Shown here piece by piece: positions 1 to 64,000 of a stretch of DNA of 64,000 nucleotides. Each line of letters opens with the position of its first letter. The first letter of the stretch is position 1. Made by a program: the position numbers and the translations under genes. This DNA comes from Psychrilyobacter piezotolerans (GTDB lineage Bacteria > Fusobacteriota > Fusobacteriia > Fusobacteriales > Fusobacteriaceae), in contig NZ_QUAJ01000003.1 of NCBI RefSeq assembly GCF_003391055.1, positions 1-64,000 on the forward strand, read 5' to 3'. The notes below the pieces were generated by a model. It did no database searches. It was not told where the DNA came from and saw only the letters and a list, made by a program, of their open reading frames with translations.

Positions 1-370
1 CTAATAAATCTCTTTTAATAATTGGGTAGTTCCAAATTTCTTTAGGAAGAGTAAAGATCATATGCTTGTGTTTTTTATCAATTAATTGAGAGGATAGTTT
101 ATGAGCCCATTTTTCTGCATAAATTTTACCGCAAGAAGAACAAAATTTTGACTTACAAGTAACGGGTCTAAAAGTATAGTGAGAGCAAGTAGGGCAAGAA
201 AATACAGATTTAGCAAAAGCAAACTCTCTACAATTTTGTGCAGCAACGAGAGTAGATTTGATAAAGTGAAGAAAACTCTTGGGGAAATTCAAAAAGAATT
301 TAAAATGATGCTTAAAAAAAGCTTTTAGGTTGTCGTTGGTAAGAATATCTTTAAGTGTAATAGTAGTCAT
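1..370 (-). CDS. IS91-type transposase, zinc-binding N-terminus (cut by window edge)
   Basis: An open frame of 123 codons runs from an ATG at 370 off the left edge. It carries five cysteines spaced like the transposase zinc-binding domain of IS91/IS801-type elements: C59 and C62, C72, then C77 and C80 (CPTC, CKSKFCSSCGK), followed by a YAEKW segment and a basic KHKHMIFTLP stretch. Such enzymes transpose single-stranded DNA by a rolling-circle-like HUH mechanism; the catalytic part would lie outside the window. No good ribosome site precedes the ATG. A TATAAT motif lies just upstream, close to the terminator of the efflux operon. Family assignment rests on the Cys pattern and is fairly secure; whether the element is intact cannot be judged here. 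Confidence 0.75.
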   Translation of the reverse strand, partial: MTTITLKDILTNDNLKAFFKHHFKFFLNFPKSFLHFIKSTLVAAQNCREFAFAKSVFSCPTCSHYTFRPVTCKSKFCSSCGKIYAEKWAHKLSSQLIDKKHKHMIFTLPKEIWNYPIIKRDLL

Positions 371-385
371 AATAGTTATTATACC

Positions 386-405
386 AAAAACCCCCAAGAT
401 GGGGG
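386..405 (-). terminator. Terminator of the efflux operon
   Basis: On the minus strand CCCCCA and TGGGGG form a six-base-pair stem with a three-base loop, followed by five U residues. It lies 40 bases after the emrB-like stop codon and just in front of the transposase frame, so it probably ends the three-gene efflux transcript. Confidence 0.65.
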
Positions 406-444
406 CTGGGGGTTGAAGAAGCGTTAGCTTTTTTTTAGTGCAGC

Positions 445-1968
445 TTAATGCCCCCCCTGAGCAGAACCTACAGCTCTATTTGCCAAGAGCATAAATGGAA
501 CCAGAGCCAAAATAATAAGGCCGGCAACCAAGAGGACATCGTTGACCCCCATGGTAGCTGCTTCCTTTGTGATCAAACCATTTATCACAACTAATTTAGC
601 CTGGATAGAACCTGGAACGGAATTAATCAGCGGCAAAAAACTTGGATTACCTGTATGGATATGACTGGCTAATACCTCGTGATGGTAAGCCTGAGAATGA
701 TTCCATAGGGGTATAAATAGACTGCTGCCGATACTGTTTCCCAGATTTCTCATAAAATTAAAAATTCCGGCTGCAGCCACAATTTGAACGGGATTTATAC
801 TCCCAAGAGATACATTGTTTAAAGCTACAAAGAAAAATGCAAGGCCGATACCGCTTAAAGCTCTGGTATATGAGACATAGCCGGATGTGACATCTAAACT
901 ATAATTAGCGGTAAAAAACGAAACTATGGCAAAAATAATAAATCCCGTAATGGCAATATGCCGGTTATCAATTCTATCGGTGTATTTACCTATAATAGGA
1001 GATAAAAATAATATGGGTAAACCCAGGGTAGCAGTGGTTTTACCACTTATAAATGCTGTGTATCCCATGACATTTTGCAGCCAAAAGGGCAGAATAACGG
1101 CAGTCATATAGAATGCTGCAGATACAATCAGGAGGGAAATTACTCCTATGGTGAAGTTTTTATTTAAAAATAACCTGACATTTATAACCGGGTTTTCATG
1201 ATACCACTCCCAAATTCCCAGGATAACCAACGACATAAATGAGGTGATAGCCAGCATGACGATAGATGGGCTGGAAAACCAGTCTAAGTCTGTGCCCTGT
1301 TCTAAAAAAACTTGGAGAGACCCGATACCGCTGATAAGTAGGAAGATACCTATAAAATCAGCTTTGACCCTTGTAAATTTTTCACTGGCATACTCCTCCT
1401 TAAACATATAGTAGATTATGCCACTGGACAAAAGACAGAGGGGAATACTAAAGTAAAAACACCATCGCCAGGATGCTCCATCGGTAATAGCTCCTCCGAT
1501 GACCGGGCCTAAGATAGGACCAAGTATAAGGGTCATGGTCCATATAGCTATCCCGATTCCCTGTTTTTTCTTGGGAAAAATTTTCATGATCAGGGTCTGG
1601 GAAAGGGGGATCATACTGGCTCCCACAACTCCCTGCAACAGTCTGGCAGCAACCATGGAGGAGAGGGAAAAACTCATTCCGCAGAGTAAACTGGCTATGG
1701 CAAATAATATTGTGGACCAGATATACTGTTTGACAGTTCCAAACTGCAGTGTCAGCCACCCGATAAGGGGCAATACTATGGCTTCGGCGACGGAATAGGA
1801 CGTGATGATCCATGTACTTTCGCTGGTGGCGATCCCGAAATCTCCGGCAATATGCGTGAGAGATACATTGACTATGCTGGCGTTTAACATATTTAAAAAT
1901 GAACCCGTAGCAAGGGCTATAGTTATAAAAATTATTTTTCCTGTGATTTTATCATTTGTTTCCGGCAT
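445..1968 (-). CDS. emrB: DHA2-family (EmrB-like) multidrug MFS transporter
   Basis: This 507-residue inner-membrane protein has the size and hydrophobicity of 14-helix DHA2 drug:proton antiporters. The N-terminal helix reads LNASIVNVSL, close to the family's LDxTIVNVALP, followed by SWIITSYSVAEAIVLPLIG and a RLLQGVVGASMIP motif-C-like region. It should export hydrophobic drugs through the adaptor and outer-membrane channel encoded upstream in the same operon. I start it at ATG 1968, preceded by AGGAGGG; an upstream GTG at 1983 would put that ribosome site inside the gene. The adaptor gene stops at 1986, so translation is probably coupled. Last gene of the operon. The exact substrate is unknown. 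Confidence 0.85.
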   Translation of the reverse strand: MPETNDKITGKIIFITIALATGSFLNMLNASIVNVSLTHIAGDFGIATSESTWIITSYSVAEAIVLPLIGWLTLQFGTVKQYIWSTILFAIASLLCGMSFSLSSMVAARLLQGVVGASMIPLSQTLIMKIFPKKKQGIGIAIWTMTLILGPILGPVIGGAITDGASWRWCFYFSIPLCLLSSGIIYYMFKEEYASEKFTRVKADFIGIFLLISGIGSLQVFLEQGTDLDWFSSPSIVMLAITSFMSLVILGIWEWYHENPVINVRLFLNKNFTIGVISLLIVSAAFYMTAVILPFWLQNVMGYTAFISGKTTATLGLPILFLSPIIGKYTDRIDNRHIAITGFIIFAIVSFFTANYSLDVTSGYVSYTRALSGIGLAFFFVALNNVSLGSINPVQIVAAAGIFNFMRNLGNSIGSSLFIPLWNHSQAYHHEVLASHIHTGNPSFLPLINSVPGSIQAKLVVINGLITKEAATMGVNDVLLVAGLIILALVPFMLLANRAVGSAQGGH

Positions 1969-1985
1969 ACAACCCTCCTGCACAG

Positions 1986-3158
1986 TTAATATGAATTTGC
2001 CTTAACTATATGATCTATTGTTTTTTTTATCTTTTGGATATCTAAAGTATATGGATTGGAAGATTTGATCTCAATATTGGGATGACTATCTTCTACTATT
2101 TTGGTATCAACCTCAGCTTCCATGGTAGTTCCCAGGGGAAGCACTCCATTATCTTCTAAACTTTTTTTATCGAAGGCTACCCTTACAGGAAGTCTTTGAA
2201 CGATCTTGATCCAGTTACCACTTGCATTTTGAGGTGGCAGGAGGGAAAAAGCATTTCCGGTACCAGCAGAGACACCAACGATATAACCCTTATAGACTTT
2301 CTCATTTAAACTGCTTGTTAATTCTACGGTATTTCCAATCTTGACGTGTTTCATCTGATTTTCTTTTAAATTTACCTCTACCCACTCATTGTTCAGGTCC
2401 ACTACGGAAAATAACGGGTATCCAATTCCGATTTTCTGTCCCAGGGAGATAGATTTTTTAGCTACAATGCCGTCTACAGGGGCATAAACTTTTGTCCTGG
2501 ACAGGTTTAGAGATGCCTGTTTATATTTTAAAATGGCATTTCGAACAGCAGGATGACTATAAGCATCCTTTGAGCTGGCCTGTAATTTTGCATTTGAAAG
2601 AGCTTCCTTTCTCTGGGATACTGCTAATTTTGCATTTTTTAACTGGGTAGTGCTTCCATCCATCTGCTGGCTGCTGATGATACCGGCATTAAATAATTTG
2701 AAATTTCTGTCATAATTTCTTTTCACATTAGCCAGATTATTCATAGTTTCTCCCAGGGCATATTCACATTCAGAAACATTAGTTTCAAGGGAAGAGTAGT
2801 CCCTCACTGCCTGAGCCAGGGCAATCTCTGCTCCTTCCAGAGCCAGCTGGTAGTCTGTATCCTCAAACTCAATCAATAAATCACCTTTTTTAACTTGGGC
2901 AGTATCTACAAAATTTATCTGGGTTATACGTCCTGCTATCTGAGCAGTTACAGCAGTCTGATTACCTGTAACATAGGCATTTTCAGTAGTTTCATAGCCG
3001 TTAAGGAAAAGGAAAAAATAGAGAGAATAAAGAATTCCAACAACTGCCATTCCACCTATAAAGGCTGCGATTTTTTTCTTAGCCTTTCCCTTATTGTCTT
3101 CCTGTTTTATATCTTTTTTATCTTCTAAGTTGTCATTTGTTTTTATAATTTCCGACAT
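1986..3158 (-). CDS. emrA: HlyD/EmrA-type periplasmic adaptor (membrane fusion protein)
   Basis: 390 residues: a charged cytoplasmic N-terminus rich in Lys/Asp/Glu (about 1-28), one membrane helix (about 30-52), then the biotinyl-lipoyl-like half motif GYETTENAYVTGNQTAVTAQIAGRI. A long alpha-helical hairpin rich in Ala/Gln/Leu (about 105-205), the second half motif (VYAPVDGIVAKKSI) and a beta-barrel domain follow. This order is typical of EmrA adaptors that bridge an MFS pump and a TolC-like channel. AAAGGAG precedes the ATG at 3158. Middle gene of the operon, between the outer-membrane factor and the MFS pump. Confidence 0.88.
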   Translation of the reverse strand: MSEIIKTNDNLEDKKDIKQEDNKGKAKKKIAAFIGGMAVVGILYSLYFFLFLNGYETTENAYVTGNQTAVTAQIAGRITQINFVDTAQVKKGDLLIEFEDTDYQLALEGAEIALAQAVRDYSSLETNVSECEYALGETMNNLANVKRNYDRNFKLFNAGIISSQQMDGSTTQLKNAKLAVSQRKEALSNAKLQASSKDAYSHPAVRNAILKYKQASLNLSRTKVYAPVDGIVAKKSISLGQKIGIGYPLFSVVDLNNEWVEVNLKENQMKHVKIGNTVELTSSLNEKVYKGYIVGVSAGTGNAFSLLPPQNASGNWIKIVQRLPVRVAFDKKSLEDNGVLPLGTTMEAEVDTKIVEDSHPNIEIKSSNPYTLDIQKIKKTIDHIVKANSY

Positions 3159-3202
3159 ATATATAACTCCTTTAGTTTTGAATTTTATTTAGCTTTTTTC
3201 TT

Positions 3203-4705
3203 TCATTGTTCCCTGCTCTTATACACTCCTCCCAAGCTGTTGATCAGGTCGATTTGATCGGAGTAAAGTTTATAGGCTTGCTGGGTTTTATAGAGGGAAG
3301 AATCCAGATAGATATAGTGATCCTTTAAATTTTCATATTCAGAAATAGATCCGATTTTAAATTTAAAATTTGAATTTTTATAGATTTTTCCCTCATTTTT
3401 TTCAATATGATCTAAGTTTATATAGTTAATCTTTGATATCTTGGCACTGCTTAACTTTGTGTTGATATCCTGGATGGAATTATTAATGGTTTTATTGTAA
3501 TCTGCAATAAATACATTCACCTGAATGCCGGCAATCTTATAATTAGCTTTGATACCGGATAGATTAAAGACCGGGAGGTAAACTTTGGGTCCAAATGACC
3601 ACATTAAAGATGAAAAATCTTTAAAACTATTGTCCAGCCCTACCCCTCTATATCCCACATCTCCACCAATTGAAACTTGTGGGTAAAAATCTGATTTTAG
3701 TGACTTTAACTTGGCTTTTTGGGATTTGATCATCATCAGATAATATTGTACATCGGGACGATTTACAATAACATCGGAGGATATCTTATTTGGAATGATA
3801 AACTCCTGTTCCATAAGGCGGGAAACTTCAGCATTTTTTAATATTTTTTCTACCCTGTCTCTGTTTTTATAAGATGACAATGAATATATAATTTCTGCAG
3901 TAGATTCTTTCTGAAAATCATTTAAATTTATATATCTTTTTAAAGTAAGGATCTTATTTTGGATAATTAGCAGGTCTTCCTCTTCTCCTCCGCCAAATTC
4001 AACCCTTGCCCTTACCTTATCTTGGATGGATGTTAATATAGCCAGCTTTTTATGGAGATTTATTTTTTCCCCTTGGAGATAGATGTAGTATCCGTAAAGT
4101 TTAGCAATATTTGTAGTGATATTCAGCTCAACTAGTTTTGAATGAAATTTAGCACTTTCAGCCAGATACCTCTGCTCCTTTGTTAAGTTTTCATATTTAT
4201 CATAGAAATCAAAATTATAGTTAGCACTAATCCCTGCCCCGGCTGCATAAGCAGTTTCCCCTGCCAGGGCATCCTCAGGTAACAATGTAGAAGTAAGAGT
4301 AGGTCCTCCTGGTATAGATATTGATTTTGAGACAGCTTTTGATTTTGTATATGGTTTACTGGTGCCGTGAACACTTGCACCTGCATAGAGTCCCATTTGA
4401 AAAGCACTGTGTTCAGCTGCATCAATAGCTGCACTGGCAGCCTGGATGTTAAATTCAGCCACTTTTAGATCTGCATTTGAATTTAATGCAATCTCCATGA
4501 GTTTATTCAGATCCGGGTCATTATAGTTTGACCACCATTTTTCATGGACAAAAACTAAGTTCTGATCTTCACTTGAGGTAAAATTACCCTGTAATTGAAT
4601 ATCGTTTTTTGTCTGCATGAGGTCTTCATGGGTCTCTCGAACATAGCTGGAGCATCCGGTTATCAGGAGCAGCCATGAAATTAATATTATTTTTTTTGCT
4701 TTCAT
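3203..4705 (-). CDS. TolC/NodT-family outer-membrane efflux lipoprotein
   Basis: 500 residues with a lipoprotein signal peptide ending in the lipobox LITGC (Cys about residue 18), then two repeats of the outer-membrane efflux protein domain with long amphipathic helices. KWWSNYNDPDLNKLMEIAL near residue 55-75 is the classic start of the first repeat. It should form the trimeric exit channel for the adaptor and MFS pump encoded directly downstream. First gene of the efflux operon, with an AGGAGG site before its ATG. NodT/OprM-type naming is by family; a specific symbol is not justified. Confidence 0.88.
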   Translation of the reverse strand: MKAKKIILISWLLLITGCSSYVRETHEDLMQTKNDIQLQGNFTSSEDQNLVFVHEKWWSNYNDPDLNKLMEIALNSNADLKVAEFNIQAASAAIDAAEHSAFQMGLYAGASVHGTSKPYTKSKAVSKSISIPGGPTLTSTLLPEDALAGETAYAAGAGISANYNFDFYDKYENLTKEQRYLAESAKFHSKLVELNITTNIAKLYGYYIYLQGEKINLHKKLAILTSIQDKVRARVEFGGGEEEDLLIIQNKILTLKRYINLNDFQKESTAEIIYSLSSYKNRDRVEKILKNAEVSRLMEQEFIIPNKISSDVIVNRPDVQYYLMMIKSQKAKLKSLKSDFYPQVSIGGDVGYRGVGLDNSFKDFSSLMWSFGPKVYLPVFNLSGIKANYKIAGIQVNVFIADYNKTINNSIQDINTKLSSAKISKINYINLDHIEKNEGKIYKNSNFKFKIGSISEYENLKDHYIYLDSSLYKTQQAYKLYSDQIDLINSLGGVYKSREQ

Positions 4706-4733
4706 CTATATCCTCCTATTTTCTAAATGTGTA

Positions 4734-4778
4734 TGTGTACACACGAAAATTTTTAAAATTAGTCAACCTAAGGGTCAA
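4734..4778 (-). promoter_or_regulatory. Probable efflux-operon promoter with palindrome at +1
   Basis: On the minus strand TTGACC (4773-4778) is followed after 17 bases by TAAAAA (4750-4755). A perfect ten-base palindrome, TGTGTACACA (4734-4743), falls at the expected start of transcription, where a repressor could act. The -10 box is poor, so the assignment is tentative. Confidence 0.35.
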
Positions 4779-4859
4779 ACTAATATTTTAATTAAATTTT
4801 AACATTTTTTTTATAAAAAAGTTAAACCATTCTTGCTACATTAAAAAAAGGCCATAGAC

Positions 4860-4892
4860 ATAAGACCTTTGAAAAATAAGGTCTTTTTTTTT
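4860..4892 (+). terminator. Terminator-like hairpin
   Basis: AAGACCTT pairs with AAGGTCTT across a short loop and is followed by nine T residues on the plus strand; a tract of A on the other side makes it potentially bidirectional. No plus-strand gene ends here, so it may be a relic or a second stop for leftward transcripts. Confidence 0.4.
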
Positions 4893-4900
4893 AAATTTTT

Positions 4901-4941
4901 ATAATCTAGGAAATTATAAAAATTATAAAATCCTAGATTAT
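4901..4941. promoter_or_regulatory. Perfect 11-bp inverted repeat, candidate operator
   Basis: ATAATCTAGGA at 4901-4911 is exactly mirrored by TCCTAGATTAT at 4931-4941 across 19 bases that are themselves a near repeat (AAATTATAAAAATTATAAA). No T-run follows, so it does not look like a terminator. Its place upstream of the efflux operon makes it a candidate regulator site or RNA hairpin. Confidence 0.4.
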
Positions 4942-5071
4942 GCCTGTCTGGATGCAACGTCATATTGCTTTTTTAGTCTTATCTTATTATTTTAATTTCC
5001 CTTTAACTTTAATACTAAATTATATTACATGATTCAGACTTATGCAAAGATCCCTTTTAATATTTTTACTG

Positions 5072-5107
5072 CATTAAAAAAAGGCCATAGATATATATCG
5101 CCTTTTA
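5072..5107 (-). terminator. Terminator of the AraC-type regulator gene
   Basis: Reading leftward, AAAGGC and GCCTTT form a stem across a 14-base loop and are followed by a run of U. It lies about 25 bases beyond the stop codon of the regulator gene. Confidence 0.5.
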
Positions 5108-5129
5108 GAATTTTTACTGCTTATTGCTT

Positions 5130-5972
5130 TTATTTGCTGACTTCCACAGGAATAATGATGGAATAATGGGCCGGATTTTCTATAAAAAACTGCTGGACTA
5201 CCTCAAGAATATCCCTATTGGGAGTGAGGTGCTCCTTGTCAAAGATACTCTGTATATCGTTTATTACAACATCCAGGGAGTTATACAGCCTGTCACCGGA
5301 ATAGTGCAGAAGAGCATATAAGCCTGAAGGGATGGTGAAATGTTCTGAAAAATCAAGTTTTTTATCGGTAAAAAATCCAAAGGTATAGATGTCTTTGGTT
5401 CTTTTGATGGAAACATAATACATTTTTCTTAACTGAGGGATCCCGATAAAATCCTGGGATTTCATCTTGGTAAAACCTACAATTTCCTCTTCAGTGAGGG
5501 GTGTTTTAGTCAGATCAATAGAGTAGGTAACTCCGTAAACCTTTGTTTTTTCAAGATAATCCAAAGAAAGATCGATCATAATTTTTCCATTCAGGGAGAT
5601 AGTCTCCTTTTCCAGGATGACCAGCTTATCCTGTATGATTGTTCTGATATTATCTTTCCTATATTGTGTAGGAGTAATATTATAGTATTTTTTAAAGGTT
5701 CTATTTAAAATTTGCGGCTGGGTATAGGAGTATTTAAGGGCAACCTTCCAAATTTCTGCACTTCTGTCTTTTAAAATATCATCGCCAATATGCTGCAGCC
5801 TGCGCTTACCCATATACTGGCCAAAGGAAATACCTGTATAAACTTTAAATATCCTGTGGAAATGAAATTTTGAGATAAAAAAATTAGCTGCAATCTCATC
5901 TAAAGTTATGGGTCTGTAGATGTTGTTTTCAACATAATCGATGATCTCCTTTAATATAGGTGTGTAATTCAT
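5130..5972 (-). CDS. AraC-family regulator with GyrI-like effector domain (Rob-like layout)
   Basis: 280 residues. The N-terminal ~105 residues carry the double helix-turn-helix of AraC proteins (TLDEIAANFFISKFHFHRIFKVYTG, then YSYTQPQILNRTFKKYYNITPTQYR). The remaining ~155 residues resemble the GyrI-like small-molecule-binding domain, giving the Rob/BltR-like order: DNA-binding domain first, ligand domain second. Such proteins often sense drugs or redox compounds and activate pumps. Its position immediately upstream of the efflux operon, in the same direction, suggests that it controls that operon; this is inference. Start at 5972 has an AAGGAG site. The ligand is unknown. Confidence 0.82.
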   Translation of the reverse strand: MNYTPILKEIIDYVENNIYRPITLDEIAANFFISKFHFHRIFKVYTGISFGQYMGKRRLQHIGDDILKDRSAEIWKVALKYSYTQPQILNRTFKKYYNITPTQYRKDNIRTIIQDKLVILEKETISLNGKIMIDLSLDYLEKTKVYGVTYSIDLTKTPLTEEEIVGFTKMKSQDFIGIPQLRKMYYVSIKRTKDIYTFGFFTDKKLDFSEHFTIPSGLYALLHYSGDRLYNSLDVVINDIQSIFDKEHLTPNRDILEVVQQFFIENPAHYSIIIPVEVSK

Positions 5973-5998
5973 AAACTGGCTCCTTTATCTGCGTTATT

Positions 5999-6835
5999 TT
6001 ACGACAGGACAGTCCCTATACCAAAATACAAAATAACAATTATACCGAGTGCGATTCTATACCAACCAAAAACCTTGAAATCATGCTTTTTAATATACTT
6101 CATAAGAAATTTAATTGCTAAAATAGATATTATGAAAGCAACAAGCATACCAATTATTAGTATTATAATTTCCGAACCAGTAAAACTCAAACCAAACTTT
6201 AACAATTTAAGAAAGCTGGCTCCTAGCATGACAGGTACAGCAAGGAAAAATGTAAATTCTGCAGCAACCGTTCTTGAAACCCCGATCAAAAGTGCACCAA
6301 GAATAGTTGCTCCGGAACGTGATGTCCCTGGAAATACAGCTGCTATAAGCTGAAACAGGCCTATGATTAGGGCTGTTTTATAAGTTATTTCTGAAATTGC
6401 TTTTATCTTTGGCTGATTACCCTTGTTATAGTTTTCAATTAAAATGAAAAATACACCAAATACAATGAGCATAATAGCTACAGTCTGATAATTATAAAAA
6501 AGGGCGTTGATTTTATCATCAAATAAAATACCAACAACACCCGCCGGAATACATGCAACAACAATTTTATACCACATAGACATAGTCTCTTTTTTTATTG
6601 AAAATCCATTTTTAAAAGAAAAAGGTAACAACGTATTAAAATAAAGTATCACCACTGCAAAAATGGCACCCAATTGAATAACGACGAAAAACATTTCTTT
6701 AAATGCACTGCTTACATTAAGGCTTAAATATTTATCTACCAATATCATATGTCCTGTGCTACTGATAGGCAGCCACTCCGTAATCCCTTCAACAACACCC
6801 AATATAATTACTTTTATAATCTCTAAAAAATCCAT
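5999..6835 (-). CDS. uppP: Undecaprenyl-diphosphatase UppP (BacA)
   Basis: 278 residues of a polytopic membrane protein with both signature motifs: [18 protein letters not shown] near the N-terminus and [10 protein letters not shown] near residue 168. It dephosphorylates undecaprenyl diphosphate to recycle the lipid carrier for peptidoglycan and other polymers, and extra copies give bacitracin resistance. Length matches the family (about 265-285). AGGAGG precedes the ATG at 6835. The AraC-type gene starts 26 bases downstream, so the two could share a transcript. Confidence 0.95.
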
Positions 6836-6889
6836 GCACGCCTCCTACTAAAGTAAATTTCGATACATTATAACACAATTTAAATTTAC

Positions 6890-6955
6890 TTAATATCTGC
6901 CTTGAGCAGAACCTGTAGTTTTATCTGCTGAGAGTATAGATGGAATTGGAACAAA
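6890..6955 (-). pseudogene. Relic of the 3' end of a second emrB-like transporter gene
   Basis: The last 22 codons, including the stop, match the end of the emrB-like gene at 445-510 in frame: ...GSAQGRY-stop here against ...GSAQGGH-stop there. Over 46 bases I count 34 identities by eye, and all 12 differences are transitions, which suggests descent from a once-functional coding copy. Nothing upstream on the minus strand continues the frame as a transporter. It is therefore a decayed remnant, directly upstream of uppP. Confidence 0.65.
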
Positions 6956-6992
6956 AAATCAAAAAATTCAAACTATTTGAAGAAATGCTAAA

Positions 6993-7021
6993 TTGAAATA
7001 AGGTAGAAAATATGCTACAAT
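6993..7021 (+). promoter_or_regulatory. Sigma-70-type promoter of the tdk-bioD operon
   Basis: TTGAAA at 6993-6998 and TACAAT at 7016-7021 are separated by 17 bases. It is the only convincing promoter before the kinase gene and implies a leader of about 185 bases. Confidence 0.55.
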
Positions 7022-7211
7022 TTAGTCTGTATTTAAAGAAGGGAAGTTAGAAAAATAAGTAAGAGGGAATAAAAAAAATATGATGGGAAGTTTAAATCAA
7101 TGGTTTTTTTATCTGTCAGTAATCTGGCAGGGAAAAACGAGATCTTAAACAGAGTAGGGGTGTTTTCAGGAGAGCAGGGGCCCTATTTTTTTATCGGATT
7201 ATATAGATGGG

Positions 7212-8468
7212 GTGAGAAATTTGCAATTTATAGTAACAGAAGGAATGGGATGGTTAGAAGTTGTAACTGGAAGTATGTTTTCAGGGAAGAGTGAGGAGCT
7301 CATAAAGAGATTGAGAAGATCCAAATACGCACGTCAAAAAGTAGTAGCTTTTAAACATGCCAGTGATGTGAGGTATGATGATGCAAAATTAGCTTCACAC
7401 AGCCAGTCTTTTATAGAGGGGGTACCGGTTGCCAGTGTAGAAGAGATGGAAAAATTATTCTTTGAAAAATACAGTGATGCACAGGTAATAGGAATAGATG
7501 AAGTGCAGTTTTTTGGTGCTGAAGTTGTAAAATTTTGTGAAGATCTGGCTGACATGGGAAAAAGAGTAATTGTAGCAGGATTGGATAAGGATTTTAAGGG
7601 TGAACCTTTTAAACCTATGGATGAACTTTTGGCCAGGGCTGAATATGTAGACAAGTTTCAGGCTATTTGTGCTGTGTGCGGAAATCCTGCTACAGTATCC
7701 CAGAGGCTGATAGATGGTGAACCTGCTTATTACGATGATCCCATTGTATTGGTTGGAGCTACAGAATCATATGAGCCCAGGTGCAGGAAGTGCCATAGAA
7801 TAAAATATAAAGATGAAAATATGGGAAACCTTTATTTTATAGTGGGAACCGGCACTGAGATCGGGAAAACCCATGTTACTTTAAAATTAATAGAGGAAGA
7901 CCTTAAAAACAAAAAAAATATTATGGCATTGAAGCCTATAGAAACAGGGTCGGAAATTTTTGGAGAAAATTTAGAAGGGTCGGATACCAAAAAATATGCG
8001 GATCTTTTAGGAAAAGGTGTGGAAGAAATAAATACATATTTTTTTAAAAAGCCAATGTCTCCTCATATTGCAGCAGAGTTAGATGGGGAACAAATATTAA
8101 TTAATGAGATAAAAAATAGGATAGACGAAGAGATTAAAACCCATGAAACCTTGTATGTTGAAGGTGCAGGAGGTCTGTTGGTTCCATATAATAACAGGTA
8201 TACATATTTGGATCTTTTGGTAGATTACAGAAAAAAATCAGAGGTAATAGTGGTGGCCAACAACTCTTTGGGGACAATAAACCACACCCTGTTGACGATA
8301 GAAACATTGAAAAGAAATGACATTATGATAAAGGGGATTATCTTCAACAATAAAGATAATAATACAGATGAAATTTTATTGGAGGATAACATAAAAACCA
8401 TCGAGAAATTAAGTGGTGTAAAGGTGTTAAAAAACACGGGGTATGATGGAGGCACAGGTGAATTTTAG
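7212..8468 (+). CDS. Fused thymidine kinase - dethiobiotin synthetase
   Basis: One 418-residue frame joins two enzymes. Residues ~13-200 are a type II thymidine kinase: P-loop GSMFSGKS (20-27), the IDEVQFF catalytic region (Glu97) and structural zinc cysteines 153, 156, 191 and 194. Residues ~205-418 are a complete BioD: ATP loop GTGTEIGKT (212-220), KPIETG (241-246), VEGAGG (316-321) and SLGTINHTL. Thymidine kinase makes dTMP by salvage; BioD closes the ureido ring of dethiobiotin. The internal Met204 has no ribosome site before it, so the frame appears to be translated as a single chain. The start could be GTG 7212 or ATG 7245; neither has a clear ribosome site. No other biotin gene is in the window. 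Confidence 0.88.
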   Translation: MRNLQFIVTEGMGWLEVVTGSMFSGKSEELIKRLRRSKYARQKVVAFKHASDVRYDDAKLASHSQSFIEGVPVASVEEMEKLFFEKYSDAQVIGIDEVQFFGAEVVKFCEDLADMGKRVIVAGLDKDFKGEPFKPMDELLARAEYVDKFQAICAVCGNPATVSQRLIDGEPAYYDDPIVLVGATESYEPRCRKCHRIKYKDENMGNLYFIVGTGTEIGKTHVTLKLIEEDLKNKKNIMALKPIETGSEIFGENLEGSDTKKYADLLGKGVEEINTYFFKKPMSPHIAAELDGEQILINEIKNRIDEEIKTHETLYVEGAGGLLVPYNNRYTYLDLLVDYRKKSEVIVVANNSLGTINHTLLTIETLKRNDIMIKGIIFNNKDNNTDEILLEDNIKTIEKLSGVKVLKNTGYDGGTGEF

Positions 8469-9312
8469 AAGTTTAGAAAAAACAACAAAATTTGGATATT
8501 TATTTTATATCTCATACAGGGGTACAAAATTTCATTCTTTTGATGAAAATAAAGATGAAAGTTCCACAAAGAAAACTGTAAAGGGTGAATTTATAAAGAT
8601 ATTAGGGGAATTAGGAGTCACTTGGGCTAAGGGGGTCCAGCAAGGCGGGAGAACCGATGGTCAGGTAAGTGCCAAAGAAAATATCCTCTATATAAATTCA
8701 AACAATAAGATAGATAAAATCTCATTAAAGGAAAAATTCAACAAAAAAATAGATGAGATGAAGATCATAAAGATAGAAAAAACCCTGCCTAACTTAGCTA
8801 TTCCTGAGATGATGGAAGGGAGGGTCTATAGGTATACCTATCCGGCAGATAAGATAAAGGCTGCTGAGGAAGAGATATTAAAAAGATGTGATGAACTTAC
8901 AGGAACCTACGATGTAAGTGAATTCACCGACAGTAAGGGACAGAAATTAAAGGAAAAAATAAGAAGGGTGGAAATATCGTACGACAGGGGTAGTCTGGTA
9001 TTTTCAGGAAATTCATTTATGCCGAAGCAGGTAAGGATCATGTCCGGCTATATATTAACCGGTGAGAAAAAAATTCTGCCGGGAAAATACCTGACTCTGG
9101 AAAAAATGATCTTATCCAGGGAATTAGAGGAGATGATAATAGAAGAGGTTAATGATATTTCTGAAGAAAATATCTTGAAAATAGAAAAAATAAAAGATAT
9201 CTATATTTTCTACGTAGCTAAGAATAAAAAAGGTGAAGTTATCGGAAAGAATGCCGGTAATATCAAAAGTTTAAGAAAAAAATACGGGCAGATAATAATA
9301 AAGACGATCTAA
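8458..9312 (+). CDS. TruA-like pseudouridine synthase with C-terminal KH-like motif
   Basis: I start this 284-residue protein at GTG 8458, five bases after GGAGG (8448-8452); an ATG at 8443 would put that site inside the gene. It overlaps the kinase fusion by 11 bases. ISYRGTKFHSFD resembles the TruA opening YDGTxFxGWQ, and GGRTDGQVSA matches GRTDxGVHA with catalytic Asp about residue 67. TruA makes pseudouridine at tRNA positions 38-40. The central part is divergent. The last ~25 residues contain VIGKNAGNIKSL, a GxxG-type KH RNA-binding motif that ordinary TruA lacks. The exact RNA target is therefore uncertain. Confidence 0.7.
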   Translation: MNFRSLEKTTKFGYLFYISYRGTKFHSFDENKDESSTKKTVKGEFIKILGELGVTWAKGVQQGGRTDGQVSAKENILYINSNNKIDKISLKEKFNKKIDEMKIIKIEKTLPNLAIPEMMEGRVYRYTYPADKIKAAEEEILKRCDELTGTYDVSEFTDSKGQKLKEKIRRVEISYDRGSLVFSGNSFMPKQVRIMSGYILTGEKKILPGKYLTLEKMILSRELEEMIIEEVNDISEENILKIEKIKDIYIFYVAKNKKGEVIGKNAGNIKSLRKKYGQIIIKTI

Positions 9313-9328
9313 CTTCCGGAGAGGTGTC

Positions 9329-9748
9329 ATGGGCAGAATAAAACAGGGACTAAATTATTTGTTTGCAAAACCTAAAATAGAAAAGCTGGAAAAAATCAAA
9401 TTACTGTTAACAGAGGAAGAATATAAAATTTTTATAAATATGGATAATTATGATAAAGTACACAGTATAGGTGTTTATCAGATGGTAAAGAGAGATGAGA
9501 TATTAAATAGAGATGAAAAATATCTGAAATTAGCCCTTCTGCATGACTGCGGGAAGGAGAAAATATCTCTTCCGACCAGGATGAAAAAAGTCTTAGTAGG
9601 AGATAAACTGTTGGACAGGCATCCTAAATTGGGTTATGAAAAATTAAAAGAGATAGATTTGGAATTGGCCGACTTAATTTTAAACCACCACGGGCTGGAT
9701 GGAGACAAAAAATTAAAGAGATTTCAGGAGATAGATGATAGGAACTGA
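9329..9748 (+). CDS. Small HD-domain phosphohydrolase
   Basis: 139 residues with the HD-superfamily metal-binding pattern: His45, His72-Asp73 (LLHDCGKEKI), His98 and the pair His120-His121 (LNHHGLDGD), then acidic residues near the C-terminus. Such proteins hydrolyse phosphate esters of nucleotides or signalling molecules. It follows the TruA-like gene by 16 bases with a GGAGAGGTGTC ribosome region, so it should be co-transcribed. Substrate not predictable from sequence alone. Confidence 0.75.
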   Translation: MGRIKQGLNYLFAKPKIEKLEKIKLLLTEEEYKIFINMDNYDKVHSIGVYQMVKRDEILNRDEKYLKLALLHDCGKEKISLPTRMKKVLVGDKLLDRHPKLGYEKLKEIDLELADLILNHHGLDGDKKLKRFQEIDDRN

Positions 9749-9800
9749 CCCTCTTAGAGAATCTGCCTAACTCTTTCCCTGATATCGTTTTCGCGAGGTC

Positions 9801-9850
9801 ACGAATATTAAAAAAATCTTATAGTTAAAAAGAATTTTCTAAATGTGAAA
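9801..9850. repeat. Dispersed hairpin repeat, copy A
   Basis: The block beginning ACGAATATTAAA and ending TCTAAATGTGAAA resembles the copies at 36869, 41052 and 43137. Its arms (around AAAATCTT and AAGAATTTT) are imperfect. It fills the gap between the HD gene and the radical SAM gene. Confidence 0.4.
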
Positions 9851-9960
9851 TCAAAGAAAACTATTGCTAGAATATTTGTGAAATGAGAAGTTATAAAAGT
9901 AAGAGGGCGAAAGTGGCACTAGCCGAGAGAGGGTAATTAAGAAATAAAGGAGAAATGACT

Positions 9961-11736
9961 ATGATTGATATAGAAAAATATCTACTTTCAGTAGAGAAAC
10001 CGGTACAATATATGGGAAATGAGGTAAACAGTGTCCACAAGAGTGAGTATAAAGCAAATATGTGTTTATTTTTCCCTGATATCTATGAGGTAGGGATGTC
10101 TAACCTGGGTATAAGAATATTATACGATATATTAAATAAAGTTGATGGATTTTCATTGGAAAGAGGATTTTCTCCCCAAGAGGATATGGAAGCTGTCATG
10201 AGAGAAAATAATATACCAATGTTTTCCCTGGAGAGCAGGACTCCACTGAAAGAATTTGATGTGGTAGGGTTTTCTCTTTCATATGAAATGAGTTATACCA
10301 ATGTACTGAATGCACTGGATTTGGCAGGGATACCATTTAGAGCAGATGACAGAACAGAAGATGATCCGCTTATTATGGCAGGGGGAACATGTACAGTAAA
10401 CCCGGCTCCCATGAGTAAATTTGTAGATTATTTTGTAATTGGTGACGGGGAAGATGTGATGCCGGAAATAGCAAAAATATTTGTGGCAAATAGTCATAAA
10501 ACTAAGGCAGAAAAATTAGAATTGATAAAAGACATAGACGGGGTATATATTCCCAAACTGCATAAGGATAAAAAAATCAAAAAAGCAGTAGTTCATAATT
10601 TAGATAATACAGAATTTTATACCGATCAAATAGTGCCTTTTGTGAATATAGTTCACGACAGGGTGTCGGTAGAGATTCAAAGAGGGTGTACCAGAGGATG
10701 CAGGTTCTGTCAGGCTGGATATACATATAGACCTGTAAGAGAGAGAACTTTGGAAAAAAATCTGGCCCTCATAGAAAAAACACTTAAATCTACCGGGTAT
10801 AATGAAGTTTCATTATCTTCATTATCCAGTAGTGATTATAGTAAGATAAATCCTTTATTATCAAATTTACAGAAAAAACACGGTGACAATAATTTGAGTA
10901 TAGGGCTTCCATCTCTAAGGATGAACCCATATTCTGTAGAAGTTGCAGAGCAGATCCAGAGTGGTAAAAAAACAGGATTTACATTTGCGCCGGAAGCAGG
11001 AACTCAGAGGATGAGAGATGTTATTAATAAAGGTGTAACAGAGGAAGATATTTTACAAACAGCAGTTGCAGCGGTGAAAGCCGGGTGGGCAACACTGAAA
11101 TTTTACTTTATGATAGGGCTGCCTTTTGAGACCGATGAAGACCTAAAAGGTATGCATGAATTAGTAATGAAGGTAGTAAAAGCATGTAAACCATTTACAA
11201 AGAAATTAAATATAACAGTCAGTGTATCTAATTTTGTACCAAAGCCTCATACGCCATTCCAATGGGCTGAGCAAATGAACATAGCTGAGATGGAGAGGAA
11301 ACATCAGCTCCTAAAAGATATTTTTTACAGGGCAAGACATACGACTTTAAAGATGCATTTCAGAGAAAAATCATATTTAGAGGGGTTCCTGTCCCGTGGA
11401 GATGAAAAAATAAGTGATCTATTGGAAAATGTATGGAAAAAAGGTGCCAAATTGGAAGATCATGGGAGAAATTTTCAATTTTCCAGGTGGAAGGAAGCCA
11501 TAGATGAGTTGAACTTAGATGAAAAAGATTATCTGGGGGAAAAATCAACCCATGCAGAACTGCCTTGGCATATGGTGGATATCGGTGTATCGGATAAATT
11601 CTATATCGATGAATTGAAAAAAGCTGAAGAGTTAGCACTTACTCCAGATTGTCGTGATAAGTGTACGGGCTGTGGAATGAAGGGAAGAATTAAAGAGTGT
11701 GGAGAGCTTATCTCCGATAATTTAAAGAAAAAATAA
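9961..11736 (+). CDS. B12-binding-type radical SAM protein (TIGR03960-like)
   Basis: 591 residues starting at ATG 9961, eight bases after AAGGAG; the ATG at 9955 is only two bases from it. The N-terminal ~200 residues resemble the cobalamin-binding-like domain (LFFPDIYEVGMSNLG, PLIMAGGTCTVNP). The radical SAM cluster GCTRGCRFCQAG gives three cysteines spaced CxxxCxxC at about residue 245, followed by LSLSSSDY and FAPEAGTQRMRDVINKG. The C-terminus has a further cysteine set (DKCTGCGMK). Many relatives are fused or adjacent to a DUF2344 domain; none is seen here. Function of the family is unsettled. A strong terminator follows. Confidence 0.85.
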   Translation: MIDIEKYLLSVEKPVQYMGNEVNSVHKSEYKANMCLFFPDIYEVGMSNLGIRILYDILNKVDGFSLERGFSPQEDMEAVMRENNIPMFSLESRTPLKEFDVVGFSLSYEMSYTNVLNALDLAGIPFRADDRTEDDPLIMAGGTCTVNPAPMSKFVDYFVIGDGEDVMPEIAKIFVANSHKTKAEKLELIKDIDGVYIPKLHKDKKIKKAVVHNLDNTEFYTDQIVPFVNIVHDRVSVEIQRGCTRGCRFCQAGYTYRPVRERTLEKNLALIEKTLKSTGYNEVSLSSLSSSDYSKINPLLSNLQKKHGDNNLSIGLPSLRMNPYSVEVAEQIQSGKKTGFTFAPEAGTQRMRDVINKGVTEEDILQTAVAAVKAGWATLKFYFMIGLPFETDEDLKGMHELVMKVVKACKPFTKKLNITVSVSNFVPKPHTPFQWAEQMNIAEMERKHQLLKDIFYRARHTTLKMHFREKSYLEGFLSRGDEKISDLLENVWKKGAKLEDHGRNFQFSRWKEAIDELNLDEKDYLGEKSTHAELPWHMVDIGVSDKFYIDELKKAEELALTPDCRDKCTGCGMKGRIKECGELISDNLKKK

Positions 11737-11740
11737 TATA

Positions 11741-11798
11741 AAAACTCCCAAGGGGACAAAAACTATTGTAGTTGGTGTCTGCTTGGGAGTTTTTTTTA
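11741..11798 (+). terminator. Terminator after the radical SAM gene
   Basis: AAAACTCCCAAG (11741-11752) pairs perfectly with CTTGGGAGTTTT (11782-11793) and T residues follow. The 29-base interior can fold further (AACTA with TAGTT), giving a long hairpin. Confidence 0.85.
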
Positions 11799-11896
11799 TT
11801 TTTATTAAAAATAAAAAAAGGAAAAAACATTATTTTCAATAAAAAGTTAATGAGAGTAGTTGAATTTATTTAACTGATGAAAAAGGGGGGAGTAAT

Positions 11897-12169
11897 TTGA
11901 AAAAAATGCAAGTAGAAATTAACGGAGATGCAGTAAAAATAAATGATGTTCTAATTTTTGGTGTACATGATCTTGAGATTGGGGATGATTATCTGTTGAT
12001 AAAAAAAGATGATGAAAATTTAATCCACTTAATCGAGCATGAAAAAGAGTTTCATCCTTATTTTACTGTAATAAGGATAAAAGATGGGGCAAGACTGGCT
12101 CATAATTATAGATACTGCAATTTCAAACCAACAGAAATAATGAAAGGGTACCACAATAAAACTTTATAA
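11897..12169 (+). CDS. Hypothetical 90-residue protein
   Basis: A small soluble, acidic protein with no domain I recognise. The probable start is TTG 11897, four bases after GGGGAG; ATG 11906 is the alternative. It contains HDLEIGDDYLLIKKDDENLIHLIEHE, which suggests alternating beta strands, and no Cys pair or membrane segment. It stands alone between two strong terminators, so it has its own transcript. The consistent frame, ribosome site and terminator support a real gene, but no function can be proposed. Confidence 0.6.
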   Translation: MKKMQVEINGDAVKINDVLIFGVHDLEIGDDYLLIKKDDENLIHLIEHEKEFHPYFTVIRIKDGARLAHNYRYCNFKPTEIMKGYHNKTL

Positions 12170-12202
12170 GCTGTTTTTGTAATGCAGGAACTTAAACTTA
12201 GG

Positions 12203-12230
12203 AAAGAGGCTGGTTTAAACCAGCCTCTTT
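12203..12230 (+). terminator. Perfect 28-bp palindromic terminator
   Basis: AAAGAGGCTGGTTT is followed at once by its exact reverse complement, then by an AT-rich stretch. It ends the transcript of the 90-residue gene and could also act on the opposite strand. Confidence 0.75.
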
Positions 12231-12311
12231 ATTATTATATAAGAAATTATACCTGCCATCAGGTGGCAGAGGTTATAAAAACTACCTGGAGACAGCGTCA
12301 AGTTGCTCTAT

Positions 12312-12620
12312 TTATAATAATAACTCCTTATATTTATAAATTTTATCCTTTAATTCTGAGACCCTCAAAAATCGACCTTCCCTGTAAACTTCCTTTCCCA
12401 TAACGAACATAATGATAGTAGGAGCAGTAAATACATTATATTTACTTCCGATTTCTCTATTATCCTCAATATAGATATCTATAAACTTTATTTTTTCTGA
12501 TTCTGCAGCTCCTCCTACCTTGGGTAAAAGCTCGGTACAGACACTGCAGCTCCTGCTTTTGATATACAAAATAACAATTTCTTCATCTTTTATAATTTTA
12601 GTGAGTTTATCTAAATTCAT
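12312..12620 (-). CDS. Thioredoxin-like protein
   Basis: 102 residues with a thioredoxin fold pattern: KIIKDEEIVILYIKSRSCSVCTELLPKV places the redox pair at Cys25 and Cys28 (CSVC), and the cis-Pro loop reads FTAPTIIMF near residue 70. CSVC in place of CGPC suggests a specialised thiol reductase or thioredoxin-like partner. AGGAGG lies six bases before the ATG at 12620. It is monocistronic, convergent with the preceding small gene and divergent from the cysteine desulfidase gene. Confidence 0.8.
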   Translation of the reverse strand: MNLDKLTKIIKDEEIVILYIKSRSCSVCTELLPKVGGAAESEKIKFIDIYIEDNREIGSKYNVFTAPTIIMFVMGKEVYREGRFLRVSELKDKIYKYKELLL

Positions 12621-12801
12621 GGGAAACCTCCTAGTTTTATAAAATTATACCCTATTATCTGCTTGGATGCACAATTGTTGTAAAAAAAGATGGGTTTTGA
12701 GTATTAAATTCAAATTTTAATAAAAAATTATTATCTCTTGTGATAGAAAAATTAAATTGTACTAAAAAACGGTTAAAAAACATTATTATGAACATAAAAT
12801 G

Positions 12802-12830
12802 TTGATTTTTTTTATCTTTAGGTGTACAAT
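12802..12830 (+). promoter_or_regulatory. Promoter of the cysteine desulfidase gene
   Basis: TTGATT (12802-12807) and TACAAT (12825-12830) are 17 bases apart. A palindrome AACAT-AAA-ATGTT (12791-12803) overlaps the -35 box and could bind a regulator of cysteine catabolism. Confidence 0.5.
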
Positions 12831-12879
12831 CCCTGTGTAATATAATAAAAAATTATCACGCGTAGTTGCAGGGGGAGTC

Positions 12880-14163
12880 ATGAACGTTAAAAAGGTTGTA
12901 AAAATATTAAATGAAGAAATAGTACCGGCAGAGGGGTGTACTGAACCTATTGCTATAGCATATGTAGGAGCAAAAGCCGTAGAGATTTTAGGTAAGAAGC
13001 CGACTAGATTAGATATATATGTTTCTGGAAATATGATAAAAAATGTTAAAAGTGTAAATGTTCCAAATGGTGGAGGAATGGTAGGAATAGAGGTCTCTGC
13101 TGTTATGGGAGCTGTTGCCGGAAATGCTGATGCAGAATTAATGGTTATCAGCAGTGTTACTCCTGGACAATTGGAGGAAGTGAAGGAATTTATTAAAAAT
13201 AAAGAGATAAATGTAATCCATGAAAAAACAGATGTAAAGTTATATGCAAGGGTTGTAGCCTATAATGGGGAGGAATCTGCAAGTGTTGAGATAAAACACC
13301 TCCATACCAATATAACAAAGGTAGAAAAAAATAGAGAAGTTTTGATAAATAGAGCCTGTAATGATACAAACTTCACTTCCACAGACGAAGACAGAGGAAT
13401 CCTTACAATTGAAGGGATCTATAATTTTGCTAAAACTGTAAATTTATCTGAGATAGAAGATATTTTTAAAATGGTAGTAGATTATAATTCTGCAATTGCC
13501 AAAGAGGGATTAACTAAAAAATATGGTGTGAATATGGGATCTATGATCCGTGAAAATATGGAAAAAGGAATATACGGAAATGATCAAAAAAATAGAAGTG
13601 CCAGTTTTGCAGCAGCAGGGTCAGATGCAAGGATGGCGGGGTGCCCGTTACCGGTAATGACTACCAGCGGAAGCGGGAATCAGGGGATGACAGCTTCACT
13701 GCCGATAATCCAGCATTGCAGTGACAATAACCTGAGTTATGAGGAAACAATCAGAGGACTGGCTTTTTCTCACTTAGCCTGTATTCATATAAAAACAAAC
13801 GTAGGCAGATTATCAGCTTATTGCGGGGCTATATGTGCATCAGCAGGTGTCAGCGGAGCTTTAGCTTTCGTAATGGGAGAAAGTTTGGAAGTAGTAGCTG
13901 ACTCAATAACTAATACTTTGGGTAATGTCTCTGGGATGATCTGTGATGGAGCCAAGGCATCTTGTGCCATGAAGATAGCCAGTGGAATTTATGCAGCATT
14001 TGATTCAGTACACCTTTCAAAGGCCAAAAAAGTATTGTCCAATGGTGAGGGGATAGTAGGTGAAGATATAGAAAAGACTATAAAAAATATCGGGATCCTA
14101 TCTCAAATAGGGATGGATGGAACAGATCAAACGATCTTGGGAATAATGACAAATAAATACTAA
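12880..14163 (+). CDS. cyuA: L-cysteine desulfidase, CyuA/YhaM family (UPF0597)
   Basis: 427 residues, the usual length of the UPF0597/serine-dehydratase-alpha-like family. Conserved features include VPAEGCTEPIAIAY near the N-terminus, GNDQKNRSASFAAAGSDARMAGCPLPVMT in mid-protein and the Cys-bearing ICDGAKASCAMKIASG near the C-terminus; these cysteines are the probable iron-sulfur ligands. CyuA converts L-cysteine to pyruvate, ammonia and sulfide. Pyruvate made this way would feed the PFOR-Pta-AckA route in this window. The gene stands alone behind its own promoter. GGGGGAG precedes the ATG. Confidence 0.88.
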   Translation: MNVKKVVKILNEEIVPAEGCTEPIAIAYVGAKAVEILGKKPTRLDIYVSGNMIKNVKSVNVPNGGGMVGIEVSAVMGAVAGNADAELMVISSVTPGQLEEVKEFIKNKEINVIHEKTDVKLYARVVAYNGEESASVEIKHLHTNITKVEKNREVLINRACNDTNFTSTDEDRGILTIEGIYNFAKTVNLSEIEDIFKMVVDYNSAIAKEGLTKKYGVNMGSMIRENMEKGIYGNDQKNRSASFAAAGSDARMAGCPLPVMTTSGSGNQGMTASLPIIQHCSDNNLSYEETIRGLAFSHLACIHIKTNVGRLSAYCGAICASAGVSGALAFVMGESLEVVADSITNTLGNVSGMICDGAKASCAMKIASGIYAAFDSVHLSKAKKVLSNGEGIVGEDIEKTIKNIGILSQIGMDGTDQTILGIMTNKY

Positions 14164-14164
14164 A

Positions 14165-14216
14165 GAAAAAAACCTATGAAAAAGATACTAGTGAGTATCT
14201 TTTTCATAGGTTTTTA
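14165..14216. terminator. Bidirectional terminator between cyuA and the MATE gene
   Basis: AAAACCTATGAAAAAGATAC pairs with GTATCTTTTTCATAGGTTTT across a five-base loop, with A- and T-runs on both sides. It serves both convergent genes and overlaps the last codons of the MATE gene. Confidence 0.85.
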
Positions 14217-15534
14217 ACATATACCTGGTATAGAAAACAAGGATGATAACGGCACTCCAATTCACCACAAGGATCCCCACCCAAATACCGTATATTGGGT
14301 TTGGTAAAAGACCTATCAGGACAGGAAATAATAAAAGGGGGAGTAAAAATTGCCGATAAATACCGATGAAGATAACAAAATTTGGTTTTTTAATACCCTG
14401 GAGGACAGCCACAGAGATGTTTAGAAAAACGTAGGAATTAAATGCAAAGGTTTCTATGTTGAGGTAGGTAACACCATATTTTATAACTTCCAGGTCATCT
14501 GTAAACAACCTTAAAAAATATTTTGAAAAGGGGAAGATGATAAACATGGCAGTGGTCATTATGATAAGTCCGTAGATAAGACCTAATCTATAAACTTTTT
14601 TTATCCTATCTAAATTTTTTGCACCAAAGTTTTGACCTGTAATACTTAAAATAGCGATATTTAATCCAATAGTCGGCAGAAGAGCCATTTGCTCAATCCT
14701 CATAGAAATTCCATAACCTGCTACGGCAGAACTGCCTCCTACATCTAAAACAAAATAGTTGATCACAAAAACTCCTAAAGCCATACTCATCATATTCAGA
14801 CTAGCCGGAAACCCTTGTTTTAAAATGTCTAAATAGTGATGAAAATCAGGCTTCTTCAGATGCAGTTTGACCTTTAGAAATAAGTGGGATCTTATAACTT
14901 TTTTCAGGAGGTAAAAAGATCCTGTTATTTGGATGACAACTGTAGCCAGAGCAAGACCTGCAATACCCATATTAAAAACTAATATAAATAGAGGGTCTAA
15001 GATTAAATTTAAGAAAAACCCGAGGATAAGAAAATTTCTGTATGGTTTAGTGTCTCCCTGGGCAGAAAGAATGGCGTTGAAGGAACTGTTCAAAATGAAG
15101 AAGAGACTCCCTCCTATAATTATATGGATATACTGGACACCATAAATTGTGGTTTCAGCAGGAGCATTTAAAAATTTAAACATAGAATTTGTGAATATTA
15201 ATCCTAAAAAGGTAACGAAAAAACTCAGGATAATTCCAAGACCTATAGAATCTTCAGATGTATCCCTGGCATTTTTCATATTTTTTTCCCCTAAAAGGTT
15301 GGAGATAAGAGCTGTAGTACCGGTTCCCATTCCAGCCCCGATAGATATGAGGATAAAAAAAAGAGGGAATGAAAGGGTGAGCCCTGAAACTGCATCAGAT
15401 CCTATATAACTGGCATAGAGGGTATCTACGATGTTAAATAAGGTGTTGAATAAAAATCCAACACTTGAAGGGATGGCTATTTTTTTAATGAGAGATCTGA
15501 TGTCTCCTTGAGTTAGATCTAGATGTTTACTCAT
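14188..15534 (-). CDS. MATE-family multidrug/Na+ antiporter
   Basis: 448 residues with twelve predicted membrane helices in two related halves, as in MATE exporters (LTQGDIRSLIKKIAIPSSVGFLFNTLFNIVDTLYASYIG at the start; TIGLNIAILSITGQNFGAKN in the second half). It should exchange Na+ or H+ for cationic drugs at the inner membrane. Monocistronic and minus-strand. A second MATE gene at 25642 is a different subfamily member. Substrate unknown. Confidence 0.88.
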   Translation of the reverse strand: MSKHLDLTQGDIRSLIKKIAIPSSVGFLFNTLFNIVDTLYASYIGSDAVSGLTLSFPLFFILISIGAGMGTGTTALISNLLGEKNMKNARDTSEDSIGLGIILSFFVTFLGLIFTNSMFKFLNAPAETTIYGVQYIHIIIGGSLFFILNSSFNAILSAQGDTKPYRNFLILGFFLNLILDPLFILVFNMGIAGLALATVVIQITGSFYLLKKVIRSHLFLKVKLHLKKPDFHHYLDILKQGFPASLNMMSMALGVFVINYFVLDVGGSSAVAGYGISMRIEQMALLPTIGLNIAILSITGQNFGAKNLDRIKKVYRLGLIYGLIIMTTAMFIIFPFSKYFLRLFTDDLEVIKYGVTYLNIETFAFNSYVFLNISVAVLQGIKKPNFVIFIGIYRQFLLPLLLFPVLIGLLPNPIYGIWVGILVVNWSAVIILVFYTRYMLKTYEKDTH

Positions 15535-15771
15535 AGTTCATCTCCTTTTTTAGAATTTTCTCCAAATCTTTTTTGCAGGGATCTGTATTTACCAAGATAA
15601 ATTTCATGTTATTAATTTTCTAAAATAAAATATTGTGATAGGTATACTATACTAGAAGAAAATTTAAATTCCTTGGAATAAATTAAATGGAAGAAAGAAA
15701 AGTTTGGATAGATATTTATATCTTTTTGAAAATGGCTGAAGTATAATGTAAAAAAAAAGAGGAGGATAAAA

Positions 15772-16923
15772 ATGGTTGATTTTAATAAAAAAATAGATAG
15801 AAGTAAAAATGATTCGAGAAAATGGGCTGGGAGAAAAAAATATTTTGGAAGGGAAGATTTACTGCCTATGTGGGTAGCAGATATGGATATAGAAGCTCCA
15901 GATGTGGTAGTGGAAGCTTTAAAAAACAAGGCTGATCAAAAAATATTTGGTTATACCATGGAAAATGAAAGATATATTGGTAGTCTGGTAAACTGGGTGA
16001 AAAAAAGACACGGGTCTAAATTATCTTTTGAGAGAATTGCTCACTCTCCCACAGTGGTAACGAGCCTGAACCTGTTGATAAAGATCCTGACCAATGAGGG
16101 GGATCAGATAATGATCCAGTCTCCAACCTACCCTCAGTTTGTAAAACAGATTGAGAGTAACGGCAGAAAAGTAGTTATAAATGAACTGGTTGAAAAAGAG
16201 AATGGATATGAGATGGATTTTATAGATTTTGAGGAGAAGGTAAAAAACTCGGTGGTATTTATCCTGTGTAACCCCCATAATCCTGCTGGAAGGGTTTGGA
16301 CGAGGGAAGAATCATCAAAAATCGCAGAGATCTGTGTAAAATATGGAGTTAAGATTATTTCCGATGAAATTCACAGTGATCTGATTTTAGATGGGAAACA
16401 TATTTCCATAGCCAGCCTGGGGAGGGAAGTGGAGAACCTTGTATATACCTGTCTTTCTGCAACTAAGACCTTTAACCTGGCAGGAATTCAGAGTTCATTT
16501 GTAGTTTTTCCAACAAGGAAGGAAAAAGAAAACTTTGTAGAGGAACTATCTCTCATAGGAGTTCATGAGCCTAATAGTTTTTGTATGGACATGGTAATAT
16601 CTGCTTATAATCACGGTGAAGAGTGGTTGGAGAAGCTCCTTGATCATCTGAGAGGAAATATAGAATTTGCTGTAGACTATATAGAAAAAAATATTCCCCA
16701 AATCAGAGTGAAAAAACCTGAGGCTACTTATCTGCTTTGGCTGGATCTGAGGAAATTTGGGTTGGATGATGAAAAATTAAAAGAAAGATTGGTAGAAGAC
16801 GGCGGCCTGGCCCTGACAATGGGAGGAGGTTTTATGGGCAGCGGATTTGCAAGGATGAATATAGCCTGTCCCAGGTATATGCTGGAAGACGGATTGGAGA
16901 GGTTGAAAAAGGCTTTTGGATAG
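15772..16923 (+). CDS. patB: PatB/MalY-type PLP-dependent C-S lyase
   Basis: 383 residues of a fold-type I aminotransferase-like enzyme. LLPMWVADMDIEAPDVVVEAL at the N-terminus is characteristic of the MalY/PatB cystathionine beta-lyase group; the PLP lysine is in SATKTFNLAGIQ (about residue 230) and SDEIHSDLI supplies the pyridine-ring Asp. It should release thiols, pyruvate and ammonia from cystathionine or cysteine conjugates. AGAGGAGG lies before the ATG. Together with the cysteine desulfidase nearby it points to cysteine catabolism, though the two are not in one operon. Confidence 0.88.
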   Translation: MVDFNKKIDRSKNDSRKWAGRKKYFGREDLLPMWVADMDIEAPDVVVEALKNKADQKIFGYTMENERYIGSLVNWVKKRHGSKLSFERIAHSPTVVTSLNLLIKILTNEGDQIMIQSPTYPQFVKQIESNGRKVVINELVEKENGYEMDFIDFEEKVKNSVVFILCNPHNPAGRVWTREESSKIAEICVKYGVKIISDEIHSDLILDGKHISIASLGREVENLVYTCLSATKTFNLAGIQSSFVVFPTRKEKENFVEELSLIGVHEPNSFCMDMVISAYNHGEEWLEKLLDHLRGNIEFAVDYIEKNIPQIRVKKPEATYLLWLDLRKFGLDDEKLKERLVEDGGLALTMGGGFMGSGFARMNIACPRYMLEDGLERLKKAFG

Positions 16924-17523
16924 ACGATAATTGAAAATAAAGAGAAGGTTCTAACCAATAAAAAAATGGACACGGAGAACACAGAGAGAAGAAGAGTTAC
17001 CCAGAGAAACCTCAGTGAATCTCTGTGTTAAAAAAACTTCTGTATTGTAGCAGTAAAGCATATCCTTCGCGTAATTTGTGACAGAAAAAGCTTATAGATT
17101 TTCTTAATCTGTGAAAATCTGTATAATCTGCGACAGAAAGTCAGATTCCAAGGATTCCATCCTTGACGGGGTTACTTTTTCTCTTGAAAGAAAATGAGAC
17201 GTAAAAGTTCTACCCGAAGTGGGTACCACCAAAACTCTAAGAATTTATTTCATAAATTAAGAGTCTTTTCTTTGTGAGCTTAGTGTAAGGGTTTTGGTTT
17301 AGAAAATCTGTGAAAATCAGATGATTTATCTGTGTAATCTGTGTCAAAAGAGAGATTTGTCAGTGAGAATTGGTGTAATTCGTGACAAAGAAAAAAAGGT
17401 TTTTAATGGCAGATTGTTCAGATTAAAATGGAAATAGAAGAATTTAAACTTGGTTTTATGACAAAAAAAAAAAAATATGTTAATATTTGAGTACAAAATC
17501 AATGAAATGCCAGGAGGAAAAAG
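16924..17523. repeat. 600-bp gene-free region with degenerate dispersed repeats
   Basis: I find no coding frame. The stretch contains several variants of a short unit resembling ATCTGTGTAATCTGTGACA (17093-17145, 17307-17348, 17370-17392), also found at 21597 and 53066. A second block, AAGGATTCCATCCTTGACGG with GTTACTTTTTCTCTTGAAAG (17156-17200), has a degraded relative at about 43270-43330. The ftsY ribosome site lies at the end of the region. Confidence 0.5.
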
Positions 17524-18963
17524 ATGTTTAAAAAATTATTTGGATTTGGGAAGAAGAAAGCTGAAGCTGATGAAAAAATCAAAGTTGAAAGTGAAGAGTT
17601 AAAAATAAAAGAACAGGAAGAGCTGAAAGTTAAGGAATTAGATGCGTTAAAAATTGAGGAAGAAGCTGAGAGGGTTGAATTAGAAAAACAAGAAGAATTA
17701 AGGGTTAAAGAGGAGAAAGAAAGAAAAGAGTTGGAAGAACTAAGAATTAAAGAGGAGAAAGAAAGAAAAGAGTTGGAAGAACTAAGAATTAAAGAGGAGA
17801 AAGAAAGAAAAGAGCTGGAAGAACTAAGAATTAAAGAAGAGAAAGAAAGAAAAGAGCTGGAAGAACTAAGAATTAAAGAGGAGGAAGAAAGAAAAGAATT
17901 AGAGGCGTTAAAGAAAAAAGAGGAAGAGGAAAGAAAGGAATTAGAGAAATTAAAAATTGAAGAAGAAAATAGAACAGCAATAGAGGCTGAGAAAGAAGCC
18001 AAAAGAAAAGAATTTGAAGAGTTAAAGAAAAAAGAGGAAGCTTCTAAGAAAAAAGGGTTCTTTAAATCCCTGAAGGAAAAACTTGTAAAAACCAGGGAAG
18101 GTCTGTTCGGAAAGATGAAAACTCTTTTTTCCGGTAGAAGTGTAATAGATGACGAGATGTATGAGGAATTGGAAGATCTATTGATACAGTCGGACATTGG
18201 TATGGATATGACTTTAAAAATTGTAGGAGAGTTGGAAAAAGAAGTGAAAAAAAGAGGGATCAAAGATCCTAATTTAGTCTATGATGTATTAAAGGATGTA
18301 ATGGAAGGATTCCTGATAGCTGAGGGAACAGAGCTGGAAGTGAATAAACCCGGGATGAATATAGTCTTGGTAGTAGGAGTAAATGGAGTAGGAAAAACAA
18401 CTACCATTGGAAAGTTAGCAGCGAAATTTGTAAAAGAAGGAAAAAAAGTAGTAATAGGTGCAGGAGATACATTTAGAGCAGCAGCTATTGAGCAGCTGGA
18501 AGAATGGGCAGATAGATCAGGTGCCGATATCATAAAACATGAGCAGGGAAGTGACCCGGGTGCAGTGGTGTTTGACACACTAAAAGCAGGAAAAAATAGA
18601 AATGCTGATGTAGTAATAATAGATACAGCAGGAAGACTGCACAATAAGAATAATCTTATGAAAGAATTAGAGAAGATAAATATCATTATAAAAAAACATG
18701 TAGGAGATACCAGCTATGAAAGTCTATTGGTGATAGACGGGACTACCGGTCAAAACGGATTGAGTCAGGCTAAGGTATTCAATGAGGTAACTCAGTTGAG
18801 TGGATTCGTAGTTACCAAGTTAGATGGAACAGCCAAGGGTGGAATAGTATTTGCAATCTCTGAAGAGCTAAAAAAACCAATTAAATTTATCGGGGTAGGA
18901 GAAGGGATAGAAGACCTCCGTGAATTTAAATCTAAGGAGTATATAGATGCTATTTTTGAGTAA
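17524..18963 (+). CDS. ftsY: Signal recognition particle receptor FtsY
   Basis: 479 residues. The first ~180 are a highly charged coiled-coil A domain built largely from a repeated 14-residue unit (EEKERKELEELRIK). The NG domain follows: VNGVGKTTTIGKLAAKF (G1), DTFRAAA (G2), DTAGRLHNK (G3) and TKLDGTAKGG (G4/G5). FtsY is the SRP receptor GTPase that docks ribosome-nascent chain complexes at the membrane. The long N-terminus makes it larger than the usual ~300-residue Gram-positive form. CCAGGAGG lies before the ATG. Monocistronic, with no obvious terminator after it. Confidence 0.95.
   Translation: MFKKLFGFGKKKAEADEKIKVESEELKIKEQEELKVKELDALKIEEEAERVELEKQEELRVKEEKERKELEELRIKEEKERKELEELRIKEEKERKELEELRIKEEKERKELEELRIKEEEERKELEALKKKEEEERKELEKLKIEEENRTAIEAEKEAKRKEFEELKKKEEASKKKGFFKSLKEKLVKTREGLFGKMKTLFSGRSVIDDEMYEELEDLLIQSDIGMDMTLKIVGELEKEVKKRGIKDPNLVYDVLKDVMEGFLIAEGTELEVNKPGMNIVLVVGVNGVGKTTTIGKLAAKFVKEGKKVVIGAGDTFRAAAIEQLEEWADRSGADIIKHEQGSDPGAVVFDTLKAGKNRNADVVIIDTAGRLHNKNNLMKELEKINIIIKKHVGDTSYESLLVIDGTTGQNGLSQAKVFNEVTQLSGFVVTKLDGTAKGGIVFAISEELKKPIKFIGVGEGIEDLREFKSKEYIDAIFE
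17707..17916 (+). repeat. 42-bp in-frame tandem repeats in ftsY
   Basis: Four near-identical 42-base units start at 17707, 17749, 17791 and 17833 and a fifth, more divergent, at 17875; each encodes 14 residues. Unit differences are mostly single bases (GTT/CTG, GAG/GAA). Copy number probably varies between strains by slippage or recombination without breaking the frame. Confidence 0.9.
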
Positions 18964-19193
18964 AATTTAGAATTGGACAAAAATAAATCAAAAAAAGCTT
19001 TTAAAATAAGCGTAAAAATAATATAATGGTTGTGTTGGAAAAAAAACAGTATAAAAATCTGTTTATAGAAATAAAAGTTTGAAAACAAAACACCGAAAAC
19101 AGTAAGGTTGTAGTGGTTAAAAAAACCGTTTGTATAACTAGAGTAAAATATGTTAATATATATTTAACTATATATATACAGGGAGGATGACTA

Positions 19194-20189
19194 ATGGGAA
19201 TCATTAATCAAATAAAAGAAAAGGCTAAAATGACGCAAAAGACTATCGTTTTACCGGAAGCAACAGATGAAAGAGTGTTGAAAGCAGCACAAGAAATCGT
19301 AAAAGAGGGATTGGCTAAAGTTGTATTGGTAGGAAACGCAGAAACTTTAAATGCAGAAGCGGCAAAAGTAGGAGCTAACTTAGAGGGAGCTGTTATAATT
19401 GATCCAAACACTTTTGAAAATATAGATGCCTATGTGGCGAAATTAGTAGAAAGAAGAGCTAAAAAAGGAATGACTCCAGAAAAGGCTAAAGAGATTTTAA
19501 CTACAGATGTTAACTTCTTTGGTGCTATGATGGTAGCTTTAGGAGATGCAGACGGGATGGTATCTGGATCAGATTCACCTACAGCAAACGTACTTAGAGC
19601 TGGATTCCAAGTAATAGGACCTAAGCCGGGAATGAAAACAGTATCATCTGTATTCATCATGGAATTAAAAAATAAAGTTGAAGAGTATGGAAACATCTTA
19701 ATATTTGGTGACTGTGCAGTAATACCAGAACCTAACTCTCAACAATTAGCTGATATTGCCATGGGTGCAGCTGAAACAGCTAGATCAGTAGCAGGGATTG
19801 AGCCAAAAGTAGCATTGATGACATTCTCAACTAAGGGATCAGCTAAACATGATTCAGTAGATGTAGTAGCAGAAGCAGGAAAAATATTAGCTGAAAGTAA
19901 TGTGAATTTCGAATTTGAAGCTGAATTACAAGCTGATGCAGCATTAGTAGCCGCAGTAGGAGCTAAAAAAGCACCTGGATCAAAAGTAGCAGGAAATGCC
20001 AACATCTTAATATTCCCTAACTTAGCAGCAGGAAATATTGGATATAAATTAGTACAAAGACTGGCTGGAGCAGAAGCTCACGGACCATTATTACAAGGTT
20101 TAGCAGCACCAATCAACGACCTTTCAAGAGGTTGTTCTGTATCTGATATAGTAAACTTAACAGCAATAACATCAGTACAAGCTAACTAA
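19194..20189 (+). CDS. pta: Phosphate acetyltransferase
   Basis: 331 residues, the short single-domain Pta form. Recognised from KTIVLPEATDERVLKAAQEI at the N-terminus, GDADGMVSGSDSPTANVLRAG, VSSVFIMEL and NILIFPNLAAGNIGYKLVQRLAGA near the C-terminus. It converts acetyl-CoA and phosphate to acetyl phosphate, feeding acetate kinase encoded 99 bases downstream. GGGAGGATG precedes the ATG. Codon use is strongly biased toward A/T-ending preferred codons, as in highly expressed genes, like ackA and nifJ nearby. Confidence 0.97.
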   Translation: MGIINQIKEKAKMTQKTIVLPEATDERVLKAAQEIVKEGLAKVVLVGNAETLNAEAAKVGANLEGAVIIDPNTFENIDAYVAKLVERRAKKGMTPEKAKEILTTDVNFFGAMMVALGDADGMVSGSDSPTANVLRAGFQVIGPKPGMKTVSSVFIMELKNKVEEYGNILIFGDCAVIPEPNSQQLADIAMGAAETARSVAGIEPKVALMTFSTKGSAKHDSVDVVAEAGKILAESNVNFEFEAELQADAALVAAVGAKKAPGSKVAGNANILIFPNLAAGNIGYKLVQRLAGAEAHGPLLQGLAAPINDLSRGCSVSDIVNLTAITSVQAN

Positions 20190-20288
20190 TAGATAAAATA
20201 GTAGGGGTTAGAAATAGCTCCTACAAAAATAATATAGATGATAAGTGAAATATATATCATCAAAATAAAATCTAGGAGGAAATAATTA

Positions 20289-21482
20289 ATGAAAGTTTTA
20301 GTAATTAACTGTGGTAGTTCATCTTTAAAGTACCAACTTATCAACCCATCAACTGAAGAGGTTTTCGCAATCGGTCTATGTGACAGAATAGGAATCCACG
20401 GATCTAAGTTTGAGTATGAAGTACCAGCTACAGATTTCGAATTAGAGTTAGAGCATGATATGCCTACACATAAGGAAGCTTTAGAATTAGTATTAAATAC
20501 ATTAACAGGAGAGCATGGAGTAATTGCTGATATCAACGAAGTTGACGCAGTTGGACATAGAATAGTACATGGTGGAGAAGAATTCACGACATCTGTATTA
20601 TTAGATGAAAAAGTAATGGCAGGAATCGAAGCTAACAATGATTTAGCACCATTACATAACCCAGCTAACTTATTAGGTGTAAAAACTTGTATGGAACTTA
20701 TTCCTGGAAAGCCTAATGTAGGAGTATTTGATACAGCATTCCACCAAACTATGCCAGCAAAAGCATTTATGTATCCATTACCATATGCTGACTATACTGA
20801 GTTAAAAGTAAGAAAATATGGATTCCACGGAACTTCTCATAAATTTGTTGCTGGATTAGCTAACGATTTATTAGGAAACCCAGCTAACTCAAAAGTAATC
20901 GTATGTCACTTAGGAAACGGAGCATCTATATCAGCTGTTAAAGATGGTAAATCAGTAGATACTTCAATGGGATTAACTCCATTACAAGGATTAATGATGG
21001 GAACTAGATGTGGAGATATCGACCCAGCAGCAGCATTATTTATTAAAGCTAAGAGAGATTTAACTGATAAAGAGATAGATGCTAGAATGAACAAAAAATC
21101 TGGAATCTTAGGAATCTTCGAAAAGTCATCTGACTGTAGAGACCTTGAAATTGCAAGAGAAGGTGGAGATGAAAGAGCAGCATTAGCTATCGATATGATG
21201 ACTTACAGAATCAGAGCTTATATCGCATCATATGCAGCAGCTATGGGTGGAGTAGACATGATCTGTTTCACAGGTGGAATTGGAGAAAACTCTAACTTAA
21301 TAAGATCTAAATCTTTAGAAGGATTAGAATTTATGGGTGTAGAATTAGACGAAGCTGTTAACTCAGTAAGAAAGAAAGGATCTGTAAAATTATCTACAGA
21401 GACTTCTAAAGTAGCTATCTACAAGATCCAAACAAATGAAGAATTAGTAATTGCTAGAGATACATTAGCAATAGTTAAATAA
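20289..21482 (+). CDS. ackA: Acetate kinase
   Basis: 397 residues, full family length. Motifs: VINCGSSSLKYQL (phosphate-1), GHRIVHGG, GFHGTSHKF, CHLGNGASISAVKDGKS, DTSMGLTPLQGLMMGTRCGDIDP and FTGGIGEN. It makes ATP and acetate from acetyl phosphate, the main substrate-level ATP step in fermenters. TAGGAGG lies upstream of the ATG. Co-transcription with pta is likely; a strong terminator follows. Confidence 0.97.
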   Translation: MKVLVINCGSSSLKYQLINPSTEEVFAIGLCDRIGIHGSKFEYEVPATDFELELEHDMPTHKEALELVLNTLTGEHGVIADINEVDAVGHRIVHGGEEFTTSVLLDEKVMAGIEANNDLAPLHNPANLLGVKTCMELIPGKPNVGVFDTAFHQTMPAKAFMYPLPYADYTELKVRKYGFHGTSHKFVAGLANDLLGNPANSKVIVCHLGNGASISAVKDGKSVDTSMGLTPLQGLMMGTRCGDIDPAAALFIKAKRDLTDKEIDARMNKKSGILGIFEKSSDCRDLEIAREGGDERAALAIDMMTYRIRAYIASYAAAMGGVDMICFTGGIGENSNLIRSKSLEGLEFMGVELDEAVNSVRKKGSVKLSTETSKVAIYKIQTNEELVIARDTLAIVK

Positions 21483-21487
21483 TTTTT

Positions 21488-21519
21488 AAAACTACCAGAT
21501 TAATCTGGTAGTTTTTTTT
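21488..21519 (+). terminator. Terminator of pta-ackA
   Basis: AAAACTACCAGA pairs with TCTGGTAGTTTT across TTAA, followed by more T residues. Confidence 0.9.
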
Positions 21520-21987
21520 GTTTTAAATTTAGCTACTAATTAACACCGATGTAAAGAATAAACGAAAAACCTTCTGCCTTATGACTGTAAAAGCTTATAA
21601 AATTTGTGTAATCTGCGACAAAATAAAAAAATAAAAGCTGATGCTGTGCATAGTGATCATTGTCTCTCTGTATTGAAATTATTATGATTCTAAAAAATGT
21701 CCATAAAAACGGGAATATATAGAATTTTGTAAAGTATAATCATACAAAAACTTAGAGGATCAAAGGTTTTAACCTCTGTAATGTTAAGTGAAAAAAGTAG
21801 TTAACTGTTTTAAAGTGGTTATATATAACGTTTTGAGAACGAAAAAAGTGTAAAAAGAGATAAATGGTAAAAAAAAACAATGATTTATTGACAAAATATT
21901 GCTAGTGAAGTAAAATTGTACATGAAAGATATTTTATTTTTACTGAAACCAATAAAATATAATTAAAATTTTCAGGAGGTCACAAAA
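21520..21987. other. 468-bp upstream region of nifJ
   Basis: No gene is visible. It contains one copy of the ATCTGYGACA repeat (21597-21621), several AGTTAACT/GTTAA-type stretches between 21780 and 21830 that could be sites for a redox regulator such as Rex (not demonstrable by eye), and a strong promoter at 21888-21916. Confidence 0.5.
21888..21916 (+). promoter_or_regulatory. Strong promoter of nifJ
   Basis: A consensus TTGACA (21888-21893) and TAAAAT (21911-21916) are 17 bases apart, about 70 bases before the start codon. Confidence 0.75.
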
Positions 21988-24900
21988 ATGGCTAAAACTA
22001 TGCAAACAATGGACGGAAACCAAGCTGCAGCGTGGGTATCATACGCATTCACAGAAGTAGCAGGAATCTATCCTATAACACCATCATCACCAATGGCAGA
22101 ATACACTGATTCATGGGCAGCTCAAGGTAAGAAAAACTTATTTGGAGTACCTGTAAAGTTAGTAGAAATGCAATCGGAAGCAGGAGCAGCAGGAACAGTT
22201 CATGGAGCGTTACAAGCAGGAGCTTTAACGACTACTTATACAGCATCACAAGGATTATTATTAAAAATACCTAACATGTATAAGATCGCTGGAGAATTAT
22301 TACCTTCAGTAATCCATGTATCAGCTAGATCATTATCAGCTCAAGCATTATCTATATTTGGAGATCACTCAGATATATATGCTGCAAGACAAACTGGTTA
22401 TGCAATGTTAGCATCTGGGTCTGTACAAGAAGTAATGGATCTTGCAGGTGTGGCACATTTAGCAACATTTAAGACAAGAATACCTTTCATGCATTTCTTC
22501 GATGGTTTCAGAACTTCACATGAAATCAACAAAGTAGAAGTTATGGATTATGCAGATTTAGATAGATTATTAGATAGGGAAGCTGTACAAGAGTTCAGAG
22601 ACAGAGCAATCAACCCTCACCACCCAGTGACTAGAGGAACAGCTCAAAACGATGATATCTACTTCCAAGCTAGAGAAGCTCAAAATAAATATTATAATGC
22701 AGTACCTGCAGCAGTTGCAGAATATATGGAAGAAATTTCAAAGATTACAGGAAGAGAATATAAGCCATTCACTTACTATGGAGCAGCAGATGCTGAAAGA
22801 ATCATAGTAGCTATGGGATCGGTTACAGAGACTATCAAAGAAACTGTAGATCATTTAGTAGCAAATGGAGAAAAAGTAGGATTATTATCTGTTCACTTAT
22901 ACAGACCATTCTCTGCTGAATACTTCATGAACGTATTACCAAAAACAGTTAAAACAATATCTATATTAGATAGAACTAAAGAACCTGGAGCAAATGGAGA
23001 ACCTTTATACCTTGACGTAGTTGAGTTATTCAAAGATGACAAAAATGCACCAAAAATCGTTGGAGGAAGATACGGATTATCTTCTAAAGATACTACACCT
23101 GCTCAAATAGTAGCTGTATTTGAAAATGCAAAATCAGATACTCCTAAAGAAGGATTCACAGTAGGAATCGTCGATGACGTTACTCATTTATCATTACCAG
23201 TAGGAGAAGCTGTATCAGTAGTTGCTGAGAACGTAAAAGAATGTTTATTCTTCGGATTAGGATCTGACGGTACTGTAGGAGCTAACAAGAACTCAATCAA
23301 AATCATTGGAGATAAGACTGATCTTTATGCTCAAGCTTACTTCGCATATGATTCAAAGAAATCTGGAGGAGTTACTAGATCTCACTTAAGATTCGGTAAA
23401 GACCCTATCAGATCAACTTACTTAATCAACAGACCTTCATTCGTAGCATGTTCTACTCCTTCTTACTTAGGTAAGTATGATATGACAAGTGGATTGAAAA
23501 AAGGTGGAACTTTCTTATTAAACTGTGTATGGGATGCAGAGGAAACAATTGCAAACTTACCTAACTCAGTTAAGATTAAATTAGCTAAAGCAGAAGCTAA
23601 ATTATTCATAATCAATGCAAATAAATTAGCAGCAGAAATCGGATTAGGAAACAGAACTAACACAATAATGCAATCAGCATTCTTCAAGTTAGCTAACGTA
23701 ATCCCGTTCGAAGAAGCTCAAGAATATATGAAAGAGTATACTTATAAGTCATACATCAAAAAAGGTCAAGATATCGTTGACATGAACTATGAAGCAATAG
23801 ATAGAGGAGCAGGAGAATTAGTAGAAGTTACTGTAGACCCAGCTTGGATCAACTTACAATATGAAACTGCTGAAGAAGCTTACAAAGGTACTGAATTTGT
23901 AGAAAGAATCGCTAAACCAGTAAACGCTATCAAAGGATATGATTTACCAGTATCAGCATTTGATGGATATGAAGACGGTACATTTGAAAATGGATCTACA
24001 GCATTTGAAAAGAGAGGAGTAGCAGTAAACGTTCCTCACTGGGTTCCTGAGAACTGTATCCAATGTAACCAATGTTCATTCGTATGTCCACATGCAGTAA
24101 TCAGACCTTTCTTAATCAATGAAGAAGAAAAAGCCAATGCTCCAGAAGGTATGAAAACTTTAAAAGTTATTGGAAAAGCTGAAGGTGTAGAATACAGATT
24201 ACAAGTTTCACCACTTGACTGTACAGGTTGTGGAGTATGTGCCAACGTATGTCCGGCTCCTAAAGGAAAAGCTTTAGTTATGACTCCAATTGCTGAAGAA
24301 ATGCCTGAGCAAAAATTCGCTGATTACTTATTCAACGAAGTAACTTACAAGAAAGAAATCATGGGAACTGCAAATGTTAAAACTTCTCAATTTGCACAAC
24401 CTTTATTCGAATTCCATGGAGCGTGTGCTGGATGTGGAGAAACTCCATACATCAAGTTAATCACTCAATTATTCGGAGATAGAATGATGGTAGCAAACGC
24501 AACTGGTTGTTCATCAATATACGGTGGATCAGCTCCATCAACTCCTTACTGTACAAACGGCTGCGGAGAAGGTCCAGCTTGGGCATCATCATTATTTGAA
24601 GATAATGCAGAGTTCGGATACGGAATGCACGTTGCTGTAGAAGCATTAAGAGATAGATTAGAAGTAGAAATGGAAAAAATCATGGATAAAGTTACTCCAG
24701 AAGTAGCAGAATTATTCAAAGATTGGAAAGAAAATAGAACTGATGGAGAGAAGACTCAGGAAATCAGAACTAAATTATTACCATTAATCGAAGGTAAAGA
24801 AGAAGCTAAAGAAGTAGTATCATTAAAAGACTACATCACTAAGAAATCACAATGGATCTTCGGTGGAGACGGTTGGGCAAATGACATCGGTTACGGTGGA

Positions 24901-25512
24901 ATAGATCACGTTTTAGCTACATCTGATGACATCAACATCTTAGTAATGGATACAGAGATGTATTCAAATACTGGTGGACAAGCATCAAAAGCATCACCAA
25001 CTGGATCAGTAGTTAAGTTTGCTGCAGCTGGAATGCCATTAAAGAAAAAAGATTTAGCTGCTATCTGCATGTCTTACGGGCATATCTATGTAGCTCAAGT
25101 ATCTATGGGTGGAAGCCAAGCTCAATACTTAAAAGCTGTTAAAGAAGCAGAAGCTCATAAAGGACCATCTATCATAATTGCATACGCACCTTGTATCTCT
25201 CATGGTGTAAGAAAAGGTATGGGACACTCTCAAACAGAAATGAAATTAGCTACTGAATGTGGTTACTGGCCATTATTCAGATTTGATCCTAAATTAGAAT
25301 TAGAAGGTAAGAACCCATTACAAATCGATTCTAAAGAACCTAACTGGGACAAATATGAAGAGTTCTTATTAGGAGAGACTAGATACTTAACATTAACTAA
25401 GTCTAATCCTGAAAGAGCAAAAGAATTATTCGCTAAGAATAAATCAGAAGCTCAAAAGAAAATCAGACACTATAAGAGATTAGCTGCACTTGACTACTCT
25501 CAAGGTCTATAA
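21988..25512 (+). CDS. nifJ: Pyruvate:ferredoxin (flavodoxin) oxidoreductase
   Basis: 1174 residues, a full-length single-chain PFOR. The N-terminal pyruvate-binding domain contains YPITPSSPMAEYTDSWAA and the gamma-like region FFGLGSDGTVGANKNSIK. Two 4Fe-4S clusters are in CIQCNQCSFVCPH and CTGCGVCANVCP, and a third set lies in CAGCGETPY with the TPP site GDGWANDIGYGGIDH. It oxidises pyruvate with CoA to acetyl-CoA and CO2 and reduces ferredoxin or flavodoxin. CAGGAGG precedes the ATG. Very biased codon use and the strong promoter point to high expression. The acetyl-CoA feeds Pta-AckA upstream. Confidence 0.97.
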   Translation: MAKTMQTMDGNQAAAWVSYAFTEVAGIYPITPSSPMAEYTDSWAAQGKKNLFGVPVKLVEMQSEAGAAGTVHGALQAGALTTTYTASQGLLLKIPNMYKIAGELLPSVIHVSARSLSAQALSIFGDHSDIYAARQTGYAMLASGSVQEVMDLAGVAHLATFKTRIPFMHFFDGFRTSHEINKVEVMDYADLDRLLDREAVQEFRDRAINPHHPVTRGTAQNDDIYFQAREAQNKYYNAVPAAVAEYMEEISKITGREYKPFTYYGAADAERIIVAMGSVTETIKETVDHLVANGEKVGLLSVHLYRPFSAEYFMNVLPKTVKTISILDRTKEPGANGEPLYLDVVELFKDDKNAPKIVGGRYGLSSKDTTPAQIVAVFENAKSDTPKEGFTVGIVDDVTHLSLPVGEAVSVVAENVKECLFFGLGSDGTVGANKNSIKIIGDKTDLYAQAYFAYDSKKSGGVTRSHLRFGKDPIRSTYLINRPSFVACSTPSYLGKYDMTSGLKKGGTFLLNCVWDAEETIANLPNSVKIKLAKAEAKLFIINANKLAAEIGLGNRTNTIMQSAFFKLANVIPFEEAQEYMKEYTYKSYIKKGQDIVDMNYEAIDRGAGELVEVTVDPAWINLQYETAEEAYKGTEFVERIAKPVNAIKGYDLPVSAFDGYEDGTFENGSTAFEKRGVAVNVPHWVPENCIQCNQCSFVCPHAVIRPFLINEEEKANAPEGMKTLKVIGKAEGVEYRLQVSPLDCTGCGVCANVCPAPKGKALVMTPIAEEMPEQKFADYLFNEVTYKKEIMGTANVKTSQFAQPLFEFHGACAGCGETPYIKLITQLFGDRMMVANATGCSSIYGGSAPSTPYCTNGCGEGPAWASSLFEDNAEFGYGMHVAVEALRDRLEVEMEKIMDKVTPEVAELFKDWKENRTDGEKTQEIRTKLLPLIEGKEEAKEVVSLKDYITKKSQWIFGGDGWANDIGYGGIDHVLATSDDINILVMDTEMYSNTGGQASKASPTGSVVKFAAAGMPLKKKDLAAICMSYGHIYVAQVSMGGSQAQYLKAVKEAEAHKGPSIIIAYAPCISHGVRKGMGHSQTEMKLATECGYWPLFRFDPKLELEGKNPLQIDSKEPNWDKYEEFLLGETRYLTLTKSNPERAKELFAKNKSEAQKKIRHYKRLAALDYSQGL

Positions 25513-25528
25513 TTTATCCTCTTCCTCT

Positions 25529-25587
25529 TAGGAGTGAGAATAAAGTAGATGTATAGAAAAAGGACTGGAATTTTCCAGTCCTTTTTT
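25529..25587 (+). repeat. Terminator-containing direct repeat, left copy
   Basis: This is the nifJ terminator (AAAAAGGACTGGAA mirrored by TTCCAGTCCTTTTT) plus about 25 bases before it. The same block recurs at 27905-27962, with 27 bases identical (25547-25573 and 27923-27949). Here both hairpin arms are intact. Confidence 0.8.
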
Positions 25588-25641
25588 CATTCTTCAATGT
25601 TTTAAGCTTAATTTTATTATTTTTTTTTAATATACATTAAT

Positions 25642-26979
25642 TTATAGAACTGGAATTGTTATAACTTTTTTATTTTTATAGAATTTAATAAGTGTTATGG
25701 AAATAAATAATGTGAATAATTCAGAGACAGTAGTCACTATCCATACCGAATGTTTTCCGAAAAAATAAGGCAGAATAATCAATAATATTAAGATTAGGAT
25801 AACCCCCCTGGCCAAGGAGATAATACTGGCTTTTTTAGGGTGTTCAATGGCAGTGAAAAATCCAGAAGTTACAATATTGATCCCGACCATTATAAAAGAA
25901 AGAGAAAATATTTTTTTTGCCTCTGCAGTTAATCTTATAAGATTTAAATCGTTTAAGAAAAGGGAACTGATAGATTTACTAAAAAATAAAACAACTACAT
26001 AGGAAAAAATTCCAATTATACATGCAGCCTTTAAAGTGAGAAAGAGTAACTGTTTTTTTCTTTTAAAATCTTCTTGTCCATTTAAATAACTGATTATAGG
26101 CTGCATCCCTTGAGTGAGGCCGAGCATGGTCATGAGAACGAGGTTGTTTGTATACCCTATGACACTAAAAACTGCGAGACCATCGGTACCGTAGGAATTA
26201 AAGATAACCCTATTAAATGCAAATAAAATAAATCCTACGGAAAGTTCTGTGATAAAATCCGGAATTCCGATTTTAATCAGTCGAAATAATTTTTTTAAAC
26301 TTAATTTTATCCTTATAAATTTCAAGGTAGAATTTTTTTTTAGGAAGAAAGAAACAAGGATAATCCCCTGAATAACCTGGGCACACCCTGTGGCAATGGC
26401 AGCTCCCCTAAGACCTAAGGGAAATACAATTACTAAAAAATAATCCAAAATAATATTGGTAACAGCGGCTATCCCCACTACAAACATTGCAACCATTGGT
26501 TTTCCTTCCACCTTGATGAGGACTTCCAGGGCATAGGCAATCAGGTAAAATGTATTGAAAAATAATAGGGTACTCAGGTATTCTACAACCAGGGGGATCA
26601 TCTCTCTGCGAGCCCCTAAAAAATTAGCTAATTCGTATCGAAAGATAAAACTAGCACTGCAAATGATAAATCCAATTAACCCTAAAAAACAAAGGGATAG
26701 AGTAAAATATTCCCTGGATTTTTTAAGTTCACCCCTGCCCAGGCAGGTGCTGATCAGGGTAGAAGCCCCTATTGAAATCATAATAGATATGGCAAAAGAA
26801 AAATTTAGAAAAGGCATGGATAAATTTACTGCAGCCAGGGCCTCTGCTCCTACTCCCCGGCCAACAAAGATCCCGTCAACTATGGTGTATAGAGAAAATA
26901 TCCACATGGACAGGATAGATGGGAAGGCATATTTGAAAAGGGTTTTAGTAATTCCCTTTTTTTTGATAGTTATATTCAT
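25642..26979 (-). CDS. MATE-family efflux pump, MerR-controlled
   Basis: 445 residues with twelve predicted helices and the MATE pattern (KYAFPSILSMWIFSLYTIVDGIFVGRGVGAEALAAVNLSMP at the start; GLTQGMQPIISYLNGQ in the second half). It should expel cationic drugs using Na+ or H+. It is divergent from a MerR-type regulator gene, and its promoter has the over-long spacer that MerR proteins untwist, so induction by the drug is likely. AGGAGATG precedes the start. Both genes lie between duplicated terminator blocks. Confidence 0.88.
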   Translation of the reverse strand: MNITIKKKGITKTLFKYAFPSILSMWIFSLYTIVDGIFVGRGVGAEALAAVNLSMPFLNFSFAISIMISIGASTLISTCLGRGELKKSREYFTLSLCFLGLIGFIICSASFIFRYELANFLGARREMIPLVVEYLSTLLFFNTFYLIAYALEVLIKVEGKPMVAMFVVGIAAVTNIILDYFLVIVFPLGLRGAAIATGCAQVIQGIILVSFFLKKNSTLKFIRIKLSLKKLFRLIKIGIPDFITELSVGFILFAFNRVIFNSYGTDGLAVFSVIGYTNNLVLMTMLGLTQGMQPIISYLNGQEDFKRKKQLLFLTLKAACIIGIFSYVVVLFFSKSISSLFLNDLNLIRLTAEAKKIFSLSFIMVGINIVTSGFFTAIEHPKKASIISLARGVILILILLIILPYFFGKHSVWIVTTVSELFTLFISITLIKFYKNKKVITIPVL

Positions 26980-27001
26980 AAAAAAACATCTCCTTTAATT
27001 A

Positions 27002-27032
27002 ATTATAAACCTTAGAACCGTTCTAAGGTCAA
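27002..27032 (-). promoter_or_regulatory. MerR-type promoter/operator of the MATE gene
   Basis: On the minus strand TTGACC (27027-27032) and a perfect TATAAT (27002-27007) are 19 bases apart. The spacer is filled by a palindrome with ten-base arms, ACCTTAGAAC and GTTCTAAGGT (27009-27029). This is the standard design for activation by a MerR-family protein. Confidence 0.88.
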
Positions 27033-27098
27033 TAGAGGATTTTTTTATAGTAGTTGACTAAAATAAGTAAAGGTGTTATTTTTTATGGGGGTGATATG

Positions 27099-27908
27099 AT
27101 GAAACTCTATAAAATAGGAGAAATAAGTAAACTTTACAACATAAGTACAGATATACTGAGGTATTACGAAAAAGAAGGACTGCTTATGCCGCAGGAAATA
27201 AGAGAAAATGGTTATAGATATTACAGTGCAAAGCAGATATGGAAATTAAGTACCATAAGAGGATTAAGAAATTTAGGCGTCTCTTTGAGAGAAATAAAAA
27301 AATATATAGAGGAAAGAAGTGTGGGGAAAAGTTTGGAATTAATTGATTTTCAATTGGGGGTAATAGAGGAAAAACTATGTGAGCTTTTAGAACTAAAAAA
27401 ACAATTAAATTCGAAAAAAAAATATCTCAATGAGGTGGGGGATAACGACAAATATAATAAAATTGTTGAAGTTACCCTCCCTGAAAGAAGGTGTTATAAA
27501 AGGTACAGCGATATAGGCACAGGCTGGGAAATAGATTTAGAATTAAAAAAACTAACCAACAGAACAAATACAGATGAAGGCCAGAATTTCGCAAGAAGCA
27601 GGGGAGGGGCAATATTAGGAATAGATGAATATAAATCAGGAGAATATACGAAGTATAGGGGGACTTTTTTGATGGATGATTCGGGGGAAGACAGACTGAA
27701 AAAAGGAAGGTATATTTCTCTGATTTTTAAAGGACCATATGAAGGGATGAATATTCATTATGAAAAGATAAAAAAATATATGGGTAAAAATAACTTAGAA
27801 ATAGATGGAGAAATATTGGAGATATATATGATAGATATCCATGAAACAGATGAAGAAGATGAATTTGTGACAGAGATTCAAATACCAATAAAAGATAATA
27901 CAGATTAG
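27099..27908 (+). CDS. MerR-family drug-responsive regulator with effector domain
   Basis: The MerR helix-turn-helix opens the protein: MKLYKIGEISKLYNISTDILRYYEKEGLL, then NGYRYYSAKQIWKLSTIRGLRNLG. I use ATG 27099 with GGGGGTGA upstream (27096 is also possible); an ATG at 27054 would add residues the family lacks. After a coiled-coil linker (about 75-120) the rest resembles a GyrI/BltR-type ligand-binding domain of about 150 residues. It most likely senses the compound that the divergent MATE pump exports and activates the pump promoter. Own expression would overlap the same operator. Confidence 0.88.
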   Translation: MKLYKIGEISKLYNISTDILRYYEKEGLLMPQEIRENGYRYYSAKQIWKLSTIRGLRNLGVSLREIKKYIEERSVGKSLELIDFQLGVIEEKLCELLELKKQLNSKKKYLNEVGDNDKYNKIVEVTLPERRCYKRYSDIGTGWEIDLELKKLTNRTNTDEGQNFARSRGGAILGIDEYKSGEYTKYRGTFLMDDSGEDRLKKGRYISLIFKGPYEGMNIHYEKIKKYMGKNNLEIDGEILEIYMIDIHETDEEDEFVTEIQIPIKDNTD

Positions 27909-27962
27909 GAGGGAAATAAAGCAGATGTATAGAAAAAGGACTGGAATTTCTAGTTCTTTTTT
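27905..27962 (+). repeat. Terminator-containing direct repeat, right copy
   Basis: Second copy of the block at 25529-25587, placed just after the MerR gene stop. The downstream hairpin arm has drifted (CTAGTTC in place of CCAGTCC), so the stem is weaker but the T-run is kept. Confidence 0.8.
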
Positions 27963-28094
27963 TATTTTTTTAAGAATGTTTTTATCAAAATTTAAGATTT
28001 ATCTTGCTTAAGTGGATAAAAAGCAGTATAAATGTAGTGATTGTTTAAAAAAGAGGAATGAGTTTATCGATAAAATTAAAGTAGGGGGAAGAAA

Positions 28095-28997
28095 ATGTTT
28101 AAAGAGTTAAAAAGGAGCAGAGGGAATTCAAAATACATCCTATCATTTCCTATATTTATTGTATTATTTACCATAAATATAGGTCTCTATCTAGTGGTGT
28201 CTCCTAAGGCAATATACTTATTTTTCCTGATAGGAATTATTGAATTTATCTTAGCCAAAAAAAGGTTTGATGGGATAGTAAAATCTCCTAAGATGGATAT
28301 TTTATCTCCTTTATTTCTTCTCCTTCCGAGTATGGTAGCACTGTTATTCAACAATAAAAGTGAAGGTTTTCCAATGGGAGTAGGAGGACTAATCCTCCTC
28401 CTGGGACTCAGAGTATATCTTATGGCAGCAAAAACTAGGAAAAGAGTTGTGAGGAGGAGTCCTTCGAAGGTTTTATTTAATCTAATAACTCTTGTATTCT
28501 TTGTGTCAAACTTTTATTTTATGATTTTTTATAACTGTCAAAATAAAGTAAAATGGGTAGCAAAAGTTCCCAGTGGAATAACTTCTGATCTGAAGTTTTC
28601 AGAGAAAAATATTTCTTTCTTAACTAATGATGATTTTTTGAGGAGAAATTTTTATGATTTCCCTCAGACCTATGTTCTTGATAGAGACAGCGGGAAAACA
28701 ACAGATGTAGAAGCAGGGTATAAATTTCCTGAAGAGTTTAAACCTTTTAAGGGGAAGGTAGGAAAAATAAAATATCAAGACTTAGAAATCTCAGTTATAG
28801 GAGATAAATTATATATTAAAGATATTCATTCTAAAAAACAGTTATTTGAATTTATAGTAAATGGAGATATAGTAACAACTCCTGCTCTGAAAGATAACGT
28901 ACTTTACCTTGCAGCCAATGGAAGGACTGTTATGGATAAGATCAAGAGGACAAATGTATATGCAGTGGATATAAAATTTTTATTAAGAAAGAAATAA
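28095..28997 (+). CDS. Membrane protein with C-terminal PQQ-like segment, unknown function
   Basis: 300 residues with four or five hydrophobic helices in the first ~155 residues (FPIFIVLFTINIGLYLVV, FFLIGIIEFILA, GGLILLLGLRVYLMA, LITLVFFVSNFYFMIFY). A soluble ~145-residue domain follows with strand-rich text such as LYIKDIHSKKQLFEFIVNGDIVTTPALKDNVLYLAANG, which looks like one or two blades of a PQQ/beta-propeller repeat facing the periplasm. No family is recognised. A GGGGGAAG ribosome site precedes the ATG, and a terminator follows. Monocistronic. Confidence 0.65.
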   Translation: MFKELKRSRGNSKYILSFPIFIVLFTINIGLYLVVSPKAIYLFFLIGIIEFILAKKRFDGIVKSPKMDILSPLFLLLPSMVALLFNNKSEGFPMGVGGLILLLGLRVYLMAAKTRKRVVRRSPSKVLFNLITLVFFVSNFYFMIFYNCQNKVKWVAKVPSGITSDLKFSEKNISFLTNDDFLRRNFYDFPQTYVLDRDSGKTTDVEAGYKFPEEFKPFKGKVGKIKYQDLEISVIGDKLYIKDIHSKKQLFEFIVNGDIVTTPALKDNVLYLAANGRTVMDKIKRTNVYAVDIKFLLRKK

Positions 28998-29050
28998 TAG
29001 GAATAAGATATTTTATTTCAAATTTATTAAAACAGGTTAGAAGGCATATC

Positions 29051-29083
29051 AAAAAAAACTCCTAATAATTAGGAGTTTTTTTA
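29051..29083. terminator. Bidirectional terminator
   Basis: AAAAAAACTCCTAAT pairs with ATTAGGAGTTTTTTT. It serves the membrane protein gene and the convergent recR. Confidence 0.85.
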
Positions 29084-29089
29084 TCCTGT

Positions 29090-29692
29090 CTACTGCTCCT
29101 GTCTGTCATTTAATGCCCGGTTGATTGTAGCGATATCAGAAAATTCGATATTTCCACCCATGGGGATTCCGCTGGCAATCTTAGAAATCTTTACACCAAA
29201 TGGTTTGAGTAATTTCATGAGATACATAGCTGTAGTCTCCCCCTCTAAATCAGGATTAAGAGCTAAGATAATCTCATCTATTTCTTCAGCAGCTACCCTG
29301 GTTAAAAGTGGTTTGATATTTAATTTATCAGGGGTTATCCCGCTGAGGGGAGCTATCTTACCATTTAAAACATGGTATTTACCATTGTATGACTTCGATT
29401 TTTCCAAGGCGATAATATCTTTATTATCTTCTACAACACATATGACAGAACTATCTCTACTTTCATTACTGCATATATCACAGACCGAAGATTCACTTAA
29501 GTTACCGCAGACTGTACATTTTTCAGTGTTGTTTTTTACCTCGTAGACAGCCTTTACAAATTCATCTATCTCATTTTTTTCCATCTCCAGGATATGGAAT
29601 GCCAGTCTGCTGGCAGATTTTTTCCCGATCCCCGGAAATCTATAAAAATAGTCTGTTAATTTTTCTATACTTTTCGTTGCCAATTTTTTCAC
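29090..29692 (-). CDS. recR: Recombination mediator RecR
   Basis: 200 residues, the normal RecR length. Helix-hairpin-helix FPGIGKKSASRLAFHIL, a four-cysteine zinc finger (CTVCGNLSESSVCDIC) and a Toprim domain (VICVVEDNKDIIALEKSKSYNGKYHVL; LALNPDLEGETTAMYL) are all present. With RecO and RecF it loads RecA at gaps. The common dnaX-ybaB-recR arrangement is not seen here; recR stands alone. Confidence 0.96.
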   Translation of the reverse strand: MKKLATKSIEKLTDYFYRFPGIGKKSASRLAFHILEMEKNEIDEFVKAVYEVKNNTEKCTVCGNLSESSVCDICSNESRDSSVICVVEDNKDIIALEKSKSYNGKYHVLNGKIAPLSGITPDKLNIKPLLTRVAAEEIDEIILALNPDLEGETTAMYLMKLLKPFGVKISKIASGIPMGGNIEFSDIATINRALNDRQEQ

Positions 29693-29938
29693 CTCTTTAA
29701 ATTAAAATATTATATCTGTTATTATAACATTTTAAACAATAAACTTCATCCTAAAGAAAATAGCACTCTAATCTTTTTTCCACTATATTAATCTAAAAAA
29801 ATATTAAAAATAGAGAATAAATGATAGTATAGTACTTGAATATGAATTTAAAGGAGTTATAAAAAAATTAAATAGTGTAAAATACATTGGAAGTAATAAG
29901 TAATACTGGACTGCCAATTAATAGAGGAGAATAGGTCG

Positions 29939-30255
29939 ATGACTGAAAAAAAATTATTAGAAATATTAAAGCCCGAGGAAAAACTTCAATTTTTACAAAA
30001 TAAACAACAAAAAAAATTAAGAAATAAGGAGGGAGTTGACGTGGATTCCTGCCCTGGTCTTCTGCTTGTTAAAGAGGGAAAGCTCAGGGTATATCTAATC
30101 GCCAACAACGGAAGGGAGATAACTCTCTTTAATATCCTTCCAGGGGAGTTATTTCAAGAAGTTTAAAAAATATGCAGCTGAATAATATAGTCGAATTAAA
30201 AAGAAAGAGTGTTCTTGTAAAAGATATTGATGCCCTAAAAAAATTAATAAATTAA
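29939..30255 (+). pseudogene. Crp/Fnr-family regulator gene with internal deletion
   Basis: The first 75 codons encode the start of a cyclic-nucleotide-binding-type domain (LLLVKEGKLRVYLIANNGREITLFNILPGELF) and then meet a stop. After a few bases a second frame from 30172 encodes the typical extreme C-terminus of the same family (NNIVELKRKSVLVKDIDALKKLIN). The middle ~120 residues, including the DNA-binding helices, are missing, so the gene is dead. Intact relatives sense redox or gas signals in anaerobes. It lies immediately upstream of the candidate selenoprotein gene, which has a Crp-like palindrome at an activator position. Confidence 0.8.
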
Positions 30256-30261
30256 ATCTAA

Positions 30262-30276
30262 TGTGACAAAGTCACA
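30262..30276 (+). promoter_or_regulatory. Crp/Fnr-like palindrome upstream of the small UGA-containing gene
   Basis: TGTGAC-AAA-GTCACA is a perfect 15-base palindrome (17 with the flanking A and T). A TAATAT -10 box lies at 30300-30305; with a start near 30312 the palindrome is centred close to -43, the class II activator position. The gap between TGTGA and TCACA is five bases where E. coli Crp uses six. Confidence 0.55.
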
Positions 30277-30328
30277 TAAATTCAGACTCTTTTATGAAAT
30301 AATATAAATAAATATAGGGGGGGTAATT

Positions 30329-30484
30329 ATGAGCGTATTAGAAAAGATCAAAAGTGGAAACTGACCTCTTTTAAAAGTCTTGAGGTTAAGACTGTTTAAG
30401 AAGGGCGGAAAAAAAGATATTACAAAGAAAAATAATCTTAAAGGTAGTACGAATTCCTCCAAAGATTGTGATACTTGAGGATAG
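30329..30484 (+). CDS. Candidate 51-residue selenoprotein with two in-frame UGA codons
   Basis: A start ATG follows a run of seven G. Eleven codons (MSVLEKIKSGN) lead to UGA at 30362. The same frame then runs open for 37 codons to a second UGA at 30476, preceded by DCDT, then Gly and a UAG stop. Read as Sec (U), the protein is SGN-U-PLLK near the N-terminus, a basic middle, and a C-terminal C-D-T-U-G tail, a CxxU redox-type motif. Each UGA is followed 17-19 bases later by a hairpin with a G-rich loop, and the two hairpins resemble each other. The unit has its own promoter, palindrome and terminator and holds nothing else. Alternatives are an 11-residue peptide or a decayed gene. No known family is recognised and no Sec machinery is in the window. 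Confidence 0.5.
30372..30398 (+). promoter_or_regulatory. SECIS-like hairpin after first UGA
   Basis: AGTCTT and AAGACT pair around the loop GAGGTT; beyond a one-base bulge (G) four more pairs extend the stem (TAAA with TTTA). The loop starts 17 bases after the UGA and has G in first position, within the range described for bacterial SECIS elements. Confidence 0.5.
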
Positions 30485-30490
30485 AAAACA

Positions 30491-30509
30491 GGTCTTTAGG
30501 TTAAAGACC
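30491..30509 (+). promoter_or_regulatory. SECIS-like hairpin after second UGA
   Basis: GGTCTTT and AAAGACC form seven perfect pairs around AGGTT. The loop begins 19 bases after the second UGA. Stem and loop resemble the first hairpin (GTCTT, AGGTT, AAGAC in both). Confidence 0.5.
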
Positions 30510-30513
30510 GGAT

Positions 30514-30540
30514 AAAGAGGAGTTAATATTCCTCTTTTTT
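30514..30540 (+). terminator. Terminator of the small UGA-containing gene
   Basis: AAAGAGGA pairs with TCCTCTTT and is followed by T residues. It ends the transcript only 30 bases after the UAG stop, confirming that the unit is very short. Confidence 0.8.
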
Positions 30541-30597
30541 CATTACTTAAACTTTTTTGAATTTTATGCAAAATTTAAAGATCTTGTTTTTGCAAAA

Positions 30598-30630
30598 TAA
30601 AAAACACACCATTAAATAGTGTGCTTTTGT
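30598..30630 (-). terminator. Terminator of the methyltransferase gene
   Basis: Leftward, AGCACACTATTT and the partly complementary AATGGTGTGTTTTTT form a hairpin with a U-run. A 15-base part (30612-30626) is repeated exactly at 31589-31603 on the other side of the methyltransferase gene. Confidence 0.6.
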
Positions 30631-30697
30631 CTCTTGGATATTAGAATTTCTTTTTTTATTTATATATGATTCATTATAATTAAAAGATAATAAGTAT

Positions 30698-31498
30698 TTA
30701 TAGGCTTTTTCTTCCTATATAAAGTGCATGATTACTATAACCAACAAGTGATTCTTCTCTACAACTTTTAAAATGATAGTTTTTATATATCTCAAATTCT
30801 TGATCTGTAAGATTATTCACTTTTTCCGGAAGAAGCCTTCCTAAACCATCTGTAGCAGCGTTTTCTAATTTATTTATGCTAAATTTCACCAGGAATTCTT
30901 CAATTTCTCTAGGAGTGAAATAACATGAATCTGTCCAAAAATTAAATCCATCATTTTCACTTAAATATCCTTTTGTTAGAACCTTATCTATAAAAGAATT
31001 ATTTAAAAACTTTTTATCTTCAAAAAGAAGGTTTGAAAGAATATAATGTTTATTTATATAAGCTACCGCTAAAATACCTCCTGGCTTTAAAACCCTTAAA
31101 TTTTCTTTTATACAATTTTCTCTATCTTCCATGGCTGTCAGGTGATACATTGGGCCAAGACAAAGAACAACATCAAAAGATTCATCTGCATACTCCTCTA
31201 AATTAGTTGCATTAGCTAATCCTATTGTAAGATTATTCATTTTTTTTTCTAAAGCTTTATTTTTCATGATTTCTATATGTCTAGGAACCAGATCTGTAGC
31301 AGTAACACAGTTTCCCTCATTAGCATAATAAAAAGAATATCTCCCGGTACCAGCACCTGTTTCTAAAATTGTATCACTTTCCTTAATATAATCTTTTAAA
31401 AGATATTTAGTTGTTTCAAATTCCAATGTATTAGCTTTTGTTCTCATGAGCCTTGGTTCTTCATCATACTTATTATAGTAGTTAATTATTGTTTCCAT
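30698..31498 (-). CDS. Class I SAM-dependent methyltransferase
   Basis: 266 residues with the Rossmann methyltransferase motifs: ILETGAGTGRYSFYYANEG (motif I, about residue 43-61), TATDLVPRHIEIM (motif II), SFDVVLCLGPMYHL (motif IV) and LRVLKPGGILAVAYINKHY. It is closest in style to small-molecule methyltransferases of the Methyltransf_11/25 type; the acceptor is unknown. No partner gene is evident. It sits between two hairpins that share a 15-base core and belongs to an AT-rich accessory stretch (30.6-34.4 kb). Confidence 0.8.
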   Translation of the reverse strand: METIINYYNKYDEEPRLMRTKANTLEFETTKYLLKDYIKESDTILETGAGTGRYSFYYANEGNCVTATDLVPRHIEIMKNKALEKKMNNLTIGLANATNLEEYADESFDVVLCLGPMYHLTAMEDRENCIKENLRVLKPGGILAVAYINKHYILSNLLFEDKKFLNNSFIDKVLTKGYLSENDGFNFWTDSCYFTPREIEEFLVKFSINKLENAATDGLGRLLPEKVNNLTDQEFEIYKNYHFKSCREESLVGYSNHALYIGRKSL

Positions 31499-31576
31499 TT
31501 TCTTTACACCCCATAGTTCTAAAATTTATTAAATTATAGTATCAGATATACTACAATAAGAAATGAATGTCAAGTT

Positions 31577-31605
31577 GAGCACACTATTTTAAATAGTGTG
31601 CTTAA
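31577..31605 (-). terminator. Terminator overlapping the stop of the Ham1-like gene
   Basis: GCACACTATTT mirrors AAATAGTGTGC around a short centre. On the minus strand it follows the Ham1-like gene directly, overlapping its stop codon at 31589-31591; only a short AT-rich tail follows, so strength is uncertain. Confidence 0.5.
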
Positions 31606-32206
31606 AACTTTCTTTAAAAAAATTTCTAACTCCTTCTTTCATACGATTTTCTTGCTCATCTGGTTTCTTCTCTTCAAGATAGTATTTGTTAGTCATAATA
31701 TTTTTAGATAATGAATCTAGCGGAAAACCTTTTATTTTTTTGTCATAAGGTTTTTCTGATATTATAAATTTATTAACAGATATCTCCGGTCCTTGATATT
31801 CAAAGCTAGTATTTTCATCTATTTTTAGACAGATAGCATTTTCATAACAACTAATAATTTCACCACCATTCTTTTTCGCAATTTTTGAATAATATTCTAT
31901 CATTTCATCGTCAGAAAGTTCTCTTCCTTTAACCCTTTTTACATAAACTCCAGGCTGATCTATATCCTTTATTCCTTCGAAATAGAGTCCTGTATCACAA
32001 GAAAAAACTGGAATTTTAAATTCTTGAAAATATGCTTCAGCTTTTTTCTTGGCGTTTTCTAATGGAGTTTTCCCATCTTCAATTACTTCAGGTATTTTTT
32101 TTTTAATATCGTTTAACCCAATGATTTCAATATCCATACCATTTAACGCCTCTTTCATCTGTTTTACCTTGGCATCATTTCTTGTACCATAAAGTATTTG
32201 TTTCAT
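31589..32206 (-). CDS. Ham1/RdgB-like non-canonical purine NTP pyrophosphatase
   Basis: 205 residues with the Ham1 pattern: ILYGTRNDAKVKQMKEAL at the start (family TxNxxK), DGKTPLENAKKKAEAYF, FSCDTGLYFEGI (family DDSGL region, here CDTGL) and PGVYVKR. RdgB removes ITP and XTP from the nucleotide pool. The GLNDIKKKIPEVIEDG segment fits the family, but the usual SGR/H-D-R ending is not evident and the C-terminus is divergent, so the substrate may differ. AGGAGAAA precedes the ATG. It belongs to the accessory block with the methyltransferase and ABC-F genes. Confidence 0.75.
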   Translation of the reverse strand: MKQILYGTRNDAKVKQMKEALNGMDIEIIGLNDIKKKIPEVIEDGKTPLENAKKKAEAYFQEFKIPVFSCDTGLYFEGIKDIDQPGVYVKRVKGRELSDDEMIEYYSKIAKKNGGEIISCYENAICLKIDENTSFEYQGPEISVNKFIISEKPYDKKIKGFPLDSLSKNIMTNKYYLEEKKPDEQENRMKEGVRNFFKESFKHTI

Positions 32207-32288
32207 TAATTTCTCCTTTTTATTTTAAATATATCATATAAAGCAGTTTTTTTGAATGAGCACTATACTAATAATAAATTTAAATAAC

Positions 32289-32361
32289 AAAACAATTCAT
32301 CATTTGTTTCCAGAAAACTTCTTTTCCATAAAAAAATGAAGGTTTCCCTTCATTTTTTTAT
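32289..32361. repeat. Direct repeat with ABC-F terminator, left copy
   Basis: Contains a perfect hairpin (AAAAAAATGAAGG, TTTC, CCTTCATTTTTTT) that ends the ABC-F gene. The last 38 bases (32323-32360) are identical to 34385-34422, and the preceding ~35 bases are also related. Confidence 0.85.
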
Positions 32362-32369
32362 TTCAATTT

Positions 32370-33977
32370 TTAACCTCTTTCTTTCTCTCTAAATAATCTA
32401 TCTCTAATATCAAACATTTCAAAATTAATCATTCTTAATAATTCTTTGTCATGAGTAACTAAGACAACGGCACCGTGATATTCATTTAACATATTTGCAA
32501 TTGTAGACCTAGAGTAACGATCCATATAAGTAGAAGGTTCATCTATTACAAGCAAGTGAGTTTCAGCTAAGATATTAGTAAATATTTCTAATCTCTTTTT
32601 CTCTCCACCACTTAACATATATAATTTTTTGCTTCTAAATTCTTCTTCGTAATTGAAAAGAGAGTCAATAGCTCCTTCAATAAAGTCTTGGTTTAGACCA
32701 GTTTTATCCTGAATATATTCTGTAATCCTCATATTTTCATCTTCTAAGATAGTTTCTTGCTCTATATAAGAGAATTTTGCCTTAGGGTTTATATCAATAG
32801 TTCCTGTAGTAGGTACTTCTTCTCCTAAAATCATCTTTAATAAAGTTGATTTTCCAGCGCCATTTTCTCCTACAATACATATTTTACTGTTCTTTAATAT
32901 ATCAAAGTTAACATCTTTATATAATGTTTTTTCAGGGAACTCCTTAGAAACATTATTAACTGAAGCTATTACATCCCCAATATCTTTATTAATTGTAAGA
33001 TATTCTTCAGGGCTAGAATTATAAGTATATTCAGATTCTTTAGAATGTACATTTTTCCCTTTTTCTAATCTTTCTAATTCTCTTTCCATCCTTCTTAAGA
33101 TTACAGCATGAGAACGATTATTTCCGACTCCTTGTACTAATATTTCTTTTTTCTTAATTCTTTCACGGGTTTTTTCTATTTCAAATTCTTTTTCTCTATT
33201 TTCTTTCTTCTCTTCCTTTAGTTGTATCTTTTTGTCCTTTTGGTAGGTTCTATAATCCCCTTCATATGTAGTTACTTTAAAATTATCTACATCAAAGAAT
33301 TTATTAGAAAATAATCTAATAAAATCAATACTATGAGAAACTACTAAAAATGCTTTAGAACTTTTAGAAATAAAGTTAGCTAACCAAGCAGTTTTCTTTT
33401 TATCAAAATATGATAATGGTTCATCTAATATTACAAGGTTAGATTCTTTGAATAAAGCTATTGCAAGTCTTACATATTGCTTTTCTCCACCACTTAAATC
33501 TTTAAATTCTCTATCTAACTTACTATCTAATTCAAATACATCTATAAATTCAGATTGTAAATGAATATAGTCGTATGCTCCTAAACTTTCAAAAAGGTCT
33601 GAAGCTTTTTGAAATTCTTCCATTACTTTTTCATCATTGTCTGCTTCACCAGTAAACTGAGTCGAAACTTCTTCCAAGTGAACCTGAGCTTTTATTATAT
33701 GCTCAAATGGTGAATCTAATAACTCTTTTACCGATTTATCTAAACTTGTTTCTCCAAATTGATCAAAGTAAGCAATTTGTGCTTCCTCTTCAATTACTAT
33801 ATCTCCATAAGTTGGATATTCATCTTCATTTATTAATTTTAATAAAGTTGATTTTCCACTTCCATTATTACCAACAATAGCAATCTTGTCTCCCTTGTTG
33901 ATCTCTAAATTAACATTTTCATATAACTTTTGAGTTAAATGTGATTTTGCTACATCTTTAAATTCAATAATATTCAT
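32370..33977 (-). CDS. ABC-F ATPase, ribosome-associated (possible antibiotic protection)
   Basis: 535 residues with two ABC domains and no membrane segment, the ABC-F layout. First domain: GNNGSGKST, LSGGEKQ and DEPLSYFD. A linker rich in Lys/Glu follows (about 240-310; the P-site tRNA-interaction-motif region of ABC-F proteins). Second domain: GENGAGKST, LSGGEKKR and DEPSTYMD. ABC-F proteins act on the ribosome as translation factors or as antibiotic-protection proteins of the Vga/Lsa/Msr/OptrA kind. The accessory setting and flanking repeats favour a resistance-type role, but this is inference. A TATAAT promoter box lies at 34024-34029. Confidence 0.85.
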   Translation of the reverse strand: MNIIEFKDVAKSHLTQKLYENVNLEINKGDKIAIVGNNGSGKSTLLKLINEDEYPTYGDIVIEEEAQIAYFDQFGETSLDKSVKELLDSPFEHIIKAQVHLEEVSTQFTGEADNDEKVMEEFQKASDLFESLGAYDYIHLQSEFIDVFELDSKLDREFKDLSGGEKQYVRLAIALFKESNLVILDEPLSYFDKKKTAWLANFISKSSKAFLVVSHSIDFIRLFSNKFFDVDNFKVTTYEGDYRTYQKDKKIQLKEEKKENREKEFEIEKTRERIKKKEILVQGVGNNRSHAVILRRMERELERLEKGKNVHSKESEYTYNSSPEEYLTINKDIGDVIASVNNVSKEFPEKTLYKDVNFDILKNSKICIVGENGAGKSTLLKMILGEEVPTTGTIDINPKAKFSYIEQETILEDENMRITEYIQDKTGLNQDFIEGAIDSLFNYEEEFRSKKLYMLSGGEKKRLEIFTNILAETHLLVIDEPSTYMDRYSRSTIANMLNEYHGAVVLVTHDKELLRMINFEMFDIRDRLFREKERG

Positions 33978-34174
33978 ATATCTTCTCCTGTTTTAACAAT
34001 TCGCTATAAATAACCTAAATACTATTATAACGTATATTTGAAAAAATCCAAAATTAAAATATAAAAATGCTATGTTGTTTTGTTAGAATGGAGTTATAAA
34101 TCCAGATTTTACTATAAAATATGCTCAGATAAATTTAACAGATTTATTCTGTTAATTAGAACTTCTACTTTTTT

Positions 34175-34290
34175 TTAATGATTTTTCAAGCCACATAAGT
34201 TTTCGACCATAACTAAATTATCTTTAGTAGAATTTAAAACCTCTATGAAACTCTCTATTTTGTAAACTAATTGCTTATGGCTTTGGAATG
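34175..34290 (-). pseudogene. Possible C-terminal gene fragment
   Basis: A minus-strand frame ending at 34175 reads like real protein for about 38 codons (TFQSHKQLVYKIESFIEVL followed by NSTKDNLVMVENLCGLKNH). It has no start or ribosome site and an upstream stop. I cannot name the parent gene; a mobile-element origin is possible. It lies inside the repeat-flanked ABC-F segment. Confidence 0.3.
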
Positions 34291-34329
34291 TTGTCGGTTC
34301 GCAGATAAGAGTTTTGCCTCCTCATTCAT

Positions 34330-34423
34330 AAAAACAATACTTCATTTGTTTTCAGAAAACTAGAAAAACTAATAAAGAAAAACCTTTCCATAAAAAAATG
34401 AAGGTTTCCCTTCATTTTTTTAT
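34330..34423. repeat. Direct repeat with terminator, right copy
   Basis: Related to 32289-32361 over most of its length, with about 20 extra bases in the middle and a 38-base identical end. The hairpin serves as terminator for the 103-residue coiled-coil gene. Confidence 0.85.
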
Positions 34424-34432
34424 AACTATTAT

Positions 34433-34744
34433 TTACTTATTTTCCTGTAGCTGGTTAGCCTGCATCAATTCCTTGATATTTTTATTAAGATCTCTTCTTT
34501 CCTTTGAAAATTCAGCAGTTTTGATGATGAAATCATCGATTCTGTCCTCATAATCACTCTTCATACTTTGAATGATATCCTTTATCTCAGATGTAGTCAT
34601 ATTATCTTTGATATATGATGATAAGTTATCTAATAACTCAACTCTCTTCCTGTTGTCTCTTATTTTTTTCTCAACATCAGTCACTTCTCTTTTGATTTTA
34701 TTTTTTCTTCTCATATTTCTTACGATTACTAAAGCGTTATCCAT
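34433..34744 (-). CDS. Small coiled-coil protein, unknown
   Basis: 103 residues, almost entirely charged heptad-like helix ([56 protein letters not shown]). No signal peptide, membrane segment or Cys. AGGAGG lies before the ATG at 34744. It is divergent from the RpiR-type gene. I do not recognise a family. The clean ribosome site and terminator support a genuine gene. Confidence 0.6.
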
Positions 34745-34932
34745 AATTTGTCCCTCCTATAAATTAATTGATTATTACTACCCCAATATTATAACATATC
34801 ACCTGTAAATATTTAAAGATATAAAGGATAAAGTATATTTAGAAGATTTTTGTAATTTTATTTCAAAGATAAAATAAAATTTTGCACAAATTTTAAATAT
34901 GTTTTATAATTTACAAAAGGGGTTGAATAAAA

Positions 34933-35790
34933 ATGGATTGTATAACAAAATTAAGGGAAATGCAAGAGATATTTACCAAAACTGAGAAAAAGATAGCTCA
35001 ATATATTTTGGAAAATTTAGAAAATATAAAGGGGATGAGAGCTAAGGAATTAGGAGAATTAATAGGAATAAGCCAGCCCAGTATAATCAGGTTTTCTAAA
35101 AAACTGGGATATAAGGGGTTTCCAGAATTTAAGATAGCTCTAAGTGAGGCAATAATCAGGAAAAAATCAAAGAAAACTAAGATAGTACATGACCAGATTT
35201 CAGTGGACGATACAAGTTCAGAAGTTATAAAAAAAGTAGCCTATCAAAATATTGAAGCTATAAAAAATACCACTTCTATTATAGATGTTTTGGATATGGA
35301 AAACACCGTAGATGCCATATGTAAAGCCAGGAATATCTATATTTTAGGAGCAGGATTTTCAGGTTTGGTGGCCAAGAATTTCATGTATAAATTATTGGAG
35401 ATAGATCTAAGTGCCAGTTATCTAGACGATACCCATATACAGCTGACCAGTATGAATAATACCACTCCCAATGATTTGGTTTTTGCCATATCCCACAGCG
35501 GACAGACATATGAGATAATCAAATCTGTGGAGATAGCCAAAAAAAATGGGGCAAAGATAATTACCCTGACTAAGGTAGTGGAAAATCCACTGAGTAAGCT
35601 GGCGGACATAGCCATTAAAACTGTGGCTGAGAATGTTAATTTTAGACTGACGGCAATTTCGTCTACAATAACCCAGCTGACTGTGATAGATGCAATATTT
35701 ATCCTCCTCAGTAAGATAAATTATGAAAAAAACCTGAGTTTAGCAAAGAAAAATACAAAGACAGTAAAGATACTGAAGGTAAGGAAATAG
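34933..35790 (+). CDS. RpiR/MurR-family transcriptional regulator
   Basis: 285 residues: an N-terminal helix-turn-helix of the RpiR type (FTKTEKKIAQYILENLENIKGMRAKELGELIGISQPSIIRFSKKLGYKGFPEFKIAL, about 12-72). A SIS sugar-phosphate-binding domain follows (NIYILGAGFSGLVAKNF; VFAISHSGQTYEIIKSVEIAKKNGAKIITLT). Such proteins repress or activate sugar or amino-sugar catabolic genes in response to a phosphosugar. No sugar operon is adjacent, so its targets lie elsewhere. A terminator follows. Confidence 0.9.
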   Translation: MDCITKLREMQEIFTKTEKKIAQYILENLENIKGMRAKELGELIGISQPSIIRFSKKLGYKGFPEFKIALSEAIIRKKSKKTKIVHDQISVDDTSSEVIKKVAYQNIEAIKNTTSIIDVLDMENTVDAICKARNIYILGAGFSGLVAKNFMYKLLEIDLSASYLDDTHIQLTSMNNTTPNDLVFAISHSGQTYEIIKSVEIAKKNGAKIITLTKVVENPLSKLADIAIKTVAENVNFRLTAISSTITQLTVIDAIFILLSKINYEKNLSLAKKNTKTVKILKVRK

Positions 35791-35826
35791 AAAAAGCCAT
35801 CTAAAATTCAGATGGCTTTTTCTATT
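35789..35826. terminator. Bidirectional terminator
   Basis: GAAAAAGCCATCT mirrors AGATGGCTTTTTC. It separates the RpiR-type gene from the convergent desaturase gene. Confidence 0.85.
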
Positions 35827-35831
35827 TCACG

Positions 35832-36710
35832 TTACTTTTTTAATCTCGCATTGATTCTTTTGATTTTTTCTAAATATTTTAAAATATTTATCTGGGCTTC
35901 CTTCCCTTCAGGGGTAGCAGGCTCCAATTTAGCAATTTTCCACCTTTTAATAAGAACTTCTAAAACCTGATTGACATATTCATCCGGGCCATATCCGGCT
36001 TTTTGAATGATTTTCATCCTGTCATCAAAATCACTCAAAGATCCTCCAGGCATTTTGAAGTTTTTAATTACAGGCCAGACGTGGACTATTAAATCAGGAT
36101 TTAATTCCAGGTGTGCATCGACTACTTGATTATAGAATGCGTAGTGAGAGGATTCATCTTTGGCGATTCGAAGGAGCAGATCACTGAGCCCAGAGTCGTA
36201 TTTTTCTGCATATTTCGCTATATTTCTATAGAACACCACTGTTCCCAGCTCCTGTAATGAGGTGTAGACCATGGATGAAAGGGGTTCTGATAAGACAGAG
36301 TCCCAGCCAGTGGTAAGAATCTCTTTTTTTACCACTGTAAGATCCTTAGGATCAGCATTTCTAGTCAAAATTAAATAAGTTTCCAAAGCTGAAGCATGCT
36401 GATCTTCCTCACTTACCCATGTACGTACAAAGTTTTGCAGCGGCTCCAAACTGCCTGTAAACATATTGTTTAAAAAAGTAGTATACCAGGGAAGGTTTAA
36501 TTCTGTCAGCATAGAAGTTTCTATTGCTGTGATCAACTCACGAGGGAGGGTATTTTGCGACTTATCATAGGGCAGGGTAGAAAAAGACTGTCCTTTATCC
36601 CAGGGCATATATTCGTAGAAATTCCATTCCATGGACTCACTTTGTTTTTGGTGTCTTAAATATAAATTCATTATTTTTTGTTCTAAATCTTTATTTTTTA
36701 TTGTATTCAT
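35832..36710 (-). CDS. Acyl-ACP desaturase (soluble di-iron, FA_desaturase_2 type)
   Basis: 292 residues with both di-iron motifs of the ferritin-like desaturases: SEEDQHASALETY (EExxH, about residue 98) and KDESSHYAFYNQ (DExxH, about 188), plus the supporting ETSML and QELGTVVFY helices. Plant stearoyl-ACP desaturase and mycobacterial DesA belong to this family. It would introduce a cis double bond into acyl-ACP using O2 and reduced ferredoxin. An O2-using enzyme is unexpected in an anaerobic fermenter; it may support cold adaptation or O2 consumption. It has its own promoter with an internal palindrome. Confidence 0.85.
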   Translation of the reverse strand: MNTIKNKDLEQKIMNLYLRHQKQSESMEWNFYEYMPWDKGQSFSTLPYDKSQNTLPRELITAIETSMLTELNLPWYTTFLNNMFTGSLEPLQNFVRTWVSEEDQHASALETYLILTRNADPKDLTVVKKEILTTGWDSVLSEPLSSMVYTSLQELGTVVFYRNIAKYAEKYDSGLSDLLLRIAKDESSHYAFYNQVVDAHLELNPDLIVHVWPVIKNFKMPGGSLSDFDDRMKIIQKAGYGPDEYVNQVLEVLIKRWKIAKLEPATPEGKEAQINILKYLEKIKRINARLKK

Positions 36711-36752
36711 AGATTACCTCCAATTATTAAGCTAATATTTTTTCACACCTAA

Positions 36753-36781
36753 AGTTTACTTGATAAGTAAAGAATTGTCAA
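36753..36781 (-). promoter_or_regulatory. Desaturase promoter with palindromic operator in the spacer
   Basis: Minus-strand TTGACA (36776-36781) and TAAACT (36753-36758) are 17 bases apart. TTTACTT-GAT-AAGTAAA (36755-36771) fills the spacer and overlaps the -10 box, the expected position for a repressor. Confidence 0.7.
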
Positions 36782-36868
36782 TAAAAATATAATAACACCT
36801 GAAATTTTATTTATATTCTGTGTATGTCTGACATCAGAGGTTACTAATTACTAAAGTCTGACTGATAT

Positions 36869-36917
36869 ACGAGTATTAAATTTTCTTATAACTAAAAGAA
36901 AATTTAAATGTATTTCG
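36869..36917. repeat. Dispersed hairpin repeat, copy D
   Basis: ACGAGTATTAAATTTTCTT, a seven-base loop, then AAGAAAATTTAAATGTATTTCG. Twelve-base arms TTAAATTTTCTT and AAGAAAATTTAA are perfect. Related to the blocks at 9801, 41052 and 43137. Confidence 0.6.
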
Positions 36918-37032
36918 ATTTTGAATTTCGAAGTTTATAGCCATTAACCTCTTAATTTATAAACTTTTTGCAACACCTTTACTAATAGTGTAAAATAAAC
37001 TTATATAAATATATTAATATAAAGGAGGAGCT

Positions 37033-38706
37033 ATGTTCGGGCTTGTTGGAAATTTAATAAATAGTTTAGGTTATATTATAACCATAGCATTTTTCCTGTC
37101 GAGAGCCAGGGGATTTAAGCGGTTAATCAAGAAAGAAAGGTATAAAAAACTGGATATGGTATTATTATCTCTGATATTTTCTGTGCTGGCTATAGGGGGG
37201 ACCTATATGGGGACAGACTATAATGGTGCCATAGCCAATACTAGAAATATCAGTGTAGTTGTAGCAGCAATTATAGGGGGTCCTATGATCGGACTTATCA
37301 CGGGATTAACTGCAGGAATCCACAGGATTATGATAGATCCCCATGGGATAACAGCAATTCCCTGTGGTATAGCCACTTTTTTAGGGGGCTGGGGACTGGG
37401 ATACTTAAATAAACTCAATGTAAAAAATAAATATATATTGGGATTTATAGGTGGGATTATTATTGAAAATATCAGTATGGGGCTGATATTAGTCATGTCA
37501 AAACCATTTTATCTGGCTTTAAATATAGTGGAAACTATCTATTTTCCCATGGTTTTAGTAAATGCTCTGGGAGTATCCATAGTACTATTAATAACAGAAA
37601 ATATGATGCTGGAGGAAGACAGGGTAGCAGGAGAAGAGGCCAGGTTAGTTTTGGAGATAGCCAATAAAACACTCCCGTACTTCAGGGAAGTAAATGAAAA
37701 TTCATTAAAAAATGTATGCAGGACTATATTGGAATCTTTAGGAGCCAAAATAGTGGTATTTACCGATATGGAGAATATAATTTCATACTGCGGCCAGGAT
37801 GAAAACTATAAAATAATGCATAGAAAAATCAAAGGAAATGTCACAAAGGAAGTACTCAGAACAGGTAAGTTCAGGGTGGTTAACAAGGAGGATGAGGAAG
37901 AGATAAGGTTAGACTGTATCTCTGACGATATTATTTCATTTATAATAGTGCCTCTCAAATCAGGAACCGAAGTAACCGGAGCATTAAAAGTTTATTTTTC
38001 GGAAAATTCCTATATATCTGAGAGAAATAAAAACCTGGTACTTGGATTATCTGAACTTATATCTACCCAGCTGGAGATAAGCCGGATAAAAAAATTGGAA
38101 GAGATGGCCAGAGATGCAGAGATAAGGGCATTACAGACCCAGATCAATCCTCATTTTTTATTCAATGCACTGAATACAATAACCTCCTTTGTGAGAATAA
38201 ATCCTATTCAGGCCAGAAGTACAATTATTGATCTGGCAAGTTATCTCAGATATAATTTAGACAATGGAAATAAACCGGTGGATATAGAGATGGAATTGGA
38301 GCAGGTCAAAGCCTATGTGAATATAGAAAAAGCGAGATTTCATGATAAAATAAATATGCACTATGAGATAGATGAAGATGTTAAGCTGATAAAGATACCA
38401 AGTCTGACAATCCAGCCCCTGGTAGAAAATGCAATACAGCATGGGCTGTTAAATGGAACAGGGGGAAAAGAGATCTATCTCAAAATATACAGGGTAGATA
38501 ATAAAAAAATACGTGTGGTCATAGAAAATAATGGTAGGAGTATAGATCAGGAAGTTATAGATAAAATATACAGTGACAGCATTGAAAGCAGCAAGATAGG
38601 GCTGTATAATGTGCATCGGAGGATAAAACTGATCTATGGAAAAGGGCTGAAAATAGAAAGATTAGAGGAGGGAACGAGGATAACTTTTGATATCAGGGAG
38701 GAATAA
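37033..38706 (+). CDS. LytS/BtsS-type sensor histidine kinase
   Basis: 557 residues. The N-terminal ~195 residues are a 5TMR-LYT membrane domain (SARGFKRL-like loop RARGFKRLIKK, IGGPMIGLITGLTAGIHRIM). A GAF-like domain follows (about 215-345), then the His-kinase region with QTQINPHFLFNALNTI (phospho-acceptor His) and the ATPase motif PLVENAIQHG. In BtsS (YpdA-related) such proteins sense external pyruvate. The response regulator gene starts within its stop codon (TAATG overlap), and a CstA/BtsT-type carrier lies downstream, so a pyruvate-sensing role is likely. Confidence 0.88.
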   Translation: MFGLVGNLINSLGYIITIAFFLSRARGFKRLIKKERYKKLDMVLLSLIFSVLAIGGTYMGTDYNGAIANTRNISVVVAAIIGGPMIGLITGLTAGIHRIMIDPHGITAIPCGIATFLGGWGLGYLNKLNVKNKYILGFIGGIIIENISMGLILVMSKPFYLALNIVETIYFPMVLVNALGVSIVLLITENMMLEEDRVAGEEARLVLEIANKTLPYFREVNENSLKNVCRTILESLGAKIVVFTDMENIISYCGQDENYKIMHRKIKGNVTKEVLRTGKFRVVNKEDEEEIRLDCISDDIISFIIVPLKSGTEVTGALKVYFSENSYISERNKNLVLGLSELISTQLEISRIKKLEEMARDAEIRALQTQINPHFLFNALNTITSFVRINPIQARSTIIDLASYLRYNLDNGNKPVDIEMELEQVKAYVNIEKARFHDKINMHYEIDEDVKLIKIPSLTIQPLVENAIQHGLLNGTGGKEIYLKIYRVDNKKIRVVIENNGRSIDQEVIDKIYSDSIESSKIGLYNVHRRIKLIYGKGLKIERLEEGTRITFDIREE

Positions 38707-39422
38707 TGAAGTGTATAATAATAGATGATGAATATCCGGCAAGGATGGAGCTTCGGTATTTTATAGAAAAATATGAAGAGTTAGAAATTGTAGGGGAGTT
38801 TGAGGATTCTATGTCTGCTCTTAGTTTTTTTGAACAAAATAGTGTAGATGTAATATTTTTAGATATAAATATGCCGAACATGAATGGGATGGTCTTAGCC
38901 AAGTTGATCTCAAAATTTGAAACTAAACCACAGATTATATTTATTACTGCATACGGTGAATATGCAGTGGATGCTTTCAGTATAAAGGCTTTTGACTATA
39001 TATTAAAACCATATTCTGAGGAGAGGATAATAAAAACTTTAGACAGTTTAATAGAAAAAAATATAGCAGAAAAACCTAAAGAAGGCAAAAATATAAGCCG
39101 ATTAACCCTTTGGAAGGGGGAAAAGATGTATGTTTTATCCCTGGATCAAGTTTATATTTTTGAAGCCTGTGAAAGGGAAACCAAGGTATATGCCAGGGGG
39201 GAAATATATTTTTCCAAGCAGAAGATATCTGATCTGGAGGGAGAACTTCCAGATATATTTTTTAGGACCCACAGATCGTATATAGTGAATATAAATAAGA
39301 TAAAAGAAATAATACCCTGGTTCAACAGTACGTATAATCTAAAGATAGAAGACTTGGAGATAGAAGTTCCTGTGAGCCGGAATAAGATAAAAGAATTTAG
39401 AACTTTATTGAATATAAAGTAG
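38706..39422 (+). CDS. LytTR-family response regulator (BtsR/LytR type)
   Basis: 238 residues: receiver domain (IIIDDEYPARMELRYFIEKY; phospho-acceptor Asp in VIFLDINMPNMNG, about residue 56; Lys in YILKPYSEER). A LytTR DNA-binding domain completes it (about 135-238; LDQVYIFEACERETKVYARG, FFRTHRSYIVNINKIKEI). The ATG overlaps the kinase stop codon, so the pair is translationally coupled. The probable target is the carrier gene beginning 200 bases downstream. Confidence 0.92.
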   Translation: MKCIIIDDEYPARMELRYFIEKYEELEIVGEFEDSMSALSFFEQNSVDVIFLDINMPNMNGMVLAKLISKFETKPQIIFITAYGEYAVDAFSIKAFDYILKPYSEERIIKTLDSLIEKNIAEKPKEGKNISRLTLWKGEKMYVLSLDQVYIFEACERETKVYARGEIYFSKQKISDLEGELPDIFFRTHRSYIVNINKIKEIIPWFNSTYNLKIEDLEIEVPVSRNKIKEFRTLLNIK

Positions 39423-39622
39423 AAAAACAAACCAAACGTTCTGAAATAAAACTGGGTGACTTGATAAAACTCGGAACTTTAAAATGTATTTCATGACGAG
39501 TATTTGTATTTAATGTTTAGAATTTTGTATTTTATCTCCAAACTACACCTTGAATCTTTAATAGATGTATAATGATCATATCAAAATATATCAAATATAT
39601 TAAATTTATTTAGGAGGACGAT

Positions 39623-41050
39623 ATGATTACTTTTTTATTATCGATAGTTTTATTGGTTTTAGGGCATCTTTTTTATGGAAAGTTTGTTGAGAAGGTATTT
39701 GGAGTAGATCCAAAAGCGGAAACACCGGCAATTAAATTAGAGGATGGGGTAGACTTTATACCATTACCAGGCTGGAAAATATTTATGATTCAATTTTTAA
39801 ACATTGCAGGATTAGGACCAATATTTGGAGCAATTGCAGGAGCTTTATTCGGTCCGGTAGCATTTATATGGATTGTAATTGGATCAATATTTGCAGGGGG
39901 AGTACATGATTATATGTCAGGAATGTTATCCCTTAGAAATGACGGTAAATCTGTACCGGAATTAGTTGGAAAATATTTAGGACAACCTTATAGAATGGCA
40001 ATGAGAGTTATATCTGTAGTACTATTGGTATTAGTAGGAGTGGTATTTGTAGCAGGGCCTGCAACTATCTTACATGGATTAACAGGATTAAATGTACAGG
40101 TATTGATCTATATCATATTCGCTTATTATTTAATAGCAACATTGGTACCGGTAGATAAGATAATAGCTAAGATCTATCCATTGTTTGGAGCAGCACTGTT
40201 ATTCATGGCAGCTGGTGTAGGAATTATGTTATTTGTAGGAGGATTTGAGATCCCGGAATTATTTGGGAATATAACAAATATGCAGGCATCACCTATGAAA
40301 ACTCCTATATTCCCAATGTTATTTATCACAATAGCATGTGGAGCAATATCAGGATTCCATTCAACTCAATCACCGCTTATGGCAAGATGTTTAACTAATG
40401 AAAAACAGGGTAAGAATGTATTTTATGGTTCTATGATTGCAGAGGGTGTAGTAGCATTAGTATGGGCAGCAGCAGCAATGGCATTCTTTGGAGGAGTAAA
40501 AGGATTAGCAGGATTTGACGGGAATGCAGCAACAATTGTAAATGTAATATCTAACTCGTTATTAGGAAAAGTTGGAGGAGCATTGGCAGTATTTGGAGTA
40601 GTAGCAGCACCTATCACATCTGGAGATACGGCATTCAGAAGTGCCAGACTTACAATAGCAGATGCACTTAACTTTGAACAGCACTCTATGAAAAATAGAT
40701 TATTAGTAGCTATACCGTTATTTGTCATTGGATTCTTCCTTTCAAAGGTAGACTTCAACATTGTATGGAGATATTTCGGGTTCACTAACCAGTTGATAGC
40801 AACTATCGTATTATGGACTTCTACAGCTTACTTTGTAAGGGAAAAGAAAAATTTCTGGATTACATTTATCCCGGCAGTATTCATGACATCTGTATGTATT
40901 GCATTCATCATGATGGCACCAATTGGATTTGGATTACCGGTAATGATGTCTAAATATACAGGAATTGCCTTAGCAGTAGGTATAGGAGTAGTATTCTTAG
41001 CAGTAAAAGATAAGGTATACAATAAAGAAGGTAAAAAAGTAACAGTATAG
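39623..41050 (+). CDS. cstA: CstA/BtsT-family carrier, probably pyruvate
   Basis: 475 residues with about 13 membrane helices, the short form of the carbon starvation protein family. Recognised from PLPGWKIFMIQFLNIAGLGPIFGAIAGALFGPVAFIWI, GGVHDYMSGMLSLRNDGKSVPELVGKYLG and SGFHSTQSPLMARCL. E. coli CstA and BtsT take up pyruvate (CstA also peptides). Location after a LytS/LytTR pair supports two-component induction. The upstream gap contains a TATAAT with a poor -35 box, as expected for an activator-dependent promoter. TTAGGAGG precedes the ATG. Confidence 0.88.
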   Translation: MITFLLSIVLLVLGHLFYGKFVEKVFGVDPKAETPAIKLEDGVDFIPLPGWKIFMIQFLNIAGLGPIFGAIAGALFGPVAFIWIVIGSIFAGGVHDYMSGMLSLRNDGKSVPELVGKYLGQPYRMAMRVISVVLLVLVGVVFVAGPATILHGLTGLNVQVLIYIIFAYYLIATLVPVDKIIAKIYPLFGAALLFMAAGVGIMLFVGGFEIPELFGNITNMQASPMKTPIFPMLFITIACGAISGFHSTQSPLMARCLTNEKQGKNVFYGSMIAEGVVALVWAAAAMAFFGGVKGLAGFDGNAATIVNVISNSLLGKVGGALAVFGVVAAPITSGDTAFRSARLTIADALNFEQHSMKNRLLVAIPLFVIGFFLSKVDFNIVWRYFGFTNQLIATIVLWTSTAYFVREKKNFWITFIPAVFMTSVCIAFIMMAPIGFGLPVMMSKYTGIALAVGIGVVFLAVKDKVYNKEGKKVTV

Positions 41051-41051
41051 A

Positions 41052-41140
41052 CCCCTTCCTTCTTATGTCAGGTTCTACGAATATTAAAATTAAGTTTTTA
41101 TTATACTTAATTTTAAATGTAGACCTCGTAGGGAGGGGGA
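41052..41140. repeat. Dispersed hairpin repeat, copy B
   Basis: An imperfect palindrome of about 90 bases: CCCCTTCC, CTACGA and TTAAAATTAAGT on the left match ACTTAATTTTAA, TCGTAG and GGGAGGGGG on the right. The best-preserved copy in the window. Confidence 0.65.
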
Positions 41141-41156
41141 AAGTAGATAATATAAA

Positions 41157-41192
41157 AAGAGAGAGAAGACCCATATGGGTCTTCTCTCTTTT
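41157..41192. terminator. Long bidirectional terminator
   Basis: AAGAGAGAGAAGACCCAT is followed immediately by its near-perfect mirror and T residues. It separates the carrier gene from convergent trpS. Confidence 0.85.
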
Positions 41193-41232
41193 AGTTTATA
41201 GACTAGTTGGGAATAAATAAATCATTGATTAT

Positions 41233-42195
41233 TTATATCAGTCCTACCGCCTTTTTAACTTCTACCATCTTAGCCTTAGCTATTGCCTGAGCCTTTTTTG
41301 CACCCTCAGCCAAAATTTTATCTACATATTCAGGGTTAGCCACTAATTCTTCACGTCTGGTTCTTGCTTCTGCAAAGTGCTCCAGGACAGCTTCTAAAAG
41401 TTCTTTTTTAGCATGACCATATCCGTAGTTACCGGCTCTGAATTTTTCTTTCATCTCCTCTAACTTTTCAGGAGTAGCAAATAATTTATACAGGGTAGTT
41501 ACATTGTTATCCGGATCTTTCGGGTCTTCCAGTGGTGTAGAATCTGTTACAATACTCATTACCTGTTTCTTTAATATCTTCTTAGATGCAAACATATCGA
41601 TGGTATTACCATACGATTTAGACATCTTCGCCCCGTCTACCCCGGGGACCACAGCTGTACTTTCTACGATCATAGGTTCAGGCAGTTTGAAAATTTCAGT
41701 GTATTTTTCATTGAATTTTGTAGCTATGTCCCGGGTCATCTCCAGATGCTGTTTTTGATCTTTTCCAACTGGAACCATATCTACATCGTACATTAAGATA
41801 TCTGCCGCCATCAATACCGGGTATGTAAATAACCCTGTGTTGGAAGAGATTCCACGAGCACTCTTATCCTTAAATGAATGACCTCTCTCTAAAAGAGCCA
41901 TAGGAGTAAGATTTGATAAAATCCACATAAGCTCTGTATGTTCCGGTACATGGGACTGGATAAAGATACTGGCCTTTGCAGGGTCTACTCCTAATGCCAA
42001 GTAGTCTAAAACTACATCCCTGGTGTTTTTACGCAGTGCATCTGCATCTGTAGAAGATGTAAGAGCATGGTAATCTGCTACGAAGAACAGACAGTCGTTT
42101 TCTTCCTGGAATTTGATGAATTGTTGTATTGCACCAAAATAGTTTCCTATATGTAAGATCCCGCTTGGCTGTATTCCTGATATTATTTTTTTCAT
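41233..42195 (-). CDS. trpS: Tryptophanyl-tRNA synthetase
   Basis: 320 residues, typical TrpRS length. The class I signature is PSGILHIGNYFGA (HIGN) near residue 8-20 and the second signature KMSKSYGNTI near 193. It charges tRNA-Trp. AGGAGGGAACC precedes the ATG. Expression is very probably controlled by attenuation: a leader peptide with three consecutive Trp codons and a terminator lie between promoter and start. Confidence 0.97.
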   Translation of the reverse strand: MKKIISGIQPSGILHIGNYFGAIQQFIKFQEENDCLFFVADYHALTSSTDADALRKNTRDVVLDYLALGVDPAKASIFIQSHVPEHTELMWILSNLTPMALLERGHSFKDKSARGISSNTGLFTYPVLMAADILMYDVDMVPVGKDQKQHLEMTRDIATKFNEKYTEIFKLPEPMIVESTAVVPGVDGAKMSKSYGNTIDMFASKKILKKQVMSIVTDSTPLEDPKDPDNNVTTLYKLFATPEKLEEMKEKFRAGNYGYGHAKKELLEAVLEHFAEARTRREELVANPEYVDKILAEGAKKAQAIAKAKMVEVKKAVGLI

Positions 42196-42211
42196 GGTTC
42201 CCTCCTATAAT

Positions 42212-42238
42212 AAAAAAGACCAGCCGAGATGACTGGTC
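42212..42238 (-). terminator. Attenuator terminator in the trpS leader
   Basis: On the minus transcript GACCAG pairs with CTGGTC around nine bases and six U follow. It ends 16 bases before the trpS start and after the Trp-rich leader frame, so transcription must read through it to express trpS. Confidence 0.85.
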
Positions 42239-42320
42239 AAGTATATATAATTTTCCTCTATTCTATATTAAAATATGAATTAAAGGATAAAAAAGATATA
42301 ACTATTGATTAGATGTCAGT

Positions 42321-42389
42321 CTACTTAGATGAAACAGTATTAAAATTATTAGATAAATTTTTCCACCACCAAGTAAATCCCTTTGACAC
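42321..42389 (-). CDS. trpS leader peptide with Trp-Trp-Trp
   Basis: A 22-codon frame begins with GTG, eight bases after a perfect AGGAGG (42398-42403), and reads MSKGFTWWWKNLSNNFNTVSSK. Three consecutive Trp codons at positions 7-9 are very unlikely by chance in such a short, well-initiated frame. Five bases starting at the last base of its stop codon (GACTG, 42317-42321) can pair with CAGTC in the upstream arm of the attenuator (42231-42235). A ribosome stalled at the Trp codons would leave that pairing free and prevent termination. The anti-terminator pairing is short and is inference. Confidence 0.8.
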   Translation of the reverse strand: MSKGFTWWWKNLSNNFNTVSSK

Positions 42390-42423
42390 AACAGTTACCT
42401 CCTTTATAGATTATTTTGAATAA

Positions 42424-42452
42424 ATAATAACCTTTTTAAGGGGGAATGTCAA
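42424..42452 (-). promoter_or_regulatory. Promoter of the trpS leader
   Basis: Consensus TTGACA (42447-42452) and TATTAT (42424-42429), 17 bases apart, about 20 bases ahead of the leader ribosome site. The transcript leader before trpS would be about 220 bases. Confidence 0.8.
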
Positions 42453-42542
42453 CAAAAAAACTTTGTGGTATACTAGGAGAAGAATAAAAAAATCTAAATT
42501 TTTAAAGGTAAAATTCATAACTAAAAAAGGCGGAGAAGAGAG

Positions 42543-42890
42543 ATGAAAAAAATTATAACAATATTACTGGCAGTTATAACTTTATTTGGATGCAGCGATA
42601 AGGGGTCAGCGGAAAAAATAGAGTTTAGAAAAGGTCTTATCTATACCCACAACGGAGATATGCCCTACACAGGGGAAGCCGTTTTATACTATGATGACTC
42701 TAATATAGAGAGCAGGGGTTATTCTAAAAATGGGAAGTCCGACGGGGAGTGGACATATTATTTTTATAACGGAAAGGTAAAGAGAAAGGGAAGCTACCTA
42801 AACGGTAAGATGGATGGTCTGTGGATTTATTATTTTCATAACGGGGAAGTAGAGGGGGAAGTTAACTATAGAGATGGGAAGGAGATTTAA
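42543..42890 (+). CDS. Small lipoprotein with MORN-2/YwqK-like repeats
   Basis: 115 residues. A lipoprotein signal ends in TLFGCS (Cys about 17). The rest contains repeats of the pattern G-x-W-x-Y-Y-F-x-N-G-K: GEWTYYFYNGKVKRKGSY and GLWIYYFHNGEVEGEVNY, typical of MORN-2 (YwqK-type) proteins. These are surface or periplasmic lipoproteins of unclear role; the label antitoxin given to some relatives is not supported here. Divergent from trpS. Confidence 0.75.
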   Translation: MKKIITILLAVITLFGCSDKGSAEKIEFRKGLIYTHNGDMPYTGEAVLYYDDSNIESRGYSKNGKSDGEWTYYFYNGKVKRKGSYLNGKMDGLWIYYFHNGEVEGEVNYRDGKEI

Positions 42891-43788
42891 AGAGACCCTC
42901 TTCCTAGACCCTCATCTTCTTATGTTGCTTCCTACCAGGGAGAAACCAATGTAACAATAGTTAGCATTTTATCGAAGTTTATAGTCGTTCTGCTTCGGCA
43001 GTAGTGTTTCTACAATGACGATTGTGTATTACTTAGCTAAGACAATTAGAAACTTCTTGACTTTCTTTCGTCTATTTCTTGTGTCAAGACAAGAAACAGA
43101 CCCGTATTAAAGAGGGACTCTTTAGACTCAAAATCTAACTCTTCTTCTTATGGTATTTTTCATGATTATAAAAATTAAGTGTACTTAAAACTTAATTTTA
43201 AATGTGAACTTCGTAAAGGAACCCAAAGTAGTAAATATTAGGTTATTTTTGTTATAAGATTAAAAAAAGTTCTAAAGATTCCATCTTTAATACGGGTTCA
43301 TTTACTTTTGATGAGTCATATTTAATTTTTTTCTTTGAGTATGAAAAAAATCAATAATCATAAATCGAAACGAACCAAAGAAAAGCTCACACTTTCTAAA
43401 AAATGTTTATTTGAGTAAGACAGAGGTTATTTTAGTCTTTTTACAGCTACCGTCCTCGTTACACTGCGGAACCTAATTTGCACGACGACTTAGTTAAATT
43501 CTACTGAGAAGTTGGAAAACATTTAGAAAGTGGAATATAAAAGAAATGTTAGATAATTTGAACCACGATAAAAAAATCTTAGCTTTTAAAAAAGAAAAAA
43601 AGAAATTAGCCCCATTAAAAAAATTATGTTAAATGAAGTATTGTAATTATTTTATAAAAATATTCGATTGTCTGAACGAAGTGAGTTTCGATTTTTTATA
43701 AATAATTAGATATGGAATAATAATTTTTTTACGGGTGTCTTTTCTTGATTCCGTTCTTTGGACAAGCAAAGAATGAATGGAGGAACTC
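42891..43788. repeat. ~900-bp gene-free region with degenerate repeats
   Basis: No credible frame is present. It contains a stretch resembling the start of copy B (42893-42960), copy C of the hairpin repeat (43137-43215) and a block with AAAGATTCCATCTTTAATACGG (43276 on), a decayed relative of the block at 17156. A hairpin TTCTTTG-GACAAG-CAAAGAA lies near 43754. It looks like a sink of decayed repeats upstream of recG. Confidence 0.5.
43137..43215. repeat. Dispersed hairpin repeat, copy C
   Basis: CTTCTTATG, then AAAAATTAAGT, a short loop, ACTTAATTTTAAATGTGAAC and TTCGTA. It aligns with copy B over about 80 bases. Confidence 0.6.
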
Positions 43789-45840
43789 ATGAATTACAAA
43801 AACTTATACAATAAAATAGAAAATCTGGATATTAAGGGTGTAGGAGAAAAAACCATAGCTGCCCTAAAAAATCTGGGAATAAACACCATCATGGATCTGA
43901 TATATTTCTTCCCCCGGACCTATGAGGACAGATCCAATATAAAAAAAATAGGTGAGATCAGATCGGAAGAATATGTGGTGGTCATCGGAAGGATCGTCTC
44001 AATAGAAAACAGGAAAACTAAAACCCGTAAAACCATGACTGCAGCTCGTATTACCGACGGGACAGGGATGCTGGATCTGGTGTGGTTTCAGATGCCGTAT
44101 CTTAAGAAGAGTCTGCAGATAGGAGAGGAATATGTATTTATCGGGAATGTAAAGAGGGGATATAACTTTCAGATTGTGGGACCGGAATACAGGAAATACA
44201 GCGGTAAATTAAGTGAGGAGATAAAACCTGTCTACAGCAGCAATAGAAATTTATCTCAAAATGGGCTGCGGAAAATAATAAGGGATACAATAAAAAAGTA
44301 TATTCCATATATAGAGGAGAATATACCCTGTGAGATACTTCAAGAATATAAATTGATGGGGAGGAAGGAGGCAATCCTGAAAATTCATCTGCCAAAAAAC
44401 CTGAGGGAGATAGAGGAAGCGAAAAACAGGATGGCTGTGGAGGAACTCCTAATCTTGGAATTAGGAATCCTGTCTAAAAGGTTCCAATTGGATGCCGATA
44501 ACACCTCTAAATATAAGTTAAATGATGACAGGCATATGGTGAAAAAATATCTGAACAGCCTGGGGTTTGAGCTGACCAGGGCACAAAAAAAAGTAATTAC
44601 AGAGATATATAAAGATCTGGCAGGGGGGAAGATTGTAAACAGGCTGATCCAGGGGGATGTAGGGTCGGGAAAAACCATTGTAGCTGTTTTAATGCTCCTA
44701 TACCTTGTGGAAAATTCCTATCAGGGGGTAATCATGGCTCCTACAGAGATCCTGGCTGTCCAGCATTATCTGTCGGTGGCAGATGATTTGGCTGAATTAG
44801 GAGTGAGGGTGGAGATCCTAACCGGAAGTATAAAGGGAAAAAAACGAGAAAAACTCCTATCTGAGATAAGGGAGGGAGTCATCGATATAGTGGTGGGAAC
44901 CCATGCCCTTATAGAAGATCATGTGGAATTTCATAAATTAGGATTAATTGTGGTAGATGAACAGCATAGGTTTGGAGTGGAACAGCGAAAAAAACTGAGA
45001 GATAAGGGGGAAATATCTAATCTATTGGTTATGAGTGCTACACCTATCCCCAGATCCCTGGCTCTCAGCATCTATGGGGATTTGGATGTGTCCATCATAG
45101 ATGAGCTGCCTCCAGGGAGGACTCCTATAAAGACCAAGTGGATAGAGTCGGATAATGATCTGGAAAAAGCCTATGACTTTATCGAAAAACAACTGGTCAA
45201 GGGAAGGCAGGCATATATCGTAGCTCCCCTTATTGAGGAGAGTGAAAAAATGGCTGTAACCTCTGCTACAGAACTTTATGAAGAGATGGTTAGGAGATTT
45301 CCTGAATTTGAGATAGGCCTCCTCCATGGGAGGATAAAAAATCCAGAAAAAGAAGAAACCATGTCTAAGTTTAAGAAAAATAAGTTGCAGATATTGGTAT
45401 CCACTACAGTTATAGAGGTAGGAGTGAACGTCCCCAATGCTACCATTATGATGATAACCAATGCCAACAGATTCGGGCTGGCAGGACTGCACCAGCTTCG
45501 TGGAAGGGTAGGAAGGGGAGAGCATAAATCCTATTGTTTTTTAATAGCCAAGACAGATAATGATATCTCTAAATCCAGATTAAAAGTTATGGAGTCAACT
45601 ACAGATGGTTTTTTAATAGCCGAGGAAGATCTAAAACTCCGTAAGCCGGGGGAGATATTCGGAACACGCCAGAGCGGGATGTCGGATCTAAAATTTGTAG
45701 ACATAGTTCACGACGTAAAAACAATAAAGTTAGTCAGGGATATCTCCATAGAATATCTAAAAAAATACAGGGGTGAGATACGGGAAAACACATTGAGGAT
45801 GGATATAGTGGAAAAATTCAAAGTGGATGAGATTAAATAG
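43789..45840 (+). CDS. recG: ATP-dependent DNA helicase RecG
   Basis: 683 residues from ATG 43789, placed five bases after GGAGG; an ATG at 43777 would contain that site. N-terminal wedge/OB domain (GVGEKTIAALKNLGINTIMDLIYFFPRTYEDR), Walker A GDVGSGKTIVA, the DEQH box (VVDEQHRFGVEQR), SATPIPRSLAL, and the C-terminal helicase half with LHQLRGRVGRG and the TRG-like FGTRQSG segment. RecG remodels stalled forks and Holliday junctions. It forms a tight group with the phosphatase gene, which starts 10 bases after its stop. Confidence 0.96.
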   Translation: MNYKNLYNKIENLDIKGVGEKTIAALKNLGINTIMDLIYFFPRTYEDRSNIKKIGEIRSEEYVVVIGRIVSIENRKTKTRKTMTAARITDGTGMLDLVWFQMPYLKKSLQIGEEYVFIGNVKRGYNFQIVGPEYRKYSGKLSEEIKPVYSSNRNLSQNGLRKIIRDTIKKYIPYIEENIPCEILQEYKLMGRKEAILKIHLPKNLREIEEAKNRMAVEELLILELGILSKRFQLDADNTSKYKLNDDRHMVKKYLNSLGFELTRAQKKVITEIYKDLAGGKIVNRLIQGDVGSGKTIVAVLMLLYLVENSYQGVIMAPTEILAVQHYLSVADDLAELGVRVEILTGSIKGKKREKLLSEIREGVIDIVVGTHALIEDHVEFHKLGLIVVDEQHRFGVEQRKKLRDKGEISNLLVMSATPIPRSLALSIYGDLDVSIIDELPPGRTPIKTKWIESDNDLEKAYDFIEKQLVKGRQAYIVAPLIEESEKMAVTSATELYEEMVRRFPEFEIGLLHGRIKNPEKEETMSKFKKNKLQILVSTTVIEVGVNVPNATIMMITNANRFGLAGLHQLRGRVGRGEHKSYCFLIAKTDNDISKSRLKVMESTTDGFLIAEEDLKLRKPGEIFGTRQSGMSDLKFVDIVHDVKTIKLVRDISIEYLKKYRGEIRENTLRMDIVEKFKVDEIK

Positions 45841-45850
45841 GAGTGAAGTT

Positions 45851-46555
45851 ATGAATATAGTTAAGTTAAAGATGGAAGATTATGACAGAATATGGGTTAT
45901 AAGTGATATCCATGGATACCATGATCTGTTTTTAAAATTATTGAATAAGATTAAACTGACGGCAAAAGATCTGTTGATTATAAACGGTGATTCCTGTGAC
46001 CGTGGGCCTTCCAGCTTTGAGATGTATGAAACGATAGAGAAACTCATAGACGGCGGATTAAATATAATTCATACTTTTGGCAACCACGAAGATCTCATGG
46101 TCAACGCCATTGAAGACGGGGAATTATTCGCCTGGTATAGAAATGGGGGGAGACAGACTGTCGATTCCTACAAGAAAAAATATGAAATTTTGAGTAAACA
46201 CTTAAAATATATAAAAAATATGCCTATGGCAGTTGACCTGGGGAAATATTTTGTGGTTCATGCAGGAATAAACCCCCAAAAAACCATTGAGGAGCAGACT
46301 TCCTATGAGATGACATGGATAAGGGGAGATTTTATAGATCATCCCCTTTTAAAAACCGATAAAATTATAGTTTACGGACATACTCCCAACCTGGACGGAA
46401 AGATCCATTTTGTGGATGACCAAAAAATATCTATAGACTGCGGGAGTTATAACACCGGAGTTGTGGGAGCTATAGAGCTGAAAAGTATGGAGATTATATA
46501 TGAAAATACACATAGGTTAAATATATATCTGAATCAGCATTTTAAAAAAAGATAA
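45851..46555 (+). CDS. PrpA/PrpE-type metallophosphoesterase
   Basis: 234 residues from ATG 45851, seven bases after AGGAG; an earlier in-frame ATG at 45827 overlaps recG. Metal-binding motifs of PPP-family phosphatases are complete: SDIHGYHDLF (GDxHG type), NGDSCDRGPSSFE (GDxxDRG), GNHEDLM (GNHE), and later VHAGIN and VYGHTPN. It could dephosphorylate phosphoproteins or diadenosine polyphosphates. Co-transcribed with recG. Confidence 0.85.
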   Translation: MNIVKLKMEDYDRIWVISDIHGYHDLFLKLLNKIKLTAKDLLIINGDSCDRGPSSFEMYETIEKLIDGGLNIIHTFGNHEDLMVNAIEDGELFAWYRNGGRQTVDSYKKKYEILSKHLKYIKNMPMAVDLGKYFVVHAGINPQKTIEEQTSYEMTWIRGDFIDHPLLKTDKIIVYGHTPNLDGKIHFVDDQKISIDCGSYNTGVVGAIELKSMEIIYENTHRLNIYLNQHFKKR

Positions 46556-46591
46556 GGCTTAACCACTAAAAACAATGACCTGGGAGGAAAA

Positions 46592-47356
46592 ATGAAAAAA
46601 GTATTGGTGTTATTCATGTTAAATATTATGGTTGTTTTTGGAGAAGTTCAGTTAAGGTATTCTCCTCCAACTGAGAAGAAAGAAAAAGAAGTAAGGGAAT
46701 GGATGATAAAAAACAGAGTGATTGAAAATTTAGTAGACACTGTAAATAAAGAGATAAAAATAGAAGAAGAGCTTCTGGTAGTGGTAGGAGATGGAGATTC
46801 TGTACACTATAATTCTGAAAATCGTGAGATAGTCATAACTTATGATTTTGTAATGGAAGTGAGGGAAAGGTTTAAAGATGAATATGAGAAAGAATGGGAA
46901 ATCTATGCAAAGGATTCAATAGAACACACTTTCTATCACGAATTAGGTCATGCTCTGGTAGATCTTTTAAACATACCTGTCCTGGGGAAAGAGGAAGATG
47001 CTGTAGATGATTTTGGAATAATTATGCTTATCTTGACATCGGAAGATGGAGAAGAACGGGCTATCTCAGCAGCTGAACTTTTCTTTATGGAGGGGATGGA
47101 GGTAGAAGAGTATTCTTCTGAAGATTTGATGGATGAACACAGTTTGGATGACCAGAGGGGATATAGGAGTCTCAGCCTGGTATATGGAAGTAACCCTGAA
47201 AAATATGAGGATATAGCAGAAGACCTGAAGATGGATGAAGATATGCGTCTTATGTCTCAGAAGTTGTTTGAACAGCAGAGTATAAATTGGTTGAGGCTTT
47301 TAGAACCCCATTTAAAAGATGGAATTCTTTTAAAAACATATAAAGAATTTGAATAA
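46592..47356 (+). CDS. Secreted DUF4344-like putative metallopeptidase
   Basis: 254 residues with a signal peptide (MKKVLVLFMLNIMVVFG) and a zincin-type HELGH in TFYHELGHALVDLLNIPVLGKEEDAVDDFGIIML (about residue 113), where the Asp/Glu after the motif may provide the third ligand. The overall pattern fits DUF4344, an uncharacterised metallopeptidase-like family. It should be periplasmic. It follows the phosphatase gene by 36 bases with GGGAGG before the ATG and may share its transcript. Confidence 0.75.
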   Translation: MKKVLVLFMLNIMVVFGEVQLRYSPPTEKKEKEVREWMIKNRVIENLVDTVNKEIKIEEELLVVVGDGDSVHYNSENREIVITYDFVMEVRERFKDEYEKEWEIYAKDSIEHTFYHELGHALVDLLNIPVLGKEEDAVDDFGIIMLILTSEDGEERAISAAELFFMEGMEVEEYSSEDLMDEHSLDDQRGYRSLSLVYGSNPEKYEDIAEDLKMDEDMRLMSQKLFEQQSINWLRLLEPHLKDGILLKTYKEFE

Positions 47357-47414
47357 AATATCATAGACTATGAAATGATTTTTTTCACAAAATTATTTTA
47401 TATCAATAAAAGCT

Positions 47415-47443
47415 TTGATAAACCAAAACAAACTTGATATAAT
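47415..47443 (+). promoter_or_regulatory. Promoter of proS
   Basis: TTGATA (47415-47420) and a perfect TATAAT (47438-47443) with a 17-base spacer. A hairpin, TTGATGAA with TTCATCAA (47492-47517), follows in the leader just before the ribosome site and might affect translation. Confidence 0.65.
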
Positions 47444-47539
47444 GATAGATAAGAAAAATTACAAGATAAAATAATTTATTAATTTAAAATTATTGATGAA
47501 GGGTAGTCTTTCATCAAAATATTAGGAGGATTAGATCAT

Positions 47540-49261
47540 ATGAGATTCAGTAAGATGTACGCAAAAACATTGAAAGAAACACCAAAAGATGCTGAGGTAA
47601 TCAGTCATCAATTGATGTTAAGATCAGGAATGATAAAAAAATTAGCAAGTGGAGTGTATACATACCTTCCTTTGGGGTATAAAGCATTAAAAAAAGTGGA
47701 AAAAATAACTAGAGAAGAGATGGATAGAGCAGGTTCTCAAGAATTGTTTATGCCGGTATTACAACCAGCAGAATTATGGAAAGAAACTGGAAGATGGGAT
47801 GCAATGGGACCAGAAATGATGAGGCTTAAAGACAGACATGACAGAGACTTTATATTAGGTCCTACTCATGAAGAGGTAATCACAGATATAATCAGGAATG
47901 ATATATCATCATACAAATCTTTACCCCTTAGCCTTTACCAAATCCAGACTAAATTTAGAGACGAAAGAAGACCCAGATTCGGACTTATGAGAGGAAGAGA
48001 GTTCTTAATGAAGGATGCTTACTCATTTCACGCAAACGATGAATCTTTAGATGAAGAATTTGAAAATATGAAGGCTGCTTATACTAGAGTTTTTGAAAGA
48101 TGCGGACTTAAATTCAGATCTGTAGAAGCAGATTCAGGAGCTATCGGAGGAAGCGGATCACAAGAATTTCATGTATTAGCTGAATCTGGTGAGGACGAAA
48201 TAATCTACTGCAATACTTGCGGGTACGCAGCTAACCTTGAGAAAGCAGAGAGTGTTGTTAAAGAAGAGATAGTAGAAACTAAAGAGGAATTAGCAGAAGT
48301 AGAATTAAAAGATACTCCTAATGTTGCTAAGATAGACGACGTTTGCGAATACTTTGGAATTCCTGCTTCTAAAACTGTAAAAGCTATCACTTATATGGAT
48401 ACTTTATCATTAAAGGTATACATGGTTTTACAGAGAGGGGACTACGAGATAAACGAAGTTAAACTTAAAAATTTAGTAGATGAAACTGATCTGGTTATGT
48501 TAAGTGATGCAGATTTAGTTGCTCATAACTTAATAAAAGGTTATATGGGACCATACAATGTTGAATTAGGTGATATCATACTTGTTGCTGATGAGAGTGT
48601 AACTAAGATGATAAACCACACTGCTGGTGGAAATAAAGTGGATACACACTATGTGAACGTAAACTATGGCAGAGACTATACAGCTCATATTGTAGGAGAT
48701 GTTAGAAGCGTAAGAGCTGGAGAAGGATGTCCTAGATGTAATGAGGGAGAATTAGAAAGTGCCAGAGGGATAGAAGCCGGTCACGTGTTCAAACTTGGAA
48801 AGAAATATTCTGAAAGTATGGGAGCTACATATTTAGATGAAAATGGAAAGACAAATATAATGACTATGGGATGTTATGGTATCGGAGTTTCTAGAACTAT
48901 GGCAGCTGCAATAGAACAAAATAACGATGAGAATGGAATTATCTGGCCTATGTCAATAGCTCCTTACTTAGTAGATGTAATTCCTGCAAATATAAAAGAT
49001 GCAGATCAATTAGGATTAGCAGAAAAATTATATGCTGAATTAAATGATAAAAATATCGATACTGTAATCGATGACAGAAAAGAAAGACCAGGATTTAAAT
49101 TTAAAGATGCAGACTTAATCGGATTCCCTATTAAATTAATAGTTGGAAGAGGAGCTAAGGATGGATTAGTAGAAGTTAAGATTAGAAAAACTAATGAAGC
49201 TTTCGAAGTAAAAGCAGAAGAAGTAATTTCATTTATTGAAGAATTAATAGCTAAAGGTTAA
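47540..49261 (+). CDS. proS: Prolyl-tRNA synthetase (bacterial type with editing domain)
   Basis: 573 residues, the length of the bacterial ProS form. Class II motifs: SHQLMLRSGMIKKLASGVYTYLPLGYKALKK, motif 2 FRDERRPRFGLMRGREFLMKDAYSFH and motif 3 GCYGIGVSRTMAAAIEQN. The INS editing domain (about 225-390) lies between motifs 2 and 3 and clears Ala-tRNA-Pro. TAGGAGG precedes the ATG. Monocistronic with a strong terminator. Codon use is biased as in highly expressed genes. Confidence 0.97.
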   Translation: MRFSKMYAKTLKETPKDAEVISHQLMLRSGMIKKLASGVYTYLPLGYKALKKVEKITREEMDRAGSQELFMPVLQPAELWKETGRWDAMGPEMMRLKDRHDRDFILGPTHEEVITDIIRNDISSYKSLPLSLYQIQTKFRDERRPRFGLMRGREFLMKDAYSFHANDESLDEEFENMKAAYTRVFERCGLKFRSVEADSGAIGGSGSQEFHVLAESGEDEIIYCNTCGYAANLEKAESVVKEEIVETKEELAEVELKDTPNVAKIDDVCEYFGIPASKTVKAITYMDTLSLKVYMVLQRGDYEINEVKLKNLVDETDLVMLSDADLVAHNLIKGYMGPYNVELGDIILVADESVTKMINHTAGGNKVDTHYVNVNYGRDYTAHIVGDVRSVRAGEGCPRCNEGELESARGIEAGHVFKLGKKYSESMGATYLDENGKTNIMTMGCYGIGVSRTMAAAIEQNNDENGIIWPMSIAPYLVDVIPANIKDADQLGLAEKLYAELNDKNIDTVIDDRKERPGFKFKDADLIGFPIKLIVGRGAKDGLVEVKIRKTNEAFEVKAEEVISFIEELIAKG

Positions 49262-49268
49262 ATAAATG

Positions 49269-49298
49269 AAAAAGGAACTCTGAGGAGTTCCTTTTTTC
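49269..49298 (+). terminator. Terminator of proS
   Basis: AAAAGGAACTC pairs with GAGTTCCTTTT around TGAG, followed by T residues. Confidence 0.9.
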
Positions 49299-49915
49299 AT
49301 AGATAGATAGTTTAAAAAATACATTAAATATACTAATAGAAATACAATAATTTTTTCATTTCGAACTTTTTTACTCTAATACTTCTAACTATCTAATTTC
49401 TAATAAATTTCTACTTAATAAAATAATAACCAGCTCACAATATTACAATTAGTTGGTTGTTATTTTATATTTTAAATCAATAACCATTTTCTAAAAGGGG
49501 CTATTTTTAAACCTCGAAACTATAACGAATAACTCTCAATAGTTATCTGTTATTTGTAAATTTTTCCTTTCTTTTTATCTACAACTAGTTGGTTTATCAT
49601 AATCTACTTACTACACTACAACTTACTACTTATTCTATTACCCTTGCTATTTTCAAGATACATTTTAACAAAAAACTTTAACTTCTAATAATGATAATCT
49701 TAATGACCGACATTAACCAAAATTAAATTAACTTTTTGAAACTATCAACTATCTATCTTATTACAGTAGTACACCAAAAAAAATAAAAAGTCAAATTTTT
49801 TTTTAGTTTTTTTGTTTAAAGGAAAATTAGAGTGACTTTAGAATAAGTTAGATAGAAAGGTATTTATTCTGGAATCTGAGGATATTTTAAATAAAATAAA
49901 AAGTGGGGAGATATT
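49299..49915. other. ~620-bp AT-rich, G-poor region without genes
   Basis: From about 49330 to 49760 the plus strand has very few G but many C, the reverse of the coding strands around it. The minus strand is full of stop codons in every frame, so a coding explanation fails. A long hairpin (49421-49435 with 49451-49466, G-U pairs included) and a smaller one near 49530 (ATAAC/GTTAT) are visible. The last 100 bases lead to the ribosome site of the next gene. Confidence 0.5.
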
Positions 49916-50491
49916 ATGAAAATATTATATATACTGATGTTTTTTATATGTTCTATTGTGAGTCTGGCAGAAAACACAGATAAGCTGGAATTTAGAATGG
50001 GGGTAAATTTAGGAGGGAGATATAAAGAGGTTCATACAACGGATTTTAAGACAGATAGTGAACCAGAGGGAATCGGCTATGAATTTGTTGTGGAATTGGT
50101 TCACGAACCCATTCCAAATCTGATAACTGGTTTAGGAACGGGCTATCAAAGGGCCAGTGAAGTAAGGATAGATGGAACAAACTATAAGATAATTGATAAT
50201 ATACCTGTTTATGCAACTGTAAAATACAGGTTCAATGAAGAGGGGGTATATAAACCATATATAAAATTAAACTTAGGAGTATCTATACCCTATACTAGAT
50301 CAGACTTAGACAGAGCTGGTTTAACAGCAGAAACAGGGTTTTATTATTCCCTGGGAGGAGGAGTCGAGTATAAAAATATGATAATTGATCTCAGTTACCA
50401 GTATAATAGGAATGAACTTCAAGGACGGTATGATGGTAGGGTAGAATTCTCCAGGTTAACATTGGGAATAGGATACCGGCTGGATATATAG
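49916..50491 (+). CDS. Outer-membrane beta-barrel protein
   Basis: 191 residues with a signal peptide (ILYILMFFICSIVSLAE) and a pattern of alternating hydrophobic/polar strands typical of eight-stranded barrels of the Opa/OmpX kind: FRMGVNLGGRYKEV, GTGYQRASE, ATVKYRFNEEG, YKPYIKLNLGVSIPYT, GFYYSLGGGVEYKNMIIDLSYQYN, ending FSRLTLGIGYRLDI. The terminal residue is Ile where Phe is usual. It would reside in the outer membrane; function unknown. GGGGAG precedes the ATG, and the next gene starts 9 bases after its stop. Confidence 0.75.
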   Translation: MKILYILMFFICSIVSLAENTDKLEFRMGVNLGGRYKEVHTTDFKTDSEPEGIGYEFVVELVHEPIPNLITGLGTGYQRASEVRIDGTNYKIIDNIPVYATVKYRFNEEGVYKPYIKLNLGVSIPYTRSDLDRAGLTAETGFYYSLGGGVEYKNMIIDLSYQYNRNELQGRYDGRVEFSRLTLGIGYRLDI

Positions 50492-50500
50492 GAGGCTGTC

Positions 50501-51406
50501 ATGGTAGATTATCGGTGTAGGATAGATAAGATAACAAATCTATATAAAATATATGACTATGACATGTTTTTTTACCAATTGCGGGAAGGGATCTTGGATG
50601 AACAGTTCAGGGAGATATTTAATGAGATCAGGTGGGCAAGGGAGATAAAAAAACTGGGATCACCTATTCCCGAAAAACTCCTAAATATGCTGGGGAAACT
50701 AAGGGAAAGGATAGTTGATTACTATATAGAATATTTAAAAAACAATAGGGAAATAAAAAAAATAAAAGACCCTGATCTGATTATTGGTTTGGGATGCAGT
50801 AATACACTGGGATTTTTAGATAAAAGGGTAGAGGTCTTAGGGAAGTTGGTGGAAAAATTTCCTGAAGCCAGGGTCTTGCTTTCTGGAGGAGGAATGGGCG
50901 TTTTAAAGACCGAGGCCGGAGAGATGCTGGAAAAGTTAAAAAAAAATTATAAAGCTGATGAAAAACTTATTATTTTGGAAGAGGACTCCTTGGATACATT
51001 GGGAAATATTGTTTTTTCAAAGCTCCTTTTAAAAAAAATGAATATATTGTCCGGGATAGAAAAAATAATTGTGGTTACGTCCCCCTTTCATGTGATCAGG
51101 GTTCATTCTTTGTTCAGCAGAGTTTTTCCAAAGGAGATCTCCTTTGAGATCAGGGGGCATGATTATTACCTGAATAAGGTTAGTAACGATGCAACCACAA
51201 GGAAGATTGTTGAAAATGAGATAAAATCACTCTACAGATCCGACAGAATATTTAATATAGTTAATTTGAAGGAGGAGAAAAAAAATAATTTCAAGGTAGA
51301 TGAAACCAGTATTTTTTATCAAATGCTCCTATACCATGATCTCTATAAAAATAGACGGGATATTTTGAGAAAATATTATGTATGTCTGGAGACTTATAAG
51401 ATTTAA
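50501..51406 (+). CDS. YdcF-like DUF218 protein
   Basis: 301 residues. The DUF218 core is clear: DLIIGLGCSNTLGFLDKRVEVLGKL, ARVLLSGGGMGVLKTEAGEML, LEEDSLDTLGNIVFSKLLL and IIVVTSPFHVIRVHSLFSRVF, with the family's Gly-rich first loop and His-bearing C-terminal loop. An N-terminal ~85-residue helical extension precedes it. E. coli YdcF binds SAM, and other members act in envelope biogenesis. There is no signal peptide or membrane segment, so it is probably cytosolic. AGGAGG lies before the ATG. Confidence 0.75.
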   Translation: MVDYRCRIDKITNLYKIYDYDMFFYQLREGILDEQFREIFNEIRWAREIKKLGSPIPEKLLNMLGKLRERIVDYYIEYLKNNREIKKIKDPDLIIGLGCSNTLGFLDKRVEVLGKLVEKFPEARVLLSGGGMGVLKTEAGEMLEKLKKNYKADEKLIILEEDSLDTLGNIVFSKLLLKKMNILSGIEKIIVVTSPFHVIRVHSLFSRVFPKEISFEIRGHDYYLNKVSNDATTRKIVENEIKSLYRSDRIFNIVNLKEEKKNNFKVDETSIFYQMLLYHDLYKNRRDILRKYYVCLETYKI

Positions 51407-51469
51407 AGATTTTTCTGTACCGATAGAATTTGATGGGAGAGAAGAAAAAAACTGAAAACTATATTGTTT

Positions 51470-52144
51470 TCAGTTTTTTTTTCTGAATGGCAGATACATT
51501 AGGGTGAATAAAACTATCATCACCACCTCTAAAGAGATTATATAATACGGCCAGGGACCTAAGAAATCCATGGGACTTCTTAGAGGTTTTCTCTTTAAAA
51601 ACATATAGTTTGTATTCAATAAAAAATTAAGTGGAAACAGCACCAGCATTATTCCGTTTATATATATATATGATTTTTTTAAAGCATCAAAAGTAATGGT
51701 GAATTTAAAGTATTTTAAACAATAAAAAACAGCAAAATAGATATAGTAATGTGTCGTAAAAAAACTAATATTTGAGTAATTTGGAAAAGCGACTCTAATA
51801 TCCGGGGTGAGAATAGCTAAGATGGCTCCTATACTCCAAAAATAGACAAGATTAAAGATTTTGTTTGATCTAAGTATCATCATAAGAGCTGCTAAAACCA
51901 GGGTGTAGTTGCACATATTAAATGGTAAAAGATTGGTAAATGGCTCATTAAAAACCATATACCTGTAAATTAACTCGATAATTTTTTCTGTCAGGATAAA
52001 ATATCCTGAAAATTTTGCAAATTTATCGATATTAAATTTAAATATTTTAGGCAGATAAAAAGCTAAAACAGCTAAGCCGCCGTAACCGAAGATATAAAAA
52101 AAGTGTTCTATACCAAATAATGTAAATTCTCTGATTATAATCAC
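51470..52144 (-). CDS. YwaF/TIGR02206-type integral membrane protein
   Basis: 224 residues with six or seven hydrophobic helices and the family's LLPFNMCNYTLVLAALMMI segment (YwaF relatives have LPLHLCxxs-type text there) and GPWPYYIISLEVVMIVLF near the end. Function unknown. The GTG start at 52144 directly follows the stop codon of the RNase H-like gene, so translation is coupled to it; no independent ribosome site is seen. Confidence 0.7.
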   Translation of the reverse strand: MIIIREFTLFGIEHFFYIFGYGGLAVLAFYLPKIFKFNIDKFAKFSGYFILTEKIIELIYRYMVFNEPFTNLLPFNMCNYTLVLAALMMILRSNKIFNLVYFWSIGAILAILTPDIRVAFPNYSNISFFTTHYYIYFAVFYCLKYFKFTITFDALKKSYIYINGIMLVLFPLNFLLNTNYMFLKRKPLRSPMDFLGPWPYYIISLEVVMIVLFTLMYLPFRKKN

Positions 52145-52927
52145 CTACCTATGAAATCCTAGATCTGAAGGATTGATATCTCCCGATACATGGGCAATAT
52201 TTCCTCCTGATTTTTCAAACTCTTTCCGGAGTTTTGCTACTTTTTTAGCCAGTTCAACAGTATCGGTACTTAAATTTTCTGCTTTTATCCGTCCTTTTGA
52301 CCAATATTCTATGATTAACTTACTGTCTCCATATATATTTTTTTTCCCCTCTTTTAGAGCTATATTCAGTGCAATATAACATCCCAAAAGTTCACCGAAG
52401 TTATTAGTACTTCCTGGCTTGGTGAGATAATTATCAAATTGATTGATCTTTTCCCGGGGGACAAAATGATGGAGGATGGAATTCCCGTATTTATCAGTTA
52501 CTCTGACTTCGGTACCTATGCCGCGACCGGTTCCGGCATCAAAATATATTCCTGAGGGTAATTTCTCCTGGAGCATCTCTTTGGTTTCGTAGATTCCTCC
52601 ATTTGCTATCCAGTTTTCAGCTTCCTTACGACTTTTAAATGACTTATAACGGACATTTCCGCCACGGGTAAGGGTTTTACATTCGTCCCAATCCTTGGTG
52701 ATCACCCCGGTATTTGAATGGGTATAAAAACAGGCATAAAACTTATCCAGTTTTTTTTCGTAGTTTCCCCCTGCACCTAACCACTTTTCTGCTTCTAACT
52801 TGGTTACAAACCCCTTATATCTGGCTTTTTTTCCTTTGACTTTATTTTGGCATTCTGGCCAAGATGTCAATATACCGGTTTCATTTATATTTTCAATTAC
52901 ATATGCATAATATTTATTTTTTGCCAT
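52145..52927 (-). CDS. RNase H1-type ribonuclease with two N-terminal hybrid-binding domains
   Basis: 260 residues. Two copies of the viroplasmin/RNase H1 N-terminal hybrid-binding domain come first: YYAYVIENINETGILTSWPECQNKVKG... and FYACFYTHSNTGVITKDWDECKTLTRG.... They are followed by an RNase H fold with the acidic residues in YFDAGTGRG, NNFGELLG, YGDSKLIIEYW and SGDINPSDLG. It should cut RNA in RNA-DNA hybrids. The tandem N-domain and the divergent C-terminal motif (D-x-N-P-S-D) distinguish it from E. coli RnhA. AGGAGAG precedes the ATG. Confidence 0.8.
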   Translation of the reverse strand: MAKNKYYAYVIENINETGILTSWPECQNKVKGKKARYKGFVTKLEAEKWLGAGGNYEKKLDKFYACFYTHSNTGVITKDWDECKTLTRGGNVRYKSFKSRKEAENWIANGGIYETKEMLQEKLPSGIYFDAGTGRGIGTEVRVTDKYGNSILHHFVPREKINQFDNYLTKPGSTNNFGELLGCYIALNIALKEGKKNIYGDSKLIIEYWSKGRIKAENLSTDTVELAKKVAKLRKEFEKSGGNIAHVSGDINPSDLGFHR

Positions 52928-53167
52928 TCTTCTCTCCTATTTTAATTCTAAAGGTTTTTTTGGTCTTTCTTATTTTAATTTATTTATAACTGAATTTTCG
53001 CATTATCCAAAAATATCGGTTATAATTATTATACCATTATATTTAAAAATCAAAAAAAAATCTTTCTATCAGTGATAATTGGTGTTCATTGGTGGCAAAA
53101 AAATTATTAAAAAGGAAAATTGAAATATTGATAGAAAAAACAAGAGTAAAAATTTGGAGGTGGAAAG

Positions 53168-53869
53168 ATGAAAAAAATACTGATTTTATTTTTTATTGTG
53201 ACAAGTCTGACTATGGCAGATTATTTGGATACCTGGGATGAACTCCTGCAAAAATATGCATCGGCTGGAGAAAAAGACGGCGTAACTTTAGTAGTGGTAG
53301 ATTATAGGGGATTAAAGCAGGATCTTAAGTTTGAAAAATTATTAAAAGAGGTTAGGGTTGTGGAAATTAAAAAAATAGAGGGAGATGAATTAAAAGCGTT
53401 TTGGATAAATACCTATAATATAGGAGCTGTTAAGATGATAGTGGATAACTATCCTATAGACGGGATCAAAGATGCAGGATCGGTATTTAAATCGGTTTGG
53501 AATAAAGAAATTATAGAGGTGGGAGATAAGATATATTCTTTGGGGGAAATAGAAAATAAAATTTTGAGAAGGACCGGAGATGAACTTATCCATTTTGCCA
53601 TAGTATGTGCGTCGGTCTCGTGCCCGGATTTAAAAATGAGTGGTTACCGTGGTGAGGAGTTGGATAGGCAGCTTTTGGAACAGAAGTTAAAATTTATGGA
53701 GGAAAAAAATAAGGGAATCTATAGAGAGGGAGATATTGTATACCTGTCTAAAATTTTTAAATGGTATAAGGAGGATTTTGGAAATATTAGGGAATATTTA
53801 GGTATTTCTGAGGATAAGAAAATAAAATATCTGGACTATAATTGGGGGTTAAATGGTTTAAATCTTTAA
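53168..53869 (+). CDS. Secreted DUF547 protein
   Basis: 233 residues with a signal peptide (MKKILILFFIVTSLTMA). The DUF547 core is present: ELKAFWINTYNIGAVKMIVDNYPIDGIKD, LGEIENKILR, HFAIVCASVSCPDL and LSKIFKWYKEDFG. This periplasmic family is found across Gram-negative bacteria and has no settled function; its invariant Cys/His set suggests a papain-like fold. GGAGGTGG precedes the ATG. Monocistronic. Confidence 0.8.
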   Translation: MKKILILFFIVTSLTMADYLDTWDELLQKYASAGEKDGVTLVVVDYRGLKQDLKFEKLLKEVRVVEIKKIEGDELKAFWINTYNIGAVKMIVDNYPIDGIKDAGSVFKSVWNKEIIEVGDKIYSLGEIENKILRRTGDELIHFAIVCASVSCPDLKMSGYRGEELDRQLLEQKLKFMEEKNKGIYREGDIVYLSKIFKWYKEDFGNIREYLGISEDKKIKYLDYNWGLNGLNL

Positions 53870-53903
53870 ATTTGTGTCAAGTAAATTAAATTTACAAAAA
53901 CAC

Positions 53904-53932
53904 TTGAATTTTTGTGGTTTTTCTGATATAAT
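53904..53932 (+). promoter_or_regulatory. Promoter of rpmE
   Basis: TTGAAT (53904-53909) and TATAAT (53927-53932) with a 17-base spacer, 45 bases before the start. Confidence 0.75.
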
Positions 53933-53976
53933 TACTCTCGTGAATAAAAAATTTTTTATAAAGGAAGGTGACTAGA

Positions 53977-54186
53977 ATGAAAAAAGGTATTCATCCTGAT
54001 TATCACTTAATTAACGTTGAGTGTTCATGTGGAAACAAATTTGAAACTAGATCAACATATACAAAAGAAACTTTAAATGTAGCTGTTTGTTCTGAGTGTC
54101 ATCCATTCTATACAGGTAAGGCGAAATTCGTTGATGCTGCTGGTAGAGTAGATAAGTTTAACAAAAGATACAACCTTAAGAAATAA
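53977..54186 (+). CDS. rpmE: 50S ribosomal protein L31 (zinc-binding form)
   Basis: 69 residues from ATG 53977, after [35 protein letters not shown] and [31 protein letters not shown] are characteristic; the CxC and CxxC pairs bind zinc, marking the form replaced by a Cys-less paralogue in zinc starvation. An in-frame GTG at 53968 is too close to the ribosome site. Confidence 0.97.
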
Positions 54187-54189
54187 TGA

Positions 54190-54223
54190 AGATAGGACTT
54201 TTTTTAAAGTCCTATTTTTTTAG
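54190..54223 (+). terminator. Terminator of rpmE
   Basis: ATAGGACTTT pairs with AAAGTCCTAT, followed by T residues. Confidence 0.85.
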
Positions 54224-54259
54224 GGAAAAATAAAGTATACAAAACTCAGGAGGAAAAAA

Positions 54260-54883
54260 ATGTCAGTAATAGAAATTAATCACCCATTGGTACAACATAA
54301 ATTAACTTTGCTTAGAAATAAAGATGCAGAAACAAAATTATTCAGAGAAACTTTAACGGAAATAACAGGATTGATGACCTATGAAGCTACAAAGGACTTC
54401 AAATTAAAGGATACAGAAGTAGAAACACCTATAATGAAAACAACAGCTAAAATTTTAGCTGATAAAGTAGCTGTAGTACCTATTCTAAGAGCTGGATTAG
54501 GAATGGTAGAAGGAGTTACGACATTTATCCCAACGGCTAAAATCGGGCATATAGGAGTATACAGAGATGAAGAAACATTGCAACCAGTATACTACTACTG
54601 TAAATTACCAGAAAATATAGCTGAGATGAAAGTTTTATTAGTGGATCCTATGCTTGCCACTGGTGGATCAGCAATCTATTCAATTGATTACCTTAAGGAA
54701 GCAGGTGTAAAAGATATCTCATTTATGTGTATCATAGCAGCTCCTGAAGGGATTGCCAAGGTAATCGAAAAGCATCCTGATGTAGATATCTTTGTAGGAA
54801 AAATGGATCAGGGATTAGATGAAAATTCATATATCTATCCGGGATTAGGAGATTGTGGAGACAGAATATTCGGAACTAAGTAA
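54260..54883 (+). CDS. upp: Uracil phosphoribosyltransferase
   Basis: 207 residues. [20 protein letters not shown] at the start, [14 protein letters not shown], and the PRPP loop [14 protein letters not shown] (about 125-138) are diagnostic. It salvages uracil to UMP. Together with the thymidine kinase and deoxynucleoside kinase in this window it indicates active nucleobase and nucleoside salvage. GGAGG precedes the ATG. A weaker terminator hairpin follows at about 54909-54942. Confidence 0.97.
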
Positions 54884-54908
54884 TAAAAAATAAAATAACA
54901 TAATTTCA

Positions 54909-54942
54909 AAGGACTTTCCTTAGGGGGAGTTCTTTTTTTTTT
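54909..54942 (+). terminator. Probable terminator of upp
   Basis: AAGGACTTTCC and GGGGGAGTTCTT pair imperfectly, followed by a long T-run. Confidence 0.6.
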
Positions 54943-55105
54943 AAAAGTTTTTATTATGAAATTTAAGAACTTTGTGTTATTCTTAATAATGTAACCATAA
55001 CAAATATATTTTTTATATCTTGTTAAAAAGAATTAAGATAGGGCATAGGATAATAAAATTATAAAAATTAGTAAATCAATAAAAAAATAATGAGGGGAAG
55101 ATCGA

Positions 55106-55690
55106 ATGAAAGTATTGTATATAAAAGCAAGCCCAAAACCAAAGGATGAATCAGCTTCCCATAGAATTGCTGAAGCATTTATAGAAGAATATAAAAAAAA
55201 TAATCCAAAGGATGAAGTGACAGAATTAAATCTCCATGATGAGGGATGCCAATATGTAGATTATGAGATCCTGTGTGATTCATTTGAAGGAAAGGGACTG
55301 ATGATGGAAACGGCGAATAAATTTATGGAATACGATAAATATATAATAAGTTCTCCCATGTGGAACCTTTCAATCCCAGCGATTTTAAAAGCCTATATAG
55401 ATCTCATCACTGTAAAAGGAATTACTTTTAAATATAGTAAATTAGGAATTCCTATTGGTCTTGCAAAGGGTAAAAAAACTGTCTATTTAGGATCCAGAGG
55501 AGGGGGATATCCATTCCCGCTTTCCCTGATTGCATTTGATATGAGATATATAAAGTATATATTTAGATTTATAGGGATAAAAAACTTTAAAAGTTTCATC
55601 CTTGAAAATGTAGATAAATCACCAGAAAAAACAAAACAAAATTTTGAAAACAATCTAGAGAAAGTCAGAAAATTGGCAAGAAAATTTTAA
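55106..55690 (+). CDS. azoR: AzoR-type FMN-dependent NAD(P)H oxidoreductase
   Basis: 194 residues with a flavodoxin-like fold: VLYIKASPKPKDESASHRIAEAFIEEYKKNNP at the start, SSPMWNLSIPAILKAYIDLITVKGITFKY (the FMN/quinone site motif of AzoR and NQO-like enzymes) and VYLGSRGGGYP. It reduces quinones or azo compounds by two electrons with NAD(P)H. GGGGAAG precedes the ATG. It leads a tightly packed four-gene group with an isoprenoid-synthase-like protein, so its in vivo substrate might be a quinone or a prenylated compound; that is speculation. Confidence 0.85.
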   Translation: MKVLYIKASPKPKDESASHRIAEAFIEEYKKNNPKDEVTELNLHDEGCQYVDYEILCDSFEGKGLMMETANKFMEYDKYIISSPMWNLSIPAILKAYIDLITVKGITFKYSKLGIPIGLAKGKKTVYLGSRGGGYPFPLSLIAFDMRYIKYIFRFIGIKNFKSFILENVDKSPEKTKQNFENNLEKVRKLARKF

Positions 55691-55712
55691 TATGCAGAGA
55701 ATAGGACGGTAA

Positions 55713-56702
55713 TTGATGTATACAACTGGTAAATTTATGAAACACCTTTTAAAATCAAATAAAATGTACAACACAGTGGTAAAAGATATAAAAAAAGATA
55801 TTTATGAGTTCTCTTTTTTTGATAAAATAGAGGTCCAGGAAGAGAATTTTAAAAAAAATTTTAAAAATAACTTTTTTTCTATATTTATGCTGAGTTTGAT
55901 AGAGTTTTTAGAAGCTGAAAGGGAAGATGTGGTCAAATACGGAAAATGTTTATTCTATCTTAGAGGAATAATCACCTGTACAGATAATATTATAGATGAT
56001 GAGAGTAAGGGAGCCATATTTTTAAACGGGATAAAGGAAAAAACAACAGAAAATACCCTGTTGACCCTTATACTTCAAAAAAATCTAGAAAAAATTATCT
56101 TTGAATTAGATGTAAAAAATACAGGGATAAGTAATGCGGTACTCGAAAGTATATATTTGATAGCTAAAAGCGAGGGGATGAGAGACCGGGCTATATACGG
56201 GAACTACCCAGGTTATAATTTTATTTCCCATGAGATTCACAGCGGGATAGGAGGAGAACTCCTAAAAATAGGTGTTCTTGTTCCACTACATAGGGAAAAA
56301 AATGACAAATTTAAAGATGTATCAAAGGTACTATATAATTTAGGACTATCTTTACAGGGATTAGATGACCTCTGTGATATGGAAGAGGATTTTTATGCCG
56401 GAAAGATAAATTTAGCCACTTCATTTTTCATGGATAGATTACAGGTGGATGAGGAAACTGCTGTTAATTTGGATATTTTAGATACTCCTGCTGCAGAGGA
56501 GTACCTAAAGGAAATTATGAGTTATTCCATGGAAAGTTTTAGGATGTTAGAGGAGTTAGGTTATCCAATCAATAAAAAATTAGGCATGAAATTGCTGTTT
56601 CATCTATTTAAGATAAGGGGACTTGAAGATCTTTGGGATATTTATAAAAGGGAGGAAGAGGATGAAAAAAATAATTTTGGGATTTATGCTTTTAATGACT
56701 AG
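55713..56702 (+). CDS. Divergent class I isoprenoid-synthase-fold protein
   Basis: 329 mostly helical residues. Two Asp-rich motifs sit where class I prenyl/terpene synthases bind Mg2+-diphosphate: TDNIIDDE (about residue 89-96) and GLSLQGLDDLCDMEEDFYAGKINLATS (about 211-237), the second resembling the QxxDDxxD...GKxxxD/T region of polyprenyl synthases. Other conserved prenyltransferase motifs are not obvious, so it is a distant member. It might make or process an isoprenoid, but the substrate is unknown. It begins 22 bases after azoR and its 3' end overlaps the next gene by 41 bases, so the four genes are probably co-translated. Confidence 0.6.
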   Translation: MMYTTGKFMKHLLKSNKMYNTVVKDIKKDIYEFSFFDKIEVQEENFKKNFKNNFFSIFMLSLIEFLEAEREDVVKYGKCLFYLRGIITCTDNIIDDESKGAIFLNGIKEKTTENTLLTLILQKNLEKIIFELDVKNTGISNAVLESIYLIAKSEGMRDRAIYGNYPGYNFISHEIHSGIGGELLKIGVLVPLHREKNDKFKDVSKVLYNLGLSLQGLDDLCDMEEDFYAGKINLATSFFMDRLQVDEETAVNLDILDTPAAEEYLKEIMSYSMESFRMLEELGYPINKKLGMKLLFHLFKIRGLEDLWDIYKREEEDEKNNFGIYAFND

Positions 56703-57150
56703 TTTAACATTTACACAAGATGGATATACAGGGTATTGGATGATGCCGGAGGGTAAATTTATAATCCATATCCAAAAGGCTGAAAACAATGAATATGTAG
56801 GTCATGTTGCCTGGCTGAAAGATCTGTATTACCCTGTGGGAGACAAGATGGAAGGGATAGAGCAGTATGATAGGAACAATCCGGATAAAACCCTGAGAAT
56901 AGAAAGCAGAAAAGTTATGGGACTGCCAGTTGTAGGAGAATTATTTGAAAAAAATGGTAAATTACAGGATGGATGGATCTATGACTCTTGGAATGGAAAG
57001 CTGTATCATGGGAGTGCTAAATTATTGGATGAAAATACTCTAAAATTAAGGGGGTCATTCGACAAGTGGGGAATTCTCGGATTGAGTCAAAAGGCTAAAA
57101 GGGTAGTGAACCTAGAAAAATATGGAATACAGACTGATGAAAAAAAATAG
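56662..57150 (+). CDS. Secreted DUF2147-like protein
   Basis: 162 residues from ATG 56662, behind GGGAGGAAGAGG; an in-frame ATG at 56623 would lie deep inside the previous gene. Signal peptide MKKIILGFMLLMTSLTFTQ, then GYWMMPEGKFIIHIQKAENNEYVGHVAWLKDLYYPVGD, ending with a GSFDKWGILGLSQKAKRV segment. GxW at the start of the mature part and the closing strands fit DUF2147, a family of small periplasmic beta proteins of unknown function. It overlaps the genes on both sides. Confidence 0.7.
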   Translation: MKKIILGFMLLMTSLTFTQDGYTGYWMMPEGKFIIHIQKAENNEYVGHVAWLKDLYYPVGDKMEGIEQYDRNNPDKTLRIESRKVMGLPVVGELFEKNGKLQDGWIYDSWNGKLYHGSAKLLDENTLKLRGSFDKWGILGLSQKAKRVVNLEKYGIQTDEKK

Positions 57151-57742
57151 TTATAGTGAAAGATCTAAGATTTTTTTTGATAGGGTTGCAGATACTAATT
57201 ATGGTAATTCAGAAAAATTAGACAGGTATATCCTAAAAAATATAGATATAGACGATGAAACAACCGTCCTTGACTTAGGGTGTGGAGATGGAAGGTTTTT
57301 ACAAAAGTTAAGGGGTTTAAATTCAAATAATATTCTCTATGGGCTGGATATATCTGAAAAAATGCTGGAGATAGCCAGTTCTAAGAAGATTGAAAGGTGT
57401 GAGTTTACTCTTGGAGACAGCAGTTATTTGCCCTATGGTGATGAAAGTATAGACCTAATAGTCTGCCTGAACTCATTTCATCATTATTCGACTCCGGGTT
57501 CGACTATAAAAGAGATAAAAAGAGTTTTAAGCTCAGATGGAAGGGTAGTAATAGGGGATATATTTACCCTGCCAATTATCAGAGAGATAATTAATTTATA
57601 TCTGCCATATAGCAGGAGCGGAGATTATAAAATGTATTCTAAGAAAAGTTTAGATAAAATCTTTAGTGCAGAGGGGTTTGAAAATCAAAATTTTTCTATA
57701 ATATCTCCTTGGTTATTTGTGTCAGAATATAAAAAAAAATAG
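57122..57742 (+). CDS. Class I SAM-dependent methyltransferase
   Basis: 206 residues with methyltransferase motif I TVLDLGCGDGRFLQKL (about 48-63), YGLDISEKMLEIA (motif II), SIDLIVCLNSFHHY (motif IV) and IKRVLSSDGRVVIGDIF. The text resembles UbiE/Methyltransf_11 enzymes, which often modify quinones or other lipids. Starts at 57122 and 57137 are both possible; neither has a strong ribosome site and both overlap the previous gene, so coupling is expected. Last gene of the azoR-isoprenoid group; a terminator follows. Confidence 0.8.
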   Translation: MEYRLMKKNSYSERSKIFFDRVADTNYGNSEKLDRYILKNIDIDDETTVLDLGCGDGRFLQKLRGLNSNNILYGLDISEKMLEIASSKKIERCEFTLGDSSYLPYGDESIDLIVCLNSFHHYSTPGSTIKEIKRVLSSDGRVVIGDIFTLPIIREIINLYLPYSRSGDYKMYSKKSLDKIFSAEGFENQNFSIISPWLFVSEYKKK

Positions 57743-57743
57743 G

Positions 57744-57774
57744 AAAAATCATCCTCAATTGGATGATTTTTTTT
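57744..57774 (+). terminator. Terminator of the azoR-methyltransferase operon
   Basis: AAAATCATCC pairs with GGATGATTTT around TCAATT, followed by T residues. Confidence 0.9.
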
Positions 57775-57815
57775 GATAAACTATTAATTTTTTTTAATAA
57801 AGGTGGGGTGTTTCA

Positions 57816-58448
57816 ATGGATAGGGAAAAAATACGGGAAAAATTAAATGATGGGATAATAGGAAGAGAAAAAAATTTTAATAGTGCAGTATTGGCTAGTA
57901 TCATAGAGATAGATGGGGAGTATAATTTTATTTTAGAAAAAAGATCAAAAAACATAAGCCAGGGTGGAGAGATTAGTTTTCCCGGAGGAGGATGGGAAAA
58001 AACGGATAAAAACTTTGAGGATACAGCCATAAGGGAGACTGTAGAAGAACTGGGGGTACTCCCTAAAAATATAGAGGTACTGGGAAAACTGGGAACTCTG
58101 ATAATACCTGCAGGTGTATTGATAGAGGTATATGTAGGTGAGATTTTATGCAGGGTAGAAGATTTAAACATAAATTTAAAGGAAGTGGAAGAAATTTTGA
58201 TAATTCCTGTAGATTATTTTAGAGATAATCCTCCTAAGGTGGAAAAAATAACGGTACAGATGCACCCCCACTATGAATTAGACGGGAAAAGGGTAAAATT
58301 TCCGGCCAAATACTATAATTTGCCTGAAAAATATCATGAACCTTGGAATGGAAGGGAAAGGGAGGTATATATATATGAGTATCATAAGGAAGTTATTTGG
58401 GGAATTACAGCAGATATAATTTATGAAATTATAAATAAAATAATTTAA
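57816..58448 (+). CDS. NUDIX hydrolase, CoA pyrophosphatase (NudL/UPF0035) type
   Basis: 210 residues. LEKRSKNISQGGEISFPGGGWEKTDKNFEDTAIRETVEELGV contains both the UPF0035 motif (R-S-x-x-x-x-x-x-G-E-I-S-F-P-G-G) and the Nudix box with its REtvEELG catalytic glutamates (about residues 45-85). Such enzymes split CoA or oxidised CoA into 4'-phosphopantetheine and 3',5'-ADP. AAAGGTGG precedes the ATG. It follows the operon terminator and so has its own promoter, or reads on weakly to the glycosyltransferase gene. Confidence 0.85.
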   Translation: MDREKIREKLNDGIIGREKNFNSAVLASIIEIDGEYNFILEKRSKNISQGGEISFPGGGWEKTDKNFEDTAIRETVEELGVLPKNIEVLGKLGTLIIPAGVLIEVYVGEILCRVEDLNINLKEVEEILIIPVDYFRDNPPKVEKITVQMHPHYELDGKRVKFPAKYYNLPEKYHEPWNGREREVYIYEYHKEVIWGITADIIYEIINKII

Positions 58449-58622
58449 AGGCTAGGAAAAAAAATTAATTTTCGTAAATTATTAGGGGACAGGAAAAATA
58501 AAGGGAAGATGAGTTTTGTAGAACCACTTTTCCACTTCGACACGCAGTCAGACTGCAGGGAGAGATTTAATGATTTTATTGAAAACTGCTGGTGTAGTAG
58601 TTTTGGGAAGGGGGGCAATAAT

Positions 58623-59765
58623 ATGAAGGAAAGAAAGGGAATAGGTGAGAAAAAAAGGGTAGGAATGGTAGTAAATGAAACTTGGAATATGTATAACTTC
58701 AGGGGCGGACTGATAAAAAAGCTGATATTAGAGGGGTATGAAGTTGTTGTTATTGCCTCTACAGATAAATTTGCTGAAAAATTGAGAAATTTAGGAGCCA
58801 AGGTAGTAGATATTGAGATAAATTCCAAGGGAACCGATCCAATAGAAGATTTAAAATTGATACTTACCCTCCATAATATATATAAGAAGGAAAAATTAGA
58901 CATAGTTTTTAACTATACTGAAAAACCTATAATCTGTGGAACTATTGCCGCTAAACTGGCCAAAGTCATACCAATAGCTGTGACAACGGGCCTGGGCTAT
59001 GGATTTATAAAGGAGGGAAAAGCAACCAATGTAGTTGAAAAATTATACAAATTTTCCCTTGAATTTGCTAAGGAAGTTTGGTTTTTAAATGAAAATGATA
59101 AAAAGATATTTTTAGAAAGAAAATTAGTGGATTCCAATAAAACATTTGTCTTAAACGGTGAGGGGATCGATACCGATCATTTTAAACCTCTAAAAGAAAC
59201 AAGATCAGATTGTAAAATAAAATTTTTGATGATCGCCAGAGCTCTCTGGGATAAAGGGGTAAAGGAATATTGTGAGGCAGCCGAGATTATAAAATCTAAA
59301 CATAGGGATAAGGAGATAGAATTTCTGTTTTTAGGGGGTGTAGGATTGCCCAATCCCTTAGCCGTTCCCAGGGAGTACATGGAAAAATATCATAATGAGG
59401 GGACAATTAACTATCTGGGAGTAGGAGATGTAACCCCGGTGATTGAAGGATCCTCTTGTTTTGTACTTCCCTCATACAGGGAAGGAATTTCCAGAGTAAT
59501 CATGGAAAATGCATCCATGGGTAAACCTGTAATAGCTGCAGATGTTCCTGGATGCCGTGAATTGGTGGATGATGGGAAAACTGGATATCTTTGCACACCT
59601 GGGGAATCTAAAGATCTGGCTCAAAAACTGGAGTGGTTTATCAACCTGTCTGAGGAAAGAAGGGAAAAGGCTGGTAAATTAGGGAGACAGAAGATGATAG
59701 ATGAATTCTCTGAAAATATGGTAGTAGGTGTTTACCTGGATAAATTAAAGAAATGGCTTAATTGA
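58623..59765 (+). CDS. Glycosyltransferase family 4 (GT-B) enzyme
   Basis: 380 residues from ATG 58623, about eight bases after GGAAGGGGGG. A longer frame from 58509 is open, but its extra 38 residues have no family resemblance. N-terminal FRGGLIKKLILEGYEVVVIASTDKF and TEKPIICGTIAAKLAKV, and the C-terminal donor site LPSYREGISRVIMENASMGKPVIAADVPGCRELVDDGKTGYL with the EX7E pattern, identify a GT4 enzyme of the kind adding sugars to lipid-linked oligosaccharides (N-acetylgalactosaminyl- or fucosyl-transferase-like). No other surface polysaccharide genes adjoin it. Confidence 0.82.
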   Translation: MKERKGIGEKKRVGMVVNETWNMYNFRGGLIKKLILEGYEVVVIASTDKFAEKLRNLGAKVVDIEINSKGTDPIEDLKLILTLHNIYKKEKLDIVFNYTEKPIICGTIAAKLAKVIPIAVTTGLGYGFIKEGKATNVVEKLYKFSLEFAKEVWFLNENDKKIFLERKLVDSNKTFVLNGEGIDTDHFKPLKETRSDCKIKFLMIARALWDKGVKEYCEAAEIIKSKHRDKEIEFLFLGGVGLPNPLAVPREYMEKYHNEGTINYLGVGDVTPVIEGSSCFVLPSYREGISRVIMENASMGKPVIAADVPGCRELVDDGKTGYLCTPGESKDLAQKLEWFINLSEERREKAGKLGRQKMIDEFSENMVVGVYLDKLKKWLN

Positions 59766-59773
59766 TCCTTAGG

Positions 59774-59824
59774 TAAAAAAATAACCAAACTAGGTTTATA
59801 AAAACCTAGTTTGGTTATTTTTTA
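59774..59824. terminator. Long bidirectional terminator
   Basis: AAATAACCAAACTAGGTTT and AAACCTAGTTTGGTTATTT pair across a short loop, with A- and T-runs on either side. It ends the glycosyltransferase gene and the former permease gene. Confidence 0.9.
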
Positions 59825-59831
59825 TTTTTGT

Positions 59832-60817
59832 CTATCCTTCAATATTTAAAGCTTCTTCTAGTTTGTTTTCTTTCTTTGCGATCTTAGGCAGGATAAATCC
59901 CAGACCCACTAAAACCACAGGCGTTAGAATATTAAGTGTGATCTGGAAGAACCACTCAGATGAAAATAATACAAGTCCCTTTGGGAAAACACCCATTAAA
60001 CAGGCAGAGGCTGTAAAGGCGAAACACCAAGCTCCTACAAGGTAGGCAACCTTATCATTTTTAATAAATACATAATCACTATTTTTAGACAGGTCTTTAT
60101 TTCTCTGAAATCCTCTAAGAGCCATATAAGCCAGGAAAACCCATTGATAGGTGCTCCATATTTATTTAATTTGGCAATTGATGCAGGAATATAGTTTCTA
60201 TCTGCATCTCCTATAAGGATCTTAAGAGGAGCATCTATAGAGAACATAAGAGCTGAGATTTGAGCTAATGTGTTTGCTATTGCAAATAATATGATTAAGA
60301 AATTTCCAACACCATAATATTCTCCCAATAATTTGAACGCATAATATTGTCCGTTCATCTTCAGGTCTGATGGGATCATGTTACTGTTAAACATCATTCC
60401 CATGGCTACCGATCCCAATAGTGCTGAAATTCCCACCATGATGGCTAAGACAAGCATCCCCTTAGGGAAGTTCTTAGAAGGTTTATTGATCTCTTTAACA
60501 TAGGGAGATAATTTTTCACAGCCGCCTACAGCAAATACTAACATAGATATAGTAGTGAAATATTTAAAGTCAAATGAAGGCATAAGTGTAGATGCATTCC
60601 ATGTTGTTGTAGCAGATTTAAGATCTACAAGGGATGGTGCTGCCAGCATCATCAGGATATATAGGATTCCCATTATAAACATTGCTGTTCCTGCCAGTGC
60701 TCCAATCCTTTTTAGAGAAGTTATTCCACGGGAAGCAATCCAAAGGAAAACTATAAAAATTATTAAAACGATAGACTGTAATAAGACAGGGTTTACACTT
60801 TTAATTAAATCTTTCCT
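59832..60817 (-). pseudogene. APC-family amino acid permease (YjeM/GadC-like), broken
   Basis: Leftward translation gives a partial permease: SVNPVLLQSIVLIIFIVFLWIASRGITSLKRIG and FAVGGCEKLSPYVKEINKPSKNFPKGM, up to NKYGAPINGF. A change of frame near 60130-60160 leads to VFLAYMALRGFQRNKDLSK and a C-terminus ending KKENKLEEALNIEG. The N-terminal ~120 residues of the family are absent (stop TAG just upstream of 60817), and about 50 residues seem to be missing at the frame change. The gene is therefore truncated, deleted and frameshifted. YjeM-type permeases are thought to exchange glutamate-like amino acids. Confidence 0.85.
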
Positions 60818-60890
60818 AATCTAGTCAACTTTCAGAGGGTATGATATAATAGGAATAAATATAATTGAAAATTAAACCTCAGTCTTCTTT

Positions 60891-60944
60891 TAAATCAAAG
60901 GAGGAAAAAGTAAACTATAGTTACTTTGTTTTTTCCTGATTTAA
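60891..60944 (+). other. Long hairpin in the leader of the TtcA-like operon
   Basis: AATCA, GGA and AAAAAGTAA on the left pair with TTACTTT, TTTTCC and TGATT on the right, with small internal loops. A TATAAT box lies upstream at 60845-60850. The hairpin holds an AAAGGAGG-like sequence in its left arm, so it could act on transcription or RNA stability ahead of the TTG-started gene. Confidence 0.45.
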
Positions 60945-60987
60945 ATATAAAAGGATGGGGTCTTAAATTACCTATGGAGGAAGAAAT

Positions 60988-61830
60988 TTGAATAAAAATT
61001 GTGAGATATTGGATGTAGAAAATGCAGATTTAAATGGATTTGAGAGTCGTGGGGAGATGGCTACTGACAGCTTGAGAAAAACCTATAGAAAAAAAATATG
61101 GAGAAAATTTGTCAAAGCTGTAAAGGATTTTGATTTGATTGAAGACGGTGATAAGATAGCTGTAGGAGTCTCAGGTGGTAAGGACAGTCTGCTGCTTTGT
61201 AAGTTATTTCAGGAATTAGCCAAAGATAGGACTAAAAACTTTGAGGTTAAATTTATCTCTATGAACCCGGGATTTGGAGCTATGGATATAGAGCAGTTTG
61301 AAAAAAACCTGGAGGAATTGGAGATCCCATGTGAAACATTTGATGCCAATGTATGGGAAGTAGCCTTTAAAGAAAATCCGGAAAGCCCTTGTTTTTTATG
61401 TGCAAAGATGAGAAGGGGAGTTCTATATAAAAAAGTAGAGGAGCTGGGGTGTAATAAATTAGCTTTGGGACATCATTTTGATGATGTGATAGAGACTACT
61501 ATGATAAATATGTTTTATGCTGGGACTATAAAAACTATGATACCTAAGGTCAGTTCTACCAGTGGGAAACTATCTCTAATAAGACCTATGGTATATATAA
61601 AAGAGTCTGAAATAATTAATTTTACCAAGAGAAACGGGATAAAACCCATGAGCTGCGGGTGCCCTGTAGAAGGTGAAAAAACAGATTCTAAAAGAGCAGA
61701 AATAAAAAAATTATTGGAAACTTTGGAAACTGCAAACCCAAATATAAAGCAGAGTATATTTAATTCTATGAAAAATATAAACCTGGATTATGTATTGGAC
61801 TATACAAGGGGAAATAAGAAGGATAAGTAA
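60988..61830 (+). CDS. TtcA-like PP-loop tRNA thiolation enzyme, copy 1
   Basis: 280 residues from a TTG start seven bases after GGAGG (60976-60980). The PP-loop ATP site is AVGVSGGKDSLLL (about 57-69). CFLCAKMRRGVLYKK provides a CxxC pair and LALGHHFDDVIETTMINMFYAG is the TtcA signature, with a later Cys in PMSCGCPVEGEKTDSKR. TtcA converts C32 of tRNA to 2-thiocytidine using an iron-sulfur cluster. A second, more divergent TtcA-like gene starts 44 bases downstream, so the two may modify different positions or form a heteromer. Confidence 0.85.
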   Translation: MNKNCEILDVENADLNGFESRGEMATDSLRKTYRKKIWRKFVKAVKDFDLIEDGDKIAVGVSGGKDSLLLCKLFQELAKDRTKNFEVKFISMNPGFGAMDIEQFEKNLEELEIPCETFDANVWEVAFKENPESPCFLCAKMRRGVLYKKVEELGCNKLALGHHFDDVIETTMINMFYAGTIKTMIPKVSSTSGKLSLIRPMVYIKESEIINFTKRNGIKPMSCGCPVEGEKTDSKRAEIKKLLETLETANPNIKQSIFNSMKNINLDYVLDYTRGNKKDK

Positions 61831-61874
61831 AAACCGCCAATTCAAAAATAATGCCCAAAGGACAAGGAGTCAGA

Positions 61875-62819
61875 ATGAAAATAGAAAAAATTGAAGAATT
61901 AGATGGTCTGAAATTTGAAAATTTCAGGTTTCAAATTATAGAGGATGAATTGATTATAAAAAATATCGGGGAGAAATATGAGATAAAGTTCTCCTTAAGT
62001 GAAAAAAGAAGGATAAAAATTGCCGATTCCATAGAAAAGCTTACAGGTTTAAAATTAAAATTTTCAAAGTTGGACGGGAGGGAGATCACATCATATATCG
62101 AATCCAAGGGGTTCAATAAGAGTATCTGGAGTCTGGCCGGGAAGGCTATGTGTGATTATAAGATGATTGAAGAGGGGGACAGGATAGCTGTAGGAGTATC
62201 CGGAGGTAAGGACAGTCTTACCCTCCTAAACGTATTAGTTCGTGTAAAGATGATAACCAGGGTGAATTTTGAGATAATCCCTATCCATATCCATCCCAAG
62301 CAAAAAAGTATTGCAACAAATGAAATTGAGGACTATTGCAAATTTTTAGGCTTGGAACTGATCATAGAAGAAACCAATCTGGAGGATATCTTATTTGGAG
62401 AAGATAAGATGAAAAATCCATGTTTTATGTGCGGGCGAATGAGGAGGGGAATCCTCTACAGACTGATGAAGGAAAAAAATATAAATAAATTAGCCCTGGG
62501 ACACCATAAGGATGATATTATCGAGACATTTTTACTCAATACCTTTTATCAGGGAAATTTAGGAGTGATGAAACCCAGGTATATGTCGAAGGAACATGGG
62601 GTAGAAGTTGTCAGACCCATGGCATATATCGAGGAAAGTACCATAATCAGGTATGCCCGTAGGATAAAACTGCCCATATTAAAATCTGAATGTCAGTACG
62701 AGACAAGTAAAGATTCCAAGAGATTAGAAATGAAAGAAATGATAGAAGAGTTGAGTAAAAAAAGTGAAAATATCAGAAGTGTAATTTTTAACAGTATAAA
62801 GCCGTTATTGAAAGACTAA
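61875..62819 (+). CDS. TtcA-like PP-loop protein, copy 2
   Basis: 314 residues from ATG 61875, five bases after AAGGAG. An N-terminal ~85-residue extension with no family resemblance precedes the PP-loop AVGVSGGKDSLTLL. CFMCGRMRRGILYRL gives the CxxC pair and LALGHHKDDIIETFLLNTFYQG the TtcA-type signature; the third Cys is in LKSECQYETSKDSKR. It is clearly homologous to the gene upstream, but the extension and Lys in place of Phe after GHH suggest different substrate use. A strong terminator follows. Confidence 0.82.
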   Translation: MKIEKIEELDGLKFENFRFQIIEDELIIKNIGEKYEIKFSLSEKRRIKIADSIEKLTGLKLKFSKLDGREITSYIESKGFNKSIWSLAGKAMCDYKMIEEGDRIAVGVSGGKDSLTLLNVLVRVKMITRVNFEIIPIHIHPKQKSIATNEIEDYCKFLGLELIIEETNLEDILFGEDKMKNPCFMCGRMRRGILYRLMKEKNINKLALGHHKDDIIETFLLNTFYQGNLGVMKPRYMSKEHGVEVVRPMAYIEESTIIRYARRIKLPILKSECQYETSKDSKRLEMKEMIEELSKKSENIRSVIFNSIKPLLKD

Positions 62820-62841
62820 ATTCTGAAGTTTATAGTAAATC

Positions 62842-62880
62842 AAAAAGAGGTATTTTCTACAACAGAAAATACCTCTTTTA
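62842..62880. terminator. Bidirectional terminator
   Basis: AAAAGAGGTATTTTCT mirrors AGAAAATACCTCTTTT around ACAAC. It separates the TtcA-like pair from the convergent kinase gene. Confidence 0.9.
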
Positions 62881-62886
62881 AAATTA

Positions 62887-63522
62887 TTATTTATTTATTG
62901 TTTGTCCGGTTTTTATCTCATCTAATCTGGCCTTAACTGTATCTACAAACCATTTTCTATCTTGAGGATTTTCTTTTATATCTACATTGTCCACATTGAT
63001 TCTCAAAATATTTGAAAGATTATAAGAGTTAAAATAGCTTTCATAATTCTGGTTCAAGCTTTCCCAATAAGATCTGGGAACGATCTTTTCATAGTCTCTG
63101 CCTCTTCTGCCGATCTTATCGACAGCACCTTCTACAGATGATTCTAAATAGATCATTAGTTTAGGAGGAGACAGGTGTTCCAGCATATTATGAAGGAGTT
63201 CCTCATAAAGTTCAAACTCTTCAGGTGCCATATCCCCGTCTTCCATGAGCATCCTGGCAAAGATAACATCACCATAGATACTCCTGTCCATAACACAGCC
63301 ATCCAATAAATTAGCTTCCTTTATCATCTTAAATCTCTTATTTAAGAAAAATATTTGAAGGGGAAAACTATATCTTTTTTTATCATAGTAGAATTTATCT
63401 AAAATAGGATTATTTAGAACAGGTTCTTCAAACAATGAAATTCCTAATTCTTTAGCTAAAATATCCCCTAAAGTACTCTTTCCAGCACCTACAACACCAT
63501 CAATACAAATAATTCCGTTCAT
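62887..63522 (-). CDS. Deoxynucleoside kinase (dGK/dAK type)
   Basis: 211 residues from ATG 63522, five bases after GGAG; an ATG at 63582 would put this site within the gene. P-loop ICIDGVVGAGKSTLG, then the family's FEEPVLNNPILDKFYYDKKRYSFPLQIFFLNKRF, DRSIYGDVIFARML (DRS motif) and a LID with RRGRDYE. It phosphorylates purine deoxynucleosides or deoxycytidine for dNTP salvage. It lies 79 bases after ruvA on the same strand. Complements the thymidine kinase at 7.2 kb. Confidence 0.88.
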   Translation of the reverse strand: MNGIICIDGVVGAGKSTLGDILAKELGISLFEEPVLNNPILDKFYYDKKRYSFPLQIFFLNKRFKMIKEANLLDGCVMDRSIYGDVIFARMLMEDGDMAPEEFELYEELLHNMLEHLSPPKLMIYLESSVEGAVDKIGRRGRDYEKIVPRSYWESLNQNYESYFNSYNLSNILRINVDNVDIKENPQDRKWFVDTVKARLDEIKTGQTINK

Positions 63523-63601
63523 ATCATCTCCATTCAATCTCGTTTTTTTAAAATATTCTTTATAATACATCATTTGCCTCACAAAATTTATTAATATAAA
63601 A

Positions 63602-64000
63602 TTATTTACTTATCTTTCTTAAAATATCTTTTATAGCCATTTCGATACTGTCATATGAATCCAAGTCTTTAGGAGTGACGAATTTATCTATGTCTTTTTT
63701 AGAGTATCCAAGAGCACCTAAAGCCAGGTAGATATCTTCTTCTAACTGGGCCTTGATACTGCCAGTACCACTATCTATATTGTCTACAAGTTGAAGGTTT
63801 TTCATCTTGTCTTTCACATCAACTATGAGTTTTTGTGATTTTTTAGCTCCTAATTTAGGGACCTTAGTCAGTAGTTTTGTATCCTCATTGGCTATTATCT
63901 GTTTCAGATCATTGATAGAAAAAGTAGACAGGATAGCCAAGCCAAGTGACATCCCTATTCCATTTACATTGATGAGGATCTCAAAAAAATCTCTTTCCCT
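63602..64000 (-). CDS. ruvA: Holliday junction protein RuvA, 3' part
   Basis: The frame continues past the right edge. The visible 132 codons begin with ERDFFEILINVNGIGMSLGLAILS, the first helix-hairpin-helix of RuvA. The second follows (LLTKVPKLGAKKSQKLIVDVKDKM), then the flexible linker and the C-terminal three-helix domain III (LALGALGYSKKDIDKFV), which contacts RuvB. RuvA binds four-way junctions and loads the RuvB motor. An internal ATG at 63952 is not the start. Confidence 0.93.
   Translation of the reverse strand, partial: RERDFFEILINVNGIGMSLGLAILSTFSINDLKQIIANEDTKLLTKVPKLGAKKSQKLIVDVKDKMKNLQLVDNIDSGTGSIKAQLEEDIYLALGALGYSKKDIDKFVTPKDLDSYDSIEMAIKDILRKISK

Follow-up and report, generated by a model that had tools for sequence, protein, structure and literature searches.

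The short open reading frame (ORF) that we describe here, in a stretch of 64,000 nucleotides of Psychrilyobacter piezotolerans ("the window"), is in our opinion best explained as the gene of a microprotein with two selenocysteines (Sec), miniaturised from a selenoprotein of the rhodanese type and situated in a module that is now decaying. We hold this view with moderate confidence, and leave open whether the frame is expressed in this strain. The case is a comparative one, built on the homology of both ends of the protein, the conservation of its UGA codons, covarying hairpins, the Sec machinery of the genome and signs of purifying selection. A present function of the short ORF is nevertheless unproven, given that its regulator is broken, that one relative has ATA in place of the ATG and that a third species keeps only a fragment ended by UAA. 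The features of the locus are the following.

29939-30255, plus strand: broken gene of a Crp/Fnr-family regulator; it still matches the intact relative at residues 1-72 and 170-208, about 0.3 kb and the frame being lost
30262-30276, no strand assigned: palindrome TGTGACAAAGTCACA, probable Crp/Fnr-family operator, at about -43 from the start site set by TAATAT at 30300-30305
30329-30484, plus strand: mini selenoprotein ORF, 51 aa, two Sec (U12, U50) as read here, stop TAG
30362-30364, plus strand: UGA codon 12, very probably Sec, in the motif G-N-U-P; same UGA in the paralogue of the same genome (contig C12), in genomes G003, G006 and G007, and in Propionigenium maris
30376-30393, plus strand: SECIS-type hairpin 1 (stem of 7 bp, loop AGGU), whose first base is 14 nt past that of UGA12
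30476-30478, plus strand: UGA codon 50, very probably Sec, in the motif C-D-T-U-G; same UGA in every full-length relative
30491-30509, plus strand: SECIS-type hairpin 2, GGUCUUUA-GGU-UAAAGACC, 8-bp stem, triloop GGU, starting 15 nt downstream of UGA50
30514-30537, plus strand: intrinsic terminator, from sequence analysis

Direct reading of the sequence confirmed the frame given in the preliminary description: an ATG at 30329 behind a G-rich ribosome site (30316-30323), TGA at 30362 (codon 12) and 30476 (codon 50), and TAG at 30482-30484. With both UGA read as Sec, the product is MSVLEKIKSGNUPLLKVLRLRLFKKGGKKDITKKNNLKGSTNSSKDCDTUG. That description had considered two UGA and no other stop to be notable. 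The argument is weak when taken alone, since simulated neutral drift of this sequence leaves the frame free of UAA and UAG in 25-50% of runs, and an open frame of 50 codons has no significance on its own. What lifts the short ORF above chance is the hairpin after each UGA, together with homologues that have UGA at both places; on this comparison the short frame is very probably real, and both its UGAs very probably Sec codons. The 51-residue frame has no match in Pfam or NCBIfam, and AlphaFold models the protein with low confidence (pLDDT 60). The window has no Rfam match at the gathering threshold (at E up to 5 the locus gives only chance-level ones), and plasmid records gave only short chance matches.

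The two ends of the window protein match the two ends of rhodaneses of about 130 residues with Sec near each terminus (GNUP...CxTUG). A DNA search of relatives found one of these in P. maris DSM 9537 (genome G011, contig C5), where a gene with UGA at both places, downstream of an intact Crp/Fnr gene, encodes MNIWQKIKSGNUPLLKALRVRFGKQ...(rhodanese)...LKGGMDSFKECNTUG. When 98 Fusobacteriota genomes were searched at the protein level, intact relatives with two UGAs turned up in two congeners, G006 and G007, and also in the genome of the window itself, where the gene follows one of ArsR type (C12:27323-27718). The DNA pattern GGNAAYTGACCNHTNNTNAAR, which covers G-N-U-P and the start of the LLK stretch, occurs at six sites in 98 Fusobacteriota genomes, all of them in this rhodanese family; the corresponding search with a pattern for the C-terminal motif was unspecific. 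The preliminary description had proposed to look for homologues with either UGA or Cys at the two codons. UGA is indeed present at both places in the own C12 gene, in G006, G007 and P. maris, and in a short form from G003 discussed below, and no homologue of the tails with Cys was found. When 84,980 species were scanned with the family alignment, P. maris alone contributed two-Sec members to the best 80 loci; UGAs in other rhodaneses among these loci resemble ordinary stops or upstream noise.

Seen in this light, the window ORF is a family protein minus about 80 internal residues, its N-terminal part (to KKDITKKNN) running directly into LKGSTNSSKDCDTUG. It shares with the two-Sec rhodaneses the N-terminal IK(S/T)GNUP(L/M)LK, the C-terminal CxTUG followed by UAG and a SECIS after each UGA, and with the P. 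maris copy also the Crp/Fnr neighbour and the palindrome. The relatives differ from it in having 130-131 aa and a complete PF00581 core (44-52 bits, cut-off 22.2), whereas the window gene lacks about 80 residues of that core and has no match to PF00581 (Pfam). The Cys of the rhodanese active-site loop, VVC(T/S)xG in the full-length relatives, lies in the deleted region, and the deletion appears from the alignment to have taken essentially the whole rhodanese core. The AlphaFold model of the C12 paralogue is confident in the rhodanese core, with block means of 86-94 for residues 31-120, while residues 1-26 and 127-131, which bear both Sec, are of low confidence; if this model is a guide, a core of the C12 type was removed and the tails with both Sec were left. 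We suppose, as the notion of miniaturisation implies, that a Crp/Fnr-linked two-Sec rhodanese gene would have undergone an in-frame loss of about 80 codons, nearly its entire folded core, which would have brought together the two tails that bear Sec, IKSGNUPLLK at the N-terminus and CDTUG at the C-terminus. The claim that no described family has this layout thus survives in part: the family defined by the two ends is apparently undescribed, but the short ORF is not an orphan, being an internally deleted member of it.

A genome without Sec machinery would have refuted the selenoprotein reading, as the preliminary description had pointed out. This did not arise, as selD, selA and selB lie consecutively on contig C5 of the window's own genome, and a tRNA-Sec on contig C6 scores 65.8 bits, where the gathering score is 47. 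SelA, SelB and tRNA-Sec are all above their cut-offs, SelD having been read directly next to SelA. The selD gene (L001:204-1226, C5) itself has a UGA in frame at the catalytic position (CSGGGUTSK), with the same type of hairpin downstream; its apparent GTG start at 276 is an artefact of this UGA being taken as a stop. Judged by the genes present, the cell is predicted to be able to insert Sec.

Hairpin 2, which was absent from the preliminary description, lies beyond the UAG stop, between UAG and terminator, and is probably a second SECIS. We scored as positive any UGA followed, with a start 13-18 nt after it, by a stem of at least 6 with GGU in a loop of 3-4 nt. Only 2 of the 2,191 UGA triplets of the window (both strands) are positive, and these are exactly UGA12 and UGA50; the background outside the family is 17 in 23,372. 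It should be acknowledged that this criterion was set only after the hairpins had been seen, and that three further window UGAs pass once loops of as many as 5 nt are allowed, as selD requires. In hairpin 1, 98% of the cells are paired over seven sequences, with two pairs changed on both sides, and the sole broken cell belongs to the G006 fragment described below. In hairpin 2, all 36 cells are paired and all six core pairs have changed on both sides, a covariation that exceeds all 500 shuffles as well as slid controls, and the loop is GGU or a close likeness in all relatives. The hairpin 2 alignment was cut by hand, in each sequence, to the hairpin identified there, and is therefore biased towards structure; G003 was excluded for its 5-nt loop. 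Each UGA would then be decoded by SelB and tRNA-Sec by means of its own downstream SECIS, the second one past the UAG. The two-Sec selenoprotein with a C-terminal CxxU that had been proposed is supported by this machinery, by the covarying hairpins and by the relatives with both UGAs. One could still imagine a frame open by chance, with UGA as an ordinary stop and a real product of 11 residues or none at all, in view of the shortness of the ORF and its lack of a database match of its own; we consider this hardly tenable, and already contradicted by the homology of the ends to two-UGA rhodaneses, the two SECIS hairpins and the Sec machinery.

A second short form, of 49 codons plus stop and with both UGAs, is present on contig C515 of G003, a relative from the same genus, behind an intact Crp/Fnr gene. 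It has in common with the window form the junction AATAATCTTAA(A/G)GG and a similar terminator, and the two differ by a single indel, of 6 nt and in frame. Over 46 usable codons there are 13 synonymous and 13 non-synonymous differences (Sd 13/27, Nd 13/111), which gives dS 0.75, dN 0.13 and dN/dS 0.17 (Fisher p 0.0001). Without codons 13-24, which also code SECIS1, dN/dS is again 0.17 (p 0.0009), and as few amino-acid changes arose in just 0.1-0.5% of neutral simulations. The adjoining Crp gene, across the same split, has dS 0.56 and dN/dS 0.16-0.17, so that the constraint on the short ORF seems similar to that on an intact gene. The dS of the C12 gene between species is about 0.11, and the split of the short forms is, by this measure, estimated to be much older than the species split seen in the C12 gene. 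Contig C515 may hold a paralogue, or it may come from a related species as a contaminant; the inference on divergence holds either way. If the common junction stands for a common deletion, selection has acted on the short form itself and has apparently preserved it from then on, although this estimate comes from one pair of sequences.

We infer that both short forms inherited one deletion. It can be objected that the two genes diverged under selection while still full-length, and that the same internal segment was lost from each independently and recently, the low dN/dS being a legacy of that past, and similar breakpoints could indeed be favoured, since CTTAA(A/G)GG on the C-side of the junction codes the common LK(G) motif. 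We regard this as quite improbable, because the junction is shared by both short forms, and because the derived residues KNNLKG and NSSKDC are common to both and occur in no full-length member.

The signs of decay are, on the other hand, numerous. The genome of the window has no intact copy of its broken Crp/Fnr regulator. In the short ORF of G003 C515, the ATG of the window form is replaced by ATA; an AUU just upstream could serve as a weak start, or the base may be wrong in the MAG. What is left in G006, at the syntenic recR locus, is codons 12-38 alone; they lack a start, one SECIS1 pair is broken, and a UAA comes early in the frame. A frame broken by UAA or UAG in relatives had been named as a possible refutation, and this is touched by the G006 fragment. 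At the recR locus of G007 there remain 91 bp of the Crp gene and no trace of the short ORF, and at that of G003 (contig C502) the Crp gene is cut by an IS3-type element (L092:753-1897), with two transposase frames inside the Crp/Fnr gene. In G006 a gene of 351 aa is inserted between recR and the short-ORF remnant (L086:3749-4804); a sequence related to this gene is found in antisense orientation beyond the short ORF of G003 C515. A degraded C-terminal part of a third family copy is found on C5 of the window's own genome (L081:2330-2422, plus strand; ...MEKLGFSNIYNLKGGLKSFNDCNTUK), with an AGGU hairpin still downstream. The decayed copies at recR loci and this C5 remnant thus suggest that the rhodanese family is in birth-and-death turnover, and the module of Crp/Fnr and short ORF may be dying in the genus.

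The main rival of our interpretation is consequently a well-preserved relic, that is, a pseudogene whose core was lost by deletion and which is not yet laden with stops, its UGAs being ancestral Sec codons in a functionless short frame. The missing catalytic core, the broken regulator, the G003 copy without ATG, the mere fragment in G006 and nothing in G007, the further remnant on C5 and the ease with which drift leaves the frame free of UAA and UAG all speak for it. We nevertheless think it less likely than our own reading, since it accounts poorly for the low dN/dS (0.17) of the two short forms when dS has reached 0.75, for the retention of both SECIS hairpins (the second with changes on both sides) and for a sole indel that is in frame. 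That the miniaturised protein still functions as a stand-alone two-Sec redox peptide, its tails kept by selection after the enzyme was deleted and acting possibly as a selenosulfide carrier or partner of the intact rhodanese, we can suggest only tentatively, and would not ourselves bet on it.

The palindrome upstream of the short ORF is perfect and is the sole window match at up to 2 mismatches, a figure to be read with the finding that 47 of 100 shuffles also contain at least one such match. It is kept in G003 C515, and the P. maris version is TGTGACATAGTTACA. The -43 spacing would, by inference, be that of a class II Crp/Fnr activator site, and a Crp/Fnr protein may formerly have activated the short ORF from there. 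The transcription unit had been described as promoter, frame and terminator; the terminator at 30514-30537 stands, but no sigma-70 consensus promoter was found beside the short ORF.

Several other rhodanese-like frames with UGA were observed. On P. maris contig C17 (G011, L080, minus strand), one frame runs from a subtilisin-type S8 peptidase through CSSGGU-GGG to a rhodanese ending in CNAUG, with UGAs at 2151 and 2514 (reverse-complement coordinates), each followed by a GGU-loop stem; it is possibly a protease-rhodanese fusion selenoprotein. On contig C3 of the same genome (L079:1990-2379, minus strand), a rhodanese has UGA at the position of the catalytic-loop Cys (VVUTGG) and a C-terminal CSDUG; a GGU hairpin follows the C-terminal UGA and, by the simple criterion, none follows the active-site one. 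In four loci of other Fusobacteriota (L053, L055, L076 and L054), whose genomes have SelA, rhodanese-like frames end in Cys-UGA with a further stop within the next two codons (GCUA, GCUN, CUGI, CUGF); these ends could be C-terminal Cys-Sec tails or plain stops.

Five forms of rhodanese selenoproteins have been listed, UxxS, UxxG, CxU, UxxG and UxxxxU (PMC13188914, Table 1). None of them, as far as motifs and models tell, corresponds to GNUP and CxxUG with a rhodanese in between, and the NCBIfam scores are far below cut-offs. The rhodanese-related (seleno)protein NF041203 ("form 3") likewise puts a rhodanese domain to use in a selenoprotein, but has one Sec, in CxU; against its cut-off of 115 bits the full-length relatives reach 41-47 bits, and the window ORF has no match. 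TsoB (NF045694, "form 5", UxxxxU), a rhodanese/DsbD fusion-like protein with the ArsR-type regulator TsoR (NF045707), is also of rhodanese type with two Sec, but differs in motif and domain plan, and the two-Sec rhodaneses have no NCBIfam match to NF045694. The ArsR gene before the own C12 gene matches TsoR only weakly (46.6 bits, cut-off 115), and the BigR model weakly as well. Among the nearest solved relatives of the full-length family in the rhodanese domain are the Sud polysulfide-sulfur transferase (PDB 1qxn) and a CoA-persulfide reductase (PDB 8a56), which perform persulfide or polysulfide chemistry and have no Sec tails, while the window protein has no rhodanese domain. Searches of the open literature (subscription papers excluded) turned up nothing relevant on selenoproteins of Propionigenium or Psychrilyobacter or on bacterial micro-selenoproteins. 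The full-length two-Sec rhodanese family is thus apparently undescribed and without a curated model, and we consider it a larger finding than the short ORF.

As to function, only inference is possible: sulfane-sulfur redox chemistry for the full-length protein, and the role of a Sec-tail redox peptide for the short one. CxxUG can be likened to redox pairs that form a selenenylsulfide, and the C-terminal CxxU of the short peptide might do so; the peptide might take part, alongside the intact rhodanese paralogue, in the redox chemistry of sulfane sulfur or persulfides. In most of the known bacterial selenoproteins a folded redox domain has Sec in its active site; here two Sec seem to have survived when the domain between them was lost, which suggests that the tails alone are active. 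If the reading of the short protein is true, few known proteins with two Sec would be smaller, and its gene would be, with two SECIS in series on a message of about 200 nt, a small and testable system. Short two-Sec genes of this kind escape standard annotation because UGA is read as a stop.
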